Assembly (NCBI RefSeq): GCF_900604945.1 | Contig: NZ_UWPB01000002.1 | Coordinates: forward strand, 124,001 to 188,000 | Source of the DNA: Ruminococcus sp. Marseille-P6503 | GTDB taxonomy: Bacteria; Bacillota; Clostridia; Oscillospirales; Ruminococcaceae | Length of the DNA stretch: 64,000 nucleotides | Direction: 5' to 3' | Shown: piece by piece, positions 1 to 64,000 of the stretch | Layout of the letters: each line of letters opens with the position of its first letter | How positions within the stretch are numbered: the stretch's first letter is position 1 | Notes under the pieces: model-generated | What the model was told of the DNA's origin: nothing | Database searches by the model: none | What the model saw: the letters and a program-made list of their open reading frames with translations, nothing else | Translations under genes and position numbers: made by a program

Positions 1-216
1 GTTGAAGCCGGAGACAGTGTAGAACAGGGAGAAATAATCGGTCACGCTCTTACGGCTGACGTGGATCATGCTACTATGATCTTCTGCTTTCAGATGTATG
101 GCGATTCCGATTATGAGCCTGTTGATCCTTTGCCTTACATAGGCGAGAAAGAGTTTGATGAGGAAATTATTAAGCACCATTGGGATAATGTTGTTATTGT
201 CGGGAATGCAAAGTGA
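1..216 (+). CDS. C-terminal end of an M23/LytM-like peptidase (5' end outside window)
   Basis: The open frame runs from base 1 to TGA at 214-216 and gives 71 residues. It opens with VEAGDSVEQGEIIG, the usual lipoyl/M23-type 'GDxVxxGxxIG' turn, and continues through a hydrophobic strand (MIFCFQM) to VDPLPYI. This is the layout of the C-terminal beta-sheet and 'DPLxYL' ending of M23 endopeptidases, but the normal HLHFE zinc motif is replaced here by a non-matching strand. The copy may therefore be a non-catalytic, LytM-like regulator of cell-wall hydrolysis. The N-terminal domains and export signal lie outside the window. It precedes the membrane-anchored Big_2 protein by 29 bp on the same strand and may be co-transcribed with it. 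Confidence 0.5.
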   Translation, partial: VEAGDSVEQGEIIGHALTADVDHATMIFCFQMYGDSDYEPVDPLPYIGEKEFDEEIIKHHWDNVVIVGNAK

Positions 217-245
217 TTTAACATTGAAAATAGGAGATAATTTAA

Positions 246-1421
246 ATGCAAACATACGCTATAGTTGATATACAGTTTCAAAAAAAGCTGCAAAGCTGTG
301 CCGGCGGCGACATAGAAATTAAAACAGTCAGAAACAGCTATTCTTTTCAAACCTTTCTCAAAAAGGATATGCAGCTGCACAAACACTGCAAAAGAATAAT
401 TCTTCAGCGAAGCTGCATTTCAGAAAGCGATGAAGATTTGTCGGAGCTGGCGGAGCAGTTTTTAATTATATATAAGGATACGTCCATCATTTTTATATAT
501 CCGGGAGCAAAAACACGCTCTGCCGATTTTCTGAAAGCAATATTAAAGCTTGACATATTGAATATAGTTACTGCTGAAGACGAGCAGGAGCAATGCAGAG
601 AGCTTGAGCGTTGTTTGACTGAAGGCATGGACGCATTAGGCTGGATCAGGCTGTTTCCTGAGCTTGTCAGCGGCAGCGATGAAAGTAACGAACACAAAAA
701 TATTGAAAAGAAAAAGCTTCTGCTGCGCTTCGACAAAAAATACAGCGTTTTGATCTGCGCCAGTATATTGCTGGTCTTTGCCGGAATCTTTACTGTGTTT
801 CTGTTTTCAAATCGGACCGATAACAACGATTCAGTAGCAGCTGAAACTTATGCCGGAACTAAGCAAACGACGTTTTCCGACACAGAAACATGGCAGCCTG
901 AGCTTGTTGCCACCGCAGCTCAAACTACGACAACCTCATCGGCAGCGACTACAACGACTGCTTCAAAGACCTCCTCAACGAAAAAAGCGGTAACGACCGT
1001 TAAAAAGAAAACTGAAAAAGCGGAAACTACAAAAAAGACGGTTTCCGCTCAGAGTAGCAATAAAATAAATACTGTCAGAACAGCTTCCAAGCCTGTGATC
1101 ACGACGACAACGACTACCGCTGCAAAAACCGCCGCAGCGACGACTAGAAAAACAGTGATAAACGTAACAGGTATAAGTCTGAATACAGGATATACTGCAA
1201 ATAACGTTATATTACCCGTCAATAAGTCTGTAAGCATATCGGCTGTAATATCACCGGATAATGCCGATAACAAAAGTGTGTCATGGTCGAGTAACCATCC
1301 CGATATAGCAGTTGTAGACAGCAGCGGCAGAATCACTGCTAAAAGCAAAGGCAAAGCTATTATTACCGCCACATCTCAGGACGGAAGCTTGTCTGCTTCC
1401 TGTATGGTGACTGTACAATAA
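246..1421 (+). CDS. Single-pass membrane protein with C-terminal Big_2 (Ig-like) domain
   Basis: This 391-residue protein has a GGAGAT ribosome site just before the ATG. Residues 1-165 form a charged domain I do not recognise. A single hydrophobic segment follows at about 170-192 (VLICASILLVFAGIFTVFLF). Residues 195-305 are a low-complexity Thr/Ala/Lys linker. The last ~85 residues are a bacterial Ig-like group 2 domain, with VTGISLN, PVNKSVSISAVISPDNA, VSWSS, IAVVDSSGRITAKSKGKAIITA and a final VTVQ strand. There is no cleavable signal peptide, so the N-terminal part is probably cytoplasmic and the Thr-rich stalk and Ig domain outside. It could be a surface sensor or adhesin-like anchor; its actual role is unknown. 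A strong terminator follows at once. Confidence 0.75.
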   Translation: MQTYAIVDIQFQKKLQSCAGGDIEIKTVRNSYSFQTFLKKDMQLHKHCKRIILQRSCISESDEDLSELAEQFLIIYKDTSIIFIYPGAKTRSADFLKAILKLDILNIVTAEDEQEQCRELERCLTEGMDALGWIRLFPELVSGSDESNEHKNIEKKKLLLRFDKKYSVLICASILLVFAGIFTVFLFSNRTDNNDSVAAETYAGTKQTTFSDTETWQPELVATAAQTTTTSSAATTTTASKTSSTKKAVTTVKKKTEKAETTKKTVSAQSSNKINTVRTASKPVITTTTTTAAKTAAATTRKTVINVTGISLNTGYTANNVILPVNKSVSISAVISPDNADNKSVSWSSNHPDIAVVDSSGRITAKSKGKAIITATSQDGSLSASCMVTVQ

Positions 1422-1430
1422 TAAAAAATT

Positions 1431-1467
1431 CGGCTGTTTCCTCCCACCGAAACAGCCGATCAGTTTT
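1431..1467 (+). terminator. Intrinsic terminator after the Big_2 gene
   Basis: A perfect 10-bp stem (CGGCTGTTTC at 1431-1440, GAAACAGCCG at 1449-1458) has an 8-nt loop, and TTTTT follows at 1463-1467. A second, weaker hairpin (AGCTTCC/GGGAGCT) with a T7 tail lies near 1510-1537. Confidence 0.85.
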
Positions 1468-1701
1468 TGAAGACATACATATGGTTCACCAAACCGTCTT
1501 ACATTTCTCAGCTTCCGTTCAGGGAGCTTTTTTTGTAATTATGGCGCTATAAAAAACAAACACCCATTTTTTTACTTAAAGAAATGAAAGAAAAAGTACA
1601 TCTCTTAACCTCTTAAATAATAGCATATTTTTTGCAAAACGTCAACTATATCAGCTATATTTAACAAAAAGTTTACTTGTGATATGAAAGGAATAAAAGT
1701 A

Positions 1702-2541
1702 ATGAAACGGTATTATAAGGTACCTAACGTGATGTTTGAGCTTAAGCTGTCCGCTTCAGCTTTTGTTATATACGTTCTTATTACTAACAGATTTTATTTT
1801 ACAGGCACAGTTAAAATAAAGCTTCATACCTTATCCGCTCATACAGGTTTTTGTGTAAACACCGTTCAGACTGCCATTAAGGAGCTGCACAGCAAAGATC
1901 TTCTGAAGGTGATACCGCGCTTTAAAAACGGGCGCAGAACCACAAATGAATACATCTTAAATCGCTTGCAGGGAAATTTCAGCAGAATAGACCGCAGGCT
2001 TTTTTATTTTATACTCAGTAAAGCGGGTAAGTCTGCTTTGATGGTTTACTGCGCTGTTAATCACTGCGCTAATACAAGCGGCCGCGCCTTCCCTTCGTAC
2101 AATCAAATCAGCTCTCTCACAGGGCTTTCAAGGGCTACCTGCATATCGAAAGTCAAGCTGTTAGGAGAACTGGGAACACTTGCAAGGGAGCATTATGTCT
2201 GCACTGCAGGCGACTACGGACATAACAACTATGTTACGGTTAGCCTTAAGCTGAGATTTTTTCTTTTCAATATTATTCTATCTTCTTACCGCAAGGCAAA
2301 GGAAAAGGCGGCGCGTCTGCATATGCTGCTGAAGCTACGGTGTGCCGGCTTCGGTCATACACGGGGTGGTATAAATTTTGATAAGCATATTAAAAACCCA
2401 CCTAAGTACTTAAATATTGAAAAGAACAGTATTTTACATACTTTTACAAAGATAAGCGATACAATACATGATAATTTGCAAAAATTCTGTTTGCAGCTTC
2501 GATCGGGATTTATGAAGCTTCTGAACGTGCTGCGAAGCTGA
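1702..2541 (+). CDS. Protein with two winged-helix DNA-binding domains (replication-initiator-like)
   Basis: An in-frame ATG at 1684 exists, but the AAAGGA at 1687-1692 sits 9 bases before the ATG at 1702, so I take 1702 (279 residues). There are two tandem winged-helix units. The first covers about residues 1-85 (LSAHTGFCVNTVQTAIKEL). The second covers about 95-175 (AFPSYNQISSLTGLSRATC), the helix_turn_helix_36 type seen in phage and plasmid replication proteins and some regulators. The C-terminal ~90 residues are basic and unrecognised. It stands alone between two intergenic stretches, upstream of a broken integrase. It may belong to an old integrated element or be a stand-alone regulator. 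Confidence 0.6.
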   Translation: MKRYYKVPNVMFELKLSASAFVIYVLITNRFYFTGTVKIKLHTLSAHTGFCVNTVQTAIKELHSKDLLKVIPRFKNGRRTTNEYILNRLQGNFSRIDRRLFYFILSKAGKSALMVYCAVNHCANTSGRAFPSYNQISSLTGLSRATCISKVKLLGELGTLAREHYVCTAGDYGHNNYVTVSLKLRFFLFNIILSSYRKAKEKAARLHMLLKLRCAGFGHTRGGINFDKHIKNPPKYLNIEKNSILHTFTKISDTIHDNLQKFCLQLRSGFMKLLNVLRS

Positions 2542-2717
2542 AGCTGCCTTGGATCCGGCACGGAGCGTGCTTTTTCTTTCAAAATTTTAGGTAAAAAATA
2601 GTATAAAAATTTAGAAATTTGTTGTAATGAATTTATTGGTATTGATTTTATCTTTTTTTGTTATATAATAGATAATAATAGATAATTATAAATATTATAG
2701 TGAAAAAGGGTATTATT

Positions 2718-3794
2718 ATGAGCTTTGAAACTATATTCAAAGAAAAGATTGAATTAGAAAAATTGGTCGTTGCGCTTACTCGTGAAAATATGGAGCTGAA
2801 GCAGCGGTATAACTGCGGTTCAGGGACTGATCAATTGTTTGCAGATTGGATATTAGATTGGTAAAAAAAATCACAAATCAAAATAAAAAACAATACCTAT
2901 GCTGCTTATGAAATTCAAGTCACTAAGCATATAGAGCCTTATTTTCGCAATCATAAAGTTTTGATAGGGCAGATCACTCCGAAATTACTTGAAGAATACT
3001 ATACAGATAAACTTCGTGAAGGGCTTAGCGGCAGAACAATTAGAAAGCATGCTTCTAACATTTGTGCGGCACTTGATGACGCTGTTAAGAATAAAATAAT
3101 TGCAGTTAACCCTTGTATGGTTGCTGATAAACCTTCTATTGAACGTTTTTCAGGTAATATGCTAGATGAAGCTCAGCTGTATGAAGTCTTTTCTCAAACC
3201 AGAAACAGCAGGATACATATCCCGGTTGTTATTGCAGCTTTTTTAGGTTTACGCAGAAGTGAAGTTCTTGGGCTTCGCTGGAGTGCAATTGACTTTGAGC
3301 ATAAAGTAATCCATATTTCACATACAGTAGTGAAAGTCAAGAAAGGACTGCAATTTTCAGATTTACCAAAAACTAAATCAAGCCGCCGAACCCTACCTTG
3401 TCCAGAGCAGCTTTTATATTTTCTTCAAAAGGTAAAAAAATCTCAAGTGATAAGTTATATTAAGAATCAAAAAACATATTGCCGACGTTATTTGCAGTAT
3501 GTTTGTGTCGACGAATTAGGTGATTTAATAAAACCAGATACGCTTACAAATGACTTTGCAAAGATTATTAATAAATTGGGATATAAATGTCGTCTGCATG
3601 ACCTGCGCCATACCTGTGCAAGCTTGTTAATCAGGCAAGGCATACCTATGAAGCAAGTATCCGTTTGGCTTGGGCATAGCAGTACAGCAATTACTTCTGA
3701 TATTTATGTGCATTTAAGTTTTCAAGATAAAATAGAAACCGCAGACGTTCTTAACCACTCTATACATATTCCCGATTATGAGAAAAAAATATAA
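2718..3794 (+). pseudogene. Tyrosine recombinase/integrase interrupted by one in-frame TAA
   Basis: From ATG 2718 the frame reads 48 residues of a typical phage-integrase N-terminus (…LFADWILDW), then TAA at 2862-2864. It resumes in the same frame with the SAM-like core-binding segment (NNTYAAYEIQVTKHIEPYF) and the whole catalytic domain, for 358 codons in total. All catalytic residues are visible: Arg in LGLRRSEVLGLRW, the HDLRHT box, the late His in WLGHSS and the nucleophile Tyr in DIYVHL. The reading frame is not shifted, so a single base change probably created the stop. The catalytic part (2961-3794) remains open and could still be made from an internal start. It normally integrates and excises a mobile element. 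It is now next to a dinB-like remnant. Confidence 0.8.
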
Positions 3795-3839
3795 AATTAC
3801 TTATTATGCGGCACACACTATGGCATACCTAGGCTCTAC

Positions 3840-4049
3840 CTAATCAGTATACTCAAAATATATCTCTCGAACAAGCTTGAAATGTTTCATATATATCTCA
3901 AAGCGAGGAGAAGCAAGAACTATTCCGTGACAAGCTTCAGGGTCGCCAAGAACGGCAAAAGGCTTTCCACGGTATTCGAGATGATAAGGACATTTTACAG
4001 AAGTATAGAAATTATTAAGGTCGGAATGAAAAATGATTCTTTCGTTCAA
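3840..4049 (-). pseudogene. Y-family DNA polymerase (dinB/umuC-like) remnant
   Basis: On the minus strand the reading starts MNERIIFHSDLNNFY and passes through RGKPFAVLGDPEACHGIVLA, the palm-domain N-terminus of DNA polymerase IV/UmuC-type proteins, including the metal-binding Asp of HSDLNNFY. It then jumps to a segment (FEIYMKHFKLVREIYFEYTD) that in intact family members lies roughly 30-35 residues further on, so an internal stretch has been lost. A TAG replaces what is normally Gln in TDQVEP, and 'VEP' is still readable after it before homology ends. The protein cannot be functional. Y-family polymerases are frequent cargo of Firmicutes mobile elements, which fits its place beside the integrase. 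Confidence 0.75.
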
Positions 4050-4241
4050 AACATAGTCTCCGATTGCAAATATATATTCTTGTATTTATTGTAGCATATT
4101 TGTTTTCACAAAAAATCTGTTTTTATTTAATGGCAGATCGCATAAAAATAGCATGGCAAATTATATAAATTTGTAGAAAATGTGAGCAAAACGCTTTTTA
4201 TTTGGCAAAAAGTATTGTAATTAACAGAAGCGTGGTGTATA

Positions 4242-4385
4242 ATGATGTTAAGAGAGATAATTATATATTATAAATTTCTTTTAAACTTTATGAACCATGT
4301 TATACTTGCTTTGGTGGAATTTTTATTGTTGATTATTTGTAAAGCAAGAATTGAAAAGAATGGTTTTGAGGAAAAAGTAGCGTAG
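4242..4385 (+). CDS. Possible 47-residue hydrophobic peptide
   Basis: ATG-ATG at 4242 opens 47 codons to TAG at 4383. Residues ~12-32 (FLLNFMNHVILALVEFLLLI) would form one membrane helix, followed by a charged tail. No convincing Shine-Dalgarno is present, so translation is uncertain. Size and composition resemble small membrane toxins and phage peptides, but I recognise no family. Apart from this, the stretch 4050-4480 holds only AT-rich sequence that could contain the promoter of the downstream OLD nuclease. Confidence 0.25.
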   Translation: MMLREIIIYYKFLLNFMNHVILALVEFLLLIICKARIEKNGFEEKVA

Positions 4386-4500
4386 CGCTAAACTGTATAA
4401 GTGAATTAGTGATATATCAGATAACATTATATCTTATTATTAACAACATTTATAGACAAGTTTTTAATAATACTTATAGATGATGATTAAAGGTGATAAT

Positions 4501-6363
4501 ATGATTTTAAAGAGATTAAAATTAAAAAATTTCAGAGGATATACTAATATTGTTATTGATTTTGATAGTAATATGAATGTAATTATAGGAAGAAATGATG
4601 TTGGAAAATCAACAATTTTAGAAGCTCTTGAAATTTTCTTTAATTCTGAAAAGATAAAAATAGATATAAGCGATTTATCTGTTTTTAATTCAGAACCAAT
4701 CATTGAGATTTCTTGTTGTTTTGATGTTGGAGACGGAAAAATACTTGTTGATGCAACTAATTTTTCAACTTGTAAAGATGAATTTCTTCTGAATGATGAA
4801 GGCTTTTTAGAAATTAAACACACTTGGGATTGCTCTAAGGGGAAAATAACTGCTAGTAGCCAAAAAACGTATATAGTTGCTATGTATCCTACCAAATATA
4901 GTCCTCCATTAATACAAGAAAAAATATCAGTTTTGCAAAAAAGATATGATTTGTATAAAAATGAACCAATTTATGTTCCTGAGACTAGAACAAAATCAGC
5001 TGAATTAAGAAAAGCTATTTATGCAAAAGAACTTAATGAGCCAATTGACTTAGCACTCACTGATATAGATATTTCTAAGGAAGATGGGAAAAAGATTTGG
5101 GAAAGCATTAGTAAGCAACTACCAATGTTTTGTTTGTTTGAATCAGACAGAAAAAATACAGATAAAGATGCAGAAATTCAAGATCCATTAAAGGCGGTTA
5201 CAAAATCTGTGGTTGCTGATATGGAAAATCAGATTACGCAAATGCAGGAAGAGGTAAAGCAAAAAGTAGAAGAAATAGGCAGAAAGACCATTAAAAAACT
5301 TTCAGAATTAGATTCAAGTATAGCACAAAATATTCAGCCCAAAGTTACTTTAAAACCAATAGACTCATCTTTTAGTTTTGATTTAGTATCTGATAATGAT
5401 ATTCCTCTTAACAAACGTGGCAGTGGTGTAAGACGTTTAATTCTATTAAGCTATTTTAGAGCAGACGCAGAGGAGAAGCTGAGAGAAAATGATAATCGTC
5501 AAATGATATATGCGATTGAAGAACCTGAAACAAGTCAGCATCCTGATTATCAACGCATGATTCTATCAACATTATTGGAATTATCAGAAAAAGAGACACA
5601 TCAAATTATTGTAACTAGTCATACTCCTGAGATTGCAAAGATGGTAGATGTTAATCAACTTATTTTTATAAAGAAGAATGAAAGTGGAATACCACATATT
5701 GAAAAAGAGAATGAGAGCAAAATAAAAGGAATTGCAGAATCACTTGGAATTTTACCCTATGCAAAAACAAAAACAGTAGTATATGTAGAGGGACCAAATG
5801 ATGTAAATTTTTTGACAACGATAAATCATAATATACCTGAATTGAAAGCTATAGTTGATTTGTCAGATAATGATTTTTCTTTGATTCCATTGAGTGGTGG
5901 CAATCTGATTGATTGGATAAATAAGGATTATTTTAGTGAATCGTCTATAAAAGAAATATATATTGTTGATAACGATGTAAAAAAGTATATCACGACTATA
6001 GAAGAAATACAAAAAGAAGATGATGGAAGAAGATTTGGTTGGCATACTGTATTGCCGGAAACGGAAAACTATATTGCACCTGAACTAATTGAGAATCAAT
6101 TTGATATCGACTTGTCAAAGTATAAAAATAATTGGTCTTCTATAGATATTCCTAAGATATTACTCAATTTGGTAAAACAGGAAATAAAGGACTTGAGAGA
6201 GCGTGAGATTGCAATTAAGCAGATATTAAATAAAAGTGTATCTAAAAAAATAACAAAAGAAACTTTGGTAAAAATGAACTGTTGGAATGAAATTGAGGAC
6301 TGGTTCAAAAAAATTAGAGATATTAATAATGGTACATATGAAAAAAAGAAATCTACCAATTGA
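4501..6363 (+). CDS. OLD-family nuclease (AAA ATPase + TOPRIM), stand-alone
   Basis: This is a 620-residue protein; the ATG at 4501 follows AAAGGTG at a proper distance, better than the ATG at 4480. The ABC/SMC-type ATPase has Walker A GRNDVGKST at residues ~30-38, a mid-section with a short coiled coil (~240-275), and a Walker B/D-loop IYAIEEPETSQHPD at ~335, then the switch His in VTSHTPE. A TOPRIM domain follows with VYVEGPNDVNF (~427) and IYIVDNDV (~486). This is the arrangement of OLD-family endonucleases (P2 Old; GajA of Gabija). No UvrD/GajB helicase or reverse transcriptase is adjacent, so it is a solitary OLD (class 1-like) nuclease, a likely anti-phage defence gene. It is AT-rich compared with the core genes, and its setting beside an integrase suggests horizontal acquisition. 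Confidence 0.85.
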   Translation: MILKRLKLKNFRGYTNIVIDFDSNMNVIIGRNDVGKSTILEALEIFFNSEKIKIDISDLSVFNSEPIIEISCCFDVGDGKILVDATNFSTCKDEFLLNDEGFLEIKHTWDCSKGKITASSQKTYIVAMYPTKYSPPLIQEKISVLQKRYDLYKNEPIYVPETRTKSAELRKAIYAKELNEPIDLALTDIDISKEDGKKIWESISKQLPMFCLFESDRKNTDKDAEIQDPLKAVTKSVVADMENQITQMQEEVKQKVEEIGRKTIKKLSELDSSIAQNIQPKVTLKPIDSSFSFDLVSDNDIPLNKRGSGVRRLILLSYFRADAEEKLRENDNRQMIYAIEEPETSQHPDYQRMILSTLLELSEKETHQIIVTSHTPEIAKMVDVNQLIFIKKNESGIPHIEKENESKIKGIAESLGILPYAKTKTVVYVEGPNDVNFLTTINHNIPELKAIVDLSDNDFSLIPLSGGNLIDWINKDYFSESSIKEIYIVDNDVKKYITTIEEIQKEDDGRRFGWHTVLPETENYIAPELIENQFDIDLSKYKNNWSSIDIPKILLNLVKQEIKDLREREIAIKQILNKSVSKKITKETLVKMNCWNEIEDWFKKIRDINNGTYEKKKSTN

Positions 6364-6387
6364 TATTGAACTTATTAGATAATCCCA

Positions 6388-6430
6388 AACGCAGTTTGAC
6401 CCCAAGAGTTCAAACTGCGTTGCTTTTTAT
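6388..6430 (+). terminator. Terminator after the OLD nuclease gene
   Basis: A perfect 12-bp stem (AACGCAGTTTGA at 6388-6399, TCAAACTGCGTT at 6410-6421) is followed by GCTTTTTAT. Confidence 0.85.
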
Positions 6431-6438
6431 TCAAAAAT

Positions 6439-6470
6439 TAACACTCCAGACTGCGACATCATGTCGCAGT
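6439..6470. repeat. Left 32-bp direct repeat with palindromic core
   Basis: This unit (TAACACTCCAG followed by the palindrome TGCGACAT-C-ATGTCGCA) recurs as an imperfect direct copy at 7612-7643 with 5 differences over 32 bp. The palindrome arms are perfectly conserved; only the central base is swapped (C here, G there). It ends at the last base of the DUF5710 gene's stop codon. Together the two copies bracket exactly two leftward genes. Confidence 0.75.
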
Positions 6471-7102
6471 CATAAATTTAATTCTTGAATGTTTCCATAT
6501 TGCTTAATTAAATAATCACTGCTAAGATAGCTTATTTCTGCATTACAGATTATATCATAAGGCAGCTTAACTTTAAAGATTTCAAGCTTTTTTACGTCAC
6601 TTGCTTCATAAAGAAAAAAAGGCGAATCAACTTCATCAAATAAATAAAAGTTACCTTGTATAACGCCGCAATTCTGGCAGTGATTAGCTAAATAACTGCC
6701 TTTAACGACGTTAGAATAACCGTATTTTAAACCGTATTTTTCAGCTGCAAAATCATATATGTTTTTCGGAAGTTCTTTGATAAAAGGACAAATATGTATA
6801 TCGTCTTTATTATACTTATAATTTCTTTTGCCGTTTTCATCTTCAGTTATATACATGAACTTCTCAACGCCTAGACCCACAACGGAAGTTTGTTTATGAC
6901 ATTTAAAACATTCGTGCTTTCCAACAATTATGTATATATAATCGCACAATATAATATCTCCGCTGTTTTTAGGTATCCATTTATCAAATTTATAATAATC
7001 CTTTCCAAGAAATACTGACCACTTTTTATATTCGGGTTTCCATCGTGCACCCAGAGCCTTTGCTTCTTCTTTTTCTTCATATGGGACATTAAGTAAAAGC
7101 AT
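6470..7102 (-). CDS. DUF5710-containing protein with Cys pairs (zinc-ribbon-like)
   Basis: The protein has 210 residues. The N-terminus LLNVPYEEKEEAKALGARW followed by a Lys/Trp strand (KKWSVF) is the DUF5710 signature, a short beta-rich module common in plasmid-borne primases and mobile-element proteins. Downstream there are two CxxC pairs, CFKC (residues ~66-69) and CQNC (~142-145), compatible with a zinc site. The rest (IHICPFIKELPKNIYDFAAEKYGLKYG, broken here only by residues I list in order) is unrecognised. It reads leftward as the distal partner of the PH-like membrane protein. Both lie between the two 32-bp repeats. Function unknown. Confidence 0.6.
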   Translation of the reverse strand: MLLLNVPYEEKEEAKALGARWKPEYKKWSVFLGKDYYKFDKWIPKNSGDIILCDYIYIIVGKHECFKCHKQTSVVGLGVEKFMYITEDENGKRNYKYNKDDIHICPFIKELPKNIYDFAAEKYGLKYGYSNVVKGSYLANHCQNCGVIQGNFYLFDEVDSPFFLYEASDVKKLEIFKVKLPYDIICNAEISYLSSDYLIKQYGNIQELNL

Positions 7103-7158
7103 AATTTATTTTCCTCTTTTCTTTATTTTTATTACTATGACATAATAATATTAGGACC

Positions 7159-7608
7159 TTAACCGACAGACCTTTCAAAATATTTATATTTAGAAAGCTC
7201 GTCCATGAATTTAATCGCGTCTTTTCTTCTAATTCCGCCTACTCTATAAATAGTGTAATTTGTTCTTATTTCAACTATATCTCTTAATGATGATTCTTTG
7301 CGGTATGTATGAACAGCAACAACATCTGAAACTAAAATGTTATAGCTGCTAAATATTCCATCTTTCCCTTGGATATTGCCGTTTTGAATCGTTATATTTT
7401 TATTATATCCATTTATATTAATAAGCAGTGAGATTAACCATGCAAATGTTAGCAAATAAGATATTTTGTAAATAACAGCAAATAACAATAGTGAAGTAGC
7501 TTTTATTAAAAACCCCATTATAACAGTCAAGATAAAAACAAAAGCTAATAATATCAGATTAACATTCAGTTCCCATCTGTTTACACTTCTGATTGTAAAT
7601 TCATTCAT
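7159..7608 (-). CDS. Two-helix membrane protein with PH-like (DUF304-type) cytoplasmic domain
   Basis: The frame could open at 7632, but that start lies inside the palindromic repeat; the ATG at 7608 (MNEFTIRSVNRW) is the sensible start and gives 149 residues. Two hydrophobic helices (LILLAFVFILTVIMGFLI and LLLFAVIYKISYLLTFAWLI) are followed by a beta-rich segment with ITIQNGNIQGKDGIF, ILVSDVVAVHTY and IVEIRTNYTIYRVGGI, the pattern of bacterial pleckstrin-homology (bPH2/DUF304) domains. It is upstream of the DUF5710 gene on the same strand with a 56-bp gap. Role unknown; such proteins often occur in gut Firmicutes islands. Confidence 0.6.
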   Translation of the reverse strand: MNEFTIRSVNRWELNVNLILLAFVFILTVIMGFLIKATSLLLFAVIYKISYLLTFAWLISLLININGYNKNITIQNGNIQGKDGIFSSYNILVSDVVAVHTYRKESSLRDIVEIRTNYTIYRVGGIRRKDAIKFMDELSKYKYFERSVG

Positions 7609-7611
7609 AGC

Positions 7612-7643
7612 TAACACCCCATACTGCGACATGATGTCGCACT
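7612..7643. repeat. Right 32-bp direct repeat with palindromic core
   Basis: This is the second copy of the repeat described at 6439-6470 (TAACACCCCAT plus TGCGACAT-G-ATGTCGCA). It lies just upstream of the start codon of the PH-like gene and so overlaps that gene's leader and probable promoter region. Confidence 0.75.
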
Positions 7644-7698
7644 TTTTTGAAAAATTGAAAAACTAACTAAAAACCACATATAATTGTCAAAAAAACAC

Positions 7699-7727
7699 TT
7701 GACAACTATCATAAATTATGGTAATCT
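7699..7727 (+). promoter_or_regulatory. Strong sigma-A-type promoter for a non-coding transcript
   Basis: TTGACA (7699-7704), a 17-bp spacer and TAATCT (7722-7727) predict a start near 7734. No credible reading frame or ribosome site follows; the transcript begins with a series of hairpins. Confidence 0.75.
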
Positions 7728-7733
7728 ATATAT

Positions 7734-8205
7734 GTGGGTATAACAAAAGACACCCACCACAGGTTACGTCTTCCTGGCAGAAAACGTAACCCAAGCAACA
7801 CAGATGTCACGACACAACTGTGAAACCTTTAGGTGAATGCCTATTATTCGTGTTCATTGTAGCACGCTTAGGATACATTTGTCAAGAGAGTTTTTCAGAT
7901 CGTTTGTGGAAAGACATCTGAAAAGCTCTTTTGTTTTTGCAAATAAATTTGCAATTAACCTTAATTGCACGGTGAAGTATGCACTAGCGACACCGTTATC
8001 AAGGAGTTTGACCTCAAGAGTTTTGCCCCAGCTGGTAGGTTTAAGTGAGCCACCGCACAGCAGTCACTTCGTCCAATCAAAAGGGACGTTAAAGTCTGAG
8101 GTATGATGTAATCTCAGCCGCTCGGAAAAAGTGGAGCGAAAGAAACCATCAAACAAAAACATTTATATTATAAATCGCAAGCAGCCATCTTGTTCGATTT
8201 ATAAT
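7734..8205 (+). ncRNA. Large structured non-coding RNA candidate (ROOL-like or raiA-like; class not settled)
   Basis: About 470 nt of intergenic sequence downstream of a near-consensus promoter folds by eye into consecutive stems. These are GTGGGT/ACCCAC (7734-7757), GGTTACGT/ACGTAACC (7762-7791), CACAG/CTGTG (7799-7822), a two-part stem CCTA..CGTG/CACG..TAGG (7840-7872), and a 14-bp stem 7885-7930 followed by TTTTGTTTTT. The stems continue after it: GCAATTAA/TTAATTGC (7951-7968), CGGTG/CACCG, AAGTGA/TCACTT (8043-8069), CGTCC/GGACG, CTGAG/CTCAG, CGCTC/GAGCG, and an 11-bp stem ATTATAAATCG/CGATTTATAAT (8167-8203). Either the RNA ends at ~7937 (about 204 nt, raiA-motif size) or it reads through to ~8205 (ornate-large-RNA size). 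Proximity to a tRNA gene and absence of linked ORFs fit ROOL/GOLLD-type RNAs, but I could not match a consensus. Confidence 0.5.
7885..7940 (+). terminator. Hairpin with U-rich tail inside/at end of the ncRNA
   Basis: GAGAGTTTTTCAGAT pairs with ATCTGAAAAGCTCT through about 14 bp including one wobble, followed by TTTTGTTTTTG. It has the form of an intrinsic terminator, but could also be an internal stem of a longer structured RNA. Confidence 0.6.
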
Positions 8206-8280
8206 GTAGCTCAATGGGTAGTTATACTTATTGAGCGAAGTCCATAACTTTATTCAGTTGTGGGTTTCGCTCTTTAAGTA

Positions 8281-8357
8281 TGGCGCGCTGCAAGGGACTC
8301 GAACCCCTGACCTACTGGTTCGTAGCCAGTCACTCTATCCAGCTGAGCTAGCAGCGC
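8281..8357 (-). tRNA. tRNA-Arg (anticodon ACG)
   Basis: The minus-strand cloverleaf has acceptor GCGCTGC (8357-8351) pairing with GCAGCGC, discriminator G and an encoded CCA (8283-8281). The D-loop (TAGCTCAGCTGGATAGAG), anticodon stem-loop CTGGCTACGAACCAG with ACG at its centre, and T-arm GGTTCGAGTCC are all present. A hairpin on the left (AGCGAA..TTCGCT, 8235-8272) may end its transcript. Confidence 0.95.
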
Positions 8358-8555
8358 ATATAAAAGCAGAAATAAAATTCTGCTTCATTTCAACTATATT
8401 ATTATATCACCGCGGAATCAATATGTCAAGTATCGCCGACGCCCTTCGGGTGTTTTTACATTTTATTCATAAGTGAACCGCTGTAATTATACAGCCCAAA
8501 ATATAGCTATATAATCCAATATCCGCTTGCTCTTGCCATGCGGCTCAGCAATAAT

Positions 8556-8592
8556 AATCCGCTCAGCCGGCAAGTCCAGCTGAGCGGATTTT
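8556..8592 (-). terminator. Terminator of the groES-groL operon
   Basis: The stem AATCCGCTCAGC (8556-8567) pairs with GCTGAGCGGATT (8579-8590), just beyond the groL stop. On the minus strand the stem is followed by ATTATTATTGC, a weak U-rich tail. Confidence 0.7.
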
Positions 8593-8619
8593 GCAATTCA
8601 AATCATTTTCCGCGGAAAA

Positions 8620-10659
<2,040 letters not shown>

Positions 10660-10851
10660 TCAGCCTTCCGCCGCCCGGTCATTCCGTTAAGCCTTACAGC
10701 CCATGCGGATAGCCAACGCCCGAACCTCCTCCCGGAGATCAGGTAATATCAAGCGGATATGCGCAAGCCGCAGTAATTGTTTGCCTGACACTTAATATAA
10801 TTGCTTCAGCTGAAACAATTTCAGAGTTTTAGCAGACAAGCTGTCAAAGTG

Positions 10852-10910
10852 TTAGCACTCTTTCTTTTCGAGTGCTAATTATATTATAATACCTTTTTCC
10901 GAAATTTCAA
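10852..10910 (-). promoter_or_regulatory. CIRCE operator and sigma-A promoter of groES-groL
   Basis: TTAGCACTC (10852-10860), nine bases and GAGTGCTAA (10870-10878) are the exact CIRCE inverted repeat bound by the heat-shock repressor HrcA. Reading leftward, TTGAAA (10910-10905), a 16-bp spacer and TATAAT (10888-10883) lie directly upstream, so the operator covers the transcription start. The region from 10911 to 11266 has no gene; it is AT-rich and should hold the promoter for the divergent response-regulator gene. Confidence 0.95.
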
Positions 10911-11266
10911 GTCTATATATGCTTTTTTTCAAAACTTTGTAGGCTTGCACAAAAATGCATTTAATATATAATATAATTTGGATAGTTTTTAATAACTTAA
11001 TCAATATACACTCTCTTTTGTTCATAAACTCTGCTGCTTTACATATAAAGCCAGTATTATTAATTAATTTATCTAATTATTGTCGCTTTATAAACCTCAG
11101 TTTGCGATATTCTTGAAATTTACTATTTGTTATATTTTTATTCATTAAATATACAATATATTTGAATGTGAATTTGTTATAATGCTTATATTAATTGAAA
11201 AATACCTTGCGGATTGTTCAAAAAAATGAAGGCCGCAGCAAAACCCGACTGAAGGAGGAAGATTTT

Positions 11267-11971
11267 ATGTCACTGGGCAGAGTTTTAGTTGTTGACGACG
11301 ACAAGAATATTTGCGAGCTTCTCAGACTTTATCTTGAAAAAGAGGGTTACGGAGTTATACTTGCGCATGACGGTGAAGAGGCAGTCGTTAAATTCAACGC
11401 GCTTAAACCGGATATTATTCTTCTTGACATTATGCTGCCAGGCATCGACGGATGGCAGGTATGCCGTGAGATCAGAAAGAAATCCAACGTTCCGATCATA
11501 ATGATCACAGCGAAATCAGAAACCTTTGACAAGGTTCTGGGTCTTGAGCTGGGAGCGGACGATTATGTTGTAAAGCCGTTCGACACTAAAGAGGTAATCG
11601 CAAGAATAAAGGCTGTATATCGGCGCGTAGGACAGGCTTCGGGAGAAGCTGAAATAAAGGAAGTCAAGTATGACAAGCTTTCGGTAAATATGACAAGATA
11701 TGAACTGAGGGTTGACGGCAAGGTCATCGACACTCCTCCTAAGGAGCTTGAGCTGCTTTTCCATCTCGCTTCAAATCCGAACCGGGTATACACCCGCGAT
11801 CAGCTTCTGGACGAGGTCTGGGGATTTGAGTATTACGGCGATTCCAGAACGATCGACGTTCATGTAAAAAGACTTCGTGAAAAGCTCGAGGGCGTTTCCG
11901 ACAAATGGGCGCTTAAAACAGTCTGGGGCGTAGGCTATAAATTTGAGGCTCTCGAAAACGCGCATGAGTAA
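11267..11971 (+). CDS. OmpR/PhoB-family response regulator
   Basis: The protein has 234 residues. The ATG at 11267 follows GGAGG, whereas the longer frame to 11195 lacks a site. The receiver domain (RVLVVDDDKNICELL, phospho-acceptor Asp in ILLDIMLPGIDG, Lys in DDYVVKPF) is followed by a winged-helix effector (PKELELLFHLASNPNRV, SRTIDVHVKRLREKLE, VWGVGYKFE). It acts in the cytoplasm as a DNA-binding transcription factor. Its stop overlaps the start of the histidine kinase gene, which shows tight co-expression. The PhoB/WalR-like sequence, with an HtrA protease downstream, suggests an envelope-stress role, which is inference. Confidence 0.93.
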   Translation: MSLGRVLVVDDDKNICELLRLYLEKEGYGVILAHDGEEAVVKFNALKPDIILLDIMLPGIDGWQVCREIRKKSNVPIIMITAKSETFDKVLGLELGADDYVVKPFDTKEVIARIKAVYRRVGQASGEAEIKEVKYDKLSVNMTRYELRVDGKVIDTPPKELELLFHLASNPNRVYTRDQLLDEVWGFEYYGDSRTIDVHVKRLREKLEGVSDKWALKTVWGVGYKFEALENAHE

Positions 11972-13385
11972 TCGCCGAAGCATTTTTTCAAAATACTTTA
12001 TTATCTGTTCAGCAGTAATACTCATAAGCTTTATATGCTTAGGTGCAGTATTGCTGCTTGTTTCTTCCCGGTATTTTGTGGGTGAAAAGAAGGACCTGCT
12101 GGAAAAAAACGTCCTTTCGCTGGCGGAAGGCTCAAAGACGGTCATGACGGCTTCGCCGTCCGAATGGAAGGAACAGGTGGCGGAGCAGATAAAAGAATAT
12201 TCCATGGGCTGCAACGCCGATTTTATTCTTACAGACAAAAACGGCTGCGTTATATTAAGCTCTAATTACGACGGAACCTATGAAAATGTAAAAATCCCCA
12301 AGGATATGCTCGACAGCTTCGGTCCGGAAAGCAGCTATGTTTTCGGAGATTTTGACGGAGCGTTTGAAGAGCAGTGTCATATCGTGGGAATTTCCTTTGA
12401 AGCGAACGGACCCTCCTACTATCTGCTGGCGGTAAGCACCAAATCAAATCAGGACGATTATATATGGAATATAATGGAGATATTCGGTATGTCAATGGTT
12501 TTAGTTATTATCGTTGTGCTGATAATCGTTTATTTCACCACTATGAAGCTTACAGAGCCGGTAAAAGAAATAGCAAGCGTTTCAAAGGAAATAGGAAAGG
12601 GCAACTTTTCAGTCACTCTGCCGTCTTACAATATCCAGGAGTTTGAGGAGCTGAGCAACGCCTTCAACGATATGGCCGCCTCGCTGAAAAATTACGACAC
12701 CATGAGAAACAGCTTTGTCGCCAACGTTTCTCATGAGCTGAGAACGCCTATGACCTCGATAGGCGGCTTTGTGGACGGACTTCTGGACGGAACGATCCCG
12801 AAGGAAGAGGAAAAGCGTTACCTTAAAATAATCTCGTCGGAGGTACACAGGCTTACGAGGCTCGTCCGCTCCATGCTTAATCTGGCAAAAATCGAGGCGG
12901 GAGAGCTGAAGCCGGATATGCAGTATTTTTCCGCGCTTGAGCCTATTGTTGACTCGCTTGTAACGTTTGAGAACAAGCTGGAAGAAAAGCATATTGAGAT
13001 AAAAGGTCTGGACGTTGACAGAGTAATGCTTTACGCTGACAGCGACCTGATCCATCAGGTCATGTATAATCTGATAGAAAACGCCATAAAATTTGTAAAT
13101 GACGGCGGCTATATTGAATTTTCCTTTACTCCGGTAGGCTATATGACTGTTATTTCGATCAAAAACAGCGGAGACGGACTGAGCGAGGAGGAGCTTCCGC
13201 TGGTATTCGACAGATTCTATAAAACGGATAAATCCAGAGGGCTTGACGCTTCCGGAGTCGGTCTGGGACTTAATATAGTGCGCTCCATTATCAAGCTTCA
13301 CAACGGAAAGATAATGGTAAGAAGCGTTCAGGGCGAATATACGGAGTTTGTTTTTACCGTTCCCAACAAGCTTATTGACGACTGA
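11964..13385 (+). CDS. Membrane sensor histidine kinase (HAMP, HisKA, HATPase)
   Basis: The start ATG at 11964 overlaps the regulator's stop by 8 bases (ATGAGTAA), giving 473 residues. Two membrane helices (YFIICSAVILISFICLGAVL and SMVLVIIVVLIIVYF) flank an extracytoplasmic sensor of about 130 residues. Then come HAMP, a dimerisation domain with the phospho-accepting His in FVANVSHELRTPMTSIGG, and an ATPase domain with N-box (MYNLIENAIKF), G1 and G2 boxes (SGVGLGLNIVRSI). It phosphorylates the adjacent response regulator. The signal is not evident from sequence. Confidence 0.93.
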   Translation: MSNRRSIFSKYFIICSAVILISFICLGAVLLLVSSRYFVGEKKDLLEKNVLSLAEGSKTVMTASPSEWKEQVAEQIKEYSMGCNADFILTDKNGCVILSSNYDGTYENVKIPKDMLDSFGPESSYVFGDFDGAFEEQCHIVGISFEANGPSYYLLAVSTKSNQDDYIWNIMEIFGMSMVLVIIVVLIIVYFTTMKLTEPVKEIASVSKEIGKGNFSVTLPSYNIQEFEELSNAFNDMAASLKNYDTMRNSFVANVSHELRTPMTSIGGFVDGLLDGTIPKEEEKRYLKIISSEVHRLTRLVRSMLNLAKIEAGELKPDMQYFSALEPIVDSLVTFENKLEEKHIEIKGLDVDRVMLYADSDLIHQVMYNLIENAIKFVNDGGYIEFSFTPVGYMTVISIKNSGDGLSEEELPLVFDRFYKTDKSRGLDASGVGLGLNIVRSIIKLHNGKIMVRSVQGEYTEFVFTVPNKLIDD

Positions 13386-13470
13386 CGTAATTTCTGATAG
13401 AATGTAATTCAGGAAAAGAATATATCCGCACGATTGGGGGGCGGTTCAAACTTTCCCGGGAGGAATTATT

Positions 13471-14802
13471 TTGAGCTTTTTTGACGATATGGAAAACGTT
13501 CCGCAGAACAAGCAGACCGACGGCAGTACGGACGGTGAGGGAAACGAAGGTCAGACTGAAAACCGTCAGCAGCCTTACTCAATGCAGCCCGATTCGGTAA
13601 ATTTCAGTTCCGACGAGTTCTGGAGCGAAATAGCGGCAGTACAGAAAAAAAGGAACAGGAAGCTATCGGCAGCTGTCATAATCGCTATGCTGTTTATCGT
13701 GCTTGCCGCCGCGTCTGTAATTACCGTCGCGGTCAAAGGAAGAGGCTGGCTTGCAAACCTTATCGCGGGGGATCAGCGCATAGAGTTTACTCTGCCGATC
13801 GCGGAAACGCCCAAGCTTGACGACAGGTTTTATGACGACGACGGAAGGTATACCGCTCAGGGAATAGCCGAGGCGGTTTCGCCGTCAGTGGTGTCAATTG
13901 AGATCTACCAAACCGGCACCTCCTTCGCGCCAGCGGGTCAGGGCAGCGGAATAATCATGACCGAGGACGGCTATATTCTTACCAACGCTCATGTAGTAGA
14001 CGGCGCGTCAAAAGGCATTAAGGTCGTGCTTTCTGACGAAACGGAATATGAGGCAAAAATAATCGGACTTGATACCGCCAGCGATATTGCAGTTATCAAA
14101 ATCCCCGCTAAAGGGCTTTCCCCTGCGCAGTTCGGAGATTCGGAAAGCGTAAGCGTGGGAGAGGACGTTGTTACGATAGGCTCGCCCGCAGGATTTTACG
14201 GCACAGTAACAAAAGGAATAGTTTCGGGACTGGACCGTCAGATAAAGGTTGAAAACTCCGCTCTTGCAATGAGCTGTATTCAGATAGACGCGGCGATCAA
14301 TCCGGGCAACTCGGGAGGCGCTCTGCTGAATATGTGGGGGCAGGTAATAGGAATAACCTCCTCAAAGCTCGCGTCCAGCGACTACGACGGAATCGGCTTT
14401 GCGATCTCGGTCAACGCCGCCAAGCCGATCATTGAAAACCTTATGGAATACGGCTATGTACAGAACAGAGTGAGAGTGGGCATTACCTTCTACTCAATAA
14501 GCGAAACCACCGCTCAGATGTACGGCACAAGAGCCGGAATATATGTGGTTTCCATCGACGAGGACTGCGACATTGCAAACACTCAACTTAAGCCGGACGA
14601 TATTATTACCGAGTTTGACGGAGAGGCGGTTTCAGACAGCGAATCCGTTCAGGCTTTTCTTGCCGCTAAAAAGCCGGGAGATAAGATAACTGCTAAGGTT
14701 TACAGAGCCTCGGCGTCCGGAGAAGACGAAGAATTCGAGATAGAATTTGAGCTTATGGAGGATAACGGCTCGCTTATTGAAAATACGAACGGCGATGAAT
14801 AA
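13471..14802 (+). CDS. HtrA/DegP-like membrane-anchored serine protease with PDZ domain
   Basis: A TTG start at 13471 follows GGGAGG, giving 443 residues. An acidic, Gln/Asn-rich cytoplasmic tail of ~65 residues precedes one membrane helix (LSAAVIIAMLFIVLAAASVI). The trypsin-like domain carries the triad: His in YILTNAHVVDG, Asp in TASDIAVIKI and Ser in NPGNSGGALLN. A PDZ domain follows (AGIYVVSIDEDCDIANTQL, DDIITEFDGEAV). It degrades misfolded exported proteins on the outer face of the membrane. It lies 85 bp after the two-component system and is probably part of the same stress regulon. A terminator follows. Confidence 0.93.
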   Translation: MSFFDDMENVPQNKQTDGSTDGEGNEGQTENRQQPYSMQPDSVNFSSDEFWSEIAAVQKKRNRKLSAAVIIAMLFIVLAAASVITVAVKGRGWLANLIAGDQRIEFTLPIAETPKLDDRFYDDDGRYTAQGIAEAVSPSVVSIEIYQTGTSFAPAGQGSGIIMTEDGYILTNAHVVDGASKGIKVVLSDETEYEAKIIGLDTASDIAVIKIPAKGLSPAQFGDSESVSVGEDVVTIGSPAGFYGTVTKGIVSGLDRQIKVENSALAMSCIQIDAAINPGNSGGALLNMWGQVIGITSSKLASSDYDGIGFAISVNAAKPIIENLMEYGYVQNRVRVGITFYSISETTAQMYGTRAGIYVVSIDEDCDIANTQLKPDDIITEFDGEAVSDSESVQAFLAAKKPGDKITAKVYRASASGEDEEFEIEFELMEDNGSLIENTNGDE

Positions 14803-14818
14803 CAAAAGCGGACGGTCG

Positions 14819-14856
14819 AAAAGGGACTCTTCGTAAGGAAGTGTCCCTTTAATTTA
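14819..14856 (+). terminator. Terminator after the HtrA gene
   Basis: AAAGGGAC (14820-14827) pairs with GTCCCTTT (14843-14850), followed by AATTTATTTA; the loop is 15 nt. Confidence 0.75.
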
Positions 14857-14964
14857 TTTAACTAGGCAGAATATATGTCAGCTTGCCGAGAGTAATGTTG
14901 ATTCTATTATGATTATGTGCTATACTTACAATACGATAAATAGGAATTTTTATCCGGGGGATAT

Positions 14965-15414
14965 ATGACTGAAATTTATTGCATGACCCAAATACATAAA
15001 TATTGGAATGAAACCATTTGTTTGGCTGAAAAATGCTCGTGGAAAGCAGGTCCCTATTTGGCTCAAAAAATGAAAAATAATGACTTTAATACATGGGAGA
15101 GAGTGTTTGTTGCTTGTGTAAATGGAAAAGTGGCAGGATTCTGCACATTTGCTGAAAAGGACGAGTTGCCAAAAGAATATCAGTTTACACCATTTATAGG
15201 ATTTGTTTTTGTTGATGAAGCATACCGTGGCAATAGATTATCAGAGTTGATGATTCAAAGCGCAATTTTATATGCTCGTGAGATAGGATATGAAAAAGTA
15301 TATATTATGAGCGGAGAAATCGGGCTATATGAAAAATACGGATTTGAAAAATTGGGTGATTATAAAACAATATATGGCTCAATTGATCAGCTATTTGTTA
15401 AGTCAACAATATGA
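14965..15414 (+). CDS. GNAT-family N-acetyltransferase
   Basis: This is a 149-residue single GNAT domain. Strands and the acetyl-CoA loop are visible: VFVACVNGKVAGFCTF, FIGFVFVDEAYRGNRLSELM (a RGNRLSE version of the Q/RxxGxG/A pyrophosphate loop), and IGLYEKYGFEKLGDY near the C-terminus. The protein should transfer an acetyl group from acetyl-CoA to an amine; the substrate cannot be told. A GGGGG-type ribosome site precedes the ATG. Codon use is more AT-rich than in the neighbouring htrA gene. It is monocistronic. Confidence 0.85.
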   Translation: MTEIYCMTQIHKYWNETICLAEKCSWKAGPYLAQKMKNNDFNTWERVFVACVNGKVAGFCTFAEKDELPKEYQFTPFIGFVFVDEAYRGNRLSELMIQSAILYAREIGYEKVYIMSGEIGLYEKYGFEKLGDYKTIYGSIDQLFVKSTI

Positions 15415-15510
15415 TAATTAGATATTTGGCTTAGAGGTTTGATATGAAATCACTTTCAAAACGACCGTGCCACAGGTTTAGCGAGCATCGGATTGCGATG
15501 CCACAATCCA

Positions 15511-15552
15511 AAGCAGAAGTCCTCACCCTGAAAAGGGTGAGGACTTCTGCTT
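15511..15552. repeat. Perfect 19-bp inverted repeat closed by a GAAA tetraloop
   Basis: AAGCAGAAGTCCTCACCCT (15511-15529) pairs perfectly with its complement at 15534-15552 around GAAA. No T-run follows, so it is not a standard terminator. It lies between the GNAT gene and the dispersed repeat at 15611. The gap 15415-15839 contains no gene I can support. Confidence 0.7.
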
Positions 15553-15610
15553 ATCCATGTATTTTTTATGTAACTTCCTTATCACGGATGCCACAAGGCC
15601 GTCCGCTTTT

Positions 15611-15817
15611 GTTTTGTCTGATCTGACTTTTAATTCGGAGCAAAACCCGATGTGAGCGTGGCTCTTCATCGGCTGCGACTAAGCAGCCGTGCCAAACCCA
15701 GTCTTTTGACAGCGAAGATCCAGCTACTCAGTATTTAAATAGAAAATTAATTCCCTTACTGAAACGCTGAATGGAATCCGCCGCCTTAGAGGCGGGGGAT
15801 ATAGGCGCTAGGTTATA
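15611..15817 (-). repeat. Dispersed intergenic repeat, copy 1
   Basis: About 205 bp is shared, in opposite orientation, with 34637-34862. Conserved blocks are TTTTAATTCGGAGCAAA, CCCGATGTGAGC, GTCTTTTGACAGCGAAGA, CCGCCGCCTTAGAG and GGCGCTAGGTTATA. The middle differs in length because copy 2 holds extra hairpins. There is no reading frame and there are no transposase genes. It behaves like a small non-autonomous or structured intergenic repeat family. Confidence 0.7.
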
Positions 15818-15839
15818 ATACAAACAGCTCCTGTGCTTT

Positions 15840-16673
15840 TCATATGTGAAAATTTTCAGGCAGAGGCGAAGAAACGCTGACCCTGAGTCCTGTTTCAGGG
15901 TGGATAAAGCTTACCGAGGAGCAATGAAGCGCCTGACGGCTGTAATCCTCCCTGCTGCCGCCGTATAGGTCGTCGCCTGCCAGAGGAAAGCCGATGTGCG
16001 AAAAATGCACTCTTATCTGGTGCGTTCTCCCCGTTTCAAGATGAATCTCGGCAAGCGAATATTTTTCGTTTCTGGCAGCTATACGGTAATTTGTAACGGC
16101 GGGCTGCCCGTCGGGAGAAACGATCCTTTTTATGATAGAAGCCCGCTCTCTGGCTATGGGGGCGTCTATTCTCCCTTCGGTGGGAGGGTGACCGCAGCAT
16201 ACCGCGTAATACGTCTTTTCAAAGCTTTTTTGCAGCTTTGCCGCGCTGTAACGGCTTTTGGCGCAGATAACGCAGCCGGAGGTGTCGCGGTCAAGACGGT
16301 TTACAGGACGAAATGAAACTTCGGGAAAACGCGCGGCGAAAAAATTTCCCAGCGTATCGCCCTGATGCTTTACCGAAGGGTGAACAGGCATAAAGGGAGG
16401 CTTGTCGAAAACTATCAGGCATTCGTCCTCGTAAAGCGCCGGAACGCTAAGGCTGAAATTAGGCTCAAGTGTTTTCAAATCACGCTCCTTAAGCAGTATT
16501 TCGTCGCCGGCGCTTACCCTGTCTACGGTCCTGACTGTCCTTTCGCTTCTGGTAATGCCTCCGTCAATACGCTTGAGCGTTGTTATCAGCCTTCTGGAAA
16601 CGCCGCGGCCGGACAGCACCTCGCCCAGAGTTCTTCCGCTTTCACCGGCGGTAATAATAATCCTGACAGACAT
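15840..16673 (-). CDS. RluA-family pseudouridine synthase
   Basis: The protein has 277 residues from the ATG at 16673; an upstream in-frame TTG at 16685 is too close to the GGAG site. An S4-like N-terminal RNA-binding segment is followed by the catalytic core with RPVNRLDRDTSGCVICAKS, whose Asp in RLDRDTSG is the catalytic residue, and the late motif LETGRTHQIRVHFSHIGFP. It isomerises uridine to pseudouridine in rRNA or tRNA; RluA/RluC/RluD specificity cannot be assigned. It is immediately followed on the minus strand by nothing but the repeat region; the DUF975 gene lies upstream. Confidence 0.93.
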   Translation of the reverse strand: MSVRIIITAGESGRTLGEVLSGRGVSRRLITTLKRIDGGITRSERTVRTVDRVSAGDEILLKERDLKTLEPNFSLSVPALYEDECLIVFDKPPFMPVHPSVKHQGDTLGNFFAARFPEVSFRPVNRLDRDTSGCVICAKSRYSAAKLQKSFEKTYYAVCCGHPPTEGRIDAPIARERASIIKRIVSPDGQPAVTNYRIAARNEKYSLAEIHLETGRTHQIRVHFSHIGFPLAGDDLYGGSREDYSRQALHCSSVSFIHPETGLRVSVSSPLPENFHI

Positions 16674-16691
16674 ATCAAAGGTCAACGCTCC

Positions 16692-17540
16692 TTATTTATT
16701 CTTATGGTGCTTGTTCCAGCGCTGTATCATTGCCGGAAGCTTATCCTGCCAGTAGCTTCCCATAAGATCCTCCATAAACACTATGTAGGAAACCATATAA
16801 TACGGCGCCACGGCAAATATAGGATAAAACAGCACAAGCAGCGGTATAAACTTAACGAATGAAAAAACAAAGCTTAAATACCTGGAATGCTTGCCCTCCA
16901 TAAGCCTTACGGAAAGATCGCAGGCATCAAAAATATTCGCCCTGGGATTAAGGGTCATGATGTAATTCGTAAGACAGAGGGATATGCAGTAATGAACAAG
17001 CACTCCGGTCCAGACAACAGTAAATCCCAAGGCGAGCATAAAGCAGAAAAGACCCCAGGAAGTAAGCTCATTCAGCTTGCACACCCACCCCCAGTAGTAA
17101 ACCTCATAAACGCCGATAAAAAGGGGAACGGCCGCGAACAGCTTGAGCATTGACGTAACCAGCGCCGTAACAAGCCCTCTCGGAACTATTTTTTTAAAAT
17201 TATTCTGGATATACTGCCTTGACTCAACGAAGCTCTTTCCGTTGGCGATCTCAATATAAAGACGTCTGGCAATATAAAGCTCCGGCATTATCAGCACGAA
17301 AAGCAGCAGTATCCTCAGCCCTGTAAAAAAACGCCCGAACCAGTCCTGAAGCATAAAGCTCATGGAGTAATATTCCCTGGCGTCAAATAGCGTAAGCACC
17401 AGATAGATCATAACCTCGCAAAGCGCCAGAAAGAACACAAAAGCCAGAATAAACACGGTAAGAGCTATACAATTGCCCCAGTTGCCCTTGAGCCGCCTGA
17501 GCGCCTCGGCTTTTATTTCCTTGTTTGTAATCGCACTCAC
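16692..17540 (-). CDS. DUF975 family integral membrane protein
   Basis: A GTG start at 17540 follows AGAGGTGA, giving 282 residues. The N-terminal NKEIKAEALRRLKGNWGN is the DUF975 signature. There are about six hydrophobic helices, for example IALTVFILAFVFFLALCEVM and FVFSFVKFIPLLVLFYPIFA. The cytoplasmic membrane is the expected location. The family is widespread in Firmicutes, with no assigned biochemical function. It reads leftward 18 bp upstream of the RluA-type gene and is probably co-transcribed with it. Confidence 0.85.
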   Translation of the reverse strand: MSAITNKEIKAEALRRLKGNWGNCIALTVFILAFVFFLALCEVMIYLVLTLFDAREYYSMSFMLQDWFGRFFTGLRILLLFVLIMPELYIARRLYIEIANGKSFVESRQYIQNNFKKIVPRGLVTALVTSMLKLFAAVPLFIGVYEVYYWGWVCKLNELTSWGLFCFMLALGFTVVWTGVLVHYCISLCLTNYIMTLNPRANIFDACDLSVRLMEGKHSRYLSFVFSFVKFIPLLVLFYPIFAVAPYYMVSYIVFMEDLMGSYWQDKLPAMIQRWNKHHKNK

Positions 17541-17606
17541 CTCTTTTATACAGCCGTAAGCCCGCGCTTCCGTCCCGTCAAATAACGACCGGCTTTACTT
17601 TTTAAT

Positions 17607-18239
17607 TCAGAAGCCGGAGCCGTCCGATTCGGGAGGATATTCGCCCAACAGCTCAAACGCTCCCGATCTCTGCCACATTGAAGCGGTTATAAGAATCTCA
17701 AAGCCCTCGCCGAAATCGCATTTGTATTCGGCAGGCTTCAGCTTCGGCACTCCGAAGCAGCTCAGCATATTCATTATTATTCCTCCGTGAGTAACAACGG
17801 CGCAGTTTGTAAGTCCCTCGTACATCATATCCGATATAATAATGTTAAGCGCCTCATAGCAGCGGTTTACAACATCCCTTGCCGACTCTCCGTTGGGCGC
17901 GGGATTGTCAAGCCCGCCCTCAAGAAATTTTTTATAGGCGGCGTTATCCATAAGCTCCTCGGCGGTCTTGTTTTCAAAATCCCCGAAATTCATTTCAGCA
18001 AGCAATCCCAGCTCCGCCGTATAGCGGTTTGGAAACAGAATATCCGCGGTCTGCTTACACCTTTTCAGGGGAGAAGTATAGACCTTCTGAACGGAAGGAT
18101 AAAAACTCTTTTCAGCCTTGTCATAAAGATCGGCTACTCCCTCTCGGCTCAGAGGAAGGTCGGTGATCCCTATATATCTCCCGTCGGTATTCGCCTGAGT
18201 CATTCCGTGCCGCACCAGCGCCAGTCGGTATCCTTTCAA
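17607..18239 (-). CDS. Histidine phosphatase (phosphoglycerate mutase-like) family protein
   Basis: The TTG at 18239 is 7 nt from GGAGAG and gives 210 residues. The catalytic RHG motif is in LALVRHGMTQANTDGRYIG, the second Arg in YTSPLKRCKQTADIL, the acid in LAEMNFGDFENKTAEEL and the second His in CAVVTHGGIIM. The layout is that of the PhoE/GpmB/CobC branch of 2H phosphatases. No cobalamin genes are nearby, so CobC is not supported. The substrate is unknown. It is divergent from the XRE regulator at 18483. Confidence 0.88.
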   Translation of the reverse strand: MKGYRLALVRHGMTQANTDGRYIGITDLPLSREGVADLYDKAEKSFYPSVQKVYTSPLKRCKQTADILFPNRYTAELGLLAEMNFGDFENKTAEELMDNAAYKKFLEGGLDNPAPNGESARDVVNRCYEALNIIISDMMYEGLTNCAVVTHGGIIMNMLSCFGVPKLKPAEYKCDFGEGFEILITASMWQRSGAFELLGEYPPESDGSGF

Positions 18240-18302
18240 AATTCATCTCTCCTTAATATATAACGTTTTCTAATTTTTTATCTGCTAATTCGACAAAACT
18301 GC

Positions 18303-18331
18303 TTTACAAAAATCCAAGAATATTGTATACT
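18303..18331 (+). promoter_or_regulatory. Sigma-A promoter for the XRE regulator
   Basis: TTTACA (18303-18308), a 17-bp spacer and TATACT (18326-18331) make the only good promoter in the divergent gap. Confidence 0.65.
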
Positions 18332-18439
18332 AAATATTACAAGCAGGCGAAATCAGACGGCAGTCTGAATACAGCCTTTCAAGCTAAGCTTCTTTAACCC
18401 GTATCAATTTTGTTTTTCCAAGCAAACCGCAAAACACCG

Positions 18440-18483
18440 AAAGGAGGTACATTTTCTCCCAACGGGAAAATGGACGCAGATTA
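18440..18483 (+). promoter_or_regulatory. Hairpin between a strong Shine-Dalgarno and the start codon
   Basis: AAAGGAGG at 18440-18447 is 35 nt from the ATG at 18483, too far for normal use. ATTTTC..CCC (18451-18460) can pair with GGG..AAAAT (18464-18471). If folded, the hairpin brings the site within about 14 nt of the ATG. An ATG at 18471 opens a six-codon frame that ends overlapping the true start, so translation coupling is also possible. Confidence 0.5.
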
Positions 18484-19136
18484 TGAATAACGCTTATACC
18501 AATAGAAAAGAATTATTTGAATCCAGCAAAGAAATAGGCCGGCGGCTTGCCGAAATAAGAAAATCAAAGCACATCAGCCAGACTGAAGCCGCAAAAATAC
18601 TGGGCGTTACTCAAAGCAGCCTGTCACAGCTTGAAAGCGGCTTCCGTATGTGGTCTGTCCCCTCGGTAATAAAGCTTATCAAATACTATAAGGTGCCGTA
18701 CGAAGACGTATTCGGTACCTGGCAGGGGACGGAAACCGAGCTTCCGCTTACAGCTGACGACGATATAACCGTACCGATAGCGGTTTTGGAAATGCTGGCT
18801 CAGACCTCCGATCTTGAGGAAATATCAATGTCGGTAAAAGCATATATTTATGTATGCGTATACAGAATGTTCAGACATCTTTACGAAGCAAACCCGAAAA
18901 ATTCTTCGGTTATTTTCAGCCTTGATCCTGACATCGCGGACAGGATAACCGAAAAGATCTTTACCGAGGAACCGTCAAGGCTCAACACATTCATCAGATA
19001 CAGCAGCAGAATAAACAGCAAGGAGATCGAGCTGCCTATAGAATACTCCCAAAAGCTGAGAGAACTGGTCGGAAAATGCGAAAACCTGATGAAAGCGTAT
19101 ATACCGGAGTTTGATCTTTCCGAGCTTAAGCCGTAA
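18483..19136 (+). CDS. XRE-family transcriptional regulator
   Basis: The protein has 217 residues. The N-terminal helix-turn-helix (residues ~13-75) reads GRRLAEIRKSKHISQTEAAKILGVTQSSLSQLESG and is a clear Cro/C1-type domain. The C-terminal ~130 residues are helical and unrecognised, with no peptidase motif. It is cytoplasmic and DNA-binding. It lies 73 bp upstream of apbE and the rnf operon on the same strand, so it may regulate them or itself; this is positional inference. Its translation start has an unusual hairpin-spaced ribosome site. Confidence 0.85.
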   Translation: MNNAYTNRKELFESSKEIGRRLAEIRKSKHISQTEAAKILGVTQSSLSQLESGFRMWSVPSVIKLIKYYKVPYEDVFGTWQGTETELPLTADDDITVPIAVLEMLAQTSDLEEISMSVKAYIYVCVYRMFRHLYEANPKNSSVIFSLDPDIADRITEKIFTEEPSRLNTFIRYSSRINSKEIELPIEYSQKLRELVGKCENLMKAYIPEFDLSELKP

Positions 19137-19209
19137 CCGTGTTCCCGAGAATGTTTTAAATCATTATAGCACAGCTTATGATTTTTTTCAAGCCTGAAAG
19201 GAGAGTTTC

Positions 19210-20217
19210 ATGCGTTTCAGCAAAAGCCTTGCGGTATGTCTGGCGGCAGCGGCAATGATCGCCGCGGGAGCGCTGATGTCGCTGAACGGCGGAAACGATA
19301 TGACGCGGACGGTCCGGCTTGTCGCGATGGACTGCGTCTGTACGGTAACGGCGTCGTCCAAAGCGGATATTTCCCAGTATACAGCCCTTGTCAGAGAGCT
19401 TGATAAACAGCTTTCAGCTTACGACGAGGCTTCCGATATAAGCCGTATAAACAGCTCGTCCGAACCTGTAAGCGTTTCGCGGAGTACCGAGCGGCTGATA
19501 AAAAGAGCGGTAAGCCTTAATGAGCTCTACCCTCATACCGACTGCACCGCCGGAAGGCTGATCGACTTGTGGAGCGTTACCGGAGATGATCCCCATGTTC
19601 CGAAGGAAAACGAGATCTCCGCGGCGCTTGAAACCATAGGAAGCGGGAATATTGTTTTTACGGCTGACGGAATCGCGCTTGAAAACGGCGCCTTACTTAA
19701 TTTCGGCTGCTGCGCCAAGGGCTTTGCGCTGGATGAGATAAAAAAACTGCTTGACGAAAGCGGCGAGCAATACGCCGTTATAACCTTCGGTTCCTCCAGC
19801 CTTGTTTACGGGCAGAAGCCTGACAAAACGGCTTTCGTTACCGATATACAAAACCCGAACGACCCGGCGGAAGCCGCTCTTTCCTTTGAAAGCGGACAGT
19901 GCTTTATTTCAACGTCGGGAGGCTACGAAAGGTTTTTTACCGCGCAGGGAAAGCAGTATTCGCATATATTTGACCTTGAAACCGGATACCCTGCCGAAAC
20001 CGATCTTACTTCTGTCACCGTTATTTCCGCAGGCGACGGAATGCTGACGGATTTTCTTTCCACCGAAATTTATATCGGCGGCACAGAGACGCTGGGCGGT
20101 TATCTTGACAGTGAAGAATTTCAGGTCATCGCTCTGGACGAAAATAACAACATATACTGCTCGGAAAGCCTGAGGGACAGTATCGAGATAAAGAATACGG
20201 ATTTTCATTTTGCGTAA
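19210..20217 (+). CDS. apbE: ApbE-type FAD:protein FMN transferase
   Basis: The protein has 335 residues and a strong AAAGGAGAG site. An N-terminal hydrophobic segment (LAVCLAAAAMIAAGALM) anchors or exports it; no lipobox Cys is seen. Family features include the early AMDCVCTVTAS strand, ELDKQLSAYDEASDISRIN, NFGCCAKGFALDEI (the 'GGIAKGxAxD' motif) and the C-terminal THR-like SHIFDLETGYP plus metal-site region SVTVISAGDGMLTDFLST. It transfers FMN from FAD to a Thr side chain of target proteins on the outer membrane face. RnfG and RnfD, encoded just downstream, are the established targets in other bacteria, which makes the gene order meaningful. Confidence 0.93.
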   Translation: MRFSKSLAVCLAAAAMIAAGALMSLNGGNDMTRTVRLVAMDCVCTVTASSKADISQYTALVRELDKQLSAYDEASDISRINSSSEPVSVSRSTERLIKRAVSLNELYPHTDCTAGRLIDLWSVTGDDPHVPKENEISAALETIGSGNIVFTADGIALENGALLNFGCCAKGFALDEIKKLLDESGEQYAVITFGSSSLVYGQKPDKTAFVTDIQNPNDPAEAALSFESGQCFISTSGGYERFFTAQGKQYSHIFDLETGYPAETDLTSVTVISAGDGMLTDFLSTEIYIGGTETLGGYLDSEEFQVIALDENNNIYCSESLRDSIEIKNTDFHFA

Positions 20218-20280
20218 ATTTATACCGTATACGACGGGATACGGCTTGTGCGGTATATTCATAATTGAGGAGGAAAACTA

Positions 20281-21585
20281 ATGAGGTTAAACGGAATTAT
20301 CCTTCCCCACAGAAAGGGGACGGAAAATGCTGAAACTGTCGCCGTTCCATGCCCCGAAACCGTGAAAATAGCCATGTCGCAGCATATGGGCGCTCCGTGC
20401 CTTCCCCTGGTCAAAACCGGCGACAAGGTAGAAGTCGGACAGAAGCTGGGCGACTGCGAAACATATATGTCCTGCCCTGTCCATTCAAGCGTTTCGGGTA
20501 CGGTCACGGCGGTAAGCGATATGCTGCTCGCTAACGGAAAGTCCTGCAAGGCTGTGGAAATAGCCTGCGACGGGCTTCAGACGATTTCCAAGGAGGTTAC
20601 TCCGCCTGAGGTCACCGATAAAGCCAGCCTTGTAAAGGCGGTAAGGGAATCGGGCTGCTGCGGACTGGGAGGCGCGGGCTTTCCTACCCACGTAAAGCTG
20701 GATTACGACGAAAGCAAAACAAAGATAGATTCGCTGATAATAAACGCCGCTGAGTGCGAGCCGTATATAACCAGCGACTATCGCGAGATGATCGAAAACG
20801 CCGACGGGGTAATAAACGGAATAAAGAAAATAAAAAAGCTGCTGGGGATAGAAAGCGTTTATATCGGCATTGAAAGCAACAAGCCAAAGGCCATAGCTCT
20901 TTTCGAGGAAAAGCTCGCGGGCGAGGACGGCTATAAGGTTCTCCGGCTCAAGGCTTCATACCCTCAGGGCGCTGAAAAGGTGATCGCCTTTAATGCTACA
21001 GGCAGGATAATAACCGAGGGCACTCTTCCCTCCGACCACGGAATACTTGTTATGAACGTTTCTACCGTCGGATTTATAAACAGCTATCTTGAAACCGGAA
21101 TGCCGCTGGTCGAAAGGCGGCTGACCATAGACGGCGACGCGGTCAAGACGCCCTGCAACGTCAGAGCCCCCATAGGAATGAAGCTTTCGGATATACTTAA
21201 GCTTACAGATACCAATATTGAAGGGATACATAAGCTGATCTCCGGCGGACCTATGATGGGTATGTGCGTATACGATACCGATACTCCGGTGTGCAAGACC
21301 AATAATGCTTTTCTGGCGTTTAAGAAGCCGGTTTCGCTCAAGGGACTGACCGTTGAATCGGGACAGACAAACTGCATACGCTGCGGAAGATGCATCGGCG
21401 CCTGTCCCGTCGGACTTATGCCGGCAGAGCTTGAAAGAGCCTACGACCGCGGGGACAGAGCGGCGCTGAACAAACTGAAAATAAACCTTTGCATGAACTG
21501 CGGAAGCTGTTCCTATGTTTGCCCCGCGAAAAGAGATCTTGCTGAGAAAAACCAGCTTGCCAAGGGCTTCGCCATAAGCAAGTAA
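20281..21585 (+). CDS. rnfC: Rnf complex subunit C (NADH/Fe-S subunit)
   Basis: The protein has 434 residues behind GAGGAGG. Barrel-sandwich N-terminus (LPLVKTGDKVEVGQKLGDC), then the NADH/FMN-binding SLBB-type region with CGLGGAGFPTHVKLDY and INAAECEPYITSDYREM, and near the C-terminus two 4Fe-4S sites CIRCGRCIGACP and CMNCGSCSYVCP. It is a peripheral cytoplasmic subunit of the ion-translocating ferredoxin:NAD+ oxidoreductase and takes electrons to or from NAD(H). It is the first gene of the rnfCDGEA-x-B operon. Confidence 0.96.
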   Translation: MRLNGIILPHRKGTENAETVAVPCPETVKIAMSQHMGAPCLPLVKTGDKVEVGQKLGDCETYMSCPVHSSVSGTVTAVSDMLLANGKSCKAVEIACDGLQTISKEVTPPEVTDKASLVKAVRESGCCGLGGAGFPTHVKLDYDESKTKIDSLIINAAECEPYITSDYREMIENADGVINGIKKIKKLLGIESVYIGIESNKPKAIALFEEKLAGEDGYKVLRLKASYPQGAEKVIAFNATGRIITEGTLPSDHGILVMNVSTVGFINSYLETGMPLVERRLTIDGDAVKTPCNVRAPIGMKLSDILKLTDTNIEGIHKLISGGPMMGMCVYDTDTPVCKTNNAFLAFKKPVSLKGLTVESGQTNCIRCGRCIGACPVGLMPAELERAYDRGDRAALNKLKINLCMNCGSCSYVCPAKRDLAEKNQLAKGFAISK

Positions 21586-21600
21586 AGGAGGTCATGGATT

Positions 21601-22539
21601 TTGGATAAGCTTACAGTCAGCCCGTCGCCCCACATACGGGATTCTATCACCACCTCTAAGGTCATGCTGCACGTTATCATCGCTCTCTGTCCCGCGCTTA
21701 TCGCTTCGGCGGTTATTTTCGGCGGAAGGGCGCTGATGCTGACGGGATTTTGTATACTCACCGCAATGGCCTGGGAGCGTCTTTGCAATATCATAATGAA
21801 ACGTCCCAACAGCACCGGCGATCTTTCCGCCGCAGTAACCGGAATGCTGCTGGCATTCAACCTGCCGGTCACGCTGCCCTACTGGATGGCTGCTATAGGT
21901 ACGTTTGTCGCCATAGTGATCACAAAGCAGCTTTTCGGAGGTCTGGGACACAATTTCGCCAATCCGGCTATCGTAGGCCGAATCGTGCTCATGCTGTCTT
22001 TTCCGTCGGCAATGAGCCAATGGGCGGTTCCCTTTTACGACGCAAACGCGATAGTTACTCAGCCTACCCCCCTTGTTTCGGGAAACGCTGAATATTCGGA
22101 GCTGTTTCTGGGAATTACCGGAGGCTGCTTAGGAGAGGTTTCCGCCTGCGCCCTGCTGCTGGGCGGTTGCTACCTTGCGGCTATGAAAATAATAACCCCT
22201 CACGCGCCCATTGCGTTTATAGGAACGGTTTTTGTATTTTCCACTCTTGCCGGCAGGGACGGACTTTATCAGATACTTTCCGGCGGAGTAATGCTCGGCG
22301 CGATATTCATGGCTACCGATTATGTAACGACTCCGATCACCTCCAAGGGCAAGGTGATCTTCGGGATCGGCTGCGGAATAATAACCTGCGTAATACGCTT
22401 CTGGTGCTCCGCCCCCGAGGGAGTTTCCTATTCGATCCTGCTTATGAACATAGTTACTCCGTACATAGATATGTTTACCCGCAGAAAAGCTGTGGGAGGA
22501 ATATATAAAAAGGAAGCAAAGGAGGGTAAGGCTGAATGA
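21601..22539 (+). CDS. rnfD: Rnf complex subunit D (membrane flavoprotein)
   Basis: The TTG at 21601 is 9 nt from AGGAGG, giving 312 residues. There are eight to ten hydrophobic helices, with the NqrB/RnfD motif FGGLGHNFANPAIVGRIVLM and a conserved loop MATDYVTTPITSKG that contains the covalent FMN attachment Thr (the S/T-x-A-T-like DYVTTP). It is part of the membrane core that couples electron flow to Na+ or H+ transport. Its stop overlaps the rnfG start (ATGA). Confidence 0.95.
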   Translation: MDKLTVSPSPHIRDSITTSKVMLHVIIALCPALIASAVIFGGRALMLTGFCILTAMAWERLCNIIMKRPNSTGDLSAAVTGMLLAFNLPVTLPYWMAAIGTFVAIVITKQLFGGLGHNFANPAIVGRIVLMLSFPSAMSQWAVPFYDANAIVTQPTPLVSGNAEYSELFLGITGGCLGEVSACALLLGGCYLAAMKIITPHAPIAFIGTVFVFSTLAGRDGLYQILSGGVMLGAIFMATDYVTTPITSKGKVIFGIGCGIITCVIRFWCSAPEGVSYSILLMNIVTPYIDMFTRRKAVGGIYKKEAKEGKAE

Positions 22540-23096
22540 AAAACAGTATAATGCCTCCTCTGGCGCTTACGGTGATATGCATTGTTGTATCGGGGCTTCT
22601 GGCGATAGCGTACAATAAGACTTACGTTGATACTACGGGAGTTATGACCGACGAGCTCAAGGCTGGCTGCGAGGATATTTTCGGCGAAGGGGATTATGAG
22701 ATACTGCTTGACTCTGACGCGGAGGAGAAAACTCCGGTAACCTTCGATACCGACGGCGTTGTTTCGGTAATAACAGACGGCAAGGACAAATGCCTTGTTG
22801 AGCTAGTTGAGGACGGCTATTCCAAGGGAGGTCTTCACCTTCTCATAGGAATAAATTCCGAGGGCGCGGTTGAGGGGATATACTTCCTTGAGATCGGAGA
22901 GACCCCGGGCGTCGGCACAAAGGTTCAGGAGGCCTCCTTCCTCGATAAGCTTATCGGCTTTGACGCTGAAACGGATGAAAATTCAGTAGACAACATTACT
23001 TCCGCCACCTACTCGTCAAAGGGCATGAAGGCGGCGTGCAAAAAGGCTGTAACGCTTTACTCCCAAAACAAGGAGGCGATCTTCAGTGACCGATAA
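22536..23096 (+). CDS. rnfG: Rnf complex subunit G (covalent FMN subunit)
   Basis: The protein has 186 residues and one N-terminal membrane anchor (LALTVICIVVSGLLAIAY). The FMN-binding domain contains GINSEGAVEGIYFLEIGETPG and GTKVQEASFLDK, and the flavinylation site ITSATYSSKGM near the C-terminus, where the Thr of SAT is the FMN acceptor in the family. ApbE encoded upstream would attach the flavin. It overlaps rnfD by 4 and rnfE by 11 bases. Confidence 0.95.
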   Translation: MKNSIMPPLALTVICIVVSGLLAIAYNKTYVDTTGVMTDELKAGCEDIFGEGDYEILLDSDAEEKTPVTFDTDGVVSVITDGKDKCLVELVEDGYSKGGLHLLIGINSEGAVEGIYFLEIGETPGVGTKVQEASFLDKLIGFDAETDENSVDNITSATYSSKGMKAACKKAVTLYSQNKEAIFSDR

Positions 23097-23784
23097 AAAA
23101 ACGAAGTCAAACTGGTACCAGTTTACCAAGGGTCTTATAAAGGAAAATCCGACCCTTGTGACGCTGCTCGGAATGTGTCCTACTCTTGCCGTAACCACGA
23201 TGGCGGTAAACGGAATAGGCATGGGGCTTGCCACGACGTTTGTGCTGGTTTGCTCCAACATCGTCATTTCCCTGCTTAAAAACGTAATCCCCAAGGCGGT
23301 AAGGCTTCCTTCGTTTATTGTAATAATCGCGGGATTTGTAACGCTTATAGGCTTTATACTCCAGAGATATGTGCCGTCGCTTTACTCGGCGCTGGGAGTA
23401 TTTTTAACGCTTATTACGGTAAACTGCATTATTCTGGGAAGAGCCGAGGCTTTCGCTTCAAAGAACAAGGTTCTGCCCTCCGCCCTGGACGGTCTGGGAA
23501 TGGGTCTTGGCTTTACGCTTTCACTGTTTACAATGGGCTCCGTAAGAGAAATACTGGGGGCAGGCTCGTGGCTCGGAATGAAGATCCCGGGGATAAGCTC
23601 TGAGCCTATGCTTATTTTTATAATGCCGGCAGGAGGCTTTTTCGTGCTGGGCTGTATAATTGCTCTGGTAAACAAGCTTGCGAACCGCAGACCGCCTAAG
23701 GAGATATCCTGCGAGGGCTGCCCCAGCGCTTCGATATGCGGCGGTTCCTGCGATACCTGTGAAAAGGAGGGCGGCGGAAAATGA
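23086..23784 (+). CDS. rnfE: Rnf complex subunit E with Cys-rich C-terminal tail
   Basis: A GTG start at 23086 gives 232 residues. Six membrane helices carry the RnfE/NqrD pattern (LGMCPTLAVTTMAVNGIGMG, NCIILGRAEAFASKNKV, DGLGMGLGFTLSLFTMG). The last ~30 residues add six cysteines, in CEGCPSASICGGSCDTCEK. Clostridial RnfE proteins may carry such tails, but this is unusual compared with the proteobacterial subunit; it may bind an extra metal centre. The membrane pairs RnfA and RnfE form a half-channel that holds an Fe-S cluster. Confidence 0.95.
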   Translation: MTDKKTKSNWYQFTKGLIKENPTLVTLLGMCPTLAVTTMAVNGIGMGLATTFVLVCSNIVISLLKNVIPKAVRLPSFIVIIAGFVTLIGFILQRYVPSLYSALGVFLTLITVNCIILGRAEAFASKNKVLPSALDGLGMGLGFTLSLFTMGSVREILGAGSWLGMKIPGISSEPMLIFIMPAGGFFVLGCIIALVNKLANRRPPKEISCEGCPSASICGGSCDTCEKEGGGK

Positions 23785-24356
23785 AAGACCTGATCATAAT
23801 CGTGCTCAGCGCCGTTTTTGTCAACAACGTCGTACTGTCGCAGTTTATGGGGATCTGCCCGTTTCTCGGCGTTTCAAAGCAGCTTAAGTCCTCCGTCGGA
23901 ATGGGCGGGGCGGTAATATTCGTAATGGTATGCGCCACAGCCTGTACCTACCCGGTATATATGCTGCTCGATAAATTCAAAATAACCTATTTAAGAACGG
24001 TAGCCTTTATACTCGTTATCGCGCTGTTCGTTCAGCTGGTAGAAATAGTGCTGAAAAAGGTAATGCCGCCCCTTTACTCGGCATTGGGAGTATATCTTCC
24101 GCTGATAACAACAAACTGCGCCGTACTGGGCGTAACGGTAGCCAACATCGACAACGGCTACAGCTTTGTGCAGTCTGTATTCAACGCCTTGGGAACAGGA
24201 CTTGCTTTTTCACTGGCTCTGATACTGTTTTCGGGAGTAAGGGGAAGAATAGAACATTCGGATATTCCGGAAACCTTCAAAGGCGTTCCCTCGACGCTTA
24301 TCGCGGCGTCTATCGTATCTCTCAGCTTTATGGGCTTCGGCGGTCTGTTCGGATAA
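23781..24356 (+). CDS. rnfA: Rnf complex subunit A
   Basis: The protein has 191 residues and six membrane helices. Family motifs: VFVNNVVLSQFMGICPFLGVS, YLPLITTNCAVLGVT and a GLAFSLALILFSGVRGRIE loop. The Cys residues in ICPF and TNCA coordinate the intramembrane Fe-S cluster with RnfE. It overlaps rnfE by 4 bases. The next gene, an HgdB-related protein, starts 2 bases after its stop. Confidence 0.95.
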   Translation: MKDLIIIVLSAVFVNNVVLSQFMGICPFLGVSKQLKSSVGMGGAVIFVMVCATACTYPVYMLLDKFKITYLRTVAFILVIALFVQLVEIVLKKVMPPLYSALGVYLPLITTNCAVLGVTVANIDNGYSFVQSVFNALGTGLAFSLALILFSGVRGRIEHSDIPETFKGVPSTLIAASIVSLSFMGFGGLFG

Positions 24357-24357
24357 T

Positions 24358-25593
24358 ATGAAAAGCCAATATGCCGAATTTACGCCGCCGATGCGTAAAA
24401 CTCATACGATTCTAATTCCCTCAATGCTTGATTTTCATTTCCCGCTTATCGTAGAAGCGTTTCGCGCGGGCGGATACAAAGCCGAGGCGCTTGAAAGCGC
24501 TTCTTCACCCAAAACGCTTAACCGCATAATCTCGGAGGGGCTCGAGCATACAAACAACGACATTTGTTTTCCTGCAAATCTGATTATCGGGCAATTTATA
24601 ACCGCGCTGAAAAGCGGCAGCTATGATACGCGTAAAACCGCTCTGCTGCTCCCCCAGACGGGAGGAGGCTGCCGGGCCTGCAGTTATATTTATCTGCTGA
24701 GAAAAGCTTTGAAAAAAGCCGGCTTTGAATACATACCGGTAATTTCGCTGAATGTAAGCGGAGTCGAACGTCACAGCGGATTCAGTATCACTCCGATAAT
24801 GGTAATTACCGCCTGTGCCGCTGTTTTCTACGGCGATCTGCTTATGCGGCTGTATAATGAGGTTTCTCCTTACGAAGCAAACAAAGGTCAGACGCTTAGG
24901 CTTACCGAAAGCTGGAAGAGGAAAATTTCAATACAGCTTTCCGCAAAAAAATGGCTGTCGGTTTCTGATATGAAAATCATCTTCGGTAAAATCTGCCTGA
25001 GCTTTTCAAAAATACCCCGTATTCAGAGGAATGTAAAAAAGGTTTGCCTTGCAGGCGAGCTTTATATCAAATACTGCGCGCTGGGTAACGGAGGTCTGGA
25101 GGATATTTTAAGACAACAGAGCTGCGAGCTCCGTATAGGCGGCTTCGCGCAATATGTAATGTATCTTGCAGACTGCTGTACGACAGAAATAAAGCTATAC
25201 GGCCGGATAACTCCGTCAGGATTATTCGCTCCGCTGCTGATTAAATTCATGGTTTACATACAGAAGCTTATGAACAAAGCGCTGACCGATAACGGGTTTG
25301 ACCCCATTACAGAATATACAAAGCTTAAAAAGCTTAGCCAGTCGCGCTGTTACGGAGAAACGATGGGCGACGGCTGGCTGATTGAAGCGGAAATTTCCGA
25401 AGCTCTCAAAAACGGCTGCACAAGAGCCATAGCGGCAGTGCCTTTCGGCTGTCTTGTAAGCCATTCCTGTGTAAGAGGCGTGACCGCAAAGCTGAGAAAG
25501 CAATATCCCCACGCATTTATTTACACCCTTGATTGTGACTCTGGTCTGTCTGAAGTCAACCGTACAAACCGTATAAAAATGATACTATCCTGA
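24358..25593 (+). CDS. 2-hydroxyacyl-CoA dehydratase/activase-related protein inserted in the rnf operon
   Basis: The protein has 411 residues. Recognisable features are the N-terminal ILIPSMLDFHFPLIVEAF, NNDICFPANLIIGQFITAL, LLLPQTGGGCRACSYIYLL and the C-terminal GCLVSHSCVRGVTAKL, YTLDCDSGLSEVNRTNRI. These match the HgdB/DUF2229-type second half of the large 'acyl-CoA dehydratase activase-related' proteins. Cysteines in DICFP and GGCRAC could hold a 4Fe-4S cluster. In this family such domains perform or support radical-type reductive chemistry driven by low-potential electrons. Its position 2 bp after rnfA and before rnfB suggests that it uses ferredoxin or is maturation-linked to Rnf; this is inference. 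The ASKHA-ATPase half of the large proteins is absent. Confidence 0.75.
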   Translation: MKSQYAEFTPPMRKTHTILIPSMLDFHFPLIVEAFRAGGYKAEALESASSPKTLNRIISEGLEHTNNDICFPANLIIGQFITALKSGSYDTRKTALLLPQTGGGCRACSYIYLLRKALKKAGFEYIPVISLNVSGVERHSGFSITPIMVITACAAVFYGDLLMRLYNEVSPYEANKGQTLRLTESWKRKISIQLSAKKWLSVSDMKIIFGKICLSFSKIPRIQRNVKKVCLAGELYIKYCALGNGGLEDILRQQSCELRIGGFAQYVMYLADCCTTEIKLYGRITPSGLFAPLLIKFMVYIQKLMNKALTDNGFDPITEYTKLKKLSQSRCYGETMGDGWLIEAEISEALKNGCTRAIAAVPFGCLVSHSCVRGVTAKLRKQYPHAFIYTLDCDSGLSEVNRTNRIKMILS

Positions 25594-25631
25594 ACTCAAA
25601 AAATAAAATAGCAACGAAAAGGAGGATTAAC

Positions 25632-26417
25632 TTGGAATATATAATACCAATAGCGCTTTTTGCTGTACTGGGCGTTATTGCGGGAGTTTTGCTTACCGCC
25701 GCTTCAAAAGCCTTCGCCGTCAAGACTGACGAGCGTTTAGAGGCGGCTCAGGAGGCTCTGCCGCAGGTAAACTGCGGAGCCTGCGGATACTCCGGCTGCA
25801 ACGATTACGCGGACGCGGTAGTAAACAAGGACGCTCCCTGCAATATGTGCAAGCCGGGAGGAGCGGAATCCGCCGCCAAGCTGGCTGAGATAATGGGAAA
25901 GACCGCCGAGGAGGTAGTGCCCGAAACCGCTTTTGTACGGTGCAAGGGCGACTGCAACGCGACCACTCACAAATATGATTTCGACGGAATCCAGTCATGC
26001 GCGGCGTGCAACAGATTTTATAACGGCTCAAAAACCTGTACCAGCGGCTGCCTCGGATACGGCGACTGCGTAAGAGTATGCCCACAAAACGCTATTTCCA
26101 TTGTAAATAGGATCGCCGTTGTCGATTCCTCCAAATGTATAGGCTGCGGACTCTGCGTAAAGGAATGTCCCAACAGTCTGATCGTAGTCCGCCCTAAGAA
26201 GCAGAAAATAGAAGTCGCCTGTTCCTCCGCCGATCTGGGAAAGATCACAAGAAAAATATGCAGCGGAGGCTGTATAGGCTGCGGAATATGCGCCAAAAAA
26301 TGTCCTAACGGAGCGATCTCGGTAAAAAACAATCATGCGGTAATAGATTATAAGCTTTGCGTCGGCTGCGGAACCTGCAGGGACGCCTGTCCGATGAAGG
26401 CTATAGTTGAGCTGTAG
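25632..26417 (+). CDS. rnfB: Rnf complex subunit B (ferredoxin-interacting subunit)
   Basis: The TTG at 25632 follows AGGAGG and gives 261 residues. One N-terminal helix (IPIALFAVLGVIAGVLLTAA) is followed by the RnfB Fe-S domain with CGACGYSGCNDYADAV and later C-rich region CAACNRFYNGSKTC, and two pairs of 4Fe-4S ferredoxin motifs (CIGCGLCVKECP, CIGCGICAKKCP, CVGCGTCRDACP). It accepts electrons from reduced ferredoxin. It is the last gene of the operon; a very strong terminator follows. Confidence 0.95.
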   Translation: MEYIIPIALFAVLGVIAGVLLTAASKAFAVKTDERLEAAQEALPQVNCGACGYSGCNDYADAVVNKDAPCNMCKPGGAESAAKLAEIMGKTAEEVVPETAFVRCKGDCNATTHKYDFDGIQSCAACNRFYNGSKTCTSGCLGYGDCVRVCPQNAISIVNRIAVVDSSKCIGCGLCVKECPNSLIVVRPKKQKIEVACSSADLGKITRKICSGGCIGCGICAKKCPNGAISVKNNHAVIDYKLCVGCGTCRDACPMKAIVEL

Positions 26418-26460
26418 CGATAATAATGCTCCGGCAGTATCAAACAATAAAAAGACTCAT

Positions 26461-26522
26461 AACGTAAAGCATGGCGGCTGCACAGGTTGGTTAAAGTGCA
26501 GCCGCCATGCTTGCGTTTTATT
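26461..26522 (+). terminator. Terminator of the rnf operon
   Basis: A perfect 17-bp stem (AAGCATGGCGGCTGCAC at 26467-26483, complement at 26496-26512) with a 12-nt loop is followed by GCGTTTTATTTTG; AACG before the stem can extend pairing with CGTT after it. Confidence 0.9.
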
Positions 26523-26557
26523 TTGCAGCATGATGTCCAGCAGACGATCTCATAGGA

Positions 26558-27106
26558 TCAATTGCAGCAGAACTGCCGTATAATTCCCGACGCCATATAG
26601 TCTGCCATTTCAAACGCTTCTTTTTCTATAGAATCAAACATTTCTATATCCTTCGGATACTCCTTTTTCAGTCTTAAACCCGCTTCCTTTTCAGTCATGC
26701 CCAGGTGACTGTACATCATATTCCGCCATTTCCGCTCGTTCCAGTTAGGATTGATAACAGCAAGAAATTCGGCAATTTCGTCCGCATTGGCATACCACTT
26801 TTTTCTCAGCTCGTCGGCCTTTGCGGCGTTCATATCCTTGTCGGCATTCACCAGCTCTCCGCCGATCTCCAAATGCTCGGTCAGCAGTTTTTTAAACTCG
26901 CCGGCAATTTTTTCGCTGTAGAATATTTTCAAAGCCTTTGCAAAATCTCCCGGATTTTCAAGCAGCCTGTGGGTAACATATTTTAAATCAGGCAAGTCCT
27001 CCGCGGTGCTGATTATGAAAAAACGGGTCCAGTAAACGTGCTGTGACCAGAGCTTACGAAATCTATTGATTATTTCCTGTCGGCTACAGGCGCATGATCT
27101 TCTCAT
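26558..27106 (-). CDS. Conserved helical protein of unknown function
   Basis: The protein has 182 residues and is almost entirely helical. It contains FRKLWSQHVYWTRFFIISTAEDLPD, here cited in two parts as FRKLWSQHVYWTRF and IISTAEDLPD, then VTHRLLENPGDFAKAL, FKKLLTEHLEIGGEL, WYANADEIAEFLAVINP and KWRNMMYSHLGMTEKEA. I recognise this as a recurrent Clostridia family sometimes annotated, without basis, as an acetylglutamate kinase. There is no kinase motif. It may be cytoplasmic and metal-binding, given His in QHVYW, TEHLE and YSHLG, but this is a guess. It is monocistronic and leftward. Confidence 0.7.
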   Translation of the reverse strand: MRRSCACSRQEIINRFRKLWSQHVYWTRFFIISTAEDLPDLKYVTHRLLENPGDFAKALKIFYSEKIAGEFKKLLTEHLEIGGELVNADKDMNAAKADELRKKWYANADEIAEFLAVINPNWNERKWRNMMYSHLGMTEKEAGLRLKKEYPKDIEMFDSIEKEAFEMADYMASGIIRQFCCN

Positions 27107-27238
27107 AAAATACCCCTCAATATCAAAATTTACGGTTATATATTATCATATGACCTCAGACCTGAAATGTTACTCCGGACAGAAAATCGCTTTTCTGTTA
27201 ATTTTCTTTTATAAATTGCTTTTTACATACTATATAAC

Positions 27239-27270
27239 AAGAACGGTCAGGATCTCTCCTGACCGTTCTG
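27239..27270 (-). terminator. Terminator after the SASP gene
   Basis: GAACGGTCAGGA (27241-27252) pairs perfectly with TCCTGACCGTTC (27257-27268). It sits 46 bp downstream of the leftward spore-protein gene, with TTGTTATATA on that strand. Confidence 0.75.
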
Positions 27271-27315
27271 CAAAGTCGTTCATCGGCATTTTTCAGCCGC
27301 CTGAGCTGACTTTTA

Positions 27316-27504
27316 TTATTTTGCTGTTCCAGTCTTATAAGCGTCGATCATTTTCTTGACCATCTGACCGCCTACAGAACCTACTTCACGGGCAGTAAGG
27401 TCTCCGTTGTAACCCTGCTTGAGGTTTACGCCAACTTCGTTAGCAGCTTCCATCTTGAATTTTTCGAGTGTCTGTCTTCCCTGCTCAGTAGTAATTCCTT
27501 TCAT
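27316..27504 (-). CDS. Alpha/beta-type small acid-soluble spore protein
   Basis: The ATG at 27504 lies 9 nt from AAAAGGAG; the in-frame TTG at 27513 is too close. The protein has 62 residues. Two family motifs are plain: KFKMEAANEVGVNL (the GPR cleavage region KxExAxE) and the DNA-binding C-terminus GSVGGQMVKKMIDAY. These proteins coat spore DNA and force it into A-like form; they are made in the forespore under sigma-G. Its presence means that the organism, or a recent ancestor, can sporulate. Confidence 0.93.
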   Translation of the reverse strand: MKGITTEQGRQTLEKFKMEAANEVGVNLKQGYNGDLTAREVGSVGGQMVKKMIDAYKTGTAK

Positions 27505-27617
27505 TTTGTACAACTCCTTTTCAATAATTTATCGGGTTTGCTTTATTATTATGTGAGTTGTTTTTTTTAATATTAGAGGTAATTTCTTTCAGAGTTTTTT
27601 CAATTTTTTATTTTATT

Positions 27618-27670
27618 AAAGCCGCCTGCACTTTTGAACGAACGCTCAGTGCGGCGGCTTTGCCCGAAAG
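27618..27670. terminator. Hairpin in the gene-free stretch 27505-27916
   Basis: AAAGCCGCC-TGCAC (27618-27631) pairs with GTGC-GGCGGCTTT (27649-27661) with one bulge. It could work as a terminator in either direction. The remaining AT-rich sequence of this gap shows no gene; the sigma-G promoter of the SASP gene should lie just right of 27504. Confidence 0.5.
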
Positions 27671-27916
27671 GGCAGTTCCCCTTATAATTTTTCACTGCCC
27701 CTTGTGACAAAAAAGCTCGTTATTTTATAAAAACAAATAAGAACTTAACATTCAGGACACTTTTATTGTATAACACATATGCATTTTTGTCAATGATTAT
27801 GATAAAACAAATAAAAAATTCTGCTTTTTTAATAAATTTTTGATGATTATTTACGCAAATTACACAAAAGAAGCTGGTGATATGCAAAGCCGCCAGAAAT
27901 TCTGACGAATAAAACG

Positions 27917-28831
27917 TCAGCTCTGAGCGTCCTGCGCGTTTGCATAGTCCGAGGTTACGTCAAGATACTCCTCCAGGCAGATGTCCTGAGCGGTTATCTC
28001 CTTTGCGGCGGCTTCGCCTACATATCTTATATGCCACGGCTCATAGGCGTACCCGGTTATACTTTCCTTTCCCTTTGGGAATCTTATAATAAACCCGTAG
28101 TCCGCACAGTGCTCCTCCAGCCAGATCGCCTCCGGCGTACCCTCGAAGCTGAATTCCGTTGTATTTACGTCCATGCAAAGTCCGCTCTGGTGCTCCGAAT
28201 GACCCGGACGGGAGGAAACCTCGTCCGCCTCCTCTACTCCTCTTTCAGCGGCATAGGAATTATAAAGCTGCTCCTGTTCGTCGTAGCTGCGGTAGCCTGA
28301 GCAGATATAAAGCACTATCCCGTCGGCATAAGCGTCGCCCGCCATATTATAAAACGCTTCCTCAGCGGCGCTGTCCATTCCGGGCGCATAGGTTCGGGGA
28401 ATACTGTAGGTTTTGTTTACTATCAGTATCCCGTCTATATAGGTTCTTCCGTCAATCACTTCAACCTCGTGACCTTCAGCTTCTTTTATTTCGGATCGGC
28501 TTTCCTCCTCAGATCGGCTGTCTTTTATCGAGGAATCTTTCTCCGGCGCTGCCGAGCTGATTTCCGACGATACGCCGGAGGAGGTACGGTCGCTGTCGGT
28601 TTTAACCGTCGAGCCGCCGTCATCGTTATTATTTCCCGAAGTGACAAAATAAATCACAGAAGCCGCAACGATCAGTCCGAAAACGATCATAACGGCAATC
28701 GCCTGCATTCTGTCCCGTCTTATCTGTTGAACCGTTCTGCGGCGCGCCTGAGGAATCGGCGCGGATCCAAGCGGAGCTTCACTATTTGTCTGATCTGTAT
28801 TCTGTCCGAGCTCGTCTTTATTATAATCCAT
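27917..28831 (-). CDS. M15B D-alanyl-D-alanine carboxypeptidase (VanY-like), membrane-anchored
   Basis: The protein has 304 residues. The N-terminal cytoplasmic tail carries RRRTVQQIRRDRM, then one membrane helix (IAVMIVFGLIVAASVIYFV), a Ser/Glu-rich linker (~70-115) and the peptidase domain. Zinc and catalytic residues are in YICSGYRSYDEQEQLY, SSRPGHSEHQSGLCMDV (His and Asp ligands) and AYEPWHIRYVG (Glu and His). It should trim the terminal D-Ala of peptidoglycan stem peptides outside the membrane. No vancomycin-resistance genes are adjacent, so it is a housekeeping wall enzyme. Confidence 0.92.
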   Translation of the reverse strand: MDYNKDELGQNTDQTNSEAPLGSAPIPQARRRTVQQIRRDRMQAIAVMIVFGLIVAASVIYFVTSGNNNDDGGSTVKTDSDRTSSGVSSEISSAAPEKDSSIKDSRSEEESRSEIKEAEGHEVEVIDGRTYIDGILIVNKTYSIPRTYAPGMDSAAEEAFYNMAGDAYADGIVLYICSGYRSYDEQEQLYNSYAAERGVEEADEVSSRPGHSEHQSGLCMDVNTTEFSFEGTPEAIWLEEHCADYGFIIRFPKGKESITGYAYEPWHIRYVGEAAAKEITAQDICLEEYLDVTSDYANAQDAQS

Positions 28832-29001
28832 AAATAACGTCCTTTATTTTTTTATCAATTATTCTGTTTTTCTAATTATAGCACCATGTGCAATGAAAAT
28901 CAAGTCGAATCACGGCGCTACGAACAATTTCAGAAGCGGCAAAAATAACAGGCGATACCAAACACCTTGACGCGCAGTATTTAAACAGGCTCAAAACTTT
29001 A

Positions 29002-29562
29002 TCACGAAAGAAACAGGTGCTCTATAAGGATTTTTGCACCCAGCAGGATCAAAATAACGCCGCCTGCAAGCTCAGCCTTCGACTTATATTTTGTTCCGAA
29101 AATACTGCCTATCTTTATTCCCAAGGCTGAAAAAGCAAAGGTTACTGCGCCTATCAGCGAAACCGCAGGCGCTATGCTGATTTTTAAAAACGCGAACGTA
29201 ACTCCCACCGCGAGAGCGTCTATGCTTGTAGCAACGGCAAGCAAAAACATATTTTTCGGCTTCATTGAGGCGTCCGCGCCGTCCGCGCTGCCGCTCACGG
29301 ACTCTTTTATCATATTTGCGCCTATAAAGCAAAGCAGCACAAACGCTATCCAATGGTCGAACTGTTGTATTTTCTCACTGAAGCTTACTCCCAGAAAATA
29401 CCCTATCGCAGGCATAAGCGCCTGAAATCCCCCGAACCACAGCCCAGCCAAAAGCATATGCGCTGCCCGAACGTTTTTCAGCGCCAGCCCCTTGCACACT
29501 GAAACTGCAAACGCGTCCATAGAAAGCCCTGCAGCCAGAATAAAAAGCTCGGCAATTCCCAT
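29002..29562 (-). CDS. mntP: Manganese efflux pump MntP
   Basis: The protein has 186 residues and six membrane helices. The repeated DAxxVxxxxG motifs are visible as [16 protein letters not shown] and [16 protein letters not shown], with conserved membrane Asp residues. It exports Mn2+ across the cytoplasmic membrane. Its leader contains a yybP-ykoY manganese riboswitch with its own terminator (29588-29728), the classical control for mntP in Firmicutes, so the gene should be switched on by high Mn2+. Confidence 0.95.
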
Positions 29563-29587
29563 AAAAATCTCTCTCCTCAGTCAAAAT

Positions 29588-29728
29588 AAAAAGGCTCACA
29601 GGCAACGCGGAAACGCTGCCCGTGAGTCTCGTCTTTTCAGATAATACCGGATTAAAAAATCATTGTGTCGACATTACCGCAGACCGTCGTAGCAAGGCCT
29701 GCTGACTACTCCCTCAAGGGTACTGAAA
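29588..29728 (-). promoter_or_regulatory. yybP-ykoY (Mn2+) riboswitch with expression-platform terminator
   Basis: On the minus strand the leader reads CCTTGAGGGAGTAGTC, then GGTCTGCGGTAATGTCGACA and GGTATTATC, the conserved GGGAGTAG and GUCGACA elements of the yybP-ykoY aptamer. A terminator follows: CTCACGGGCAGCG pairs with CGTTGCCTGTGAG and ends CCTTTTTATTTTG. The mntP start lies 26 nt further. Mn2+ binding should prevent termination. Confidence 0.88.
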
Positions 29729-29898
29729 TACTATAGCATATTTTGCGGCAGATGTCAAGCGGAATCAACTGTTTTTTGATGTAAGCCGGCGGCTGTAACA
29801 ATTTTAAAAAAAGCACTTGACAAGCAGTAAAAAATATGCTAAAATATTAAAGTCGCAGGTAAAACAGTAAGTGTTTTTGTTCAGCTTGCAAGTTATCT

Positions 29899-29987
29899 GG
29901 ACAGGTGTCCGAGTGGTTTAAGGAGCCGGTCTTGAAAACCGGTGATACGGCAACGTACCGTGGGTTCGAATCCCACCCTGTCCGCCA
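29899..29987 (+). tRNA. tRNA-Ser (anticodon TGA)
   Basis: A class II tRNA with acceptor GGACAGG / CCTGTCC, anticodon loop CTTGAAA (TGA), a long variable arm (GTGATACGGCAACGTACC), T-arm GGGTTCGAATCCC and an encoded GCCA end. Confidence 0.95.
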
Positions 29988-30032
29988 TTTTTTTCGCGGA
30001 GGCTTTCCGCTGTTTTATTATATATTCGTCAT

Positions 30033-30122
30033 GCGGATTTACCCAAGTGGTGAAGGGGCTCCCCTGCTAAGGGAGTAGGTCTCGAAAGGGGCGCGAGAGT
30101 TCAAATCTCTCAATCCGCGCCA
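30033..30122 (+). tRNA. tRNA-Ser (anticodon GCT)
   Basis: A class II tRNA with acceptor GCGGATT / AATCCGC, anticodon stem-loop CCCCTGCTAAGGGG-like with GCT, a long variable arm, T-arm GAGTTCAAATCTC and an encoded CCA. It is followed by a terminator and then by an inovirus-like remnant; its 3' end is the probable integration target. Confidence 0.94.
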
Positions 30123-30128
30123 GAAGAT

Positions 30129-30168
30129 AAAAGCCTATTTTGCGCAAATGGCGTAAAATAGGCTTTTT
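30129..30168 (+). terminator. Terminator of the tRNA-Ser pair
   Basis: AAAAGCCTATTTT (30129-30141) pairs with AAAATAGGCTTTT (30155-30167), with a T-run. Confidence 0.85.
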
Positions 30169-30212
30169 ATTAATCTATCAGCATTAAAACAAATGTTTTA
30201 AAAATGCATTTA

Positions 30213-30257
30213 TATGACCAAAAATAAAGAAAGTATGACCAAAAATATGACCCAAAA
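30213..30257. repeat. Three short direct repeats next to the tRNA (integrase arm-site-like)
   Basis: TATGACCAAAAAT occurs at 30213 and 30234, and TATGACCCAAAAA at 30246. Clusters of this type beside a tRNA 3' end are commonly arm-type binding sites of tyrosine recombinases in attL/attR. They support the idea that the following genes entered at tRNA-Ser(GCT). Confidence 0.5.
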
Positions 30258-30259
30258 AG

Positions 30260-30305
30260 ATAACCGTCTGCACGTTGCCCAAGGGCAACCAGTGCAGACG
30301 GTTAT
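30260..30305 (-). terminator. Terminator after the Zot-like gene
   Basis: ATAACCGTCTGCAC (30260-30273) pairs perfectly with GTGCAGACGGTTAT (30292-30305), with a nested GTTGCCC/GGGCAAC hairpin; leftward it is followed by CTTTTTGGG. Confidence 0.85.
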
Positions 30306-31100
30306 TTATATTCTTGTCCTCTTTCTTATGCTCTTATTCTGTTTTTTATCCAATGGTGTTAAGTCATTATTTGTAATACCTCTGTTATTAAGTATCTCAT
30401 CATCTGACAAATATTCTTTATTCAACATACCTTGTACAAGTTCTGAAGTATCATACAGTTGTCTGTCCTGATTAGTCTGTATATAGCTTTCATTATACAT
30501 AGCTCTGGGTATATAAGTATGATTTTCATTCCACATCTCATACTCTTCAATATCATAAGTATAACCAGTAAGCAATCTTGAAAAAGGGTGCTGAAAATGG
30601 CAGGAACAAGCCGTTACCGTAGCGGTAATATCACGAATTTGTTTATCTAAAAGATTAAAACGCTGAACAGTAGCATAAATCATCATTCTGCGTTTACGAC
30701 ACTGACAAAGGTGTTGAAACAATGGCTTAGGAACAGCTTTTTTACCGCCTGAGAAATCACGGCTGTTAAATATAGTGCCTATTTCATCTATCAATACTAA
30801 ACAGTTTTGCGGAGCGTTTAATATATCCTGAGCCGTATTTAATTCTAAGATTTCAGTATGCGCAGGAAAATTCTTTATTTTGATGTTAGTTAAAATACTA
30901 AGCTGAGGATATCGGACACATAAGTCATACGCTTTAATCATCATAAGGCTTGTTTTGCCTGCTCCGAAACGACCCGTAAAGAGATGTATACCCCAACCAT
31001 TAAAAAGCATTTTAAGGTTAAAATAAGCGTATTCTAAACGGTCATAGGTGTGATACATAATAAACCGAGGAAGAAGTTTATAATAATCGAAAAGAATCAA
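30306..31100 (-). CDS. Zot-domain ATPase (inovirus pI-like assembly protein)
   Basis: The protein has 264 residues. Walker A is HLFTGRFGAGKTSLMM (residues ~39-54), Walker B CLVLIDEIGTIFNSRDF (~98-114), and a later RRMMIYATVQRFNLLDKQI resembles the Zot/pI sensor region. Filamentous phage pI proteins use this ATPase to thread the single-stranded DNA phage through the membrane. The usual C-terminal membrane helix and periplasmic domain are not evident; the tail is basic (SIRKRTRI). Three tiny membrane proteins lie directly upstream in the same operon, as in inovirus-like prophages of Firmicutes. No replication protein or integrase is present, so the element is partial. Confidence 0.75.
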   Translation of the reverse strand: MILFDYYKLLPRFIMYHTYDRLEYAYFNLKMLFNGWGIHLFTGRFGAGKTSLMMIKAYDLCVRYPQLSILTNIKIKNFPAHTEILELNTAQDILNAPQNCLVLIDEIGTIFNSRDFSGGKKAVPKPLFQHLCQCRKRRMMIYATVQRFNLLDKQIRDITATVTACSCHFQHPFSRLLTGYTYDIEEYEMWNENHTYIPRAMYNESYIQTNQDRQLYDTSELVQGMLNKEYLSDDEILNNRGITNNDLTPLDKKQNKSIRKRTRI

Positions 31101-31103
31101 AAG

Positions 31104-31304
31104 TTACACCCACTTTCCAGACATAAAACGAATCATAAGGTTATAAAACATCTTAAAAAACCAATAAAGAATAAAGCAAGCAAACAGAAATTCAAAACCT
31201 AGTATACACATTTCTTTCCATGTACTGATTTCTGATATTGCCGTTAAATCACAGCCTAAAATTTTTAAAAGCATGATTACAGGATTTTTTTCATCAATAA
31301 ACAT
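31104..31304 (-). CDS. Small membrane protein of the inovirus-like operon (A)
   Basis: About 66 residues from the ATG at 31304 (or 69 from GTG 31313). One strongly hydrophobic helix (CILGFEFLFACFILYWFF) lies in the second half, ending in a basic tail (LMIRFMSGKWV). The gene ends 3 bp before the Zot-like start and overlaps the next gene upstream. Size and position suggest a virion minor coat or adaptor protein, which is inference. Confidence 0.6.
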   Translation of the reverse strand: MFIDEKNPVIMLLKILGCDLTAISEISTWKEMCILGFEFLFACFILYWFFKMFYNLMIRFMSGKWV

Positions 31305-31530
31305 TATAATCACCGTCTTTCAATATGTTTTTCAAGTCAATATCTTTAAAAGACCTTTTCCACTCTTCCTCGAACATTAATTGCTTTATAAGCTGTTCTC
31401 TGTTTCCGCTGAATTGCTTTTCCTGCTTAAAATCATGTAAATCCTTTATAAATTTTAAAGTGCCAACCAAAGCGGAATACAATAAAACAAGAAACATTCC
31501 AAAAAGAAAGATTTTTAATATAGCCAACAA
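31294..31530 (-). CDS. Small membrane protein of the inovirus-like operon (B)
   Basis: A TTG start at 31530 follows AAGGCGGTGA, giving 78 residues. An N-terminal helix (AILKIFLFGMFLVLLYSALVG) is followed by a charged, helical C-terminus (FKQEKQFSGNREQLIKQL). It overlaps the following gene. Function unknown; the form is that of a filamentous-phage minor coat protein. Confidence 0.6.
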   Translation of the reverse strand: MLAILKIFLFGMFLVLLYSALVGTLKFIKDLHDFKQEKQFSGNREQLIKQLMFEEEWKRSFKDIDLKNILKDGDYNVY

Positions 31531-31532
31531 AA

Positions 31533-31706
31533 CTAGTCACCGCCTTTCTCAAACAAAAAATTTAGCAAAGTGCAGCTTGCGTAAATAATCAATATACCAA
31601 TAAATATAGAGCCAAGGCTTAAAGAAAATGAACCTAAAATTATTCTGTGACCTAAAATATATGAAATACCGTTGAAAATAGCTTTTATATTGTCAAAGAA
31701 ATTCAC
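31533..31706 (-). CDS. Small membrane protein of the inovirus-like operon (C)
   Basis: This is a 57-residue GTG-started frame behind AAAGGGG at 9 nt. Reading: VNFFDNIKAIFNGIS, then a helix ILGSFSLSLGSIFIGILIIY, ending LFEKGGD. It lies two bases upstream of the next gene in the same operon. The amphipathic start, one membrane helix and short charged tail resemble a filamentous-phage major coat protein (pVIII-like) without signal peptide. This is inference from size and context. Confidence 0.55.
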   Translation of the reverse strand: MNFFDNIKAIFNGISYILGHRIILGSFSLSLGSIFIGILIIYASCTLLNFLFEKGGD

Positions 31707-31800
31707 ATAACCAACCCCTTTAAACTACAAATTTAATAATAACTATAGCAAGCATAATAGTAAAAAAAGATATTAATATTGTCATAAAGTAGGGCGGTAA

Positions 31801-32055
31801 CAAGGCTATGCTTGCAGTCAGGAACAAGGAACAGCATGGAAAAAAGGAAGTATTCCAAATGGTGCGATAATTCAAAAAATAGCAGATTACTTTGAAGTAT
31901 CAACAGATTTTCTGCTTACAGGCAAAGAAAAAACCGCTGAAGGCATAGAGCTGACAGCGGTTGATAAAGAAGTTATTGAAATTGTTTCAAAGTTATCTGA
32001 TGAAAAGAAAATGCTAGCCTACAAAATGTTTAAAACATTACAAGACGAAAACTAA
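31801..32055 (+). pseudogene. Truncated XRE/Cro-type repressor (C-terminal part)
   Basis: After a TAA at 31798 the open frame reads the last helix of a Cro/C1 helix-turn-helix (AWKKGSIPNGAIIQKIADYF), EVSTDFLLTGKE and a short helical C-terminal domain ending MFKTLQDEN. The first ~35 residues of the DNA-binding domain, including the recognition helix and a start codon, are missing. It faces the inovirus-like operon divergently, the usual position of a prophage repressor, so it looks like the broken immunity gene of that element. Confidence 0.7.
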
Positions 32056-32150
32056 TCATTTTTTAAGCTTTTCAAATATATAAGAAACTTTTCTTTTAAA
32101 TCATCAGGTAGCAAAAAATAGATTTTATAAATTTCCTCGTCTGTTATCAT
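32052..32150 (-). CDS. 32-residue peptide with strong ribosome site
   Basis: The ATG at 32150 follows AGAGGAGAT. The frame reads MITDEEIYKIYFLLPDDLKE and ends KSLKND. It overlaps the end of the broken repressor by 4 bases in convergent orientation. I do not know a family; such mini-genes are often found beside XRE repressors in gut Firmicutes prophages. Confidence 0.45.
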   Translation of the reverse strand: MITDEEIYKIYFLLPDDLKEKFLIYLKSLKND

Positions 32151-32280
32151 TGTTTTGTATCTCCTCTTTTGTCTCTACAGTTGGCCAGACCGTAGTTTTA
32201 TTTTATCATATGGAGGTTTTTGTTAACGTCTCATCGCTAAAGCTCCACTGAACCCCGCGTCTAACGCGAAGTTTTAAAAT

Positions 32281-32308
32281 AACCGCAGGCGTTAATTCGC
32301 CTGCGGTT
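32281..32308 (-). terminator. Terminator after the GH5 gene
   Basis: AACCGCAGGCG (32281-32291) pairs perfectly with CGCCTGCGGTT (32298-32308); leftward it is followed by ATTTTAAAAC. Confidence 0.8.
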
Positions 32309-32316
32309 CGTGCTTA

Positions 32317-34266
32317 TCAATAGTAGCAGTAGCATACGGAATAAACGGTGATTCCGCTGTTTGCCGCGCCCGCATGGATCTGGTCAAGCTTTCCGCTGAA
32401 ATCGGAGCTGCCGAATGCAGCCTTGCAGTTGTCATAGGAATATTTAGCGTAGTAATGACCGTTAGCCGTTCCGGTTTCGCTCGGCTGTACCTTGGCCCAT
32501 TCCGCGCCGCCGGACCAGCTCTGGAGAATAAATTCCACCTGATTCTGCGTGCCGGAATATTCCACATAGAAATATCCGTTGGATCTGATGTCAGCCGCAT
32601 TAAAGCTTCCGCCGTTCTTTGACGTCATCACCGAAGCCGCCTGCTGCCATGCGCCTGCGCTCGATTCGCCCCAGAACAGGGACGTATAGCTGTCGCCGGA
32701 GGATTCCGAACCCGACGAGGAGGAACCTGACGACGAAGACTCAGATACCGGCTCGAGGTACCACAGCTGACAGTTTCCGCCCCAGTATTCCCACTGAGCG
32801 ATATTTCCGCCGTCCGCAGTGCTCCAGTTGTAAACGTCAAGACAGGAATAGCAGTCGGTGATCTTGGTCTTTATCGCATACGCGTCGCCGATCTTTACAA
32901 ATTGGAATTTCTGGCAGTCGCCGCCGTGATATTCCCACTGATTGATATTCGCTCCGTTTTCCCTGCTCCAGTTGTAAACGTCAAGACAGCTTCTGTAACC
33001 TGACGCCGCGGTAAAAATTGTATAGTAGCCGTTTCCGTCGCTTACAAGCTTGAACTTCTGCGCGTCCGTACCGTTTTTGGAGTGCTGCTGTATGTTTGTT
33101 CCGTTATCCGCCTTGCCGTAATATACATCAAGGTATTTTCCGCTGTGTACGCTCTTTATGCAGTATGTTCCGTCAAGTCCCCAAACGCCGCCGTATTGGT
33201 CGGTGGTAGTTCCGGAAGATCCTGACGATCCGGACGACGAGGAGCCTGAGCCTGAAGACCCGCTGTATACAGAACAGGTTTTTGAGGTTGACTTAATGCC
33301 GTTTGTACCGTTAAAAAGCGTATTTCCCCAGCTTGAAAGGCTTGATCCGTCCCAGCTGTTTGCAATGTCAAGGTAGCTCAGATCAGAATTGTTGCCCTTC
33401 CACGACCAGCCGAGATAGCCGACGTTCTTCTGAGTGCAGTAGCTCATAATGCTTGCTTCGTCAACGTCGCCGTTGGAGTGCTGCGCGCCGAATTCACCGA
33501 TCACTACAGGAACGCCGATTCCCAGCGCGTTGTCAATATTGCTTTTTACCGCAGACGAGGTTCCGCCTGCGTACTCGTACATATGAATGGAGAAAACCGT
33601 ATTTTTATCCGGATCGGCATTGAACACCGACCTGCCGTAATCCTTGATCGAATCCGGATACTGTCCCCAGCCTGCCGAATCGACCATCAGCATATTTGAA
33701 ATTCCCGCGTTTCTTAATTTCTGTATAGCTGATTTATAGCCTTCCGCCCACGGGGAGCCGTTCCATGAACCGTACCATTCGTTGGCGATATTCACGATCA
33801 CATACTTCTCGCTGCCGCTCAGTACGTTCTTCATTTCGATCCAGTAATCCACGCACCTGTCCAGATCGTAGGTGTTGTCGCTTCCGGTCGCGTCGTGAAC
33901 CTCAAGTATGCAAACCACATTATTCGATTTGCACATATTGATGATATTCTGTACTTCCGAAGAACTTGTTTTTGAATACTGCGCTCCGTTTGAAAGCACG
34001 ATCCTTACTGTGTTTGCTCCCAGGTCGGCCGCGCCTCTGATTGATTCCTCAGTCTTGTCGGAATACCACGCGTGAGCAATGTTTACGCCGCGCATAACAA
34101 ACGCGTTTCCGTTAGCGTCGCATATCGAGGTTCCGCTTACATAGAATCCGGACGACGCCGCATTTGCTTTTGAAAAATCAAAAAAGCCCATGCAAATTAC
34201 GACAGCAAAAATAACTGCCGCAAATACCTTTGCGCATCTGCCGTAAGATGTTTTTGTCTGCACCAT
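32317..34266 (-). CDS. Secreted multi-domain GH5 glycoside hydrolase (mannanase-like), with ricin-type CBM and C-terminal CBM
   Basis: The protein has 649 residues behind AAAAGGAG. A signal peptide spans residues 1-36 (VFAAVIFAVVICMGFF, cleavage near ANA-AS). The GH5 barrel covers ~40-325: VMRGVNIAHAWYSDK matches the GH5_8 beta-mannanase pattern, the acid/base is Glu163 (NIANEWYG) and the nucleophile Glu258 (VVIGEFGAQHS). A Ser/Gly linker leads to a ricin-type beta-trefoil CBM13 (~355-500; repeats with SGKYLDVYYG, SCLDVYNWS and QKF/QLW boxes). A second Ser/Gly linker leads to a ~115-residue beta-rich module (LFWGESSAGAWQQ, VEFILQSWSGGAEWAKVQ) like the CBM80-type modules of ruminococcal hydrolases. 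No dockerin is visible. It should cleave mannan or glucomannan outside the cell. Confidence 0.88.
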   Translation of the reverse strand: MVQTKTSYGRCAKVFAAVIFAVVICMGFFDFSKANAASSGFYVSGTSICDANGNAFVMRGVNIAHAWYSDKTEESIRGAADLGANTVRIVLSNGAQYSKTSSSEVQNIINMCKSNNVVCILEVHDATGSDNTYDLDRCVDYWIEMKNVLSGSEKYVIVNIANEWYGSWNGSPWAEGYKSAIQKLRNAGISNMLMVDSAGWGQYPDSIKDYGRSVFNADPDKNTVFSIHMYEYAGGTSSAVKSNIDNALGIGVPVVIGEFGAQHSNGDVDEASIMSYCTQKNVGYLGWSWKGNNSDLSYLDIANSWDGSSLSSWGNTLFNGTNGIKSTSKTCSVYSGSSGSGSSSSGSSGSSGTTTDQYGGVWGLDGTYCIKSVHSGKYLDVYYGKADNGTNIQQHSKNGTDAQKFKLVSDGNGYYTIFTAASGYRSCLDVYNWSRENGANINQWEYHGGDCQKFQFVKIGDAYAIKTKITDCYSCLDVYNWSTADGGNIAQWEYWGGNCQLWYLEPVSESSSSGSSSSGSESSGDSYTSLFWGESSAGAWQQAASVMTSKNGGSFNAADIRSNGYFYVEYSGTQNQVEFILQSWSGGAEWAKVQPSETGTANGHYYAKYSYDNCKAAFGSSDFSGKLDQIHAGAANSGITVYSVCYCYY

Positions 34267-34636
34267 AAAAACTCCTTTTGCTTAATTCAGGTTTTAAAGC
34301 TTGTTAATACCGGTATTAATTTTGTTTACAAGCAAATTATATAATCATTAATTTAGAATGTCAATAAAAATATTTTTGTAAAACGTTTACTTAAATATAT
34401 TTCGTATAAATATCTAATATTTCAGAAAAGTTTTTGTTGAAATGTCATAAACAAAAGCGATTTTATGGGGCTATGCTATAATTTTATTTAAGTTTTTACG
34501 AAAACGATAGCGAAACTTTCAGTTAATTTTGTATTCGTTTTCAATGCAAATCAAGCTAATTTATGCTAAAATTATTAGCGGTCTATATAATTGTATTAAT
34601 CTGTATTCATTTGATTTGTCAGGAGGCGAAAACATT

Positions 34637-34862
34637 TATAACCTAGCGCCTATGTCCCCCGCCTTCTTTAGAAGGCGTTCGCCTCTCTAAGGCGGCGGGG
34701 TCAATTCAGACTTTCAGTAGGGGGGATTCCCCTACTGAAAGTCTGAGAAGCTATAAGCTCTTCGCTGTCAAAAGACAGCGTTTGGCGCAGGTTGCTTCGT
34801 CGCAGCTGATACCCCGCGAGCTCACATCGGGCTTTGCTCCGAATTAAAATCAGCAAAACGCG
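34637..34862 (+). repeat. Dispersed intergenic repeat, copy 2
   Basis: This is the inverted counterpart of 15611-15817. It begins TATAACCTAGCGCCTAT and ends with GCTCCGAATTAAAA. It contains two inserts absent from copy 1: a GCCTTC/GAAGGC hairpin near 34660 and a perfect palindrome with 17-bp arms near 34708-34745. Upstream, 34321-34636 holds AT-rich sequence with a possible rightward promoter and no gene. Confidence 0.7.
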
Positions 34863-34943
34863 AAACGAGCCGCCGCAGTGTAAAAACTGCAGCGACCCGT
34901 CCCTTTCAACATATGCCCTTATTTCCATTGGAAAAAATCATAT

Positions 34944-35609
34944 TTATATAATTCTGCCGTCTGATATCTCAATAATTTTATTGCACTGAGCGGCAACATT
35001 TCGGTCGTGCGTAACGATTATAACAGTTCTGCCTTCATCGTTAAGCGTTTTAAAAAGCTTCATTATTTCCTCCGACGTCTTTGAGTCCAGAGCGCCGGTA
35101 GGCTCGTCGGCAAGTATAACTGACGGTTCGTTTATTATCGCTCTGGCTATCGCGACTCTCTGCTTTTGTCCGCCGGAAAGCTCCCCGCACTTGGGATTGC
35201 CGTGAAGCGGCAGTCCCGCCAGCTCCAGAGCCTTCATTATGCGCTGCCTGAATTCGCTTTGTTTTAACGAGGAATTGAATATAAGCGGATAGGACAAATT
35301 CTGATATACCGTCCTGTCCAGCATCAGGCCGAAATCCTGAAGCACAAAGCCTATCTTTCTGTTAAGGATACGCGAAACCTTTGAAGAGCTGAGCTTCGAT
35401 ATTTCCTCGCCGTCAAGAAAATACCTTCCTTCCGTAGGCGTGTCGATACAGCCGATAATATTAAGCAGAGTGGATTTTCCCGAGCCTGATCTTCCGATCA
35501 CCGAAAGCAGTTCACCGTCGCTTACCTCAAGGTCTATTCCGTTAAGAGCATTTACGGCGGCTCGGCTTCCTTGGTTATATATTTTCGTTATGTTCTCCAG
35601 TTTTATCAT
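34944..35609 (-). CDS. ABC transporter ATP-binding protein (MacB/LolD type)
   Basis: The ATG at 35609 follows GGAGG; a longer open frame upstream is only the antisense of the permease gene. The protein has 221 residues, with Walker A SVIGRSGSGKSTLLN, Q-loop VLQDFGLML, signature LSGGQKQRVAIARAI, Walker B SVILADEPTGALDS and H-loop VIIVTHDRNVA. It powers the two FtsX-like permeases encoded just upstream (14 bp and 5 bp gaps). MacB-type systems act by mechanotransmission on extracytoplasmic proteins or expel peptides rather than transport through a channel. It is the last gene of the operon. Confidence 0.92.
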   Translation of the reverse strand: MIKLENITKIYNQGSRAAVNALNGIDLEVSDGELLSVIGRSGSGKSTLLNIIGCIDTPTEGRYFLDGEEISKLSSSKVSRILNRKIGFVLQDFGLMLDRTVYQNLSYPLIFNSSLKQSEFRQRIMKALELAGLPLHGNPKCGELSGGQKQRVAIARAIINEPSVILADEPTGALDSKTSEEIMKLFKTLNDEGRTVIIVTHDRNVAAQCNKIIEISDGRII

Positions 35610-35623
35610 TCTGCTCCTCCGAA

Positions 35624-36736
35624 TTAAAAATCTTTTACCGATTCTATTATTCTTTTTCTGTTTATCTGTGCAACGGAAACCACGGCGGACACGGCAAGCA
35701 CAGCGGCGCATATTGCTACGGAAAGAAAATACCCGTTGGCGTTTATCAGCGTTGTTTCGCCTATATTGGTACCGGTTTTGATTCTTAATATCACTGGTAT
35801 CGAAACAACAGCCGGAATCATCACCAGCGCAAGAACCGTCATAAACGAAATTGCCGCGATCGTTCGCGTTTTGGCTCCGCACAGGCAGAATATTCCGTTC
35901 TGTCTTTTGGTAAATCTGGCGGACACGACGCCGTAGGAAACAAGTCCTGTCAGGGAAAGCCCGAAAAACGTTACGGCAAGCACGACAAAAGGCATTATTT
36001 TTTCTTGCTCAAGCTTCTGAAAGCTCTGATAGAAATAGTCGTAAGGCTGAAAATACAGATTATCTATAAAGGCGGAATATTTTTCTTCAAACCCGTCTAT
36101 ACCCTGTGTGTTTATCATTTCAAAATGCCCGAGGCTGTTATTGGTTTTATTTATAATATTATCTTTGTCATAGGCGATTATCATCGTCGTATCGTAGAAA
36201 AATCCGCTGTAGGTTTCGCTCAGAAACAAATCGTTTTTTACCGTGCCGCAAACGTAAAAGCTTCCGACAGCGCCGTATTCGTTCTCTATCGTATATGTAC
36301 CTCCGACCTTGTATTTTTTTGCGGCCTCGGAGGAAACCAGACAGGGAACGCTTCCGTTATAGTCCCTGTCAAAGTCTATCATTTCCCCCTTTGAAAGATG
36401 AATGTCTACGCTGTCAAATACAGATTTTGAATAGAAAGTGATATTTGTAAACGAGTCATAGCCGTTTATCGTATCAAAGGTCATAAGCTCAGCGCCAGAT
36501 TCCGAAACGGCCTTTTTTATTTTTTCCGAAGCCTCCTCGTCGTCGGTCATGGCTACATAATAAAATTCAGACAGATTGCTTTCCTCGTACATTTTATGCT
36601 TCAGCCGTGTTAATTCCAGCTCGCCGAAGCAGATCGCGGCGCAGCAAATCATGATAAGAAACTGTATGCAGAGAATCACCGAAAGCACAACGTTGTTTCT
36701 CAGTCTGTCAAGCACAAGCGGCAAATATCTTTTCAT
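35624..36736 (-). CDS. FtsX-like ABC permease
   Basis: The protein has 370 residues behind TAAGGAGGT. The first helix (VVLSVILCIQFLIMICCAAI) is followed by an extracytoplasmic domain of ~200 residues, then three helices near the C-terminus (VVLAVTFFGLSLTGLVSYGV, AISFMTVLALVMIPAVVSIP, FLSVAICAAVLAVSAVVSVA). This 1+3 topology is the MacB/FtsX type. It pairs with the neighbouring permease and ATPase. Confidence 0.85.
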   Translation of the reverse strand: MKRYLPLVLDRLRNNVVLSVILCIQFLIMICCAAICFGELELTRLKHKMYEESNLSEFYYVAMTDDEEASEKIKKAVSESGAELMTFDTINGYDSFTNITFYSKSVFDSVDIHLSKGEMIDFDRDYNGSVPCLVSSEAAKKYKVGGTYTIENEYGAVGSFYVCGTVKNDLFLSETYSGFFYDTTMIIAYDKDNIINKTNNSLGHFEMINTQGIDGFEEKYSAFIDNLYFQPYDYFYQSFQKLEQEKIMPFVVLAVTFFGLSLTGLVSYGVVSARFTKRQNGIFCLCGAKTRTIAAISFMTVLALVMIPAVVSIPVILRIKTGTNIGETTLINANGYFLSVAICAAVLAVSAVVSVAQINRKRIIESVKDF

Positions 36737-36741
36737 GACGT

Positions 36742-37857
36742 CTACCTCCTTACTTCAATTCGGGAAGGCTTTACTTTTGACACCTTGATTATTGACGGCA
36801 TATTAAAAGCGGTTATCATCACAAGCGCGATGACAAGAACCTCCGCCTGCGCCGAAAAGCTTACCGCGTTGGGAAGATAGCATTTTTTTAGTAACCCGTC
36901 GCAAAGCCTGAAGCCTACGGCGGCAGCGGCAAATGAGATCAGCTCGTAAAAGACTATTTCCGTTACAAGCAGGGCGGCGACGCATTTATCGGGACAGCCG
37001 CAGATTTTAAGAAGAGCGATTCTTGAAAGCTGTTCTCTCAATATCTGCTTGAAAAGAGTGATCGTTATAATGCCTCCCAGCGCTGCGATCATAACGGATA
37101 TGAGGATCTGGTCGGTATGTATTCTGCTGTTATCGTTCTCCGACCGCTCATAATCCGACAGCAGCTCCTCGTCCGTTTTCAGTATTTCTTTCAGCTCGGC
37201 CTGCGTATCCTTATCGCTGTCCGGCAGGACGATTTTGTCGGCGTTCATCGAAACGGCTTCGTTCAGCTGTGCAATACTTCCGAATGGCGCGGAAGTAACG
37301 CCTCCTATGCCTATGATCTTGAACTCTTTTCCTCCCAGAGTCACCGTATCCCCGACTGAAATCTCGCTTCCGTTATACATAAGATTTTTTTCTACGATTA
37401 TTACAGGCTCGGAACCCTCCAGCTCATTTTCGCTGAAGCCTCTGCCCTCGATTATACGATTTTCAAACTGCTCAAACGAACCGCTGCCGGAAACAGGGTA
37501 GAGCGTTATTCCCGGCATATCTCCGAAATCCTTTATGCGAAGCAGGAAGCTGTCATCGCTGTAACTGAAAGTACAGCCGGTTATTTTTCCGTTAAGCTCC
37601 GATGTGATCATTCGGACGGTATCCTCAAGCGCCGCGCCTGAAGCCCCGTCGTCGCCTGATACTGCAAGAATATTGGAATAAGTACGCTTTGCCAGCTCGA
37701 TATCACGGTATATGACAACATTTTTCTGAAGCACTCTGAGACTGACAAAAACGCTGAAAAAGCATACGGTCAGAGTAAAAAACGCCGTTATGGTCAGCAG
37801 CGGAGTTTTTTTATATTCAGAAAAGGTTTCTGACAATAAGAATTTTATGTAACGCAT
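36742..37857 (-). CDS. FtsX-like ABC permease, second subunit
   Basis: The protein has 371 residues. The topology is the same as its neighbour's: one N-terminal helix (LLTITAFFTLTVCFFSVFV), an extracytoplasmic MacB_PCD-like domain (ITLYPVSGSGSFEQFEN, IVEKNLMYNGSEISVGDTV) and three C-terminal helices around ILISVMIAALGGIITI, ALLVTEIVFYELISF and AEVLVIALVMITAF. The loop RIALLKICGCPDKCV matches the conserved 'G.lkAlG' loop of FtsX permeases. It would form a heterodimer with the 370-residue subunit. Confidence 0.85.
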   Translation of the reverse strand: MRYIKFLLSETFSEYKKTPLLTITAFFTLTVCFFSVFVSLRVLQKNVVIYRDIELAKRTYSNILAVSGDDGASGAALEDTVRMITSELNGKITGCTFSYSDDSFLLRIKDFGDMPGITLYPVSGSGSFEQFENRIIEGRGFSENELEGSEPVIIVEKNLMYNGSEISVGDTVTLGGKEFKIIGIGGVTSAPFGSIAQLNEAVSMNADKIVLPDSDKDTQAELKEILKTDEELLSDYERSENDNSRIHTDQILISVMIAALGGIITITLFKQILREQLSRIALLKICGCPDKCVAALLVTEIVFYELISFAAAAVGFRLCDGLLKKCYLPNAVSFSAQAEVLVIALVMITAFNMPSIIKVSKVKPSRIEVRR

Positions 37858-37879
37858 TTTGCTCCCTTATTTTGCTCCA

Positions 37880-38536
37880 TCATATTACGTTTTCTTTTAT
37901 CGCGGTTTTTTTAGCCGCGAAAATTTTATCGACAGTATCCCTGTTAAGATATATCAGCAGCCTTGCAAGGAGATATCCGACGATCAATGCGAAAAGCTCC
38001 GCGAACGGCAGCGTAAGGTCGTAAATATACTTCAGTCCTCCGGAAATAAAATTGCAGACGAGGACGTACACGATTTCAAAAGCAACTGCCGATACGGCAA
38101 AAACAGCAAAAAAGGCCGGTTTTCTGAGTTTTCTGAAGGTTACGGTACATATAAACGAAAACGCGAGCATAAGCGCGAACGGTTTAAGATATATGTTAAT
38201 TACAAGGGAAAAATCTCTGAAAAAATCAATATCAAACAGCGGCGGCCACATCTGCTGCAAAACAAGATTGACGCTGTCGAAGTTGTATTCTACGTCAGCG
38301 GGTCCCAACGGCAAGGGCATATATGTATATGAAAAATAAGTCAGGTATGAAAATACCGAAAGGATGATCAGCAGAATACGCGCCGTTCTGTATTTTTTCC
38401 TGATACCTACAGGAAGGACAACCGCAAGGCAAAGGACAAGAAATATAGCCTTGAACGCGCCGCCGGTTATAATATCGATCTGCCGTCCCTTAAAAAGGGA
38501 CGACACAAATTCCATGATTTCTCTGAGATCCTGCAT
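37880..38536 (-). CDS. Multi-pass membrane protein in the secreted-peptide/ABC operon
   Basis: About 218 residues from the ATG at 38536, which sits 8 nt from AAAAGGAG; an ATG at 38542 is too close to the site. Five or six hydrophobic helices are visible, including AIFLVLCLAVVLPVGI, ILLIILSVFSYLTYFSY, FALMLAFSFICTVTF and FFAVFAVSAVAFEIVYVL. The general pattern resembles VanZ-like proteins, but I cannot confirm it. Between the secreted protein and the permeases, it may be an immunity or processing component. Confidence 0.6.
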   Translation of the reverse strand: MQDLREIMEFVSSLFKGRQIDIITGGAFKAIFLVLCLAVVLPVGIRKKYRTARILLIILSVFSYLTYFSYTYMPLPLGPADVEYNFDSVNLVLQQMWPPLFDIDFFRDFSLVINIYLKPFALMLAFSFICTVTFRKLRKPAFFAVFAVSAVAFEIVYVLVCNFISGGLKYIYDLTLPFAELFALIVGYLLARLLIYLNRDTVDKIFAAKKTAIKENVI

Positions 38537-38574
38537 AAACATTTCTCCTTTTGAACCGGAGCACAGCGTTTTGA

Positions 38575-39054
38575 TTATGTTCCGTAGAAAACGCCTCCGG
38601 CATTAAACGTAGTAATATACTTGTAAGCAGGGGGACAGGTAACATTTATATAAAACCTGTACATATTATTCAAGCGTCCGTATGTTTTGTTTCCGGTGCC
38701 TATAAATCTGGAAACCGTTCCGCTTGACGTTGTATTGCCTACTGAAATATTGGAAGCCGAACCGATATTAGAAAACAGCTGGGTATTCTTATAAAGCTTC
38801 CAGCTTGCAGCGGCGCTCTTGTATGTTGAAGAACTGGGCTTATTTGTGACAGAGGCCGTCCAATAAAGCTTGGTTCCGTCGAAAACCGTAGTATTTACAG
38901 CTACATAGGACGAATAAGCTGAGCCTGAGGTTCCGTTGTGAACAGCGTCCACCCGCTTTGTCAGCAAGGTATTCGCGCTTGCGTTGATTGCGAAAACGCT
39001 CATGATAATGCCTGCTGATAAAATAGTTTTAACGTATTTTTTTATGTTTTTCAT
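38575..39054 (-). CDS. Small secreted protein of an ABC-transporter operon
   Basis: The ATG at 39054 (MKNIKKYVKTIL) is the better start; an in-frame TTG at 39075 exists. The protein has 159 residues. The signal peptide ends near ASA-NT (LSAGIIMSVFAINASA). The mature part is Ser/Thr/Asn/Tyr-rich and beta-rich, with SYVAVNTTVFDGTKLYWTAS, AAASWKLYKNTQLFSN and MYRFYINVTCPPAY, and has one cysteine. No catalytic motif is seen. It heads a leftward operon with a membrane protein and a MacB-type ABC system, an arrangement similar to lactococcin-972-like bacteriocin loci; bacteriocin activity is only a hypothesis. The gap 39055-39555 upstream holds no gene. Confidence 0.6.
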   Translation of the reverse strand: MKNIKKYVKTILSAGIIMSVFAINASANTLLTKRVDAVHNGTSGSAYSSYVAVNTTVFDGTKLYWTASVTNKPSSSTYKSAAASWKLYKNTQLFSNIGSASNISVGNTTSSGTVSRFIGTGNKTYGRLNNMYRFYINVTCPPAYKYITTFNAGGVFYGT

Positions 39055-39555
39055 AGCTTTATTTTTCCTTTCCAATTATACTATAATATAGTATTTCGAG
39101 CAATGGTTTTTTATGCCGTTAAGCTTATTTCGTATAACCGCACAAATTAAGCGAGATAATTTTGTGCAGTTTTTTATTCTTCATCGGACTCACCCCTTTT
39201 TAAAACGCCGAAAGCAAAAGTTTTACAGCAAATTTCAGCGTTATTTAATATATAAATCCCAGTATTATATTTTAATAAATTCTAATTTACTCCTATTATA
39301 CCATAAGTTCCGCTATATGTCAACATAATTTGGATTTAATCCAAAAATAACCCTTATAATAAAAATAATGTAGAATCGTGTCGCAGCAGAGCCATAATAT
39401 GAAAAATAAAAGCTCCCTGTATAAAAAGCGGCGGCTGCCTGAGGAATCAAAACCTCTGCCGTCAAATCGTTTTATGTCTATAGCCTTGCCGTCAGCTCCT
39501 GCGGACTGACAGCTCTGCGGCATAGCCGAAAAAAACGTAGAAAATGGGCAAAGAC

Positions 39556-39601
39556 TTGACTTTTGGCATAGGAGTGTTATAATATTAGATGTATATTACA
39601 T
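39556..39601 (+). promoter_or_regulatory. Promoter and palindromic operator of the marR-type gene
   Basis: TTGACT (39556-39561), 16 bp and TATAAT (39578-39583) are followed by the palindrome ATGTA-TAT-TACAT (39589-39601), covering the start site. This is a likely autoregulatory MarR-type operator. Confidence 0.7.
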
Positions 39602-39622
39602 AACAACAGGAGCCGATCTTAT

Positions 39623-40066
39623 ATGAACAACAAAACAAGAACTGCTTGTATAGGCGCAATGTATGAGCTGTATCCGCTTTGCAGGAAGCTTGTTTTTGAT
39701 ACCTTTGATAAGCGTAAATATGGGATAACCAGAACTCAGCAGATAATACTGCTGGCGCTTGCCATCGAGGAAAAGCTTACAATGTCGCAGCTTGCTTCAA
39801 AGATCAATACGAGCAACGAGCAGGCAACCCGTGCTGTGGCGCAGCTTGTTGAAAAAGGCTTTATTGAACGGATGCAGGACAACAGCAACAGACGTATAAT
39901 CAATATCCGTCTTACTGAAAAGGCAGACGATTTTATTGAAAAGACCAAGGCTGAAATAATGGGAGATCTGTTGGATCAGTTCAACGGAATTTCCGATGAG
40001 GATATGGAAAAGTTTCACGACGCGGTGGTGCAGATAATCGGAATACTGAAAAAAGCCGAGGCATGA
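39623..40066 (+). CDS. MarR-family transcriptional regulator
   Basis: The protein has 147 residues. A helical dimerisation N-terminus precedes the winged helix: LTMSQLASKINTSNEQATRAVAQLVEKGFIER, cited in parts as LTMSQLASKINTSNEQATR and AVAQLVEKGFIER, then the wing DNSNRRIINIRLTEKADDF. It is a cytoplasmic DNA-binding dimer, probably repressing its own promoter. Its other target is unknown, since no transporter gene is adjacent in the same operon. A terminator hairpin follows at 40095. Confidence 0.88.
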   Translation: MNNKTRTACIGAMYELYPLCRKLVFDTFDKRKYGITRTQQIILLALAIEEKLTMSQLASKINTSNEQATRAVAQLVEKGFIERMQDNSNRRIINIRLTEKADDFIEKTKAEIMGDLLDQFNGISDEDMEKFHDAVVQIIGILKKAEA

Positions 40067-40094
40067 GTACCCTCGGCTTACCGAGAATTTACAA

Positions 40095-40149
40095 AAAGGC
40101 AATACTGCATATAAATGCCGCGGGGCAGCGGCGGTGCGGTATTGCCTTT
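40095..40149 (+). terminator. Terminator between the marR-type gene and guaA
   Basis: AAAGGCAATAC (40095-40105) pairs with GTATTGCCTTT (40139-40149); GC-rich inner pairing (GCCGC/GCGGC) fills the loop. Confidence 0.7.
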
Positions 40150-40190
40150 ATGTATGCAAAAAAATTTACCTGTAAAATCAGCCGCGGCTA

Positions 40191-40219
40191 TTGCAAATAC
40201 AGCCGGAGCATGGTATAAT
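40191..40219 (+). promoter_or_regulatory. Sigma-A promoter of guaA
   Basis: TTGCAA (40191-40196), a 17-bp spacer and TATAAT (40214-40219). No purine riboswitch is visible in the short leader. Confidence 0.7.
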
Positions 40220-40258
40220 TTATTATATATTTTTTAGAAAAGGAATGAGTTAAAGCCT

Positions 40259-41803
40259 ATGGAACATCAGCATATTCTTATTCTGGATTTCGGAGGTCAG
40301 TACAATCAGCTTATTGCCCGCCGCGTCCGCGAATGTAATGTTTACTGCGAGGTCAAGCCCTATAACAAGGTAACGATCGACGAAATAGAGCGGCTTGCTC
40401 CCAGCGGCATTATTTTTACCGGAGGACCCAACAGCGTTTACGGTGAAGCTGCTCCTAGCGTTGACAGGAGAATTTTTGAGCTTGGCATTCCCGTACTGGG
40501 AATATGCTACGGTTCCCAGCTGATGGCCCATATGCTGGGCGGAAAGGTCGCGAACTGCGTAACCTCCGAATACGGCAAGACGGAAACCTGTTATGATAGA
40601 TCCTGCGCGCTTTTCGGCGCGGTCGAGGATATGCCTGAAAAGGCGGTTTCCTGGATGAGCCACACCGATTATATATCCGAGGTTCCCGAGGGCTTTAAAA
40701 TCGTGGCTCATTCTGCCGGCTGTCCTGTCGCCGCTATGGCTAACGAGGAAAGAAAGCTTTACGCGGTTCAGTTCCACCCCGAAGTCAATCATACCCAGTA
40801 TGGACTCGGAATGCTGGACAGCTTCCTGAAAAATGTCTGCGGCTGCAAAGGCGACTGGACTATGGAAAACTATGCCGAAACCGCGATCAGGCAGATCCGC
40901 GAAAAGGTAGGAAACGGAAAGGTTCTTCTTGCTCTGTCCGGCGGAGTAGACAGCTCAGTGCTGGCGGCGCTGCTTTCAAAGGCGGTAGGCAGACAGCTGA
41001 CCTGTATTTTTGTAGACCACGGATTTATGCGCAAAAATGAGGGAGACGAGGTAGAGGCCGCGTTTAAGGACTGGGACATTAATTTTGTTAGGGTCAACGC
41101 CAAGGACAGGTTTATGGATAAGCTGAGAGGCGTTTCCGATCCTGAAACCAAACGAAAGACTATCGGCGAAGAATTTATCAGGGTTTTCGAGTCTGAAGCC
41201 AAGAAGCTCGGAAAGGTTGATTTTCTGGCTCAGGGAACGATTTACCCTGACGTTATAGAATCCGGTTCGGGCGACGCGGCGGTAATCAAGTCGCACCACA
41301 ACGTAGGCGGACTTCCTGATTACGTTGATTTCAAGGAGATAATCGAGCCGCTGAGAATGCTGTTCAAGGACGAAACAAGAAAGCTGGGACAGGAGCTGGG
41401 GCTGTCGGAAACCCTTGTGTGGCGTCAGCCCTTTCCTGGACCCGGACTTGCAATAAGGATCATAGGCGAGATAACGGACGAAAAGCTTGAAATTCTTAAG
41501 GACGCCGACTGGATATTCCGTGAGGAGATCGCAAAGGCCGGACTTGACCGTTCGATACATCAGTATTTTGCGGTGCTTACCGATATGCGTTCGGTAGGCG
41601 TAATGGGAGATTTCAGAACCTATGATTATACCCTTGCGCTCAGAGGCGTTACTACGACCGACTTTATGACTGCTGATTTCGCCCGTATCCCGTACGAGGT
41701 CCTCGAAACCTGCTCAAGCCGTATTGTAAACGAGGTTAAGAACATCAACAGGGTAGTGTATGATATAACTACAAAGCCGCCGGCAACTATTGAGTGGGAA
41801 TAG
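40259..41803 (+). CDS. guaA: GMP synthase (glutamine-hydrolysing)
   Basis: The protein has 514 residues, full length. The class I glutaminase domain has the nucleophile Cys in [14 protein letters not shown] and the His/Glu pair in [12 protein letters not shown]. The ATP-pyrophosphatase domain carries the PP-loop [16 protein letters not shown]. The dimerisation domain has [16 protein letters not shown] and ends in [11 protein letters not shown]. It converts XMP to GMP with glutamine and ATP in the cytoplasm. It is monocistronic, with its own promoter. Confidence 0.97.
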
Positions 41804-41881
41804 TATCTAAGGAGTACAAGAAAGTTAATTGCAAGTAGGTTGTTTAATTTCATTTTATGAGGTTAAATCTATCGGGATTTG

Positions 41882-42565
41882 ATGAAAATAGATGAGGACA
41901 TGAAAATTAAGGCTGTTTTTTTTGATGTTTATGGAACACTGATTTCTACGGGAACGGGATCAATCAATGCTGTGGAAAGCATTTTATCGAAAAACCATTC
42001 TGAAATTGAACCTCAAGCATTTTATGCTGAATGGAAGCAACTGCATAAAAAACGGATGCGCCAACCCCTCTTTTTGACCGAGAGGGAAATCTTTATAAAA
42101 GATTTGTCAGAGTTGTATTCAGTTTATGGAATAGCAGGAGATTATCAGGAAGATGTCAAAATTATGTTGGAGAGCCTTTATAACCGCGCTGTTTATCCAG
42201 AGGTTTCCGGAGCAATCAAGAGATTATCAAAAGAATATGAGGTTATCATTGCCTCAAATACTGACACAGAACCGCTTCTTCAAAATTTTGATTATAACGG
42301 GCTTGTTTTCGGAAAAATCTACACCTCGGAAGGCTTAACGGCGTATAAACCAAATCCAAAATTCTATCTAACAATTCTGAACGAGTGCGGCTATTCCCCG
42401 GAGGAAGTTCTATATGTCGGTGATTCCTCTGAAGAGGATATTATCGCTCCATCTCAACTTGGAATTAAGACTGCATTGGTTGACAGAAAGAAGTCGGGGA
42501 ATAAGTACGGGCAGACTTTTTCGGTAAACGACATAAGCCAGCTTTGTCAAATATTAGGCTGTTAA
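41882..42565 (+). CDS. HAD-superfamily hydrolase (subfamily IA)
   Basis: 227 residues from ATG 41882; ATG 41900 is an alternative. Motif I AVFFDVYGTLIS has the nucleophile Asp with an unusual D-V-Y in place of DxD, motif II VIIASNTDTEP has the Ser/Asn, Lys is in TAYKPNPKFYLTIL, and motif IV VLYVGDSSEEDIIA has the acidic residues. Replacement of the second Asp of DxD by Tyr is found in dehalogenase-like HADs, so phosphatase activity is not certain. The gene is more AT-rich than guaA and is probably independently transcribed. Confidence 0.85.
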   Translation: MKIDEDMKIKAVFFDVYGTLISTGTGSINAVESILSKNHSEIEPQAFYAEWKQLHKKRMRQPLFLTEREIFIKDLSELYSVYGIAGDYQEDVKIMLESLYNRAVYPEVSGAIKRLSKEYEVIIASNTDTEPLLQNFDYNGLVFGKIYTSEGLTAYKPNPKFYLTILNECGYSPEEVLYVGDSSEEDIIAPSQLGIKTALVDRKKSGNKYGQTFSVNDISQLCQILGC

Positions 42566-42590
42566 ATCAGTGATTTATGGAGTTTAAAGA

Positions 42591-42959
42591 GTGGTAGCGA
42601 TAATTGGAGCAAGCGTTTTTTCGGTAGTAATTGTCTTATCAATTCTCATAATTTGTGGTTTACCTTTAGGGGAGTTGACAATGGGCGGACAGTATAAGAT
42701 TTTTCCAAAGGGATTAAGAATTATTTTGGTAGGACAACTTGTTTTACAAATATTTTTTGTAGTTATAATTTTGCAAATGGGAGGATTTATACCATTATGG
42801 TTTTCGGATAATATAACAAAAATAATCTGTATTGTTATGGCAATATATCTCTCATTTAATACAGTTATTAATTTTATTTCCAAAAGCAAAAAAGAAAAGC
42901 TTGTAATGACACCCTTTTCTGCAATTTCAGCCATATGCTTTTGGATAACGGCATTGTAG
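42591..42959 (+). CDS. Small four-helix membrane protein
   Basis: A GTG start gives 122 residues. Four hydrophobic segments: IIGASVFSVVIVLSILIICG, IILVGQLVLQIFFVVIILQM, IICIVMAIYLSFNTVINF and SAISAICFWITAL. The helical pairs are joined by short loops. I recognise no function; proteins of this size and pattern are common single-gene insertions in Clostridia. It lies 25 bp after the HAD gene. Confidence 0.6.
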   Translation: MVAIIGASVFSVVIVLSILIICGLPLGELTMGGQYKIFPKGLRIILVGQLVLQIFFVVIILQMGGFIPLWFSDNITKIICIVMAIYLSFNTVINFISKSKKEKLVMTPFSAISAICFWITAL

Positions 42960-43149
42960 GTAATAATACAAATGACAACTTCCCAATTTGTTGATTAGAA
43001 TGATGGTGAGTAGCGAATTGATATTTTCTTTATTAATGATTTATATACATGGTTCTAGCACCATGTAATTAAGGGCAATTTGCAGACCGCGAAATGCATT
43101 TATTGTGTGTTTCAAGTGGTTTGCGAGTACAATCATCTTAATAAATTAT

Positions 43150-43190
43150 AAAAAGGCATTACTGACTTATGCAGTCGGTAATGCCTTTTT
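43150..43190. terminator. Bidirectional terminator
   Basis: AAAAAGGCATTACTGAC (43150-43166) pairs with GTCGGTAATGCCTTTTT (43174-43190) through 17 positions with one G-T pair, with T-runs on both strands. It can end the rightward 42591 gene and the leftward 43206 gene. Confidence 0.88.
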
Positions 43191-43205
43191 GCGTCTGTTT
43201 CAATT

Positions 43206-43529
43206 TTATATCAAGCAATGCTTCCATAAGATAATTTTGTAATCCGAGTCTAACTCATTACATAATCGATTATAAAGACAAACCGCTTTTTGCGTGAACT
43301 GCTCGATTTGCTCTTGATCCCATAATAGATCTCCTGCCGGATCAGACCAATCCAGAGCTTCATCGTGCTTTTCAATTACAGTTTCAAGGTCGTCCTTCAG
43401 TTCTTGACTTATAGGCAAATCGTCAATCATAACAGGATAGCCGTATCTGTCGTTTGCATTATCGTTGATACTCCAAACGCAGGTCCCTGAACCCCAGTCA
43501 AACATATACTTCATTTCATATTTTGCCAC
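43206..43529 (-). CDS. Small conserved hypothetical protein
   Basis: A GTG start gives 107 residues. It begins AKYEMKYMFDWGSGTCVWSI, continues RYGYPVMIDDLPISQEL, LDWSDPAGDLLWDQEQIEQF and ends DYKIILWKHCLI. It is acidic, probably cytoplasmic, with no membrane helix or signal. I know similar short 'WGSGTCLWS' proteins in Firmicutes, but no function. A bidirectional terminator follows. Confidence 0.55.
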   Translation of the reverse strand: MAKYEMKYMFDWGSGTCVWSINDNANDRYGYPVMIDDLPISQELKDDLETVIEKHDEALDWSDPAGDLLWDQEQIEQFTQKAVCLYNRLCNELDSDYKIILWKHCLI

Positions 43530-43562
43530 TATGATTACCTGCCCATCTGAAATTATTTCAGT

Positions 43563-43745
43563 TTATCCTTTAAACGCTTTAATCATTGCGCCGCTGAGTT
43601 TCCGTGAAGACGCTTTCGCCCATCGCTGTGCGGCGTCAGGTTAAGGATAGCGGTAACTCTATTGGTCGTATTGTTCCTTTGTGATTTCTCCGTTTCTCTA
43701 TTTCCCCGCTTGTTCAGCCCAAGCGCAAAGAGCTTCAATTACGGT
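43563..43745 (-). pseudogene. Degraded gene fragment, left paralogue
   Basis: On the minus strand the decayed frame reads ALCAWAEQAGK, GEITKEQYDQ, RYP, PDAAQRWAK and LSGAMIKAFKG, with several stops between. The same ending (YDEWRYTYPKLDTTQTWAK, FSDAMVEEFKDKLK) occurs at 54993-55138, on the other side of the mobilizable element. The parent family is not known to me. It is not functional. Confidence 0.5.
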
Positions 43746-43818
43746 TTTGTATAATCAAAGCGATCCGTTCTTGTTTATAAGAGCATAAAAAGCGAAAGCA
43801 GCTGTCGCTGCGTCAGGG

Positions 43819-44100
43819 CTAGGACCTTATCTGACCGCTGCCGTTGATAAGGAATTTTGTGGTGGTAAGCTCCTTTAAGCCCATTGGACCTCTGGCGTGA
43901 AGCTTCTGGGTTGATATTCCTACCTCCGCGCCCAAGCCGAACTCCTCCCCGTCGGTAAAGCGCGTGGAGCAGTTTACATATACGCAGGCGGAATCTACCC
44001 GGCTCTGAAATTCCTCGGCGACGTACAGGCTTTCGGTCACTACGCACTCCGAATGACCCGTCGAGTCTTTCGCAATATGCTCCAGAGCGTCGGCAAGTCC
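43819..44100 (-). pseudogene. proA: C-terminal fragment of gamma-glutamyl phosphate reductase (proA)
   Basis: About 94 residues of ProA remain on the minus strand: [66 protein letters not shown] and [18 protein letters not shown] ending at a stop. These are the substrate- and NADPH-domain end of ProA. Upstream the frame runs on, but only as antisense of the RepA-like ATPase gene on the plus strand. The first ~320 residues, including the catalytic Cys, are not found in this window. The mobilizable element therefore abuts a truncated proA, either by insertion or by a deletion at the junction (44086-44106). Confidence 0.85.
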
Positions 44101-44958
44101 GTCTTGGTGGCACAAATCGCCTACCACGTCAGCACAGGAGAAAAGCTGTGGGAATACGACGTGCATCCCGGCACCGTTCTCTATCTTGCCCTGGAGGACG
44201 ATTATCAGCGAATCCAAAGCCGTATGTTTATGATGTATGGCGTAGAGGACAGCGACAGGCTCCACTTCGCAACGGTGGCAAATAAAATCGGCAACGGACT
44301 CGATGAGCAGCTTGACTTCTTTATCGGGGAACACCCAGACACCAAGCTCATTATTATTGACACAATGCAAAAAATCCGTGAGGTCGGCGGCGAGGCTTAC
44401 AGCTATGCCAGCGATTATGAGATTATCGGCAGACTCAAGCAATTCGCCGACAAGCATTGCATCTGTGTTCTCATCGTCCACCACACACGCAAACAGCCTG
44501 CAGGAGATACCTTTGAAATGATCTCCGGTACAACGGGATTACTCGGCTGTGCAGACGGCTCTCTGCTGATGCAGAAGAAAAAGCGAACTGCATTGGAAGC
44601 CACCATCGACGTGGTAGGGCGTGACCAGCAAGACCAAATCCTCTATCTGAGCAAAGACCCCGAAACGCAGATATGGAATCTCGACAAGACGGAAACAGAG
44701 CTTCATAAAGAGCCGCCCGATGCGGTGCTGGAAGCTGTGGCAAGGCTTGTATCGGCAGAACAGCGAGAGTGGACAGGTTCGCCGTCAGAACTTGCCGAGG
44801 CGGTCAACACAGGAATGGCAGCCAACGCCTTAACCAAATATCTCAACGTCAAATGCGGCAGGCTGATGGACGAATACGGTATCAGCTATGAGAACAAAGC
44901 CAAGCACTCCGGGCGCAAGGTCACGCTGACCTACACGATTACGGAAGCTGCTGAATAA
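44077..44958 (+). pseudogene. 5'-truncated RepA-like (AAA_25) ATPase of a mobilizable element
   Basis: The plus-strand frame shows [20 protein letters not shown] (Walker A without its first residues), [19 protein letters not shown], a Walker B-like [25 protein letters not shown] and [16 protein letters not shown]. This is the RecA-like core of plasmid RepA/replicative helicase-type proteins, with a winged-helix C-terminus (SPSELAEAVNTGM). The residues before SVGKS are antisense proA, so the authentic ~40-50-residue N-terminus and ribosome site are lost. The gene normally supports element replication and is probably non-functional here. Confidence 0.75.
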
Positions 44959-45089
44959 CCCAAGTGCGACGGTTGCGACGGTCGCAACGATGAAATTGAT
45001 ACCACCAATATAACCGTCGCAATCGTCGCTATCGTTGCGGATAGGCGATAAGCTCCTTGCTCGAAGCTTATCGGAAAGGAAGGAAGCGA

Positions 45090-45344
45090 ATGAAAACCGT
45101 ACAGATACCCTATGAGCTTTTCGTCGATCTGGTGCTTTACCATCTGAACGGCGAAGATGATTTCGATGAAGATATAAGACAAGGCTTGAAGCAAAAGCTG
45201 GATGCGATGCTCAACCGTCAGCTTTACTCGCAGTACAAAACCGCCCCCACCGAGGAACAGCGGGAGCAGGCAAGGCAGGAATATCTTGACCGCCGTGGAG
45301 TGCCGCAGAGCTATCGCTGGACTACTCCTCCTTGGGAGCTATGA
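45090..45344 (+). CDS. Conserved small protein of conjugative/mobilizable elements
   Basis: The ATG at 45090 follows GGAAGGAAG, giving 84 residues. It reads MKTVQIPYELFVDLVLYHLN, LKQKLDAMLNRQLYSQYKTA, EEQREQARQEYLDRRGVPQS and ends in RWTTPPWEL. This acidic and helical family recurs in Clostridia integrative elements, sometimes under the meaningless name 'complexin-2'. The function is unknown. It lies between the RepA-like and relaxase genes. A hairpin (GATAAGCT/AGCTTATC, 45048-45072) precedes it. Confidence 0.65.
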   Translation: MKTVQIPYELFVDLVLYHLNGEDDFDEDIRQGLKQKLDAMLNRQLYSQYKTAPTEEQREQARQEYLDRRGVPQSYRWTTPPWEL

Positions 45345-45428
45345 CAGGAGCGTGCCACGCTCCTGTGAATGGCAGACAAGGCAAAGCATTGGCTGACACA
45401 GCCCCGACGCATCCCCCGTCCCCATCGA

Positions 45429-45690
45429 AAAATCCGCAGATTTTGAGATGGATGGCAGAGAGGATTTTCAAAATTCTCTCTGCCGGTGGGTGGTATGAAG
45501 TGAGCAAAACCACGATGCGAACAAGATACCGACCACACCGTTTTTTGAGGTTTGGGTACTACCTGCAAGCCGAAAAAGACGGTAAGGCTTCCGCAGAAGC
45601 CGCATACCCCCTCGGAGAGCCCACGGTACTTTGCAGCCGTAGGATGAAAGTATCATAGTGGGTTATTACACTTTCGCAAAAGTGTCTCTC
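45429..45690 (+). other. Putative oriT region of the MobV element
   Basis: Upstream of the relaxase gene lie several inverted repeats: AAAATC/GATTTT (45430-45444), a nearly perfect 15-bp stem GGCAGAGAG..CTCTCTGCC (45454-45484), and ACACTTT/AAAGTGT (45669-45686). Just before the last is AAGTATCATAGTGGGTTAT (45648-45665), which resembles the pMV158-type nic region TAGTGTG/TTA recognised by MobV relaxases. No convincing gene occupies 45345-45739. Confidence 0.5.
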
Positions 45691-45739
45691 CGAAATCGTT
45701 ACCCCTACAACGCCAATAAAACACAGGAGGAAAATGCCT

Positions 45740-47056
45740 ATGGCAAGAGGCGATGGTATCCATCGTACAAGCGCAAGAAACGCAAAGCTTCCCGATGCTG
45801 ACATTGGGAAAACACAAAGTCATAATGAACGAGAGAACGAATCCTATTCCAATCAAGATATCGTCCCGGAGCGAACTTCGATGAACGTCCATTTCAAAAA
45901 ACCGACTGCCGGTTACGCTGAAATATTTGAGCAAATGGTGGCAGACGGAACGATCTCCACCCGTGGTCTGAAAGCCGATGCCGAGAAAGTCGGTGAATTG
46001 GTTTTCGACGTAAACTCCGCATACTTCTACAATCACGGCGGCTACGATTACGCAAAACAGTTTTACGCCGATGCTTACAAAGCCGCCGTGGAAATCGTAG
46101 GCGGCGAACAGTATATCCTATCGGCTGTGATGCACGCCGATGAACGCAACCGGGCAATGTTTGATGCCTTGGGGCAGGACGTATATCACTACCATCTTCA
46201 TGTAGTCTATGTGCCGGTGGTCGAAAAGAAAATCAAATGGTCAAAACGCTGTAAAGACCCCGCCCTGGTCGGAACGGTCAAGGAGCGAATCATGCAGGTG
46301 AGCATGAGCAAGAAATGGACTTCCGAGCCGGTTATCGGTGAGGACGGCAAGCCGCTGAAAACAAAAACCGGCAAAGTTGTTCTCAAGCAATCCTATTCGG
46401 TGCTGCAGGATGATTTCTTTGAATATATGAGAAAAGCCGGATACACCGATGTGGAGCGTGGTGAGCGTGGCAGCTCCGAGGAACATCTGACGGTAACGCA
46501 ATTCAAGGTGATGAAGGAGCAGGAGCGTTTGTCCGAGTTGCAGGATACGAGGACGGCACTCCAGTCGGAAATCCAAGATTTGCAGGAAGCACAGGAAGAG
46601 GAATCCAAGCAGCTTGACAAAACCAAGGAACGTATCAAAAGTCAAAAACTTGATATCAAGCGAATTGATGCAATCGAAGCAAAGCCCACTCTGATCGGCA
46701 ATAAGGTCACGGTGGACAAGGACGATTTTGATATGGTGGTCACAGCGGCAAAGAAGCACGTCACGCAGGAGAAAAAAGAAAGTAAACTGCAAAAAGCCCT
46801 GGATGCCGCACACAAGCTGATAGCTGAACTGCGAAGCACCATCGCAGATTTGACGAGCAAACTCTCCGAGGCGACCAAGGAGCTTGCAGAATACAAATCT
46901 GTCCGTGGCAGGCTCCGCACGGCAGATTTGGAGAAAGAAAACGACCGTCTCCGCAGCAGGCTTCACACCTATGAGGAAGTCATTTCACGAAATAATTTAT
47001 GGGATTTCTTCAAGGGAAATCGCAATAAAACCCGCAATCGGGACGATGCCCGCTGA
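45740..47056 (+). CDS. MobV-family relaxase (plasmid recombination enzyme, Mob/Pre)
   Basis: The ATG at 45740 is 10 nt from AGGAGG; an ATG at 45734 is too close. The protein has 438 residues. The N-terminal relaxase domain starts GDGIHRTSARNAKL. The metal-binding HxDE motif is in ILSAVMHADERNRAMFDALG, with the paired histidines in VYHYHLHVVYVPV. A long coiled coil follows (~245-290 and 340-410), the usual C-terminal part in the family. It nicks oriT and pilots single-stranded DNA to a conjugation apparatus supplied by another element. It is the only mobilization gene here. Confidence 0.85.
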   Translation: MARGDGIHRTSARNAKLPDADIGKTQSHNERENESYSNQDIVPERTSMNVHFKKPTAGYAEIFEQMVADGTISTRGLKADAEKVGELVFDVNSAYFYNHGGYDYAKQFYADAYKAAVEIVGGEQYILSAVMHADERNRAMFDALGQDVYHYHLHVVYVPVVEKKIKWSKRCKDPALVGTVKERIMQVSMSKKWTSEPVIGEDGKPLKTKTGKVVLKQSYSVLQDDFFEYMRKAGYTDVERGERGSSEEHLTVTQFKVMKEQERLSELQDTRTALQSEIQDLQEAQEEESKQLDKTKERIKSQKLDIKRIDAIEAKPTLIGNKVTVDKDDFDMVVTAAKKHVTQEKKESKLQKALDAAHKLIAELRSTIADLTSKLSEATKELAEYKSVRGRLRTADLEKENDRLRSRLHTYEEVISRNNLWDFFKGNRNKTRNRDDAR

Positions 47057-47201
47057 TAGCGTGTAGAGCCGTAAAAAACAAAAATTTCCGAATGGGAGCG
47101 AGCTGAATGAAGTCCGCATCGTTTGGCTCAATCCTATCGGAAAATCCACCACTTTTCACGGGTGTAGAACCGTGAAAAAATCTCAAAAATCGGAGGTATT
47201 T

Positions 47202-47501
47202 ATGAAAACAGGTCTTACCAAGAAGCAAAAGACAACCGCCATCTATTTTGACGAGGACAGCCCCTGGATTGAGGTCAGCACCTACAACACCGATCTCAAA
47301 AACAGAATGACCACCTTTGCCGAATCATATCCCCACGAATGTAAGCTCATCGACGATGACGAGCTGGGCTGTAAAACCTTTGAAGTCAAGAAAGGGCGCT
47401 TCGGCTTCAAGCTGACAGCGCCCTACACAGAGGAACGCTGCAAGGCTGCCGGTGAACTGGCAAAGAAATACATTAAAAATTTAAGGAGGAGCGAACAGTG
47501 A
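47202..47501 (+). CDS. Small conserved protein of mobilizable elements
   Basis: The ATG at 47202 follows CGGAGG, giving 99 residues. It begins MKTGLTKKQKTTAIYFDEDS, continues WIEVSTYNTDLKNRM and ends FGFKLTAPYTEERCKAAGE plus a basic tail. It is often linked to MobV/RepA cassettes. Function unknown. It overlaps the next gene by 4 bases, so the two are translationally coupled. The 145 bp before it show no gene. Confidence 0.65.
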   Translation: MKTGLTKKQKTTAIYFDEDSPWIEVSTYNTDLKNRMTTFAESYPHECKLIDDDELGCKTFEVKKGRFGFKLTAPYTEERCKAAGELAKKYIKNLRRSEQ

Positions 47502-47743
47502 AAATTTTATCTTGTGAATTCAACATCGACACCGCCTGCGTGGAGCTGCGGTTGTCGGACGGTACAATGATCTCCATTGACACCATCGCCGTAGAGAACG
47601 AGGTTGCCGACAATATGTATCAGAGGTCAGAGCTGGACTGGCTGATCTACAATGCGCCGTTGGAGTACGCCGATCTAATACTGAACGGCGATCCGGAGAA
47701 GTATTTGAAAGCGGTCACGCAATATAAGCCCTTTGAAAACTGA
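47498..47743 (+). CDS. DUF6061-like small protein
   Basis: A GTG start at 47498 follows AAGGAGGAG, giving 81 residues. Key stretches: MKILSCEFNIDTACVELRLS, ISIDTIAVENEVADN, RSELDWLIYNAPLEYADLIL. It resembles the DUF6061 family found next to the previous gene in many integrative elements. Function unknown. Confidence 0.6.
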   Translation: MKILSCEFNIDTACVELRLSDGTMISIDTIAVENEVADNMYQRSELDWLIYNAPLEYADLILNGDPEKYLKAVTQYKPFEN

Positions 47744-47827
47744 GTGAGAAATAGCCCGCAGGAGCCGATTCTGCGGGCATTTCGTGCAAATTTGTTGAGT
47801 TTTCGATGATTATTTACATTCACCCCA

Positions 47828-47891
47828 TTGAAAAAAGAAGTGAAGTATGCTATACTATCCTTAAAATCAGCGTTTGCTGAATTGGATTCAG
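47828..47891 (+). promoter_or_regulatory. Promoter and palindrome controlling the R-M/ATPase operon
   Basis: TTGAAA (47828-47833), a 17-bp spacer and TATACT (47851-47856) give a start near 47863. The palindrome CTGAAT-TGG-ATTCAG (47877-47891) lies in the leader, 42 bp before the HTH gene. It is a good candidate operator for that regulator (controller-protein logic). Confidence 0.65.
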
Positions 47892-47932
47892 TTTTTTGTG
47901 AAGCGGATAAACTTGCTATTGGAGTGAATGAT

Positions 47933-48148
47933 ATGGCGGTTAGTTATAAAAAATTATGGAAAATCTTAATTGATAAAGATATGAAAAAGAAAGATCTGTG
48001 TGTTGCTGCAGGTATCAGTCATGCTTCAATGGCGAAGCTTGGTAAAAATGAAAATGTTACGACCGATGTTCTGGTGAAAATCTGCACCGCATTACAATGC
48101 GATATCGGAGATATAATGGAGCTTACACCAGATACATCATCAAAATGA
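47933..48148 (+). CDS. Small XRE/C-protein-like regulator of the restriction-modification operon
   Basis: The ATG at 47933 (MAVSYKKLWKIL) follows TTGGAGTG; a longer open frame begins at 47828 within the promoter and is not credible. The protein has 71 residues and consists only of a Cro/C1-type helix-turn-helix: KDLCVAAGISHASMAKLGKN, TTDVLVKICTALQCDIGDIM. It is 15 bp from the methyltransferase gene. Such small regulators next to R-M genes often delay endonuclease synthesis until the host DNA is methylated. Confidence 0.8.
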   Translation: MAVSYKKLWKILIDKDMKKKDLCVAAGISHASMAKLGKNENVTTDVLVKICTALQCDIGDIMELTPDTSSK

Positions 48149-48163
48149 AAGGAGGAAAGCACA

Positions 48164-50059
48164 ATGGCAGAACAAGCCGTTAGAAAAAACGTTGCAATTC
48201 AAGCAAAGCCTGTTCTCAAATGGGCAGGCGGAAAGACGCAAATGTTAAATGATCTTTTGCCTAAAGTACCTTCCTCTTATGGTCGTTACATTGAGCCCTT
48301 CTTTGGCGGCGGTGCAATGTTCTTTGCATTACAGCCGGAGAACGCCATCATTGCCGACAGCAATCCAGAATTGATCAATATGTATCGACAGATTGCAGAT
48401 CACGTTGACGATGTAGTTTCCTGTTTGAAAAAATACGCTAATACAGAAGAAGTGTTTTATGCTGTTAGAGAACAGGAATGGACTTCCTTGCCCCAAGCTG
48501 AAGCGGCAGCTCGAACAATTTTTCTTAATCATACTTGTTTTAATGGATTATATCGTGTAAATAAGCAAGGCAAGTTTAATGTGCCTTACGGCAAATATAA
48601 AAACCCGAAAATCTGCGACGAAGAAGGATTATACGCCGCATCTGAAGCACTGAAAAAGGCAGAAATCCTCTGTGGTGATTATCTGCTTGTGTTGGAGCAT
48701 TACGCTCAACCCGGAGACTTTGTTTTTCTTGATCCTCCGTATCTGCCTATCTCTGAATATGCAGATTTTAAGCGCTATACGAAGGAACAGTTTTACGAAG
48801 AAGATCACGTAGAGCTTGCGAAGATGATTATGCAGCTCCACGAACGAGGATGTCATGTTATTCTGACTAATTCCAACCATCCGCTGGTGCATGAACTGTA
48901 TGCTCCGTTCACCATTGACGTAATCCAAACAAAACGCCATATTTCTTGCAACGGAAATACACGAAAAGGCGAAGATGTAATTGTAGCTATTCCGCCTAAA
49001 CAGCAGACTTTGCTGAAATTGGTTCCCGAACCGTTGCCTGCTCAAGTTTCTTCTTATCCCCCCACTCGCTTTATGGGGTCTAAGAGTAAGCTGCTCTCAG
49101 AAATATGGTCTGTGGTTTCTCAATTCAATGTAAATACTGTCGTTGATCTGTTCTCCGGTTCTGGTGTGGTCGGATATATGCTAAAGGCACAAGGAAAATC
49201 TGTCATTAGTAATGACTACATGGCTATGTCCGCAACCTTTACCAAGGCAATGGTAGAAAACAACAATGTTGTTTTACCGCTTGATGAAGCAAAGAATCTC
49301 CTCGTTGAACATAAAGAATCTGATCATTTTGTAGCCAACACCTTTAAGGGGCTGTATTACACAGACGAGGAAAATGATTTGATTGATACGCTTCGCACGA
49401 ATATTTGGGCAATGCGAGATCAGTATAAGCAAGCGATTGCTATGACTGCCCTCATAAGAGCCTGCACAAAAAAGCGTCCTCGTGGCATTTTCACATATAC
49501 GGGACACCGGTATGACGATGGTCGCCAGGATTTGAAAAAATCCTTGTCGCAGCAGTTCTTAGAAGCAGTTGAAGCTGTAAACAAAGCGGTGTTCGATAAC
49601 GGCAAAACAAACCTCTCCAAACACGGCGATGCTATGGATTTGAGAGTTGAAAATGCAGATTTGGTTTATATCGACCCTCCGTATTACTCTCCGTTGTCCG
49701 ATAATGAGTATGTTCGTAGATATCATTTTATTGAAGGGCTTGCCCGTGATTGGAAAGGCGTAGAAATCCAAGAACACACGCAAACCAAGAAATTCAAATC
49801 TTATCCCACACCATTTTCAACCCGAAAAGGTGCTGCAGATGCGTTTGATAAACTTTTCAAGAAGTTTTCACACAGCATTTTGGTAGTCTCCTATTCTTCT
49901 AATAGCCAGCCTATACAGGATGAAATGGTTGCAATTATGGCGAAATATAAAGAACACGTCGAAGTTGTCCCGATTGATTATAAATATTCTTTCGGAAATC
50001 AAAGTGAAGCAAAGACCCATCGGAACTCCGTTCAAGAGTATCTGTTTGTTGGGTATTGA
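48164..50059 (+). CDS. Fused double DNA adenine methyltransferase of a type IIS R-M system
   Basis: The protein has 631 residues and consists of two complete D12-class m6A methyltransferases in tandem. The first (residues ~15-285) has LKWAGGKTQML, the SAM motif IEPFFGGGAMFF and catalytic DPPYLP at ~190, and resembles Dam/M.MboI. The second (~300-631) has RFMGSKSKLLSEIW, SAM motif VVDLFSGSGVVGYML at ~325 and catalytic DPPYYSP at ~503. As in M.FokI, one domain per strand would methylate the two different halves of an asymmetric site. It protects host DNA from the AlwI-like enzyme encoded 14 bp downstream. A strong AAAGGAGG site precedes it. Confidence 0.9.
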   Translation: MAEQAVRKNVAIQAKPVLKWAGGKTQMLNDLLPKVPSSYGRYIEPFFGGGAMFFALQPENAIIADSNPELINMYRQIADHVDDVVSCLKKYANTEEVFYAVREQEWTSLPQAEAAARTIFLNHTCFNGLYRVNKQGKFNVPYGKYKNPKICDEEGLYAASEALKKAEILCGDYLLVLEHYAQPGDFVFLDPPYLPISEYADFKRYTKEQFYEEDHVELAKMIMQLHERGCHVILTNSNHPLVHELYAPFTIDVIQTKRHISCNGNTRKGEDVIVAIPPKQQTLLKLVPEPLPAQVSSYPPTRFMGSKSKLLSEIWSVVSQFNVNTVVDLFSGSGVVGYMLKAQGKSVISNDYMAMSATFTKAMVENNNVVLPLDEAKNLLVEHKESDHFVANTFKGLYYTDEENDLIDTLRTNIWAMRDQYKQAIAMTALIRACTKKRPRGIFTYTGHRYDDGRQDLKKSLSQQFLEAVEAVNKAVFDNGKTNLSKHGDAMDLRVENADLVYIDPPYYSPLSDNEYVRRYHFIEGLARDWKGVEIQEHTQTKKFKSYPTPFSTRKGAADAFDKLFKKFSHSILVVSYSSNSQPIQDEMVAIMAKYKEHVEVVPIDYKYSFGNQSEAKTHRNSVQEYLFVGY

Positions 50060-50073
50060 TTGGAGGTTGCGTT

Positions 50074-52086
50074 ATGAGCGAACAAATTAAAATATGGCTG
50101 GTAGGTAATACCGGTCTGCGTAACCCCAACCGTATTCAAGAAGGATTTTCTGTGTTCGCAAACTCAGCGTTTGTCGGACACCTTCACGGGCGTGAAAATG
50201 AGCTCGGCTTTATGAATTTGCTTGACGAAAAAGGCATTATTCAGAACGAGGAAGGAAAGGATACTTCCGGTAGCCATGCTCGCAAATGGCGATTGATGTT
50301 TGCTAAAAACGGCTTAATCTATCCGCAGGTACAAAAGAAGGATGGTAATCAAGAAGATCTGGGCGTTCTTGACGATATTACGCCCTTTGGAAGATCGTTC
50401 TTGAAAGCTGATACATACCCTGCGATGCAGGAATGTTACCTTCGTGCAATGAGCGTGGAACAGTTTCCGATGCCCGATGGCGAACAGTATTTTTCTCCTT
50501 TGAGATGGCTCTTGGCGATTATGCTTGAATTGGAGAAAAGAACAGGCTCTTCCGAGCTCAGCAGAATTGAATTTGCTCTATGGGGACATACCACCAATCC
50601 GAGCTATGATCTGAATACCGTGGTTAATAACATTCTCGATTTGAGAGAACGTAGAGCTGCGGCACCTGCAAAACGTCCCTTTGACAAAAAGGAAATCGCT
50701 GAAAGAGGCAAGAATTACGATAAAAAAGCCGACAATTTCTTAGATTACAGCGATATGAATATGCGCTACCTCCGCATTTCGGGCGTGCTTCAGCGTAAAG
50801 GTAGAGGACTCATTATTGTCCCGACCAAGCATGTGTTGGCAGAGAAACTCGCAAAAGCTACCGCAAGTGCAGAGCCGCTTATGGAACAGTATAAGTTGCT
50901 GTGTAATGGAGCTCCTCTGCCTACCGATAATGTAAATGTAGCAAAGTCTTTGTTAGATGATCTGGTCAAGCAGATGAAAGAACGTCATATTCTGTTTGAT
51001 ATTTCCGATTTGCCTTTGAACACCCCTGCCGAGATCAATATTGCAAGACAGAGGCTGGAAAACATCCTTGCACAGACGGACGAAATCCAATATGCCAGCG
51101 ATCAGTGCAATCAGTGGGAAGAAATCCGAGACTATATGACGCTTCTGATCAAAGGCGGCGGAAAACTGGTTTATGACGAGGATAACGCCATTGAAGTGCC
51201 TAAAGATGAAACTCCTGCATATCTCGAATGGACATTATGGCGTGCTGCATTAGCGATTGATCATATGGTAAACAAGCCGTATGAAGTTCGTGGTTTCAAG
51301 CTGGACTCCGACTTTATGCCTGTATCTGCTGCCGGTGGTGGCAAGGGAGATTTGTACTGCGAGTTCAATGACTTCACCATTTTAACGGAAGTTACAATGT
51401 CTACATCTTCTCGTCAAGAAGCGATGGAAGGAGAACCTGTAAGACGACACGTATCGGATGCTGTTTTGAAGTATGACAAGCCGGTGTACGGTATGTTCAT
51501 TGCGGTTCGTATTGACACTAACACCGCCGAGACCTTCAGACACGGCGTTTGGTACGCAAAAGGCGACGTGAAACAGCGACTTGATATTGTACCTCTGACC
51601 TTGGCACAGTTCCAAAAGTATTTTGTAGCAATGTTTGAAGCTAATAAGGCAAATCCCGAAAAACTCCGTGATTTGATCGTGAAATGTGAGTCCAGGAGAG
51701 ATATACTGGAAGCTCCTGCTTGGAAGCAGTATATTGATATTACTGTTTCCGAAAAGGCGGCTGAAATCGTAAGCGGAATCGTTGTGCGAAAGACAGATGA
51801 AGCTCCTCTCGTACCCGCTGGTGCCATTGTTCGGCACGTAACCTTTGGCGAGGGACAAGTTGTTGCTATTGAAGCGAGCTTCCCAGAATGTCCTGCAAAA
51901 ACGGTCGAGTTGCCGTATTTACGCTCTTTGCCCGACGAAGTAAGTTTCTGTGCAGATGGAAAAACGTTGTTGCATGATCGTTTCGGAGAAGGAACCGTAT
52001 TTGCGTATATCGTTGTGTTCAAAAACTATATGATGCCGCTTACTTACCCAGCGACATTTGAGGACGGCTGTTTGGTAGTCGAATAA
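50074..52086 (+). CDS. AlwI-family type IIS restriction endonuclease
   Basis: The ATG at 50074 follows TGGAGG, giving 670 residues. The N-terminus (IWLVGNTGLRNPNRIQEG, HGRENELGFMNLL) and the centre match the large AlwI/BstNBI-type enzymes. The nuclease core is near residue 420-445: GGGKGDLYCEFNDF, then ILTEVTMSTSSRQEAMEGEP and VRRHV, a PD-(D/E)xK variant with Asp and the ExT pair. A C-terminal ~120-residue extension (VRHVTFGEGQVVAIE, LLHDRFGEGTVFAY) is made of two short 'FGEG' beta repeats, unusual for the family. It cuts DNA beside an asymmetric site, probably GGATC-like or related; the sequence specificity cannot be read here. Confidence 0.82.
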   Translation: MSEQIKIWLVGNTGLRNPNRIQEGFSVFANSAFVGHLHGRENELGFMNLLDEKGIIQNEEGKDTSGSHARKWRLMFAKNGLIYPQVQKKDGNQEDLGVLDDITPFGRSFLKADTYPAMQECYLRAMSVEQFPMPDGEQYFSPLRWLLAIMLELEKRTGSSELSRIEFALWGHTTNPSYDLNTVVNNILDLRERRAAAPAKRPFDKKEIAERGKNYDKKADNFLDYSDMNMRYLRISGVLQRKGRGLIIVPTKHVLAEKLAKATASAEPLMEQYKLLCNGAPLPTDNVNVAKSLLDDLVKQMKERHILFDISDLPLNTPAEINIARQRLENILAQTDEIQYASDQCNQWEEIRDYMTLLIKGGGKLVYDEDNAIEVPKDETPAYLEWTLWRAALAIDHMVNKPYEVRGFKLDSDFMPVSAAGGGKGDLYCEFNDFTILTEVTMSTSSRQEAMEGEPVRRHVSDAVLKYDKPVYGMFIAVRIDTNTAETFRHGVWYAKGDVKQRLDIVPLTLAQFQKYFVAMFEANKANPEKLRDLIVKCESRRDILEAPAWKQYIDITVSEKAAEIVSGIVVRKTDEAPLVPAGAIVRHVTFGEGQVVAIEASFPECPAKTVELPYLRSLPDEVSFCADGKTLLHDRFGEGTVFAYIVVFKNYMMPLTYPATFEDGCLVVE

Positions 52087-52125
52087 TTGATTAAGTGCTA
52101 AAATTATAGGAAGTGGGGTGATAGT

Positions 52126-54699
52126 ATGTTTGAGACGGGTTTGCAATATGTTCGTTCTGATTTTCATTTGCATACGTGTAAAGACAAAGAATTTGTTTAT
52201 TCTGGCGAACAAAACTCTTTTATAAACGACTACGTTTCTGCACTGGAAGAATCCAACATAAATGTCGGCGTAATTACAAACCATAACAAGTTTGACTATG
52301 AAGAATATAAGGCTATCCGTAAGGCTGCAAAAAAGCGAGATATATTTATCCTTCCAGGAGTGGAATTAACCGTCAAAGAAGGAGCAAACGGAATTCACAC
52401 GCTAATTGTGTTTAATCCGGATGAATGGTTTGAAGATGGTAATAATCATATTCAAACTTTTTTAACTGCAGCATTCGCCACTATCCCTAATCCTGAAAAT
52501 CGCAATACAAAAAGCGTGTATGATCTTAAAAATGTATTTGAGCAATTAGACGCTTACGGACGAGATTATTTTATAATATTCGCTCACGTAGATCAGAATA
52601 GCGGTCTGTTTAGTGAATGTAAAGGCGGATTGCTCGAATCTTTGGCAGGATTTGCTCCTTTTAGAAATCGTGTTCTTGGCTTGCAAAAATCAAGAACACG
52701 TGATAATCTCGCTCAATTTGAGCGGTGCTGCGGTTATTTGCCTGCTTGTGTTGAGGGTTCTGATCCAAAATCTATTATGGATATAGGCAAGGGAGATAAA
52801 TGCACATATTTGAAAATCGGTGAATATTCATATGCTGCAATTAAATTTGCCTTACAAGATTACAAAGATAGAGTTTGCGAAAATGTCCCAGATAGTAAGC
52901 ACGGATTTATAGAATCAATATCATTCCAAGGTGGGAAATTCGACGGACAAACAATAACGTTCTCCCGTGAGCTGAACACACTTATTGGCATAAGAGGTAG
53001 CGGAAAATCCTCTGTTTTAGAAGCTGTCCGATATGTTTTGGGGCTCACAGCTCAAATGGACAAAGAATATAAGGAATCTCTTGTTAAAAATGTTTTTGGT
53101 TCCGGCGGAAAAGCAACATTAAATGTAGTAGATAAACACGACAAACGATATTCTGTCAGCCGAATATTTGGAGAACGGATAAATGTTCTTGATGAGAATG
53201 GTAATGACTTAAACATAAATCCTCTTAGCTTGTTCGATGGAGTTCAATATTTCGGTCAAAAAGATCTGTCCAGTAGTGCGGATCACGAAAACGGTCTGTT
53301 GGAAAAATTGATTAGTGGCAGAATTGGTCAGCCCTCTAATTTGGATAGCTGTGTGAATGAATTGGTCAGAACAGTAGAACGTTTGCTGGATGTGAGCAAA
53401 ATTCCGCAGCAAATGACCGAAGTTACAGCCCTACAAACCGAACTTGAGCATAAGCTCTCGATTTTTGAAGAAAAAGGTGTAGCGGACAAACTAAAAAAGC
53501 AAAGTGGATACGCTACCGATACCACAAAACTTGATGCGGTAAAGCTTAGAATAGACGCCATTTTGCGTGATATTCGTAATGCGTTTTCAAAGAACTCTGT
53601 TGCATCAAACGCTTTGGAGGGATATAGTAGTGACTTTAATAAAGACATATTTGAAGATGTATCCGCAGTATTGTCGCTAATAGACGCTCAGCTCACACAA
53701 ATCGGTTTTTGCATTACAGAAATTGATACGCAACGTAGTGTTATGGAAGACATCATATCTCGTCTGAAAGAACGAACTGAAAGTTTGGCAGATGAATTTG
53801 CGGAAATTAAAAGGGAGATCAAAGACGACACTCTGGATGTTGATAGTTTTGTTAGGATGACCGCTGAGTTGCAAAAAACCAAAGAAAAACTAAAGCAATT
53901 AAGCGAAGAAGCTTCTTCCAAAGCCAAAATAGAAGCATCTTTCACCAAGGCAACAAGAGAGCGTAATGATGCTCTGTTAGCGACTTATAATGCCTATAAG
54001 GCTGAAACAGAACGCATAAATCAAAATCAAACGGAATTACGAATTGAAATCACATTCAAAGGAGATCGCGAAAGTTTCAAATCTCAAATGAAAACCGATT
54101 TCAAAGGAACCGGAATCACAGAGAATAAATATCAAGCTATTTGCGAGGCGTTCACCGACTACGCTGCCATCATAGAAGATTGGATTATTTTCGATGGGGC
54201 AAAGTTAAAAAGTATTGTTACACCCGGCGAATATGTAAAATTGGAAGAAAAACTTTGCTCTCAATACGAAGATTTGTTGAGTAGGCAAGTTGAAAACAAA
54301 GTTGATATTTATTATCACGGAAAATTGTTGCGACAACACTCTATTGGTCAACGAGCTTCGGCTCTTATACTGTTCATATTGACACAGGACGATAATGATG
54401 TCATCTTTATTGATCAACCGGAAGATGATCTTGATAACAAAGTAATCTATGACGAGGTTATTACGGCAATTGCACAGAAAAAGCCGCATATGCAGTTCAT
54501 ATTCGCCACGCACAATGCCAATATTCCTGTTCTTGGTGATTCCGAAAGAGTGTTGGTTGTTGAATTCCAGGAAACCAAAATTGATGTTGCTCAAGGTAAC
54601 ATTGACTTGAGTTCTACGCACCAGCATATTGTTGACATTATGGAAGGTGGTAAAGAAGCGTTTGACAAGAGACAACTTATCTACACTTCTTGGCACTAA
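52126..54699 (+). CDS. PHP-domain + SMC-like ATPase (TrlF-like), defence-associated
   Basis: The protein has 857 residues. It opens with a PHP phosphoesterase domain: YVRSDFHLHTCKDKEF (HxH metal motif), VGVITNHNKFDYEEY, FILPGVELTVKEG, and YFIIFAHVDQNSGLF and ACVEGSDPKSI for later metal ligands. An SMC/ABC ATPase follows, with Walker A LIGIRGSGKSSVLEAVRYV at ~288, two coiled-coil stretches (~405-470 and 540-640), Walker B DVIFIDQPEDDLD at ~756 and a switch region IFATHNANIPVLGD. This is the TrlF-family arrangement often found beside R-M genes. It is the fourth gene of the operon, 39 bp after the endonuclease. Its role is probably ATP-driven sensing coupled to nucleic-acid or nucleotide hydrolysis, which is inference. 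Confidence 0.8.
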   Translation: MFETGLQYVRSDFHLHTCKDKEFVYSGEQNSFINDYVSALEESNINVGVITNHNKFDYEEYKAIRKAAKKRDIFILPGVELTVKEGANGIHTLIVFNPDEWFEDGNNHIQTFLTAAFATIPNPENRNTKSVYDLKNVFEQLDAYGRDYFIIFAHVDQNSGLFSECKGGLLESLAGFAPFRNRVLGLQKSRTRDNLAQFERCCGYLPACVEGSDPKSIMDIGKGDKCTYLKIGEYSYAAIKFALQDYKDRVCENVPDSKHGFIESISFQGGKFDGQTITFSRELNTLIGIRGSGKSSVLEAVRYVLGLTAQMDKEYKESLVKNVFGSGGKATLNVVDKHDKRYSVSRIFGERINVLDENGNDLNINPLSLFDGVQYFGQKDLSSSADHENGLLEKLISGRIGQPSNLDSCVNELVRTVERLLDVSKIPQQMTEVTALQTELEHKLSIFEEKGVADKLKKQSGYATDTTKLDAVKLRIDAILRDIRNAFSKNSVASNALEGYSSDFNKDIFEDVSAVLSLIDAQLTQIGFCITEIDTQRSVMEDIISRLKERTESLADEFAEIKREIKDDTLDVDSFVRMTAELQKTKEKLKQLSEEASSKAKIEASFTKATRERNDALLATYNAYKAETERINQNQTELRIEITFKGDRESFKSQMKTDFKGTGITENKYQAICEAFTDYAAIIEDWIIFDGAKLKSIVTPGEYVKLEEKLCSQYEDLLSRQVENKVDIYYHGKLLRQHSIGQRASALILFILTQDDNDVIFIDQPEDDLDNKVIYDEVITAIAQKKPHMQFIFATHNANIPVLGDSERVLVVEFQETKIDVAQGNIDLSSTHQHIVDIMEGGKEAFDKRQLIYTSWH

Positions 54700-54712
54700 T
54701 TTCTTCTCCCAT

Positions 54713-54931
54713 CGTGGCAACGTTTTGGCAACAAAAAATCAGATAGCCTCTACTATCTGAATAATGAAAGCAATGCAAATAATTCGAGCCAAATCCCATA
54801 AGCAAATCTGTTTAGGATTAAATAACGGGGAGCGAGTGGGAATAGTAGTCAAAACGTCGCAAACCCGCATAAATACTGGGGTTTTAAAAGGCAAAATGTC
54901 CTCGTGACAACATTTTGACAACATCTGAAAA
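54713..54931. repeat. Paired att/arm-like direct repeats after the defence operon
   Basis: TGGCAACGTTTTGGCAAC (near 54714) and TGACAACATTTTGACAAC (near 54905) share the same spacing and flanking bases. The doubled '(T/G)G(A/G)CAAC' units resemble the arm-type sites found at the ends of tyrosine-integrase elements. A hairpin CAGATAG/CTATCTG (54742-54761) and AAACCC/GGGTTT lie between. This may be the right end of the mobilizable element. Confidence 0.4.
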
Positions 54932-54943
54932 TTATTCATAAAT

Positions 54944-54985
54944 AAAGAGCTAACAGATTTCTGTGTCTGTTAGCTCTTTTTGTTT
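54944..54985. terminator. Bidirectional terminator at the element's right flank
   Basis: AAAGAGCTAACAGA (54944-54957) pairs perfectly with TCTGTTAGCTCTTT (54966-54979), with T-runs on both strands (54977-54981 and the left side). It also ends the degraded leftward fragment at 54993. Confidence 0.8.
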
Positions 54986-54992
54986 TGCCCAA

Positions 54993-55138
54993 TTACATAT
55001 TTTTGAGTTTATCCTTGAATTCTTCGACCATTGCATCGCTGAATTCCTGCTACGGTACTTTCGCCCAAGTTTGTGTGGTATCGAGCTTCGGATATGTATA
55101 ACGCCATTCGTCATACTCTGAACCAATGTCAATAAAGT
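54993..55138 (-). pseudogene. Degraded gene fragment, right paralogue
   Basis: The minus-strand frame reads SEYDEWRYTYPKLDTTQTWA, KVP, a TAG, then QEFSDAMVEEFKDKLKNM and TAA, followed by a terminator. It is the better-preserved relative of the fragment at 43563-43745. Its 5' part is cut off by the IS3 remnant. Confidence 0.55.
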
Positions 55139-55150
55139 GGACAAGAAAAA

Positions 55151-55610
55151 TCAGAAAAAATTGGATTCAGCTTGAATAGGAGTCATTCCGTTATTATGAG
55201 AATGAGGTCTTACCGAATTGTAAAAACCGTTAATGTATTGAAAAACAGCGAGGTTTAAATCCTCAAAAGAAGAATAAGTCTTACGATTAACCTCTTCCTT
55301 TTTCAAGTATTTGAAAAAGCATTCCATAACAGCATTATCATAAGGATGCCCCTTTGCCGAAAAAGACTGAATCATGTTCAGATTGTCCAGATGTCTGCGA
55401 AATTCAGAGGATGTGAATTGGCTCCCTTTGTCCGTGTGGAATATTATACCTATGGATTTGCCTCTTGCGGCAACAGCCGCATTAACGGTATCTATCGCAA
55501 GTTTAGTATCAATTTTATTTGATGATTTGATCCTATCATAATGAAGATAAAAAATAAAGCTGTTTGCATATAACGGCGATACCGCAAAAGAATTTTCCCA
55601 AACAACATTT
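55151..55610 (-). pseudogene. IS3-family transposase (orfB) remnant
   Basis: The frame from ~55610 leftward shows ANVVWENSFAVS (start of the integrase core), then after an internal deletion IDTVNAAVAARGKSIGIIFH, TDKGSQFTSSEF (second catalytic Asp), MIQSFSAKGHPYDNAVMECF (catalytic Glu) and the C-terminal YINGFYNSVRPHSHNNGMTP. The first Asp and the orfA frame are missing. Neither terminal inverted repeat is recognised. It is inactive debris that joins the mobilizable block to the peptide operon. Confidence 0.8.
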
Positions 55611-55937
55611 GCACAGTAACTTGCAGTTTATTGATTTTCACAAGATAAACTTAGATGCATTTCGTAAAGCTGCAAACTTTGCGATAACCTCTTAAGCGCT
55701 GCAATACTATTTTGTGCAGAATTTCCTCCTCTTAATAATATGTGCAACAAAAGTAAATCCGATCTGAAAACAGGCTAGATTTTTTATATATTTTACAGAA
55801 AACAGTTTTGCGTTTGTTTATATTGTACAAAGATAATATACTTGATTTGATTATAAATAACAAAGTTTGCCAAAAGATATTGTATTTTATTAAAACTTAT
55901 GATATTATATTTATATTAAATACAGGAGGTAAAACCA

Positions 55938-55961
55938 ATGTGTTGCGTTAATATGATATAA
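55938..55961 (+). other. Seven-codon leader frame with strong Shine-Dalgarno
   Basis: ACAGGAGGT precedes ATG at 55938; the frame reads MCCVNMI and stops at 55959. It lies about 75 bp upstream of the small secreted protein gene. It could be a regulatory leader or simply chance. The rest of 55611-56035 is AT-rich without genes. Confidence 0.3.
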
Positions 55962-56035
55962 ATATCTATTAAATACTTTATAGATCAACTTTAGGTTGCA
56001 AATAATTTACGTTTTAATTAGAAAGGATAGTTAAT

Positions 56036-56416
56036 ATGACTAAGTTGAAAAAAATATCGGCCATTTTCGCTACGGCAGTTATGACGATGATCATTGCGGC
56101 AGGTGTTTGTCAAGCTACAAATTTTAGTGATGTTGTAGTTTCGGGTACAGGTTCAAAAACATTAATGAATAAGAAAGTAAGTATTCAAACGATGACGCTT
56201 AAGGTAACATCTTGTAAATTTACGGATTACTTTATTACAAAAGGTAAAATCAATTATGAGCTTTGGTCTGCGGGTTATTCTGAGACGAAAAAAGGAACGA
56301 CTGGAACTTTTTATTTTGCACCTCTGAATTCAGCTTCAAAAACCTATTTTCTTGACGCTCAATGCACGGACACAACTTCTAAAGCAAAAATTTCCGGAAA
56401 TTATGACCATGCCTAA
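56036..56416 (+). CDS. Small secreted protein heading an ABC-transporter operon
   Basis: The protein has 126 residues behind AGAAAGGATAG. The signal peptide has a basic start (MTKLKKI) and core (FATAVMTMIIAAGVCQA), with cleavage near QAT-NF. The mature part is Thr/Ser/Lys-rich and beta-rich: DVVVSGTGSKTLMNKKV, ISYELW-like INYELWSAGYSETKKG, TGTFYFAPLNSASKTYFLDA. Two cysteines (SCKF, QCTD) could form a disulfide. It is followed by a hairpin and then the transporter genes, a typical precursor-hairpin-transporter order. It resembles in layout the secreted protein at 38575-39054. No enzyme motif is seen. Confidence 0.6.
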   Translation: MTKLKKISAIFATAVMTMIIAAGVCQATNFSDVVVSGTGSKTLMNKKVSIQTMTLKVTSCKFTDYFITKGKINYELWSAGYSETKKGTTGTFYFAPLNSASKTYFLDAQCTDTTSKAKISGNYDHA

Positions 56417-56423
56417 TAAAACG

Positions 56424-56458
56424 ATTGCTCCGAGTACCCATTATGTGCTCGGAGCAAT
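56424..56458 (+). terminator. Intra-operon hairpin (partial terminator or processing site)
   Basis: ATTGCTCCGAG (56424-56434) pairs perfectly with CTCGGAGCAAT (56448-56458). The tail TGATATTTCG is weakly U-rich, which fits a leaky terminator giving more precursor than transporter mRNA. Confidence 0.65.
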
Positions 56459-56484
56459 TGATATTTCGTAAATGGAGGAATAAA

Positions 56485-57348
56485 ATGACACAAGCGTTTA
56501 ATTGGCAATTTAAATTGATGATAAACAGATTTAACTTTAAGGTGGCATTTACTGCAATGATGTTTATAAGCGTTGCGTCTACTGTCTATAATGTTTTGAA
56601 ATATCATAATATTGACCGAACATCTGGAATTGATAGTTCCTTTGCATACATATTTAACCAATCAAACGAACTGCTGCCTTTAATAATTATTTTTATGCCG
56701 GTTATTGCAGTTCTTCCGTTTTCAACGATACATACTTCCAATCGGAGTTTACATTCTTCGCCTTTGTATTTTTCACGATTTGGTATAAGTAAATATTATA
56801 TCTCTCAAGCGTTGTGTTCATTTGCAGGTAGCTTTACGGTAACTTTGTTACCGCTGCTAACTAATATAACTTTAAACAATATTTTTTTTCAAAGTACAAA
56901 ATATGACGGCTGGAATACTTATTTTTCTGCGTTGACACAAATTTCTCCTAAGCTGCTATCTGAACAAACAAATTATCCATATACGATTACTTTTGCAAAA
57001 TTATTTTTTGAACACCCTATTATGTATACAGTCTTGTTCGCAGTTGCATTAAGTTTATTTATTGGTTTATGCGGCGTTCTATCTTATTCAATTTCTCTTG
57101 GGATAGAAAGGTTTGCTATACTGTCGGCTCTTCCTATGGAAATTATTGTGTTTCTTGGACTTCAGCAAAGCAATGGAGCCGTTTTGTCTTATAATCATAA
57201 TTTTGTTAACCTTAATATAATGAATTACTTTACAGTCAACTCATTGATGGGCAAAAATTATTTTATTGTCGTTGCTTTCTGTGCGCTTATGCTGGCTGTT
57301 TCCGTTGCGCTTATATATTGTAAGATCAAGCGGAATCAATTTGATTAG
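56485..57348 (+). CDS. ABC-2-like membrane permease subunit A
   Basis: The ATG at 56485 follows ATGGAGG; an upstream in-frame start at 56425 lies within the hairpin. The protein has 287 residues and about six membrane helices (VAFTAMMFISVASTVYNVL, LPLIIIFMPVIAVLPFS, YTVLFAVALSLFIGLCGVL, FIVVAFCALMLAVSVALIY). The NSLMGKNY loop near the C-terminus is extracytoplasmic or cytoplasmic by position. It should pair with the next gene product. The ABC-2 classification is from topology only. Confidence 0.7.
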   Translation: MTQAFNWQFKLMINRFNFKVAFTAMMFISVASTVYNVLKYHNIDRTSGIDSSFAYIFNQSNELLPLIIIFMPVIAVLPFSTIHTSNRSLHSSPLYFSRFGISKYYISQALCSFAGSFTVTLLPLLTNITLNNIFFQSTKYDGWNTYFSALTQISPKLLSEQTNYPYTITFAKLFFEHPIMYTVLFAVALSLFIGLCGVLSYSISLGIERFAILSALPMEIIVFLGLQQSNGAVLSYNHNFVNLNIMNYFTVNSLMGKNYFIVVAFCALMLAVSVALIYCKIKRNQFD

Positions 57349-57376
57349 ATAAGAATAAAATGTTGAGGTATTTCCA

Positions 57377-58105
57377 ATGAAAAAAATATATTTTGCATTA
57401 TTATCTTTTCCGATAGTTCTTATTTTCTCTGCCGCTGAAATTTTTGAAGTAACAAATACCAATCAATTTTTTTGTAACATTATGCAATCTATACTTGGCT
57501 CAAAAAATGCGGACGAAGTATTTTTACAGGGCTTTTGCGTTGGCTGCATTGTACCTGTTTTGTTTTCTGTTTTTTACGGAACTCATTTTTACCATGATTT
57601 AATGATTGGCGGCGTTTACATTTTCACCAGACAAAAAAACCGTATTAAATGGTACATAAGTCATTGCTTGAGTTTAACAGTTTGCGCTGCAATTTATTCT
57701 GTAATTTTCACACTTACGAAATATTGTATCAGCTTCGGTTTTTCGTCAAATCTAATAACAACTCAAAATATTGTATCGGCGGTTACTATATGTATATCTG
57801 TTGCTCAAATTGGTATAGTTGGGGCGATAATAATAAATACTTTAGTTATTTTATTCGGAAGCGGCATTGGGTACTCGGCAGGAATAGGAATAATTTTTTG
57901 TCTTTTGGGAGCAGGATATATTACCCGATTTAGTAATGCTGTACTGATGTCTGTCAATCCATTCTCGTCATACATACGCGCTTTTGGTGGCGGTTTTGAT
58001 ACAATAAGATTTTTTGTTCAGATAACAAGCATTATACTTTTTTTATCACTGGGATATATATCGGTAAGAAAAATGGATATTGGATTAAGTAACAAGGAGA
58101 TATAA
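57377..58105 (+). CDS. ABC-2-like membrane permease subunit B
   Basis: The protein has 242 residues and about six helices (FALLSFPIVLIFSAAEIF, FCVGCIVPVLFSVFYGTHF, LSLTVCAAIYSVIFTLTKY, GIVGAIIINTLVILFGSG, AGIGIIFCLLGAGYITRF, FFVQITSIILFLSLGYI). The weak GAGGT site lies in the gap after permease A. Partner of the 56485 product; the ATPase gene starts 2 bp after its stop. Confidence 0.7.
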   Translation: MKKIYFALLSFPIVLIFSAAEIFEVTNTNQFFCNIMQSILGSKNADEVFLQGFCVGCIVPVLFSVFYGTHFYHDLMIGGVYIFTRQKNRIKWYISHCLSLTVCAAIYSVIFTLTKYCISFGFSSNLITTQNIVSAVTICISVAQIGIVGAIIINTLVILFGSGIGYSAGIGIIFCLLGAGYITRFSNAVLMSVNPFSSYIRAFGGGFDTIRFFVQITSIILFLSLGYISVRKMDIGLSNKEI

Positions 58106-58107
58106 GA

Positions 58108-58755
58108 ATGAACAAAATCACAATTGAAGGACTTACAAAAAGAATAAAGGGTAATATTATTCTCGACAATATAAACATTGAATTGCATGGAGGAAAAATT
58201 TACGGTTTGGTCGGCAGAAATGGTTCAGGAAAAACCATGCTGATCAGAAGCATTGCAGGCCTGATGAAACAGTCTGAAGGGAGAATATTATATAATGGCA
58301 AAGAATTGTATAAGGATATCGACTTAATTCCCAGACTAAGTCTTGTAATTGAAAATATCGGGCTGTATCCTGAATTCAGCGGATTTAAAAATCTTAAAAT
58401 GCTGGCAGATATTCGTAAGATAATTGACGATAAACAAATAAAGTCTACAATGGAAGCTGTTGGACTTGATCCTGATGACAAACGCAAGGTGAGAAAATAT
58501 TCTTTGGGTATGCGCCAGAAGCTAGTTCTTGCCCAAGCGTTTATGGAAAATCCCGACGTTATTCTTCTGGACGAGCCAACTAACGCTTTAGACGAAAACG
58601 CGGTTAAGCTAATATACGATTTATGCGAAAAGGCAGTACAGCGCAATGCAATAATTGTAATTGCAAGCCACAATAAAGAGGATATTTCTCAGCTTTGCGA
58701 CGAGAAATATTTTATTTGTGAGGGCAAGTGTTTTATTGAGGAGGAATTATTTTGA
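58108..58755 (+). CDS. ABC transporter ATP-binding protein
   Basis: The protein has 215 residues with all motifs: Walker A IYGLVGRNGSGKTMLIRSI, Q-loop region LVIENIGLYPEFSG, signature KYSLGMRQKLVLAQAF, Walker B DVILLDEPTNALDE and H-loop VIVIASHNKED-like IIVIASHNKEDI. The class is that of antibiotic-peptide/BcrA-type exporters, which suits transport of, or immunity to, the secreted protein encoded at 56036. It overlaps the next gene by 4 bases. Confidence 0.92.
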   Translation: MNKITIEGLTKRIKGNIILDNINIELHGGKIYGLVGRNGSGKTMLIRSIAGLMKQSEGRILYNGKELYKDIDLIPRLSLVIENIGLYPEFSGFKNLKMLADIRKIIDDKQIKSTMEAVGLDPDDKRKVRKYSLGMRQKLVLAQAFMENPDVILLDEPTNALDENAVKLIYDLCEKAVQRNAIIVIASHNKEDISQLCDEKYFICEGKCFIEEELF

Positions 58756-59504
58756 GGCTGTTTATTTCAATTCAGGCAGCAATGATTTTGATTGCTTGCT
58801 GTATTTGCGGAGTAGTAACGAGCAAACAAAGCGATGCAGGTTTTATCGGAGAAAAAAACTATGAGGAAGTAGTTAAAATAAATTCCGGCGCATATATTAT
58901 TTCTGAAGAAGACGCAGTTTTAAATCAGTCAGTTGAAGATTATATTGATTTTTTTGATAGTATGTATTCAAATTCAAAAAATCTCTTTTTTGATAAACAG
59001 ATTATTATAGCGACCGCAAAGGACAGTTATTATTTGTATGATAAAAGTTTTCAGCAGGAAATTGTAATTGACGATGTTATTGACGGCGATGAAGAATTGA
59101 TCGGTCAAACTATGCAAATGTTGTGTTCCGGCGGATTTTATTTTGAAACGCCTGAAGAATTTAACAAAAGAATTTATCATAGCGCATTTTTAAATAAAGA
59201 AGTTACGCCGGAGGAAAACAGGCGGCAATTTATGTTTGATTTTGGCGGTTTGAACGTTATGAAGCCCGGGCACACTTATCTGATTTTTGCCCAGTCAATT
59301 GATTTCGGCAATTATACTATGATCTGTGCGGACAAACATCAGTATACATGGTTTGATTTGTCTCAGACAGAAACGAAAGTTATGGAAACAAATTCGTTTT
59401 CAGATTACTGCAGCAATGAAATTTTTACAAATAGTAAAGCTGTTGTTGATGATTATTATAGGCTGAAAAAAGATGTACTGAATTACTATGATATACGAAG
59501 ATGA
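58752..59504 (+). CDS. Extracytoplasmic protein closing the peptide/ABC operon
   Basis: A TTG start at 58752 follows GAGGAA, giving 250 residues. The N-terminus FISIQAAMILIACCICGVV is either a lipoprotein signal (Cys in LIACCIC) or a signal anchor. The mature part is acidic, with QSVEDYIDFFDSMYSNSKNL, QMLCSGGFYFETPEEF, NRRQFMFDFGGLNVMKPGHT and a helical C-terminus. I recognise no domain. Its place beside the ATPase suggests an immunity, receptor or chaperone role for the secreted protein. Confidence 0.6.
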   Translation: MRLFISIQAAMILIACCICGVVTSKQSDAGFIGEKNYEEVVKINSGAYIISEEDAVLNQSVEDYIDFFDSMYSNSKNLFFDKQIIIATAKDSYYLYDKSFQQEIVIDDVIDGDEELIGQTMQMLCSGGFYFETPEEFNKRIYHSAFLNKEVTPEENRRQFMFDFGGLNVMKPGHTYLIFAQSIDFGNYTMICADKHQYTWFDLSQTETKVMETNSFSDYCSNEIFTNSKAVVDDYYRLKKDVLNYYDIRR

Positions 59505-59727
59505 CTACCATATGCGTAATTGGTCTGAAATGCAGAAGAGATCGGGAAAGTATCGTATAACTATCTGATTACTTAAATATTACAGCACATATAACAGCAG
59601 AGATATTGCCGGACTAATCAATTTAATTTGACAGACAAGAGAGAAAAACTGTATGTAAAAATCACTAAAAGTATACAACATTTTTAAGCGTTTGATATAG
59701 AAGTTAGTTATTACTTATAAAATTGTC

Positions 59728-59930
59728 TTGACATTCTCAATTAAAAACATTATAATACTAACTTGATAAATACCGTTAAAGCATGCAGGAAAGAAAAAAC
59801 AATAACACGAGATTTACTTGATAAATCTATAGGTGTTTTAAGACGTTCAATCGTATTGATCGATGGTCATCTGTTTACTTACAAAATATATACATTCCGC
59901 ATACAGTCAGAGAAAGTTTATATTTGTTAA
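59728..59930 (+). other. Near-perfect promoter with only a doubtful 55-codon frame downstream
   Basis: TTGACA (59728-59733), a 17-bp spacer and TATAAT (59751-59756). A TTG at the predicted start site (59763) opens a 55-codon frame (ACRKEKTITRDLLDKSIGVL, RRSIVLIDGHLFTYKIYTFR) that ends at 59928. There is no ribosome site, so it would have to be leaderless. It may be a gene remnant or a short RNA. The rest of 59505-59956 shows nothing recognisable. Confidence 0.35.
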
Positions 59931-59956
59931 TTGAGTGAATACCGCAACCAATAATG

Positions 59957-60412
59957 TCATAGTTTAGATTTAATACTATTACTATAATAATTGGATACTA
60001 TTAAATTGACATATAAAGAATCAGACTTTGAAGTTACTGTAAATGTATTATTTGAAAATTCAAACATATTTTTAGAGCTTACACCGTCATCGTGATAGGC
60101 ACTTTTCAGAGTTACATCGGCATTAGGCTTAATATTAATTTCAAGGTTGTTTATTTTGTATGCTTCACTATTTTGATAATTATTGAATGTAACCGCAATA
60201 TTATAATCAGACGAATCAGCAACCGACGTCTTGGTGATTTTTAAAGATGATTTTACGGAGTGTCCACTCTTAAAATCGTGTACAAGCACTCTATTAAAAT
60301 CATTGTCACTGAATTCTATATCTTTTGAATTTGTTGATATTAACTCATCTTTAAGATAAAGGAAGCCAATAGTTAGTATTAGTATAATAATTATTATAAT
60401 TGATATAGACAC
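59957..60412 (-). CDS. Membrane-anchored hypothetical protein (start region probably frameshifted)
   Basis: The open frame from GTG 60412 gives 151 residues: an Ile-rich membrane helix (SIIIIIILILTIGFLYL) and a beta-rich extracytoplasmic domain with VLVHDFKSGHSVKSSLKITK, NLEINIKPNADVTLKSAYHD and NTFTVTSKSDSLYVNLIVS. It looks like an FxLYD/DUF4352-type small surface domain, but I cannot prove it. Upstream, ATG at 60428 followed by six A's is one base out of frame; with five A's it would give MKKILVSISII in frame. The gene may thus be shifted in a homopolymer, or GTG is used. Confidence 0.5.
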   Translation of the reverse strand: MSISIIIIIILILTIGFLYLKDELISTNSKDIEFSDNDFNRVLVHDFKSGHSVKSSLKITKTSVADSSDYNIAVTFNNYQNSEAYKINNLEINIKPNADVTLKSAYHDDGVSSKNMFEFSNNTFTVTSKSDSLYVNLIVSNYYSNSIKSKL

Positions 60413-60653
60413 TAATATCTTTTTTCATATTAACACGCCCTATTTTTAATTAAAGTAACTTGTACAGTATAAATGTTGACCTGATTTATCAGTACTATAA
60501 CCGCCCAGAGAATTCTTTTTGGTTATACTGGATTCCAGTATGTTTGATAGCGTTTAGTTTTTCCCTTGACTTTGTGCTGAATATAATATAAAATATTAAT
60601 ATAATTTAAATTGAAAGACCAGCTATAAAAAGTCAATACCCAAAATGAAAAAA

Positions 60654-61853
60654 TCAAGATAAATTTTTAGGATTTTTCGTAGGGGTTGGCAAATAAGGTC
60701 TGTTCTCTTTGAGAATAACAAAAATAATATTACAAAGCTTGCGAGCAACACCTCCGACAGCAGTGAGATGGTGCTTGCCTCTGGCTCTGAGAGATTGATA
60801 ATATTCAGATAAAACGGGGTCGCAGAAAGCGGCACGCTGTGCGGCAAGCCAGATAGCTCTGCGCAGATAAGGTGAACCACGCTTGGAGATTTTGTTTTTA
60901 GTTCCTGAAAACTCTCCCGATTGTTTAACGGTAACGTCAAGTCCTGCAAAGGCAACAAGCTGATTAGGACGTTCAAAGCGGTTGATATCGCCGATCTCAC
61001 TGACGATGATTGCACCAAGAACATCACCGATACCGGTGATAGTGGTTATGTATTGATTGGTTTCGTGAAGAAGATTTGAAATCTGTTCTTCAAGCTCAGA
61101 AAGCTGATTTTCAAGGAAAACAACCTGCTGCATAAGCTGCTTGATCTGAAAAGAAAAAGCGTCTTTTGCAAAGGCGATACCAAAGGTGTTTTTAGCAGCA
61201 GCTTTGAGTTCTTCAGCCTTCTCTTTGCCAAATTTACCGTGACTTGCTTTGTTCAAAATGTTGGTAAGCTTTCTTGTGGAAATTGCAAGCATATCTTCAG
61301 GTGTTGGGCAGTTCAGAAGCAACTCGGTTGATGAGCTTCCGAATGTATCTGAAAACAGCTTGTCATACTCGGGGAATACTTGGTCAAGCAATGCAATTAC
61401 ACGTCTTTTGCAGTCGCCGCAGGCGTCCACAAGTGCAAGACGATAGCGTGAAAGCTGTCTTAATGCAGTGATATTTTCCTCAGAAAGCGAGGATGCTGAA
61501 TAGTCTCCGAAACGCATAATCTGAGCGATGATATATGAATCCTTAGAGTCGTTCTTGGTCTGACGAATATACATTTTTCTGAAAGCTTCGGACTGAATAG
61601 GGTTGATAACCTTGACAGTATATCCAAGCTCAAGGAAAAAAGCATATACGGAAAGCCAGTAGTGACCAGTTGCTTCCATTCCGATGATAACATCGTCAGG
61701 AGCAATTTCAAATTTTTCAAAAACAGCAAGGATTTTCCCACAGCCTTGCTTGTCGTTGGCGAAGGGGATGCTGTCAAGCAGAGTTTTGCCGTTTATGTCG
61801 ATGACGGAAGCCTCGTGCTTGTATTTAGCGATGTCAATTCCGCAATAAAACAT
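60654..61853 (-). CDS. IS110-family transposase (DEDD/RuvC-like bridge recombinase)
   Basis: The protein has 399 residues, full length. The N-terminal RuvC-like domain has Asp in FYCGIDIAKYKHEASVID, Glu in DVIIGMEATGHYWLSVY, and the Asp pair in RQTKNDSKDSYIIAQ. A coiled coil follows (LENQLSELEEQISNLL). The C-terminal Transposase_20 domain has ITGIGDVLGAIIVSEIGDIN, LVAFAGLDVTVKQSGEFSG and the catalytic Ser in KRGSPYLRRAIWLAA. In this family the enzyme, guided by a bridge RNA from the non-coding end, recombines donor and target DNA. No frameshift is seen, so it may be active. Confidence 0.95.
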   Translation of the reverse strand: MFYCGIDIAKYKHEASVIDINGKTLLDSIPFANDKQGCGKILAVFEKFEIAPDDVIIGMEATGHYWLSVYAFFLELGYTVKVINPIQSEAFRKMYIRQTKNDSKDSYIIAQIMRFGDYSASSLSEENITALRQLSRYRLALVDACGDCKRRVIALLDQVFPEYDKLFSDTFGSSSTELLLNCPTPEDMLAISTRKLTNILNKASHGKFGKEKAEELKAAAKNTFGIAFAKDAFSFQIKQLMQQVVFLENQLSELEEQISNLLHETNQYITTITGIGDVLGAIIVSEIGDINRFERPNQLVAFAGLDVTVKQSGEFSGTKNKISKRGSPYLRRAIWLAAQRAAFCDPVLSEYYQSLRARGKHHLTAVGGVARKLCNIIFVILKENRPYLPTPTKNPKNLS

Positions 61854-61869
61854 TGTGATACACCTCGTA

Positions 61870-62070
61870 AAATTTTGTTACAGCAAAGGTTATCCTCTGT
61901 ATTTTACGGAAATACAACCTCGTTAGATATTCAGCACTTAAATGCTATCCAGCTCATTCGCATCTGTCCGTAAAGCAGAGGCGCTACTCTTTCAAAGGAA
62001 GCCTTGCTTCAAGGAAGCGAACAGCGCCCTCTGACTGTACAGATTTATTATCTCACATTTCTGTGTGATA
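61870..62070 (-). ncRNA. Putative IS110 bridge RNA
   Basis: Read on the minus strand from ~62070, the leader has a short 5' hairpin (TATCACACA-GAAA-TGTGAGATA, 62070-62049). Next comes a large stem with an internal loop (CAGAG-GGCGCT pairing with AGCGCC-TCTG, 62033-61976), then a second stem-loop (AGGTTGTATTT pairing with AAATAC..AACCT, 61920-61886). This 5' stem-loop plus two internal-loop hairpins is the architecture of bridge RNAs (target-binding and donor-binding loops) in IS110 elements with the RNA upstream of the transposase. Guide segments could not be matched to flanking DNA. Confidence 0.6.
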
Positions 62071-62134
62071 AACAAGAGGTTTCATAGGGGTTCTCTTTAA
62101 ATTACCCTTAAATTTATTATACGAGGAACTGAAA

Positions 62135-63031
62135 ATGACAATCCAGCAGTTAAAATATGCCGTAACAGCGGCGGAAAAAGGTACTATGAGCGAGGCCGCA
62201 CAATCGCTGTTTATCGCTCAGCCAAGCCTGACGAATGCTATAAGAGATTTGGAAAAAGAACTTCGCATCACAATTTTTCACCGTACAAACAACGGAATCA
62301 TAGCGACTAACGAGGGAGAAGAATTTCTCGGTTATGCCCGACAGGTATTGCAGCAGGTAGGACTGATTGAAGAAAAATACATTGACGGAAAGTCGCGCAA
62401 GCAGATTTTTTCCGTTTCAGCGCAGCATTATTCCTTTGCGGTCAATGCCTTTGTGGACGTTATAAAAACCTTCGGAAGTCAAAGCTATGATTTTACGCTT
62501 CGTGAAACTCAGACATACGAAATCATACAGGATGTTTCCCGTTTGAAAAGTGAAGTGGGCATACTTTATCTTTCAAGAGAAAATGAGAATATCATCAGCA
62601 AAATCATAGCCGAAAACGGTCTTGCGTTTGAAGAGCTTTTTACAGCCACTCCCCACGTTTTTATCAGCTATCGACATCCTCTTGCACAAAAGGAAATTGT
62701 TACATTATCGGACTTGGCGGATTATCCCTATCTTTGCTTTGAACAAGGTGATTATAATTCATTCTACTTTTCGGAGGAGATTTTAAGCTCCGTTCCTCGT
62801 GAAATGACAATAAAGGTTCGTGACAGGGCAACCCTTTTCAACCTTGCGGTAGGACTTGACGGCTATACTATAAGCACCGGAATCATCAGCCACGAGCTGA
62901 ATGGAGAAAACATTATTGCACGTCCGCTTGACATTGACGAATGTATCAGAGTAGGTACGGTTACAAGAAAAAATATGACTCTCAGCCGCCTTGGCACAGC
63001 TTATATGGACGCTCTGAAAAACCATATTTAA
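62135..63031 (+). CDS. LysR-family transcriptional regulator upstream of metE
   Basis: The protein has 298 residues behind GAGGAA. The N-terminal winged helix reads MTIQQLKYAVTAAEKGTMSE, AQSLFIAQPSLTNAIRDLEK, IFHRTNNGIIATNEGEEFL; the C-terminal domain is a periplasmic-binding-protein-like effector fold (residues ~90-298). It lies 112 bp before metE on the same strand, with a symmetric LysR-type site between them, so it may control methionine synthesis in the manner of MetR; the effector is unknown. Confidence 0.9.
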   Translation: MTIQQLKYAVTAAEKGTMSEAAQSLFIAQPSLTNAIRDLEKELRITIFHRTNNGIIATNEGEEFLGYARQVLQQVGLIEEKYIDGKSRKQIFSVSAQHYSFAVNAFVDVIKTFGSQSYDFTLRETQTYEIIQDVSRLKSEVGILYLSRENENIISKIIAENGLAFEELFTATPHVFISYRHPLAQKEIVTLSDLADYPYLCFEQGDYNSFYFSEEILSSVPREMTIKVRDRATLFNLAVGLDGYTISTGIISHELNGENIIARPLDIDECIRVGTVTRKNMTLSRLGTAYMDALKNHI

Positions 63032-63061
63032 GCTTGATATAGTTAAAAGCTATACTAAGCT
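63031..63061 (+). promoter_or_regulatory. Symmetric LysR-type binding site before metE
   Basis: The block AAGCTTGATATAG - TTAAAAG - CTATACTAAGCTT is nearly symmetric and contains the LysR-type box ATAG-N7-CTAT. It lies between the regulator's stop and metE. Confidence 0.5.
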
Positions 63062-63143
63062 TAGATAAATAAGTATTTTACAAACACGCCTTTCCGCAGT
63101 AAAATAAAAATGTACAAAAACTGCTTTGAAAGGACATTTAAAT

Positions 63144-64000
63144 ATGAAAACTTCAATCGTCGGCTATCCGAGAGTAGGTTCTCTGAGAGAACTGAAATTC
63201 GCAAGTGAAAAGTACTTCCGTAAGGAGATTACGGAAACAAAATTGCAGAAAACTGCAAAAGCGCTTCGTTTGGAAAATCTTAAAGCTCAGAAAGAAAGCG
63301 GACTGGATTTTATTCCGTCCAATGATTTCTCTTTCTATGACGGAATACTCGATACCGCTTTTCTGCTGAATGCTGTTCCGAAAAGATATACAAGTCTCGG
63401 ACTTTCACATCTTGATACATATTTTGCTGCCGCACGAGGCTATCAGGGCGAAAATGGCGATGTTAAAGCGCTTGCAATGAAAAAGTGGTTCAATACAAAT
63501 TATCACTACATGGTGACGGAAATAGACGACAATACAGAAATCCGTCTTGCAGACGATAAGCCGTTCACGCTTTATCAGGAAGCTCAGACCGCAGGCGTAA
63601 AAACCAAGCCTGTTATTATAGGCGCTTATACATTCCTGAAGCTTGCTCGTTATACAGGAAAAAAGACCGCCGCGGACTTCGTTTCGGATACTGCAAAGGC
63701 TTATACTGAAATTCTGAATAAATTTGATAGCCTTGGTGCAGAGTGGATTCAGATTGACGAGCCATGTCTTGTTATGGATATGACTGCTGATGATATTGAT
63801 ATTTTTAAACAGCTTTATACGGAAATTCTCAAATCAAAGGGCAGCGTAAAACTTCTTTTGCAAACCTATTTCGGAGATGTCCGTGACTGCTATCAAAACA
63901 TCTGCAAGCTTGATTTTGACGGTATCGCTCTTGATTTTATAGAGGGAAAACAGTCGTTAAATCTGATTAAGGAAAACGGTTTTCCACAAGATAAAATTCT
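63144..64000 (+). CDS. metE: Cobalamin-independent methionine synthase MetE (3' end outside window)
   Basis: The ATG at 63144 follows AAAGGA, and 285 codons are open to the window end. The N-terminal half of MetE is clear: SIVGYPRVGSLRELKFASEK, FSFYDGILDTAFLLNAVP, YFAAARGYQG, KKWFNTNYHYMVTEI and the DEPCLVMD-type strand WIQIDEPCLVMDM. It transfers the methyl group of 5-methyltetrahydropteroyl-glutamate to homocysteine. The catalytic zinc-binding C-terminal half lies beyond the window. It is probably regulated by the preceding LysR protein. Confidence 0.96.
   Translation, partial: MKTSIVGYPRVGSLRELKFASEKYFRKEITETKLQKTAKALRLENLKAQKESGLDFIPSNDFSFYDGILDTAFLLNAVPKRYTSLGLSHLDTYFAAARGYQGENGDVKALAMKKWFNTNYHYMVTEIDDNTEIRLADDKPFTLYQEAQTAGVKTKPVIIGAYTFLKLARYTGKKTAADFVSDTAKAYTEILNKFDSLGAEWIQIDEPCLVMDMTADDIDIFKQLYTEILKSKGSVKLLLQTYFGDVRDCYQNICKLDFDGIALDFIEGKQSLNLIKENGFPQDKI

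Follow-up and report, generated by a model that had tools for sequence, protein, structure and literature searches.

Backup effectors and defence hotspots are already known. PrrC in the EcoprrI type I locus and PARIS, termed an 'RM guardian' (PMC12707154, PMC3506569), are, as the passages of these papers describe them, specific guardians that sit beside a restriction-modification (R-M) system as a second effector and act on restriction failure. According to passages of PMC12839542, BREX loci carry auxiliary or backup nuclease effectors (GmrSD, OLD-TOPRIM, HEPN, PIN and Schlafen); that paper concerns BREX, not type IIS systems, and its main text has 0 occurrences of 'php' and 'trlf'. AlwI-family R-M systems with a fused adenine-Dam methylase are described, for example, in Mycoplasma bovis and Streptococcus uberis, in passages that do not mention a variable slot (PMC12898733). 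The name TrlF comes from the Photorhabdus TRL operon trlR-trlF-trlG, which besides TrlF encodes a small regulator and a RecG-like protein; the passages on it mention no R-M partner (PMC7554251). No description of TrlF biochemistry was found in the literature passages.

The locus described here lies at positions 47,828-54,699 of a stretch of 64,000 nt, the window, whose numbering is used throughout (Ruminococcus sp. Marseille-P6503; GTDB lineage Bacteria; Bacillota; Clostridia; Oscillospirales; Ruminococcaceae; assembly GCF_900604945.1, contig NZ_UWPB01000002.1, 124,001-188,000, forward strand). Its methylase and nuclease have the architecture of the described AlwI-family systems and belong to a family of loci with a variable position, the slot, behind the nuclease gene. 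Slot cargo is proposed to act on restriction failure, as PrrC and PARIS do, but consists of many unrelated systems that share a single place behind a type IIS-like core; like the BREX backup effectors, it stands in a modification-based defence operon. As in known hotspots, diverse anti-phage systems share one variable site within a mobile element, but here the left border is itself the R-M operon, the cargo appears to be the last gene of that operon, and the element, where one could be recognised, is of the mobilizable kind. The window cargo is TrlF, in common with the Photorhabdus TRL operon (the two being placed in one family by the NCBIfam name), but it sits behind an R-M system and has no trlG. 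Searches of the open-access literature listed no description of a slot behind an AlwI-type nuclease.

The R-M operon and its putative mobilizable element

Four tightly packed, co-directional ORFs (+ strand) encode an HTH_26 regulator, a double-D12 methylase, an AlwI-family nuclease and a TrlF-family ATPase. The earlier note had described a compact four-gene operon, and all ORFs were found in place, with gaps of 15, 14 and 39 bp:

40259..41803, + strand: guaA, with the 14-base core GAGTGGGAATAGTA at 41792-41805 (3' end)
44053..44958, + strand: element gene for an AAA_25 ATPase, lacking its 5' part (Pfam AAA_25 matched from profile position 44)
45734..47056, + strand: Mob_Pre/MobV relaxase of the element (Pfam Mob_Pre 3.6e-31)
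47498..47743, + strand: DUF6061 gene, element backbone (Pfam 2.1e-42)
47828..47856, + strand: promoter-like site TTGAAA-17-TATACT, with TG ahead of the second hexamer; similar sites in many relatives
47867..47891, + strand: putative operator of two overlapping palindromes, TCAGCGTTTGCTGA (47867-47880) and CTGAATTGGATTCAG (47877-47891)
47933..48148, + strand: HTH_26 regulator, 71 aa (Pfam HTH_26 9.2e-22)
48164..50059, + strand: fused double D12 adenine methyltransferase, 631 aa, with DPPY at 48731 and 49673
50074..52086, + strand: AlwI-family restriction endonuclease, 670 aa (Pfam RE_AlwI 2.6e-101)
51775..52083, + strand: C-terminal tail of the nuclease, missing from relatives of about 570 aa
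52126..54699, + strand: slot cargo, TrlF-family PHP-SMC ATPase, 857 aa (NCBIfam NF045780)
54713..54847, + strand: right end of the element and right border of the slot, with the core at 54834-54847

The methylase has two MethyltransfD12 stretches (Pfam), and its residues 11-631 of 631 fit a single PADLOC type II MTase model with 1174 bits. The nuclease matches Pfam RE_AlwI at 340 bits (cut-off 23.1) and a PADLOC REase_II model at 519 bits (residues 6-560 of 670), and has N.BspD6I and R.BspD6I as relatives in the PDB; these matches bear out the previous view of the pair as an R-M system. By domain content, the system would be AlwI-type and type IIS-like, and the methylase carries two predicted adenine methylase domains, as expected of an R-M system with an asymmetric site. 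AlwI itself recognises GGATC. For the nuclease, the likely start codon is ATG 50074 and not the TTG (50056) that opens the longest ORF. Homology in the compared locus pairs stops within or at the edge of its C-terminal tail. This tail is found with many other cargoes, ruling out a TrlF-specific tail, and its matches to an RNA-polymerase-binding Tudor domain were sub-threshold (Pfam 0.0064; Foldseek E 0.8 or worse). An alignment search of IMG/VR with the nuclease returned no relative.

Upstream, a promoter with a CTGAAT/ATTCAG palindrome had been noted, and both were located: the promoter-like site at 47828-47856 and the palindrome at 47877-47891, where it overlaps a second palindrome, TCAGCG..TGCTGA (47867-47880). 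Translation of the regulator more likely begins at ATG 47933 than at the ORF start, 47828, since the latter falls on the promoter-like site. The second palindrome occurs, with at most one mismatch, upstream of the methylase gene in 36 of 73 sequences (the window and 72 related loci), against an average of 2.25, and never more than 5, across 20 mononucleotide shuffles. A -10-like box precedes it in 21 sequences and follows it in 14. A regulator homologue lies upstream of the methylase gene in 42 of the 72 loci. The HTH_26 protein and the palindrome, candidates for a controller (C) protein and its operator, recur across loci (no C-protein model was among the regulator's profile matches), but these frequencies, and the occurrence of the palindrome on either side of the box, indicate that control by the regulator is not universal.

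The operon is carried by a putative mobilizable element. The gene at 40259..41803 is presumably guaA (GMP synthase), judging by its protein and relatives, and the 14-base core of its 3' end is repeated at 54834. In the window and in seven of the 80 related loci (L064, L065, L068, L080, which is L051, L090, L114 and L127), the homologous stretch that directly follows the cargo represents the right end of one such element; L063 matches this end in part. In several genomes the element sits at guaA, a homologue of which was present in the fetched stretch of nine of the 80 loci, and in L051 and L053. With guaA in 9/80 and the window-type right end in 7/80, the link to one element holds for a minority of the loci. 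Homology of the window to L051 starts at 44102, in the AAA_25 gene, and a DUF6061 homologue is found ahead of the regulator in L051/L080, L078 and L114. The relaxase matches NCBIfam MobV at 50 bits, below the cut-off of 100. Relatives L051, L063, L064 and L114 carry an integrase; none like it was found near the window copy, where the relaxase and the repeated core are present.

The position behind the nuclease in related loci

Among the 80 related methylase-nuclease loci, which are partly non-independent (e.g., L120/L121, L078/L114), 75 extend for 1 kb or more past the nuclease gene. They display a conserved methylase-nuclease core, a recurrent promoter and palindrome, and variable, mostly co-directional cargo. 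Elsewhere the position behind the nuclease is occupied by Lamassu, Gabija, Thoeris, Hachiman, Qat, Dodola, GmrSD, AIPR/AbiU, Tmn or HerA, and further by a CBASS-type cyclase, a kinase or a toxin-like pair. The first ORF of at least 100 aa is co-directional in 66 of the 75 loci and opposite in eight, with a median gap of 74 bp, and lies within 150 bp of the nuclease gene in 47. In 28 of the 75 the cargo belongs to a PADLOC family or is TrlF, mates of a scanned representative included, or in 33 with five weak links (AIPR for L074, L090, L095 and L115; AriA/OLD for L068; 28-46% of the representative covered). Eight more have defence-type Pfam domains, and 34 have no defence label, among them L072 and L107 with non-defence genes. 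Labels were drawn from 45 distinct cargo or downstream proteins (30 of them by PADLOC) and five of L050 and L051, all other loci being labelled by cluster membership; an additional methyltransferase in L106 (PADLOC MTase_II) is excluded from the defence count. Four more distant AlwI operons on plasmids showed no tight cargo (0/4). Fifty-one control genes further downstream gave matches to 33 PADLOC families, so defence genes occur in the surroundings too. For the 25 of these 33 families listed, one gene each is given, and the names suggest that few genes are involved.

Loci L064 (TrlF) and L065 (IrrE-PIN) match at 93.8% over 5.9 kb, ending 89 bp before the nuclease stop codon; unrelated cargo follows, and they then match again at 94.8% over 135 bp. 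In 16 author-chosen pairs, homology on the left stops no earlier than 349 bp ahead of the nuclease stop and no later than 23 bp past it, and resumes after the cargo in seven. The borders of the cargo fall inside otherwise homologous stretches. At a nuclease identity of at least 90%, the slot label was common to six of 25 labelled pairs, with L092 (GmrSD_N) and L093 (GmrSD) counted as different. Judging by these alignments, close relatives can differ mainly in the cargo position, and cargo would have been exchanged between loci.

The loci are probably best explained by a type IIS-like R-M chassis whose promoter also serves a second, exchangeable layer of defence. Passive clustering, in which the R-M genes serve as an addiction module that stabilises hitch-hiking genes behind the nuclease and a functional link is unnecessary, is rather unlikely: the cargo is very diverse, with toxin-like pairs and some non-defence genes, and changes label 29 times on a quick tree (45 labelled rows, 21 labels) whose branches are long and many of whose forks are weak, but it is mostly co-directional, near the nuclease gene and often a whole known system, suggesting use of the R-M promoter.

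TrlF in the window and elsewhere

The fourth gene, previously described as an 857-residue PHP-SMC ATPase, proved to match the NCBIfam TrlF model NF045780 at 543 bits, above the curated cut-off of 350 (residues 5-853). Putative PHP ligands, Walker A, signature and Walker B residues, whose roles are presumed, are invariant in eight TrlF sequences, and most of these positions also in 12. Pfam PHP gave 18.8 bits, under its cut-off of 26.4. By Foldseek, the predicted structure resembled the heads of MukB, SMC, Wadjet, Rad50 and Lamassu (E down to 1e-11), while a PDB sequence search found no relative at E 0.01. Identity as Ppl was rejected (154 bits, Ppl cut-off 1000), as was Lamassu (LmuB matches of at most 39 bits, and no LmuA among the 25 of 31 families listed). 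Unlike the TRL operon, the window has no trlG in the stretch from TrlF to the element's right end.

Of 19 sampled TrlF loci, 10 have the gene inside a BREX, type I or other R-M operon (PglZ and BrxL were looked for in 12 of the 15 genomes of the phylum with retrieved TrlF regions), in agreement with the earlier note that TrlF-like genes are neighbours of R-M genes. A single-protein search of IMG/VR with TrlF confirmed no relative, and an alignment search gave 64 loci, all of which were blasted for the methylase, nuclease and TrlG, with the neighbourhoods of two (L150 and L151) inspected. In L150, TrlF is the last gene and the HTH protein is 51% identical to the window regulator; the locus, in which two genes had no PDB match, is read as another type II R-M operon. 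For the plasmid copies inspected in Listeria and Staphylococcus, no R-M gene lies closer than about 5 kb.

A conserved pairing of TrlF with type IIS systems, which the same note had set as the test of its reading, is not upheld. L064 (Evtepia gabavorous) is the sole locus among the 80 with TrlF behind the nuclease, and among 295 genomes of the order (RE_AlwI in 14, TrlF above cut-off in four) both occur together only in the window's own genome. By that test the specific pairing fails, and the more general pattern, a variable position behind the nuclease, takes its place. It is improbable that TrlF is a specific, coevolved partner that senses R-M inhibition or DNA ends, like PrrC for EcoprrI; TrlF does end the operons of the window, L064 and L150, and lies beside methylation-based systems in the ten sampled loci, but its rarity behind the nuclease, the unrelated systems in close relatives and the Listeria and Staphylococcus plasmid copies argue against this. 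Least probable is that the window TrlF is a non-functional remnant missing its frequent partner TrlG: a TrlG homologue (Schlafen AlbA_2 and RecG-C-like) follows TrlF in eight loci (L048, L145, L151, L232, L236, L237, L239 and L240), and a RecG-like gene is reported in passages on the Photorhabdus operon (PMC7554251), but the reading frame and motifs in the window are intact, and the copies of L064, L150, Listeria and Staphylococcus (42-89% identical) likewise lack TrlG by blast.

Proposed mechanism and significance

In the preferred reading, a chassis with exchangeable cargo, the regulator, double methylase and AlwI-type nuclease would be carried in a mobilizable element, and the one-position slot behind them would take unrelated anti-phage systems, the window copy holding TrlF. 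Cargo would be swapped by homologous recombination between relatives that have the methylase-nuclease genes in common on the left and an end sequence on the right, and would be transcribed together with the R-M genes and contribute to protection. A cell would then have a first layer, the cleavage of unmethylated phage DNA, plus a changeable second layer acting once phages evade or inhibit the first. The earlier suggestion that the fourth gene forms a second layer of defence, sharing its promoter with the R-M genes, is probably right. For TrlF, the likeliest action would be an SMC/Rad50-like, ATP-driven engagement of DNA that switches on the PHP metal-dependent phosphoesterase. It is an even question whether there is a whole family of mobilizable elements in which the R-M operon is a standard chassis with a terminal plug-in, unrelated systems are run by the R-M promoter and regulator, and restriction is always paired with a changeable backup.

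If the exchangeable second layer is real, the slot would be a discovery tool for anti-phage systems among its uncharacterised genes, candidates being the STAND-like ATPase of L099 and L114 and the unknown genes of L076, L081 and L116. Close relatives differing mainly in cargo are natural controls for cooperation between restriction and a second defence, and TrlF would be placed among the accessory effectors of methylation-based defence.

The operon and its element

The window carries four co-directional, tightly spaced genes with gaps of 15, 14 and 39 bp, as the earlier note described:

from 47933 (likely start), co-directional: HTH_26 regulator
48164–50059, co-directional: fused double D12 methylase (M), 631 aa, DPPY motif kept in both halves
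50074–52086, co-directional: AlwI-family nuclease (R), 670 aa
52126–54699, co-directional: TrlF-family (PHP-SMC) ATPase, 857 aa

Position 47828, formerly read as the regulator start, is that of a promoter-like site (TTGAAA-17-TATACT). Between the R and TrlF genes, a scan of the window revealed nothing resembling a terminator. Upstream of M, the palindrome TCAGCG..TGCTGA (at most one mismatch) occurs in 36 of 73 sequences (the window and 72 loci), compared with a shuffle mean of 2.25; a −10-like box directly precedes it in 21 sequences, the window included, and follows it in 14. A regulator homologue is found upstream of M in 42 of the 72 loci, and from the sequences autoregulation is plausible.

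Solved structures related to the nuclease are N.BspD6I and R.BspD6I. The nuclease tail (51775–52083, about 100 residues) contains two FGEG-type repeats, is also present in 23 relatives of the nuclease alignment and is absent from relatives of about 570 aa. Its conservation is below that of the nuclease core, and its predicted model has a likeness, below significance, to CarD/CdnL and UvrD Tudor domains.

The operon is preceded by DUF6061, Mob_Pre relaxase and truncated AAA_25 genes. One copy of a 14-base core is located at the 3′ end of guaA (41792), and a second at 54834, directly past TrlF. A related locus from another genome of the same order (L051, identical to L080) shares this backbone and carries an integrase-like gene after guaA. 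Its regulator, methylase and nuclease are 87, 85 and 90% identical to those of the window, and the place of TrlF is taken by a P-loop ATPase in pieces. Homology between the two starts within the AAA_25 gene, the left part of the element being lost from the window copy. The L051 integrase has a single match in the window, some 40 kb away and at 23% identity; the window copy probably cannot move unaided. An antisense stretch at 43819–44110, which we take to be the end of a proA-like gene, adjoins the truncated AAA_25 gene and is perhaps a scar of the lost left end. Directly past the right end (the terminal stretch after TrlF), positions 54868–54981 are 72% identical to the L051 stretch behind guaA, as though another element had formerly been inserted in tandem.

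The slot behind the nuclease

The earlier note asked whether the pairing of PHP-SMC proteins with AlwI-family nucleases is conserved. It is not, since among 295 genomes of the order (RE_AlwI in 14, TrlF over cut-off in 4) the two co-occur only in that of the window, and among 80 loci a TrlF homologue lies behind R only in L064. These loci are the best 80 of 107 nuclease relatives confirmed in a scan with each species represented by one genome; L051 and L050 are among them under the named records L080 and L089.

In 75 of the loci the sequence extends 1 kb or more beyond R, and slot contents were counted in these. An ORF of 100 aa or longer comes first on the same strand as R in 66 loci and on the opposite strand in 8, and is missing from 1; the gap from R has a median of 74 bp, and is within 150 bp in 47 loci.

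Scanned cargo of the slot, by locus
L050 (= L089): Lamassu LmuA-LmuB
L101: PDC-M46 pair, Lamassu-like
L082: AIPR/AbiU
L086: GmrSD
L071: Dodola
L070: Gabija
L073: DUF4297-HerA
L127: SIR2-like gene, then HerA cluster mate
L096: Thoeris
L103: QatA and QatC
L109: Hachiman
L110: Tmn
L094: ATPase, AriA/OLD-type
L120: protein kinase
L067: IrrE plus PIN
L130 (cluster mate in L118): CBASS-type nucleotidyltransferase
L113: Mrr
L063: Abi_C
L092: GmrSD_N protein
L098: DUF6414 protein

By cluster membership, 28 of the 75 loci carry PADLOC-level or TrlF cargo (33 counting five weak links), and 8 more have a defence-type Pfam domain. Among the remaining 34 are four loci with STAND-like ATPases, L106 and L136 with an extra methylase, L072 and L107 with non-defence genes, and others whose slot is empty, has its gene in the opposite direction or holds genes without an identification. 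No tight cargo was seen in any of four more distant plasmid AlwI operons inspected. Defence genes are also present in the wider surroundings, as 51 control genes at least 5 kb downstream matched 33 PADLOC families (families, not genes, being counted); 25 families, one gene each, are among the matches listed.

The slots of L051 (11205–13225), L099 (4703–6805) and L114 (12401–14506) hold a STAND-like P-loop ATPase whose end is winged-helix-like, in three ORFs in L051 and as a single 700-aa ORF in the other two. It is a candidate new defence gene, with no PADLOC match for L099 and a weak CARF match alone for the third ORF of L051. The slot genes of L076 (6375–8348, 657 aa), L081 (4528–5757, 409 aa) and L116 (5195–6568, 457 aa) gave no Pfam match over cut-off and no PADLOC match at 0.001.

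Probable exchange of cargo between relatives

The window and L064 align unbroken from the operator (the putative palindromic site) to the right end, at 79.4% identity. L064 and L065 are 93.8% identical over 5.9 kb, ending 89 bp before the R stop; their cargoes (TrlF versus IrrE-PIN) are unrelated, and the 135-bp right end that follows is 94.8% identical. L082 (AIPR) and L105 (GmrSD) show the same pattern, but with their own right flank. In 16 hand-chosen pairs, the point at which left homology stops ranges from 349 bp upstream to 23 bp downstream of the R stop; homology returns after the cargo in seven (for some partners the contig runs out). Directly behind the cargo, 7 of the best 80 loci have the window-type right end, with five cargo labels besides TrlF.

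Of 25 labelled pairs whose nucleases are at least 90% identical, 6 share a slot label. A quick nuclease tree (81 rows) needs 29 label changes for its 45 labelled rows (21 labels), against 30 to 35 in 200 label shuffles; the labels are inherited in part, with much turnover. The simplest mechanism would be homologous recombination between copies sharing M-R on one side and the end sequence on the other.

TrlF in other settings

The putative PHP ligands and ABC motifs of TrlF are invariant in an alignment of 8 sequences and mostly so in one of 12. Its model (mean pLDDT 83, pTM 0.66) matches the heads of MukB, SMC, Wadjet, Rad50, RecN, RecF and Lamassu with low TM-scores, and so supports an SMC-type head fold only.

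Of 398 genomes from the phylum, 16 encode a TrlF that scores above the family cut-off. Nineteen neighbourhoods were compared (the window, three others of the order set and 15 regions of the phylum set). Six are with BREX (a PglZ or BrxL match near TrlF; L234 on a weak PglZ match alone), three lie within a type I-like or other R-M operon (two by 24–27% matches), one is with type IIS-like R-M, one has hsd genes about 2 kb away, four have TrlG (a frequent partner) only, L240 among them being cut by a contig end, and four had no recognised partner nearby. Beyond these, L150 (IMG/VR) carries a related HTH gene, two genes that we read as methylases, two further uncharacterised genes and then TrlF. 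Thus, from the 19 neighbourhoods and L150, TrlF behaves like an accessory of methylation-based defence, with type IIS one home among several.

In L145 (2020–12616), from a Klebsiella plasmid typed as IncA, a type I R-M system has TrlF and TrlG lying between its hsdR and hsdS genes. In L234 (1016–10786), upstream of a BREX-like locus with TrlF, an HTH_26-like protein shares 77% identity with the window regulator, so this regulator family may be common to several methylation-based systems. By eye, the related HTH genes in L150 and L234 show no TCAGCG..TGCTGA-type palindrome ahead of them.

Earlier reports place suicide or AIPR genes within R-M operons (PMC3506569, 2012; PMC2292703, Iyer et al. 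2008), backup effectors in BREX loci (survey PMC12839542) and a toxin-antitoxin system within type I R-M (PMC12255303), and describe defence hotspots (PMC9122126). In searches of mostly open-access literature, none of the listed titles and abstract openings dealt with a variable slot following a type IIS operon. As far as searched, the window operon combines known enzymes in an unusual, undescribed modular arrangement. For this clade of operons the modular slot is well supported as a matter of structure, and its cargo may act as a second layer of defence beside R-M.
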